Assembly (NCBI GenBank): GCA_007133875.1
Contig: SLLW01000211.1
Span: 1-10,368 of the forward strand
Origin: Balneolales bacterium
GTDB lineage: Bacteria > Bacteroidota > Rhodothermia > Balneolales > Natronogracilivirgulaceae
Direction: 5' to 3'
DNA length: 10,368 bases
Shown: piece after piece, positions 1-10,368 of the stretch
Position numbering within the stretch: position 1 is the stretch's first letter
Layout of the letters: each line of letters opens with the position of its first letter
Translations under genes and position numbers: made by a program
Notes under the pieces: generated by a model
Database searches by the model: none
What the model saw: the letters and a program-made list of their open reading frames with translations, nothing else
Told to the model about the DNA's origin: nothing

Positions 1-701
1 ACAGGTAAGGCATGCGCTGCCAGTACCCGGTTACCCGGATCGGATATCTCACCCGAAGTACTTCCGAATCCCTGAATTCCCGGTTCATCCTGCATAATCA
101 GGTTCTCATCACGATCGGTTGCCGCATGATCAAGGCGCGTCAGAACTGCCGCCGGTTCACGGGACCTTTCCACATCCCGGTTCAACCCGGCCTTTTCCGC
201 AGCCGAGTCACCGGCATCAGCCAGAGATGAACCCTCCGTAACTCGTAAAACACCGGTATTTTCGGGATAATTTGTATCGTTATTGGCTGATTCCGGAACA
301 GTGGAGCCCGGGGCCGGATCACGCACCCAGTCCGGAGGTTCCGGCTGTAGCCTCTCCACCAGTTCGCCATCCGTCAATGTATCATCCATCCGTTTTTCAT
401 TAGGCTGCTCATCATCCGGTAAAATCACCCCCGAAGCCCCCCGCTCCGATCCCACGGTATAGTCAGATGTGAGAAATCCTGTAAAATCATTAGAATGGGT
501 CCAGAGTAAACCCATGACAACGGTCGTCGCCACCAGCAGTGAAGCCGCGATACCGGAGACCGTCCGAAACATCAAAATCCTCTGTTTCCGAATCTGTTGC
601 TGACGGAACTGTTCCCACGAACCAGGGTGGTATGGCTCTTCATGATCCCGGAGCACATTTTTGATCCGGTCGATCGGGTCGTTGGACTGGAAATTATTCA
701 T
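1..701 (-). CDS. Putative membrane-anchored anti-sigma factor (Dma-like), 3' part cut by window edge
   Basis: The frame starts at ATG 701 and stays open for 233 codons to the left edge, so the C-terminus is not visible. The first ~42 residues are hydrophilic and probably cytosolic, with DPIDR at 8-12 and Y-H-P-x-S-W at 24-29. A single hydrophobic helix spans about 46-67. An acidic, Pro/Ser-rich segment of at least 160 residues follows and looks like a disordered periplasmic linker. The N-terminal plan (DPI-acidic-R, then YH and Trp, then one helix) matches the protein at 2647-4062, which ends in an outer-membrane barrel. I infer that this one does too, beyond the window. The start lies inside the stop region of the upstream sigma gene (8-base overlap, ATGAATAA), which suggests translational coupling and a cognate sigma/anti-sigma pair. 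No known anti-sigma zinc motif is visible, so the role rests on context and architecture. Confidence 0.8.
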   Translation of the reverse strand, partial: MNNFQSNDPIDRIKNVLRDHEEPYHPGSWEQFRQQQIRKQRILMFRTVSGIAASLLVATTVVMGLLWTHSNDFTGFLTSDYTVGSERGASGVILPDDEQPNEKRMDDTLTDGELVERLQPEPPDWVRDPAPGSTVPESANNDTNYPENTGVLRVTEGSSLADAGDSAAEKAGLNRDVERSREPAAVLTRLDHAATDRDENLIMQDEPGIQGFGSTSGEISDPGNRVLAAHALP

Positions 702-1407
702 AACTGTCGGGGAATAATGTTTTAAACATTTTTCGTAACTCTTCCTTTGCCCGTGACAGATAGGTACGGGATGAACTTTCGCTGATGTTCAACATTTTGG
801 CAACTTCCGAATGGCGATACCCATCGATTTCATAGAGGTTAAAGACAAATCGGTGCATCGGGGGTAACCGGTTGATCAAACGATAAATCTGCTCAACATT
901 CATGTCCGACTCCGCCTCGGAGAGGACATTTACGTAACCATCCTGAAACTCGGTGTTGTTTTTGTACTTTAGAATAGCGCGCATTCTGTCAATTGCGGTA
1001 TTGATAATGATTCTCCGGAGCCACGGCTTGAATGGTTTGGTTGACTCAAAACGATCCATCTTGTCAAACACTTTTATGAAACCGTCATTCACCACCTCAA
1101 GGGCATCATTTTTATCAGAGCAGTATTTCAGTGCAATGGCCATGGCATATCCATAAAATCTTTTATAGATCTGTTCCTGGCTATCGGGATCCTGATTTTT
1201 ACAGCCAAGAATCAGGTGTTCCGGTATAAATTCCACCATGCCATGATCCTTCTGCACACGTATACGATCGGATACACCCCTTTCATCCGAACCCCGCCGG
1301 TGATCTTCGTCGCTTAAACTGATCGTCGATTCAGCGGAATGACCGTTGCTCTTGCTTTTTAGTGACCGCAAATCGATCAATCTTTGTGCCGGTTCCGATT
1401 GCGACAT
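694..1407 (-). CDS. ECF-type RNA polymerase sigma factor (sigma-70 family)
   Basis: This is a transcription initiation factor of the extracytoplasmic-function class, with region 2 at about residues 68-145 and region 4 at about 173-226. Region 2 contains the run PFKPWLRRIIINTAID, identical to the sigma factor at 4073-4600. Region 4 has the helix-turn-helix EVAKMLNISESSSRTYLSRAKEEL (shown here as residues 201-224), expected to read the -35 element. The protein ends in DSYE inside the start of the next gene, its probable membrane-bound antagonist. With the ATG at 1407 it has 237 residues, including a hydrophilic N-terminal extension of 56 residues that the other sigma lacks. Starting at Met57 (ATG 1237-1239) would give 181 residues, nearer the usual ECF length, and that start has AGAAGGA 7 bases upstream. 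The sigma identity is firm; the start is not. Confidence 0.93.
   Translation of the reverse strand: MSQSEPAQRLIDLRSLKSKSNGHSAESTISLSDEDHRRGSDERGVSDRIRVQKDHGMVEFIPEHLILGCKNQDPDSQEQIYKRFYGYAMAIALKYCSDKNDALEVVNDGFIKVFDKMDRFESTKPFKPWLRRIIINTAIDRMRAILKYKNNTEFQDGYVNVLSEAESDMNVEQIYRLINRLPPMHRFVFNLYEIDGYRHSEVAKMLNISESSSRTYLSRAKEELRKMFKTLFPDSYE
1247..1253 (-). promoter_or_regulatory. Ribosome-binding-site-like AGAAGGA for an internal start of the sigma gene
   Basis: On the minus strand AGAAGGA lies 7 bases before the ATG at 1239-1237. No comparable motif precedes the ATG at 1407. It supports a 181-residue sigma factor, but members of Bacteroidota often translate without such a motif, so it does not settle the start. 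Confidence 0.35.
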
Positions 1408-1436
1408 GTTTTACCGATGTGATACATTTTTTAATG

Positions 1437-1464
1437 CAGACTTATTTATACTACTACGTACAAA
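1437..1464 (-). promoter_or_regulatory. Weak Bacteroidota-type promoter candidate for the sigma gene at 694-1407
   Basis: Minus-strand TTTG (1464-1461) is followed after 16 bases by TAAGTCTG (1444-1437), a 7-of-8 match to the Bacteroidota -7 element TAnnTTTG. The spacing is slightly short. Initiation near 1430 would leave a leader of about 20 bases before the ATG at 1407, which would favour the long form of the sigma factor. An AAAAGGAGGA purine run just upstream (1474-1465) has no useful start codon behind it. Confidence 0.25.
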
Positions 1465-1535
1465 TCCTCCTTTTAGCTACATGTTCACATTAATTTTTCA
1501 CACAGTACACTGGTTTACGGATTCTGCTTCTTCAT

Positions 1536-2495
1536 TTAATCGACACTTAACAGTTCCACTTCATAAATAAGCGGGGAATATGGCCGGGCTGACGGCTCAA
1601 ATTCTCCGGTTTCAACCAGTTCATCGCGAAGTTGTTGGGGAAGAATCTGGACACTCATTCCGAATGCCAACCGGGAAGGCATAATCAGAATTCCTTTTCC
1701 GCCTTCACGAATCAGTGGCAACCCGTTTTCGAGGCCGGCTACCAACTCTCCGCTATTCACATAAGTCAGAATCGGCTCCTCATCCTCCGTTGTTCGAAGT
1801 ACGGTACCGTCCAGATATTTCCTCGTGAAATGGAACTCCACCAGGCTATGGCTGACAGGACGGTCACCACTGCCTTCCTCGACCGTCACGTACTGGAGGC
1901 CGTTCGAATAGGCCTCTGCGTCCAGTTCATTATCTTCGATATACTGCTCAATTTCCGCCACTTCCATTTCATACATTTGATCTTCGGTCATCAGATCCAC
2001 CACTCCCACCTCAATAATAAAATGCGAATGGGATTCAAAAAGGTCGTCATGCCCGAAATTGCCATAAGCACGGTAGGAGGGAATATAAAAACGGAAAGTC
2101 TCTCCCAGCTTCATATTACCGATTTCGTAATTCAATCCGGGTGGATAGATGGCATTGAAGTTATGGCTGTAAAAATTCCGGAACCGCACAGGATTCAAAG
2201 TGTCGGAATGGGACTCGATTTCATATTCCCCTTCAAGGTGTGTCATTGTGTAAACAATCCCAACAACATGGTCTGCAAGTACCTGTCTGCCAGACTCATT
2301 TTCTTCCACCACTTCAATATAGACCCCACTTGACTGCCTTTCCGCCTCTCGCTGATGCTCGGACAGGTATGCTTCGATCAGTTCGTCCGCCTCCCGGACC
2401 TGCCGGTCAAAATCGGATTCTGAGTCATCGAGACAACCCTGCAATACCAGTGACAGGGAAAGAATGGAAAAAAGTATAAAATTTTTGATTTGCAT
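1536..2495 (-). CDS. Tandem FKBP-type peptidyl-prolyl isomerase lipoprotein
   Basis: Predicted periplasm-facing folding factor of 319 residues. The start is taken at ATG 2495-2493, because it gives a classic lipoprotein signal: Lys4, a hydrophobic stretch, then a lipobox ending L-Q-G-Cys21. The frame extends to a TTG at 2531, which would add 12 unhelpful residues. Two FKBP domains follow, at about 56-168 and 197-319, joined by an acidic helix-like linker. Domain 2 carries G-L-E-N-G (254-258), a REGGK turn and LAFG (276-279). Domain 1 carries IPSYRAYG (138-145). The family catalyses cis-trans isomerisation of X-Pro bonds. However, the usual F-D active-site pair after DGT is replaced (DGTVLRTT, 229-236), and the pocket Trp (GWE) is Leu, so activity may be weak and chaperone-like. 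It lies between two sigma/membrane-protein pairs on the same strand. The barrel proteins encoded there are conceivable clients, which is inference only. Confidence 0.88.
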   Translation of the reverse strand: MQIKNFILFSILSLSLVLQGCLDDSESDFDRQVREADELIEAYLSEHQREAERQSSGVYIEVVEENESGRQVLADHVVGIVYTMTHLEGEYEIESHSDTLNPVRFRNFYSHNFNAIYPPGLNYEIGNMKLGETFRFYIPSYRAYGNFGHDDLFESHSHFIIEVGVVDLMTEDQMYEMEVAEIEQYIEDNELDAEAYSNGLQYVTVEEGSGDRPVSHSLVEFHFTRKYLDGTVLRTTEDEEPILTYVNSGELVAGLENGLPLIREGGKGILIMPSRLAFGMSVQILPQQLRDELVETGEFEPSARPYSPLIYEVELLSVD

Positions 2496-2646
2496 CTGTT
2501 CTGATTTAAAATGATAGCGTTTACTTAGCAAATACGGGCAATTTTCCCGATATGCTACAAATCATGTTACGAAATCTTTTCGAGGGAATCCGGATGGGAT
2601 GGAGGTATCTGAACGGGCCTGCAATAAAGATCTAATATTATGTCAT

Positions 2647-4062
2647 TTACATCCGGTAATTGATTGACAGGAAACTGCCCATGGAAAAAAGCCTGACATT
2701 CGCCCATCCGACTTCATTCACCGGAACTCTCACAAATGGTTCGGCCCGCAGGCTCCAGTGGCGATCCAGATCCCGTTCATAACCGACGGAAAAACCTGCA
2801 TTGCTAAGCCAGTGACTTGTGCCGGTCTGCTCTTCCCAATACGAAACCTGATCCGGCTCCGGATAATTTTCATACCCGGAAAACCTGAATTCATACCTTT
2901 CATTGAGCATGAAATAGGAGGAGATGCCCGCGGTTGCAAAGATCCGTGACCGATCAAAATTCAAAACCTGGTATTTTAACGAGATGGGAATGTCCAGAAG
3001 GCGACATTCGCCGGTCATATCATTAAAGGGAATACCTTGTTCCAGCTCCGGAGGTGGTCCATACGCATCACCTCCAGCAGCATAGCGTACATTGGAATAG
3101 ACGATTCCGGTTGATATTGCCAGTCTGGCGGTGATGCTGTATTCAAGGGAAACTCCGATTTTGTAACCAGGGTCATAAAAATTGGATACCGATCCCACGG
3201 TACTGAAATCGGGTGACATCATAAGACCGACAGCGAAGCGTGAGGTGCCGGGATCTTCGAGGACTGCAAGGCCTTCTTCGGATATGGCCGCGAGAGAAAC
3301 CGTTGGCTCTGGTTCACCGGTTTTGTGCGCTGAAACGAGTGAGCTTATATCCGGTTGGCGAATATACGGATAGGCAGGATCCTGTCCCTCATCACCAAAC
3401 CGTTTTATTCCTGATATGGCACGGTCAGCTGGGTCCGGTATTTCCCGATACGTGATTTGCATAGCCCCCGTTTCTGTTTCATGGTCATCATCACCAACGA
3501 TCCCTCCCGGTAATCGTGGAATCTCCTCGGCTAACGGTGGGGGAGCTCTGTCCGCAATGACATCCCCCGGATCCTGTAATCCCTCAATAATCTCAGAATA
3601 GTGTTCCTCCAGCGAAGGGGGGATCATTTCATCCGGACGGATGCCATCCACGATATCGTTGGCGTCCGGATCGATGCCGGCTCCGGGTTCAATGCCGGGC
3701 TGAAAATCCTCCTCCGGGTCTGTCATCGGATCTGTACCCGGCGACACCTCGTCCGGTTCCGGATCAGACTGCGGGTCCAATTGCGGTGCGGAACCGGTAT
3801 CGGACATATCAGCGATCTGATCACGTAAATCATTGATGATCATTCGGTTCTCGAAAGTAAGATAACCCAGGAGTGAGATCAACAAGAGCGATGCCGCCGC
3901 AATCCAGCGTGCACGTTGCCTGTAAATCCGTTGTGCATCACGAACATCAAGTTTTTTTTCAAGCTTGAGCCAATCCTCTTCCCGGAACGGTATATGATAC
4001 GCTTCCGATTTCTCCTGGAACAACCGTTCAATGGGATCATGGTTATGTTTGTTATCTGCCAT
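2647..4062 (-). CDS. Dual-membrane protein: inner-membrane helix, long linker, outer-membrane barrel; putative anti-sigma (Dma-like)
   Basis: The protein has 471 residues. Residues 1-50 are charged and probably cytosolic, with DPIER at 9-13, YH at 22-23 and Trp31. One hydrophobic helix spans about 53-70. Residues 85-270 are rich in Asp, Glu and Pro, with many DP/PD steps between 96 and 138, and look disordered. From about 275 to the end, alternating hydrophobic strands form a PorT/OMP_b-brl_2-like barrel. Its marks are the phrase LLDIPISLKYQV (355-366), strands such as FAVGLMMSP, and a final strand SFLSINYRM. There is no cleavable signal peptide, so the helix should stay in the inner membrane while the barrel sits in the outer membrane. 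It starts 10 bases after the stop of the ECF sigma gene. From memory, Bacteroides thetaiotaomicron Dma proteins have this layout and restrain an ECF sigma partner. The anti-sigma role here is inferred from that and from gene order. Confidence 0.85.
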   Translation of the reverse strand: MADNKHNHDPIERLFQEKSEAYHIPFREEDWLKLEKKLDVRDAQRIYRQRARWIAAASLLLISLLGYLTFENRMIINDLRDQIADMSDTGSAPQLDPQSDPEPDEVSPGTDPMTDPEEDFQPGIEPGAGIDPDANDIVDGIRPDEMIPPSLEEHYSEIIEGLQDPGDVIADRAPPPLAEEIPRLPGGIVGDDDHETETGAMQITYREIPDPADRAISGIKRFGDEGQDPAYPYIRQPDISSLVSAHKTGEPEPTVSLAAISEEGLAVLEDPGTSRFAVGLMMSPDFSTVGSVSNFYDPGYKIGVSLEYSITARLAISTGIVYSNVRYAAGGDAYGPPPELEQGIPFNDMTGECRLLDIPISLKYQVLNFDRSRIFATAGISSYFMLNERYEFRFSGYENYPEPDQVSYWEEQTGTSHWLSNAGFSVGYERDLDRHWSLRAEPFVRVPVNEVGWANVRLFSMGSFLSINYRM

Positions 4063-4072
4063 ATATATCGGC

Positions 4073-4600
4073 CTACATCAGGTTTTTTTCCAAAATGACT
4101 CTCAGGTTTTTTTTTGCTTTTGAAAGGTTTGATTTCGATGTCCCAACGGAAATCCCGAGCTTTTCTGCAATCTCCTCGTGTGAAAACCCTTCAATTACAT
4201 GCAGGTTGAAAACGGCCCGGTAAGCAGGAGATAACTCTTGCATCATATCAATAATCTCTTCGTAGGAGATCCCGCTTAAAATCTTTTCGTCTTCTGCCAT
4301 GCTGTTCTCCGTTATTTCGTAATTGGACAACTCACGGACTTTTTTATTCCGGTGATAATGGTCAATGGCTGTATTGATGATAATCCTGCGAAGCCAGGGC
4401 TTGAAAGGGCGTTCGGAATCAAATTTCCGGATATTCTCAAACACCTTCATAAATGAATCATTTAATATCTCAACCCCCTGGTCTCTGGAATCCGCATATC
4501 TCAGAGTGATACTCATACCATAGGCATAGAACTTCTCGTAGAGCTCCTTCTGACTGTCACGCTGCCGTTGTTGGCACCCTTTGATAATTTTCGTCAGCAA
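4073..4600 (-). CDS. ECF-type RNA polymerase sigma factor (sigma-70 family)
   Basis: This is a compact ECF sigma factor of 175 residues. Region 2 is at about 14-84 and includes PFKPWLRRIIINTAID (65-80), shared exactly with the sigma factor at 694-1407. Region 4 is at about 112-167, with the helix-turn-helix SHEEIAEKLGISVGTSKSNL (140-159). It ends 10 bases before the dual-membrane protein gene, its likely regulator. The start is TTG (4600-4598), because an in-frame TAG lies two codons upstream (4606-4604) and no ATG is available before region 2. Against the other sigma the protein begins a few residues into the conserved start of region 2, so the N-terminus is unusually short. Its upstream gap is AT-rich with an inverted repeat at 4620-4636. 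The function is clear; the targets are not visible. Confidence 0.93.
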   Translation of the reverse strand: MLTKIIKGCQQRQRDSQKELYEKFYAYGMSITLRYADSRDQGVEILNDSFMKVFENIRKFDSERPFKPWLRRIIINTAIDHYHRNKKVRELSNYEITENSMAEDEKILSGISYEEIIDMMQELSPAYRAVFNLHVIEGFSHEEIAEKLGISVGTSKSNLSKAKKNLRVILEKNLM

Positions 4601-4619
4601 AGGCTATGGAATCTTGGTA

Positions 4620-4636
4620 TAATAACGTTGTTATTA
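4620..4636. promoter_or_regulatory. Inverted repeat TAATAAC-GTT-GTTATTA upstream of the ECF sigma gene
   Basis: Two perfect 7-base arms with a 3-base centre sit 20 bases before the TTG start of the sigma gene at 4073-4600, inside the 128-base AT-rich gap behind the DUF5777-type gene. It could be an operator or could form a small hairpin in the leader. It is AT-rich enough that chance cannot be excluded. No convincing TTTG/TAnnTTTG pair was found in this gap. Confidence 0.3.
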
Positions 4637-4728
4637 AGGTATTTATAGATAACCTGCTATAATATAATGTAAAATAGATTACCGGAAGCCCCCGATAATT
4701 TGAGTGATTACACGCAGCATAGGCAAAC

Positions 4729-5661
4729 CTATCGCCCAATGCCGAATACACGGTGAATATTAAAACCAAACCGGAAGTCGCCTTTCCAGAACCGGTCGCG
4801 ATTGTTAGCCATGATAAATTCTTCGTTGTGCCACTGAGAACTGGTGAAAAAAATCTGAAAGATGTGTCCGCCAGTGTCGATATTCAGTGCCAGAGCCATG
4901 GCATCATGTGTGTTGGCATTGCGATCTCCAAATACCGGCAGGTATTCGGCACTTAATGCGAGCCGGTCGGTAAGTTCATAATTGGTCACGATACCTAATC
5001 CGAACAACTGATCCGGATTATCCCCCACAGTCCGGTTGAAATGGGCGATCATCGGTGTCAGTTGCAGGCTGAAGCTGTTGAATTTTCTGGCAATCATCAC
5101 CGATGTGAAGTAACTGAGCCTTTCTGAGAAACGATACCCGGTATTTGGCATCGTATTGATACCCATTGAAGCTTTTACCGCCAACTCAACCGGTATGCTC
5201 CCGGTAGTAGTCTGTCTCAGAATATTGTACTTACCACCGATATCAACGACTTTATTGAAGGTCATTCTGCCAACTCCTGCTGAAAACCGGTCAGAAATGG
5301 CATAATCCAGCCTGATCCGGGTGTTGGCTCCATCGTCCAGGCCGTACAAATGCTCAATCCCGCGATCCACCAAACCAAAGGTGTGTAATACACTTGAATT
5401 AAGATTGCCCTCCGATAGGTTTCTGACCGTACTGATACCGACATTGGTCATTGCCCAGAAAACATTATCCACCGGTTCGTCGGTTTCGACCCGCTCCCGT
5501 GGAAGTTGTGCTACGGTCCGGTCCGGCATCACCAACGTAAGCACGATACCCAGCAGGAGGGCGGGCGCTAGTAACGATCGCATAAAACGGCCGGCTCCCG
5601 GTATTATAACCGGCTTTGGCATATGAGCCGGATCACATAACGTTTCGTAAACAGTTCTCAT
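4729..5661 (-). CDS. DUF5777-type outer-membrane beta-barrel protein
   Basis: Exported barrel protein of 310 residues. A hydrophobic export segment lies at about 29-45 and ends TVA-Q-L, a typical signal-peptidase I site, giving a mature start near Q52. The rest is alternating beta-strands with the family's recognisable core. That core runs from DEPVDNVFWAMTNVG (61-75), through SSVLHTFGLVDRGIEHLYG and DDGANTRIRLDYAISDRFSA, to GRMTFNKVVDIGGKYNIL. The N-region is long (28 residues). An internal ATG at 5583 would give a standard signal peptide, but the ATG at 5661 has GAGGAG 11 bases upstream and lies only 19 bases after the YceI stop, so I keep it. No enzymatic role is known to me for this family. 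It is commonly seen next to YceI and redox proteins in Bacteroidota, as here, which suggests an outer-membrane or periplasmic partner of that pathway. Confidence 0.87.
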   Translation of the reverse strand: MRTVYETLCDPAHMPKPVIIPGAGRFMRSLLAPALLLGIVLTLVMPDRTVAQLPRERVETDEPVDNVFWAMTNVGISTVRNLSEGNLNSSVLHTFGLVDRGIEHLYGLDDGANTRIRLDYAISDRFSAGVGRMTFNKVVDIGGKYNILRQTTTGSIPVELAVKASMGINTMPNTGYRFSERLSYFTSVMIARKFNSFSLQLTPMIAHFNRTVGDNPDQLFGLGIVTNYELTDRLALSAEYLPVFGDRNANTHDAMALALNIDTGGHIFQIFFTSSQWHNEEFIMANNRDRFWKGDFRFGFNIHRVFGIGR

Positions 5662-5672
5662 TCGTGTTATCT

Positions 5673-5678
5673 CTCCTC
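5673..5678 (-). promoter_or_regulatory. Ribosome-binding-site-like GAGGAG before the DUF5777-type gene
   Basis: GAGGAG on the minus strand ends 11 bases before the ATG at 5661. It is the main reason to prefer that start over the internal ATG at 5583, although the latter gives the more ordinary signal peptide. Confidence 0.4.
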
Positions 5679-5680
5679 AG

Positions 5681-6265
5681 TTAGTTACCGCCAAGTGTTT
5701 CATCGCGGCTTCGTGGTTCGAGTTCGGTTTCAATACGAATTTCCATCTCTTCGTCGACCTCCACAAAGAGAATGCTCGGAGGTTCGAGTTCATAGTCTTT
5801 GATATTAAGTATCCATTCGGCTTCCAGTGTGATCTGATCACCTTGTTTCTGCAGGTAACCTGAAACTTCCAGATCACGGGTAATGCCGTGCATCGTAAAC
5901 TCACCAACAGCGGTTACACGCTGCTTTTCGTCAGAGTCATGGTCAAACGAAGAGGTAAGTTCACCGGTATATTCAGCGAACGGATGTTCATCCACATCAA
6001 GGGTGCGGAACATATCCCGGTCACGCCGGTCAATACCGGTTCGCAGTGTGTTCAGATCCAGATAGAAATCAATGACATTTTCATGGAAGTCGATCATTCC
6101 GGTGAGATTATTCGACTCCCCGGTAAATGAATGCAACGGCACGCTGGATTTGAACTCGGCATATCCCGATTGGGTCATGTAAACCACATCCTCCCGGTCT
6201 GTTTTCATTGATGATGCCGATATCAACAGAATTAAAAGTAAGAGGTTTGCTGATTTTGATATCAC
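5681..6265 (-). CDS. YceI-family exported lipid-binding-like protein
   Basis: The 194-residue protein has a short signal peptide (about 1-19) and one YceI domain (about 28-185). The typical features are present in order: the FKSSVPLHSFTGESNNLTG opening, a central I-D-F-Y-L-D-L strand, RD-RDMFRTLDVDEHPFAEY, and GEFTMHGITRDLEVSG. In the family this fold is a lipocalin-like beta-barrel that binds long isoprenoid or fatty chains in the periplasm. The ligand here is unknown. The start is GTG (6265-6263), with AGGGGGA three bases upstream; the first in-frame ATG would remove the signal peptide. The gene follows the copper protein by 75 bases with no terminator seen and precedes the DUF5777-type gene by 19 bases, so the three are probably one operon. 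Confidence 0.92.
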   Translation of the reverse strand: MISKSANLLLLILLISASSMKTDREDVVYMTQSGYAEFKSSVPLHSFTGESNNLTGMIDFHENVIDFYLDLNTLRTGIDRRDRDMFRTLDVDEHPFAEYTGELTSSFDHDSDEKQRVTAVGEFTMHGITRDLEVSGYLQKQGDQITLEAEWILNIKDYELEPPSILFVEVDEEMEIRIETELEPRSRDETLGGN

Positions 6266-6268
6266 GAT

Positions 6269-6275
6269 TCCCCCT
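6269..6275 (-). promoter_or_regulatory. Ribosome-binding-site-like AGGGGGA supporting the GTG start of the YceI gene
   Basis: AGGGGGA on the minus strand lies 3 bases before GTG 6265-6263. The spacing is short, but together with the signal peptide encoded just downstream it makes the GTG the best start. Confidence 0.4.
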
Positions 6276-6340
6276 GATCTGGTTTGAATGGTCCGGAAGT
6301 TGCAGGTCCTGTTTTGGGTATATGTTGTGATACGCTTAAC

Positions 6341-6778
6341 TCACTCATCTTCGCTGATTACGGTGATGGTTCCGGTCATTCCTGCCTGCAGGTGGGGAAT
6401 GCAGTAGTAATCATAGGTGCCCGAATTCTCAAAAGTGAATTGATACTGCTCGCCGGGTGCCACATTTCCGCTGTCGAACTGGCCGTCATGTTCCCCACCG
6501 GAACCGCTGGTCACCGTGTGTGCTTCGTTGCTTTCATTTACCCAGGTAACCGTCGTGCCTTCCGTGACTTCCAAGTTTCCCGGCTGGAAAGAGTTTCCTG
6601 TCATTTCGACAACATTTGCCGCAGGCGGACCGGGTTCGTCATCATTGCCATTCGGATCCGTAACGGAGTCATCACAGCCAGCAAGTGCTATTGCAAGAAA
6701 AAGGGCGACAGGAATGACAATGGTATCCCGTGACAGTTTCGTTGTTGATTTTCGGATATCAGATCTTGATAAAAACAT
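6341..6778 (-). CDS. Cupredoxin (plastocyanin/azurin-like) lipoprotein, type-1 copper
   Basis: Small electron-transfer protein of 145 residues. A charged N-region and hydrophobic helix end in the lipobox L-A-G-Cys35, so it should be lipid-anchored and face the periplasm or outer surface. A short acidic/Pro spacer (36-52) precedes the cupredoxin fold (about 55-142). All four type-1 copper ligands are visible: His87 in AHTVTSG, then Cys126, His129 and Met134 in the pattern C-x2-H-x4-M. It would shuttle single electrons between envelope redox partners. Neither donor nor acceptor is in the window. It is the first gene of the minus-strand run, followed by YceI and the DUF5777-type barrel. The region upstream holds a perfect 12-base palindrome that may be its operator. 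Confidence 0.93.
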   Translation of the reverse strand: MFLSRSDIRKSTTKLSRDTIVIPVALFLAIALAGCDDSVTDPNGNDDEPGPPAANVVEMTGNSFQPGNLEVTEGTTVTWVNESNEAHTVTSGSGGEHDGQFDSGNVAPGEQYQFTFENSGTYDYYCIPHLQAGMTGTITVISEDE

Positions 6779-6812
6779 GGCTACAAAACGCTTTTTGATT
6801 CATAAAGTGATT

Positions 6813-6833
6813 GATCATCCGGATGAGATGATC
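6813..6833. promoter_or_regulatory. Nested palindrome upstream of the cupredoxin gene, candidate operator
   Basis: TCATCCGGATGA (6815-6826) is a perfect 12-base palindrome. Overlapping it, GATCATC (6813-6819) and GATGATC (6827-6833) form 7-base inverted arms around a 7-base centre. The element lies 35-55 bases upstream of the cupredoxin ATG, in the divergent gap, where a dimeric regulator could sit. The regulator is unknown. Confidence 0.4.
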
Positions 6834-6961
6834 TTTGTGTTCTGTTAAACCATACCTTGTATTCGGGAGCAGGGTTGCTTTCAATCCGCAACTGCCCTTT
6901 CCATGGGTGCGGTGCGGGTACATCCCCGGATGACACCTGTCGCGTATTCCCGGATATGAAC

Positions 6962-6991
6962 TTTGTTTTTACAGGAACAGTCGTATTTTTA
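6962..6991 (+). promoter_or_regulatory. Bacteroidota-type promoter candidate for the M28 peptidase gene
   Basis: TTTG (6962-6965) is followed after 18 bases by TATTTTTA (6984-6991), a 7-of-8 match to TAnnTTTG. Initiation near 6998 would leave a leader of about 45 bases before the ATG at 7044. The rest of the 265-base divergent gap (6779-7043) shows the palindrome at 6813-6833, an imperfect hairpin around 6866-6897, and no convincing gene. Confidence 0.4.
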
Positions 6992-7043
6992 ATCGTCCCT
7001 TGAGATTCACGCTTTAACGCCACCAATATCTGTTATTATTACA

Positions 7044-8492
7044 ATGATGATTATGTACTTACGGATTTCTGCCGTTGCCTTCCCGGTCCTTCTTTTATTC
7101 ACATTATTCACTTCCGGGTACTCTTTTGCAGAAACCAACAACAAAAGCAGTTCTGCCGGGCATACGGAGTCCCGAACCCATTCAAACAGCCTTGACAGCG
7201 AATACGGTAACACTGCCGGCAAGATCATTGAGGCTGCAACCGGAACACACCGGGCCTATGACCGTCTTGCTTATTTCACCGACTATTTCCCACACCGCCT
7301 CAGCGGATCCGAAATGCTTGAAAATGCCATCGCCTGGGCGGAAAAAGAGTTGGCCAATGACGGTATTCCCGTGGTGCGCAAGCAGGAAGTCAAAGTACCC
7401 CATTGGGTACGAGGTAATGAGTTCGTAAAAATTATAGCGCCCTACGAAAAAGAGCTGCCAATGCTTGGACTCGGTAGCAGTGTCAATACCGGAGGGGAAG
7501 AGCTGACGGCAAAAACAGTCGTCGTGGAAAGTTTTGACGAACTTGAGGATCGCAGTGACGAAATTTCCGGTAGTATCGTGGTCTACAACCAGCCGTTTGT
7601 TGATTATGGCCAATCCGTTCAATACCGTGTTTTTGGAGCGGACCGGGCTGCAGAATATGGGGCTGTTGGTGTATTGCTTCGCGCAGTTTCACCAAACGCA
7701 ATGGGACATCCGCACACCGGTAACATGCGCTATTCCGATGATGTCCCCCGGATTCCTGCCGCTGCCATTTCCGCCGAGGATGCCATGTTGCTGCACCGGT
7801 TTGATCAACGCGGTGATCCAGCCACCGTCACTTTGTACATGGAAGCGGAATTGAAAGAAGAACCGGCACTTTCACACAATGTGATTGCCGAAATTCCGGG
7901 ACGGGAACAGCCCGATGAGATCGTAGTCATCGGCGGGCATATCGACTCCTGGGATGTAGGCCACGGAGCCATGGATGATGGCGGCGGAGTCATCGTAGCA
8001 TGGGAGGCATTGCGGATAATTCATGAGTTGGGATTGCAGCCCAAACGAACCATCCGCCTGGTGTTATGGACCAATGAGGAGAATGGGGTGATGGGGGGAC
8101 GAGCATACCGCGACAAAGTAATTGAAAAAGGGGAGCTGGAAAACCATCAGCTTGCGCTTGAAGTAGACTTTGGGGTATTTAAACCGATCGGTTTTGGTTT
8201 TGAGGGGTCAGAAGAAGCACTTCGGATGCTTGCTCCCATAGCCGATCTGATGTCACCACTACGTGACATGCATATGAGGGAAGGTTCCTATGGGACCGTA
8301 GATATCGGGCCGCTTCACCGGGAAGGTGTTCCGATCATGGGACTCGATGTTGAAACCGAAAAATACTTCTGGTACCATCATTCGGCCAAGGACACCATTG
8401 ACAAACTCGATGCCGGTGAAGTTGCCGAATGTGTTGCAGCAGTTGCTGTAATGGCCTTTGTTGCAGCTGATATGCCTGAGCGGCTCCCTTAA
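7044..8492 (+). CDS. Exported M28-family zinc metallopeptidase, carboxypeptidase Q-like
   Basis: The 482-residue protein has an N-terminal signal peptide (about 1-29, ending SFA-ET). A PA-like insert lies at about 130-270 and the M28 catalytic domain at about 275-478. The two-zinc site is visible: His299 in GGHIDSWD, bridging Asp311 in GAMDDGGG, catalytic Glu345 and ligand Glu346 in TNEENG, Asp375 in LEVDFG, and His445/446 in the closing YHHSAKDT. The phrase order matches the carboxypeptidase Q (PGCP) branch, whose members cleave small peptides, often dipeptides. The expected location is periplasm or outside, with a role in peptide nutrient use. It is divergent from the cupredoxin gene with its own promoter candidate. 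Its stop overlaps the stop of the opposing kinase gene by four bases. The family call is firm; the substrate is not known. Confidence 0.94.
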   Translation: MMIMYLRISAVAFPVLLLFTLFTSGYSFAETNNKSSSAGHTESRTHSNSLDSEYGNTAGKIIEAATGTHRAYDRLAYFTDYFPHRLSGSEMLENAIAWAEKELANDGIPVVRKQEVKVPHWVRGNEFVKIIAPYEKELPMLGLGSSVNTGGEELTAKTVVVESFDELEDRSDEISGSIVVYNQPFVDYGQSVQYRVFGADRAAEYGAVGVLLRAVSPNAMGHPHTGNMRYSDDVPRIPAAAISAEDAMLLHRFDQRGDPATVTLYMEAELKEEPALSHNVIAEIPGREQPDEIVVIGGHIDSWDVGHGAMDDGGGVIVAWEALRIIHELGLQPKRTIRLVLWTNEENGVMGGRAYRDKVIEKGELENHQLALEVDFGVFKPIGFGFEGSEEALRMLAPIADLMSPLRDMHMREGSYGTVDIGPLHREGVPIMGLDVETEKYFWYHHSAKDTIDKLDAGEVAECVAAVAVMAFVAADMPERLP

Positions 8493-10368
8493 TATCCCGT
8501 TTTTTCCAGGGTTTCTTTTAACCGTTCTGCTTCCTGCTCAAGTTCCGGCATGCGTTTGGATACCATCGCCAGATCACCTTTTTTTGCCGACTGCTCAAGT
8601 TCCGCAGCGAGTCCCTTCAATCGCTTACCTCCAACATTACCGGACGACCCTTTGATATTATGGGCTAAACGCTCCACACTCTTTGCATCCTGATCCTCCA
8701 GATGGGTTGTCATGTTCTTTATCTGATTTGGAATTTCCGTAATAAAGCCCTGGACAACCGTCTGAATCAGATCCTCATCATCCAACATCCGTGATGTGAG
8801 GTCAACCTTGTCAAATACGGGCGTCTCACCGACGGTATCAGTTACGACATCCGTTGAAATTTCGGACAGGTTTGATTCCAAATGATTTACTTTCGACCCG
8901 TTTTCTTTTCCGGAACCGGAGACTGCTCCAATATAAGCCGGTTCCGTTTCGGAGTAGATGTGTTCTTTGTTCTCTGAATCCCCGGAAACGATAACCGATT
9001 CCCCGGCTGATTGTGCCTCGGGCAGCCATTTCGATAGTATTATCGCTATGGTTTCGGGTGAAACCGGTTTGGAGACAAAATCGTCCATTCCCGCTTCGAT
9101 ACAGATCTGACGATCCCGTTCTGTAGCATGGGCGGTCATGGCGATGATGGGTATCTTCGGATTGTGCGTTTCGGTCAGCTGATTGCGGATATGTTGCGTT
9201 GCTTCCAGGCCATCCATTTCCGGCATTTGAACATCCATGAAAACCAAATCATATGGGAGGGATGTAAGGGCCGTAACGGCCTCTTTCCCATTGGCAACCG
9301 CATCAGCCCGAATCCCCAGTTTATACAGCAGTCCTAGGGCAACCTGCTGACTTGTTATATTATCTTCGGCCAGCAACACCCGGATGTTCGCGTCTTTATA
9401 CATTTTTTTCGACCAAACCACACTCCCCTGAATATCAATGACTGATGTTTGTGCTTCCCTGACACCATAGAGCGTTTGATACAAGACCTTCTGCAGGCGT
9501 TCATGCTGGATAGGTTTATTGGCATATGCAGAGAAACCGATGGATTCATAGAATTCCGGGTCATTTCTCATTCCGAGCGACGTTAACATGACCATTTTGA
9601 TACCGGAATAGCGACTGTCGCTACTTATGATTTTCCCAAGCTCTTCGCCATCCATTCCCGGCATCTGCATATCGACGATGGCAAGTTTGAAGGGATCATT
9701 GTTGTTATAGGCCTGCTCCAGTGCCGAAAGTGCCTGGAATCCGTCATTCGCCTCTTCGACCCGCATTTTCCATGTCTTACAGCGTTTTCTGAGGATCTCC
9801 CGACCGGTGGCATTGTCATCGATAATCAGTACCCGGACATTTTCAAAGGCAGCGGTATCAATGCTCTCGTTGTCCGCTTCTTGCCCAACATTCTTCTGTT
9901 TTTCAACAAGAACAGAGAAGATGAACTCCGATCCTGTACCAAGTTCGCTTTTTACATCAATTTCGCCACCCATCATTTCGACGAGCTGACTGGAAATCGC
10001 CAAACCCAGGCCTGTTCCCCCAAATTTCCTTGTAGTTGATGCATCAACCTGGCTGAATTTGTCAAAAATTTGGCTTTTTTTCTCAATCGGAATACCGATA
10101 CCGGTATCTTTTACAACAAATTGTAACAATGCATCACGATCCCTGTCAACAAGCGTGGACACATGAACCGAGACTTCACCTTGTTCCGTAAACTTGACCG
10201 CATTACCCCCCAGGTTCCAGAGCACCTGCCGAATCCTGCTCGGGTCACCGCGCAGTTGCCTGGGAACATCGCAATCGATATCACATAATAACTCAAGCCC
10301 CTTTTCATGCGCCTTCACCGCCAGACTGTCGGAAAAATCCTCCAGCATTTTTTGCAGGTCGAAGTCCA
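8489..10368 (-). CDS. Hybrid histidine kinase, C-terminal part (HATPase, REC, REC, Hpt); 5' end outside window
   Basis: The frame is open through the right edge. Codons before the ATG at 10348 read D-F-D-L-Q-K, the usual lead-in from a HisKA domain, so that ATG is not the true start. Numbering from it, the HATPase domain has its N-box Asn49, G1 box DTGIGIP (81-87) and G2 box GGTGLGLAIS (110-119). Receiver 1 (about 171-292) has Asp177/178, phospho-acceptor Asp226, Thr256 and Lys278. Receiver 2 (about 321-442) has Glu328/Asp329, Asp372, Thr405 and Lys427. After a hydrophilic linker, an Hpt domain (about 515-615) has the acceptor His563 in AHNIKGSSG. All key residues are intact, so a His-Asp-His relay within one chain is possible. 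Sensor domains and output partner lie beyond the window. It converges on the peptidase gene. Confidence 0.95.
   Translation of the reverse strand, partial: DFDLQKMLEDFSDSLAVKAHEKGLELLCDIDCDVPRQLRGDPSRIRQVLWNLGGNAVKFTEQGEVSVHVSTLVDRDRDALLQFVVKDTGIGIPIEKKSQIFDKFSQVDASTTRKFGGTGLGLAISSQLVEMMGGEIDVKSELGTGSEFIFSVLVEKQKNVGQEADNESIDTAAFENVRVLIIDDNATGREILRKRCKTWKMRVEEANDGFQALSALEQAYNNNDPFKLAIVDMQMPGMDGEELGKIISSDSRYSGIKMVMLTSLGMRNDPEFYESIGFSAYANKPIQHERLQKVLYQTLYGVREAQTSVIDIQGSVVWSKKMYKDANIRVLLAEDNITSQQVALGLLYKLGIRADAVANGKEAVTALTSLPYDLVFMDVQMPEMDGLEATQHIRNQLTETHNPKIPIIAMTAHATERDRQICIEAGMDDFVSKPVSPETIAIILSKWLPEAQSAGESVIVSGDSENKEHIYSETEPAYIGAVSGSGKENGSKVNHLESNLSEISTDVVTDTVGETPVFDKVDLTSRMLDDEDLIQTVVQGFITEIPNQIKNMTTHLEDQDAKSVERLAHNIKGSSGNVGGKRLKGLAAELEQSAKKGDLAMVSKRMPELEQEAERLKETLEKTGY

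Follow-up and report, generated by a model that had tools for sequence, protein, structure and literature searches.

Two ECF sigma/Dma-type cassettes in a Balneolales locus and a redox-type module linked to one of them

Where two ECF sigma genes stand in series, each followed by the gene of a membrane protein, it may be asked whether they form one duplicated signalling system or two switches that merely adjoin. The question is raised by a stretch of 10,368 nucleotides from a Balneolales genome (contig SLLW01000211.1), hereafter the window, for which a duplicated envelope-sensing system with possible cross-talk had been proposed. The reading favoured here is that the window probably holds two independent ECF sigma/Dma-type switches, neighbours by chance, and that SigA autoregulates an exported redox module.

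Layout of the locus and architecture of the Dma-type proteins

The minus strand of the window carries two ECF sigma genes, each directly followed by a gene for a Dma-type protein, with an FKBP lipoprotein gene between the pairs; all of these originally predicted elements were found. In cassette A, SigA (4073..4600, 175 aa, with sigma-70 regions 2 and 4) precedes the putative anti-sigma protein DmaA (2647..4062, 471 aa), assigned to the Dma type by sequence and structure model. The lipoprotein (1536..2495) is BamJ/GldI-like, with both models scoring below cut-off. In cassette B, SigB lies in an open reading frame from 1407 to 694, and translation probably begins at M57 (1239), because the preceding 56 residues fail to align with relatives; the likely protein has 181 aa (694..1239). 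It is followed by the putative anti-sigma protein DmaB (1..701), which is cut by the contig end. For both sigma factors, the best NCBIfam subfamily, TIGR02985, scored under its cut-off.

The co-directional minus-strand run extends to 6778, the part beyond 4600 lying outside the coordinates first considered, and adds three genes upstream of SigA. These encode a DUF5777 beta-barrel protein (4729..5661; PF19089, 3e-74), a YceI-like protein (5681..6265; PF04264, 4e-13) and a plastocyanin-like cupredoxin lipoprotein (6341..6778; PF00127, 6e-16). The latter has the lipobox LAGC and a His, Cys, His, Met ligand pattern, while every score against plastocyanin-type models fell under cut-off.

Dma proteins, encoded beside an ECF21 sigma factor that they repress, combine a cytoplasmic sigma-binding N-terminus with a single TM helix, a long disordered tether and a C-terminal beta-barrel; in the last three of these parts DmaA follows the plan, and for the first it has a candidate segment. 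Its structure model shows helices at residues 10-21 and 28-89, disorder at 90-272 and strands at 275-470. Residues 1-50 (3913..4062) form the predicted cytoplasmic sigma-binding segment with the conserved pattern E-E-D-W..LE..L, in which E-E-D-W is invariant in all 11 close relatives aligned, and a hydropathy peak around residues 50-73 recurs in most of the relatives scanned, in the protein encoded next to the sigma factor. The acidic tether (residues 90-272, 3247..3795, pLDDT < 50) contains 44 D/E, 9 K/R and 27 P in 183 residues. The OmpA-like outer-membrane barrel (residues 275-471, 2650..3240) has nine strands by DSSP; its nearest solved folds are OmpA TM-domain entries (TMt 0.60-0.67, rmsd 6.0-9.5), its Pfam score of 26.8 falls just short of the cut-off of 27, and no sequence relative of DmaA was found in the PDB up to E 0.1. 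For DmaB, a contig of the same genome (C356) overlaps the contig end by 304 bp at 93.4% identity and carries a barrel whose Pfam score is under cut-off. This variant contig, together with an orthologue model of low confidence (mean pLDDT 52), suggests that DmaB also ends in a barrel. The Dma architecture proposed for both membrane proteins, each after an ECF sigma gene, is upheld, and their common N-terminal plan recurs in the relatives aligned. Class I zinc-binding (ZAS) anti-sigma factors carry an H-x3-C-x2-C motif in their N-terminal domain; DmaA and DmaB have no cysteine before the TM helix and do not fit this class.

It could be argued that DmaA has a structural role in the outer membrane and, although expressed together with SigA, does not inhibit it, the activity of SigA being set by expression alone. 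The Pfam scan found no anti-sigma domain in DmaA, and the contact between SigA and DmaA is a predicted one, both of which would suit such a role. Yet the cytoplasmic N-terminus and the TM helix before the barrel are conserved, including the E-E-D-W residues, and the sigma gene stands directly 5' of the Dma gene in 25 of the 26 distant loci read. Moreover, the plan is that of Bacteroides Dma1 and Dma2, which are reported to control their sigma factors (PMC13088901). A purely structural DmaA is therefore improbable, and a DmaA that restrains SigA is preferred. In one relative (G095), the sigma and Dma frames run together without a stop; no second sigma-barrel fusion occurs among the matches listed (at least 34 hits, protein search with 7997 candidates scored), and the Dma part is also recorded identically as a separate 420-residue protein. 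An assembly error or a variant of this strain could explain the fusion, which was kept out of the evidence.

Kinship of the two cassettes

The two cassettes could have arisen by recent tandem duplication and work as one envelope-sensing system with cross-talk, in which FKBP is the shared middle component. They lie adjacent on one strand, share their architecture, and both sigma factors contain the exact 16-mer PFKPWLRRIIINTAID. The identity of this stretch is exact as originally described, but it is a family signature and no mark of the pair: among 80 sigma proteins it is exact in 3 (both window sigmas and one relative), with 15/16 matches in 5 and 14/16 in 6. Apart from the 16-mer, SigA and SigB are 41% identical over 165 residues. 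In the sigma tree, SigA belongs to clade A (33 rows, support 100/98) and SigB to clade B (6 rows, 99/90), and a tree constrained to make them sisters was rejected by the AU test (p 0.0003), the SigB branch being long. Supported clades and rejected sisterhood speak against a recent tandem duplication.

Gene order leads to the same reading. The original proposal was to fall if its order recurred in no relative; single sigma-Dma pairs are conserved in relatives, but the tandem order was seen in none. Both cassettes are present in two other genomes, and in each they lie on different contigs (G057, C35 and C106; G091, C26 and C504, these being short contigs). The side-by-side placement in the window looks accidental. 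The FKBP lipoprotein, once seen as the centre of a duplicated unit, belongs to cassette B, judging from its distribution: an orthologue occurs in 4 of 128 genomes, all four of which carry cassette B, and adjoins it in three. No paper on BamJ with Flavobacterium was found in the literature searched. In addition, TGTAGC is present in all 8 upstream regions of cassette B or FKBP, whereas among 200 shuffled sets the best 6-mer covered as many as 7 regions a single time. In these 8 regions, TGTAGC had no visible companion block at a constant distance, and the motif is a lead towards a cassette B promoter. Taken as a whole, a single duplicated system with FKBP in its middle is highly unlikely, and two separate switches remain the preferred reading.

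The redox module and a candidate SigA promoter

Using a threshold of E <= 2.3e-89 in a search over 128 Balneolales genomes, clade-A DmaA was found in 37, with a match of any kind in 41. In 34 of these 37 genomes, one or more of the genes for the redox-type lipoprotein, YceI and DUF5777 are linked to SigA-DmaA; one of the 34 (G008) was counted through sigA only, its dmaA lying on another contig. The three unlinked genomes (G012, G013 and G017) contain no DUF5777 match. The predominant order is sigma, DmaA, redox lipoprotein, YceI, DUF5777 (20 genomes), while seven genomes, including that of the window, have the permuted order with the three module genes first. Outside the order, 25 genomes matched, and 16 of the 26 loci read, from 23 genomes (without G216, G359 and weaker extra matches), retain at least one module gene beside the sigma-Dma pair. 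The redox slot is held by a cupredoxin or a PSCyt1-type/cytochrome-like lipoprotein, a description chosen because one slot protein is a PSCyt1-type cytochrome; some proteins of the cytochrome group lack a plain CxxCH by regular expression, which leaves doubt as to whether every one of them binds heme. No mention of DUF5777 was found in the literature searched, and the linkage to SigA-DmaA offers a first functional context for this family.

What connects the module with SigA may be an ECF-type element, GCAACC-N16-TGTAT. It precedes the first gene of the operon, whichever gene that is, in 29 of 33 regions (32 relatives and the window), with a chance of 0.0012 per region. This count excludes G095, in which the genes are fused and which has a site under the strict pattern, as well as G008, G013 and G017, whose sigma start is truncated or separate. 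Among the four misses, G004 has the element about 340 bp before YceI, G012 offers 97 bp of upstream sequence, in G089 the operon start is off the contig and the element precedes sigA instead, and G104 has a degenerate copy, with an intact one before an upstream PF03640 gene. A search of both window strands for GCAACC-N15..17-NGTA gave one site, the predicted SigA promoter at 6852..6878 on the minus strand, 73 bp before the cupredoxin ATG; it deviates from the consensus (AAGCAACC, GGTAT, with a 16-nt spacer). Sigma-70 promoters were considered and discarded, a search for them having yielded 10 vs 11.8 expected. Since no element lies directly before sigA in the window, where the gap of 129 bp holds a terminator-like stem, SigA there would need read-through or another promoter. 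The element is likewise missing before FKBP and SigB, so the promoters offer no sign of cross-talk. Cross-talk among Dma systems is possible in principle, given that PMC13088901 describes induction of the dma3 locus in both dma1 and dma2 mutants of B. thetaiotaomicron.

The distribution of the element bears on whether SigA itself reads it, or whether another regulator or sigma factor acts there, governs the redox module and has SigA as a mere target. Under the strict pattern, 41 sites were counted across the 37 clade-A genomes vs 3 for the reversed control, and 14 vs 8 in the other 91 genomes (all summed by hand); 12 of the 37, including that of the window, have no strict site, which counts against the favoured reading. 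The sites in genomes without clade A would be in keeping with another regulator, and recognition by SigA is itself inferred. Against this stand the concentration in clade-A genomes, the absence of the element from 12 DUF5777 loci that were picked for lying apart from the sigA cassette, and its position before related sigma genes elsewhere in the phylum, in 9 of 25 regions (chance 0.0005). The latter leave out L246, in which no sigma was found, and the named loci L105-L111; adding these seven gives 10 of 32, Algoriphagus L106 being the one added, and all six Mucilaginibacter loci lack the element before sigma. Of 15 distant loci with YceI, 4 have the element and 11 do not; elsewhere in the phylum, it goes with the sigma gene and not with the module, a point against the favoured reading. 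ECF promoters typically have two blocks, an AAC core and a nearly constant spacing, which argues for SigA. A different regulator is thus an unlikely reader of the element, and SigA is the preferred one. Remote strict sites in clade-A genomes number 15, of which 13 were read (G050:C311 and G106:C190 were left out); 12 precede Pfam-confirmed cupredoxin (9) or CHRD (3) genes, the nine cupredoxin targets coming from two genera and not being independent, and the remaining one (G054:C37) has no gene start within 3 kb.

Proposed mechanism and comparison with known systems

The computed evidence consists of the domain architecture (from sequence and model), the linkage of the genes, the separation of the two lineages in the tree, and the conservation and distribution of the element; sigma binding, the direction of control, SigA as the reader of the element, and the signals are what we infer. 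The cytoplasmic N-terminal segment of each Dma-type protein would retain its own sigma factor at the inner membrane, and the TM helix and the long acidic disordered tether would join this segment to the OmpA-like outer-membrane barrel, so that the sigma factor could be released when something changes at the outer membrane. Freed SigA would read GCAACC-N16-(T/C)GTA(T/C) before its own operon and thereby raise SigA, DmaA and the redox-type module, in which the lipoprotein (cupredoxin or PSCyt1-type), the YceI protein and the DUF5777 barrel are all predicted to be exported. In several relatives, SigA may also raise remote cupredoxin or CHRD proteins. SigB-DmaB would form a switch of separate lineage, tied to the BamJ/GldI-like FKBP lipoprotein and probably serving outer-membrane protein folding. 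More tentatively, it could be speculated that SigA-DmaA reads the state of the outer-membrane redox module through one protein in both membranes and feeds back on the module's operon, with a cupredoxin or a cytochrome-like protein in the same slot, in a circuit common to Balneolota and part of Bacteroidota.

In FecI/FecR/FecA signalling, an outer-membrane barrel informs an inner-membrane anti-sigma factor that holds an ECF sigma factor. The principle of the proposed route is similar, whereas in DmaA the barrel and the anti-sigma segment are one polypeptide; FecR-type signalling was rejected here, as the Pfam scan of ten window proteins matched neither a FecR domain nor a TonB-dependent receptor. 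The RpoE/RseA response likewise pairs an ECF sigma factor with a single-pass membrane anti-sigma, and both cassettes resemble it in this pairing, cassette B also in its linked folding factor. However, the window proteins have a barrel where RseA-type proteins have a periplasmic sensor domain, and no RseA or RseB domain was found in the same scan. The closest parallel is the Dma family of Bacteroides, which the accessible part of PMC13088901 treats in connection with vesicle formation and PUL expression. That part does not give Dma inducing signals or promoters. The conserved element, the few targets and the phylum-wide neighbourhood make it possible to test, outside gut Bacteroides, how a single polypeptide could carry a signal from the outer membrane to a sigma factor, and culturable relatives with cassette A, such as Fodinibius halophilus and Aliifodinibius salipaludis, are suited to this. 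The window shares with Bacteroides Dma the four-part protein plan, its sigma-binding part being a predicted one, and the sigma-Dma adjacency. It differs in the host lineage, Balneolales, placed by NCBI in Balneolota, and in cassette A, for which a candidate promoter and a link to the redox lipoprotein-YceI-DUF5777 module were found.

Probable independence of the two sigma factor cassettes

The window is an entire contig (C260, 10,368 bp) from a genome that is 76% complete and whose named relatives are Balneolales, within the NCBI phylum Balneolota. On the minus strand, the genes follow in transcription order as a cupredoxin lipoprotein, YceI, a DUF5777 barrel, SigA, DmaA, an FKBP lipoprotein, SigB, and the start of DmaB, where Dma denotes a dual membrane-spanning putative anti-sigma. 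Past this run lie an M28 peptidase gene (7044-8492, plus strand), divergent from the cupredoxin operon, and a truncated hybrid histidine kinase gene. The two ECF sigma factors, the two single-helix membrane proteins, and the exact 16-residue stretch shared by the sigma factors, as described in the original prediction, are all present. However, at least 14 positions of this stretch are matched by 14 of 80 family members, and it is therefore no sign of a recent duplication.

In a tree of 80 sigma factors, SigA falls in a 33-member clade (support 100/98), while SigB belongs to a clade of six (99/90) within a group of 15 Balneolales sigma factors. Because the SigB branch is long, the alternative that the two are sisters was put to an AU test, and the constrained tree was rejected (p-AU 0.0003). 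Clade-A DmaA is found in 37 of the 128 genomes of the order, and DmaB-like barrels are matched in 11, the six strong matches being clade B. Three genomes carry both cassettes, which adjoin only in the window; in the other two, G057 and G091, they are located on separate contigs (short in G091, 14.8 and 4.8 kb), and the tandem order is not conserved among them. The promoters give no support to the possible cross-talk that was also suggested for the cassettes. Taken as a whole, the best reading is that they are probably two independent switches, with SigA autoregulating an exported redox module.

Redox module and candidate promoter of cassette A

In 34 of the 37 clade-A genomes, at least one of a redox-type lipoprotein, YceI, and DUF5777 adjoins sigA-dmaA on the same strand (G008 is counted through sigA, its dmaA being on another contig); no DUF5777 match was found in the remaining three. 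The gene order is sigma, dmaA, redox-type lipoprotein, YceI, DUF5777 in 20 genomes and redox-type lipoprotein, YceI, DUF5777, sigma, dmaA in seven, including the window, the remainder being partial or cut. Depending on the genome, the redox slot is occupied by a cupredoxin or by a cytochrome-like lipoprotein of the PSCyt1 type. This slot lies after dmaA or before YceI, and G105 has both types. As DUF5777 occurs in 103 of the 128 genomes and is thus commoner than the switch, the module seems to be older, with the sigma-Dma pair added to it for regulation.

Ahead of whichever gene comes first, sigA or the cupredoxin gene, lies the element GCAACC-16 nt-NGTA(T/C) (consensus AGGCAACCCTTT...TGTATaGttaAaTAGA; window copy at 6878-6852, minus strand), a candidate SigA promoter. 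It is present in 29 of 33 first-gene regions versus 0.0012 per region in shuffles, and the spacer is 16 nt in 32 of 33 aligned sites. In genome G004 (locus L072), a gene 81% identical to the window M28 peptidase has the same divergent position, the element being kept at this locus with no cupredoxin gene detected there. Where sigA comes last, five of nine loci have a second copy directly 5' of sigA, the window being among the four without. Its 129-bp gap between DUF5777 and sigA contains no such element and holds a terminator-like stem of nine pairs (4678-4699, minus strand); sigA expression in the window may therefore depend on read-through.

Scanning all 128 genomes with a strict pattern gave 41 sites versus 3 for the reversed pattern in the 37 clade-A genomes, and 14 versus 8 in the other 91. 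No strict site was found in 12 clade-A genomes, including that of the window, and even a looser pattern gave none at 12 DUF5777 loci selected for lying apart from the sigA cassette. Fifteen of the clade-A sites are remote, and among the 13 read, 12 lie 44-155 bp upstream of a gene for an exported protein, the product being a cupredoxin (PF00127) in nine cases and a CHRD protein (PF07452) in three, always above the Pfam cut-off; these events are not independent, as the relatives belong to few genera. G104 and G105 have a site 5' of a PF03640 lipoprotein gene that is itself just upstream of sigA.

Across the phylum, 44 of 395 sampled genomes matched the DmaA profile, 25 of them outside the order, and 26 loci were read, spread over 23 of the latter. 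A sigma gene is immediately 5' of the Dma gene in 25 of the 26 loci, and the Dma gene is followed by YceI and DUF5777 in 13, by YceI alone in two, and by a cytochrome-like gene alone in one. GCAACC-N15..17-(C/T)GTA(C/T) occurs in 9 of 25 distant sigma upstream regions (chance 0.0005). In Algoriphagus terrigena, the element lies 5' of a sigma gene that is accompanied by Dma, a redox-slot gene, YceI, and DUF5777; no element precedes sigma at six Mucilaginibacter loci. Only 4 of the 15 distant loci with YceI have the element, which outside the order tracks sigma more than the module; the 11 loci without it slightly lower our confidence in the best reading and in the more tentative feedback circuit given below.

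FKBP lipoprotein and cassette B

The FKBP lipoprotein had been placed as the middle part of a duplicated system, yet its orthologues (E <= 1e-15) occur in only 4 of the 128 genomes, all among the six cassette-B genomes. In G102 and G069, the gene lies directly 3' of dmaB; in the window, it comes before sigB, and in G057, it is not linked to the cassette. Given this restriction and these positions, FKBP goes with cassette B. In G057, G091, and G084, a probable lipoprotein of 173-178 aa is encoded immediately 5' of sigB (L060 9793-10314; L165 3436-3972; L167 5413-5940), the position that FKBP has in the window. No Pfam family was matched by the copy from G057. The motif TGTAGC occurs in all regions (8/8) taken upstream of FKBP and the cassette-B genes, with no fixed second block seen. 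In the window, it lies upstream of FKBP (2554-2559) and sigB (1476-1481), both on the minus strand, and elsewhere at loci L164, L184, L185, and L060. The motif is possibly part of a SigB promoter.

Dma architecture and proposed working

The structural model of DmaA (mean pLDDT 62, barrel blocks 67-95) shows N-terminal helices at residues 10-21 and 28-89, of which the longer contains the transmembrane segment, then disorder over residues 90-272 and nine strands spanning 275-470. Among solved structures, OmpA-type barrels have the closest folds, with OmpA-domain entries at TM-scores of 0.60-0.67 (target length) and rmsd 6.0-9.5. The model of the G102 DmaB orthologue has the same element order at low confidence. 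DmaB is truncated at the first base of the window, and positions 1-304 overlap contig C356 of the same genome over 304 bp (93.4% identity, opposite orientation), so that the break most simply looks like a strain variant forking the assembly. As C356 runs on into a predicted barrel (Pfam score below cut-off), each of the two cassettes probably terminates in a barrel.

SigA would be held by DmaA and freed by a change at the outer-membrane barrel or tether of DmaA, and freed SigA would then increase expression of its operon and of the redox module. To judge from the conserved payload, the signal may come from the redox or copper state of the envelope, while cassette B more likely reports outer-membrane protein folding, as FKBP resembles assembly and gliding factors (N-terminal half BamJ-like, C-terminal half GldI-like, both matches below cut-off). 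More tentatively, DmaA might read the state of the outer-membrane redox module and feed back to its operon, in a circuit common to Balneolota and part of Bacteroidota.

PMC13088901 presents a four-part Dma plan, which the models of DmaA and, at low confidence, of the DmaB orthologue show as well, and a sigma-Dma fusion in Dma3 of B. thetaiotaomicron. A single open frame of 596 aa joining SigA and DmaA in G095 (L146 8824-10614) resembles this fusion. An identical Dma part also exists elsewhere as a stand-alone 420-aa record, so the G095 frame may reflect an error or a strain variant. While this kind of switch is already known in Bacteroides, the Balneolales members, the candidate promoter, the set of exported redox-type proteins predicted as targets, and the correction to the tandem model are new.
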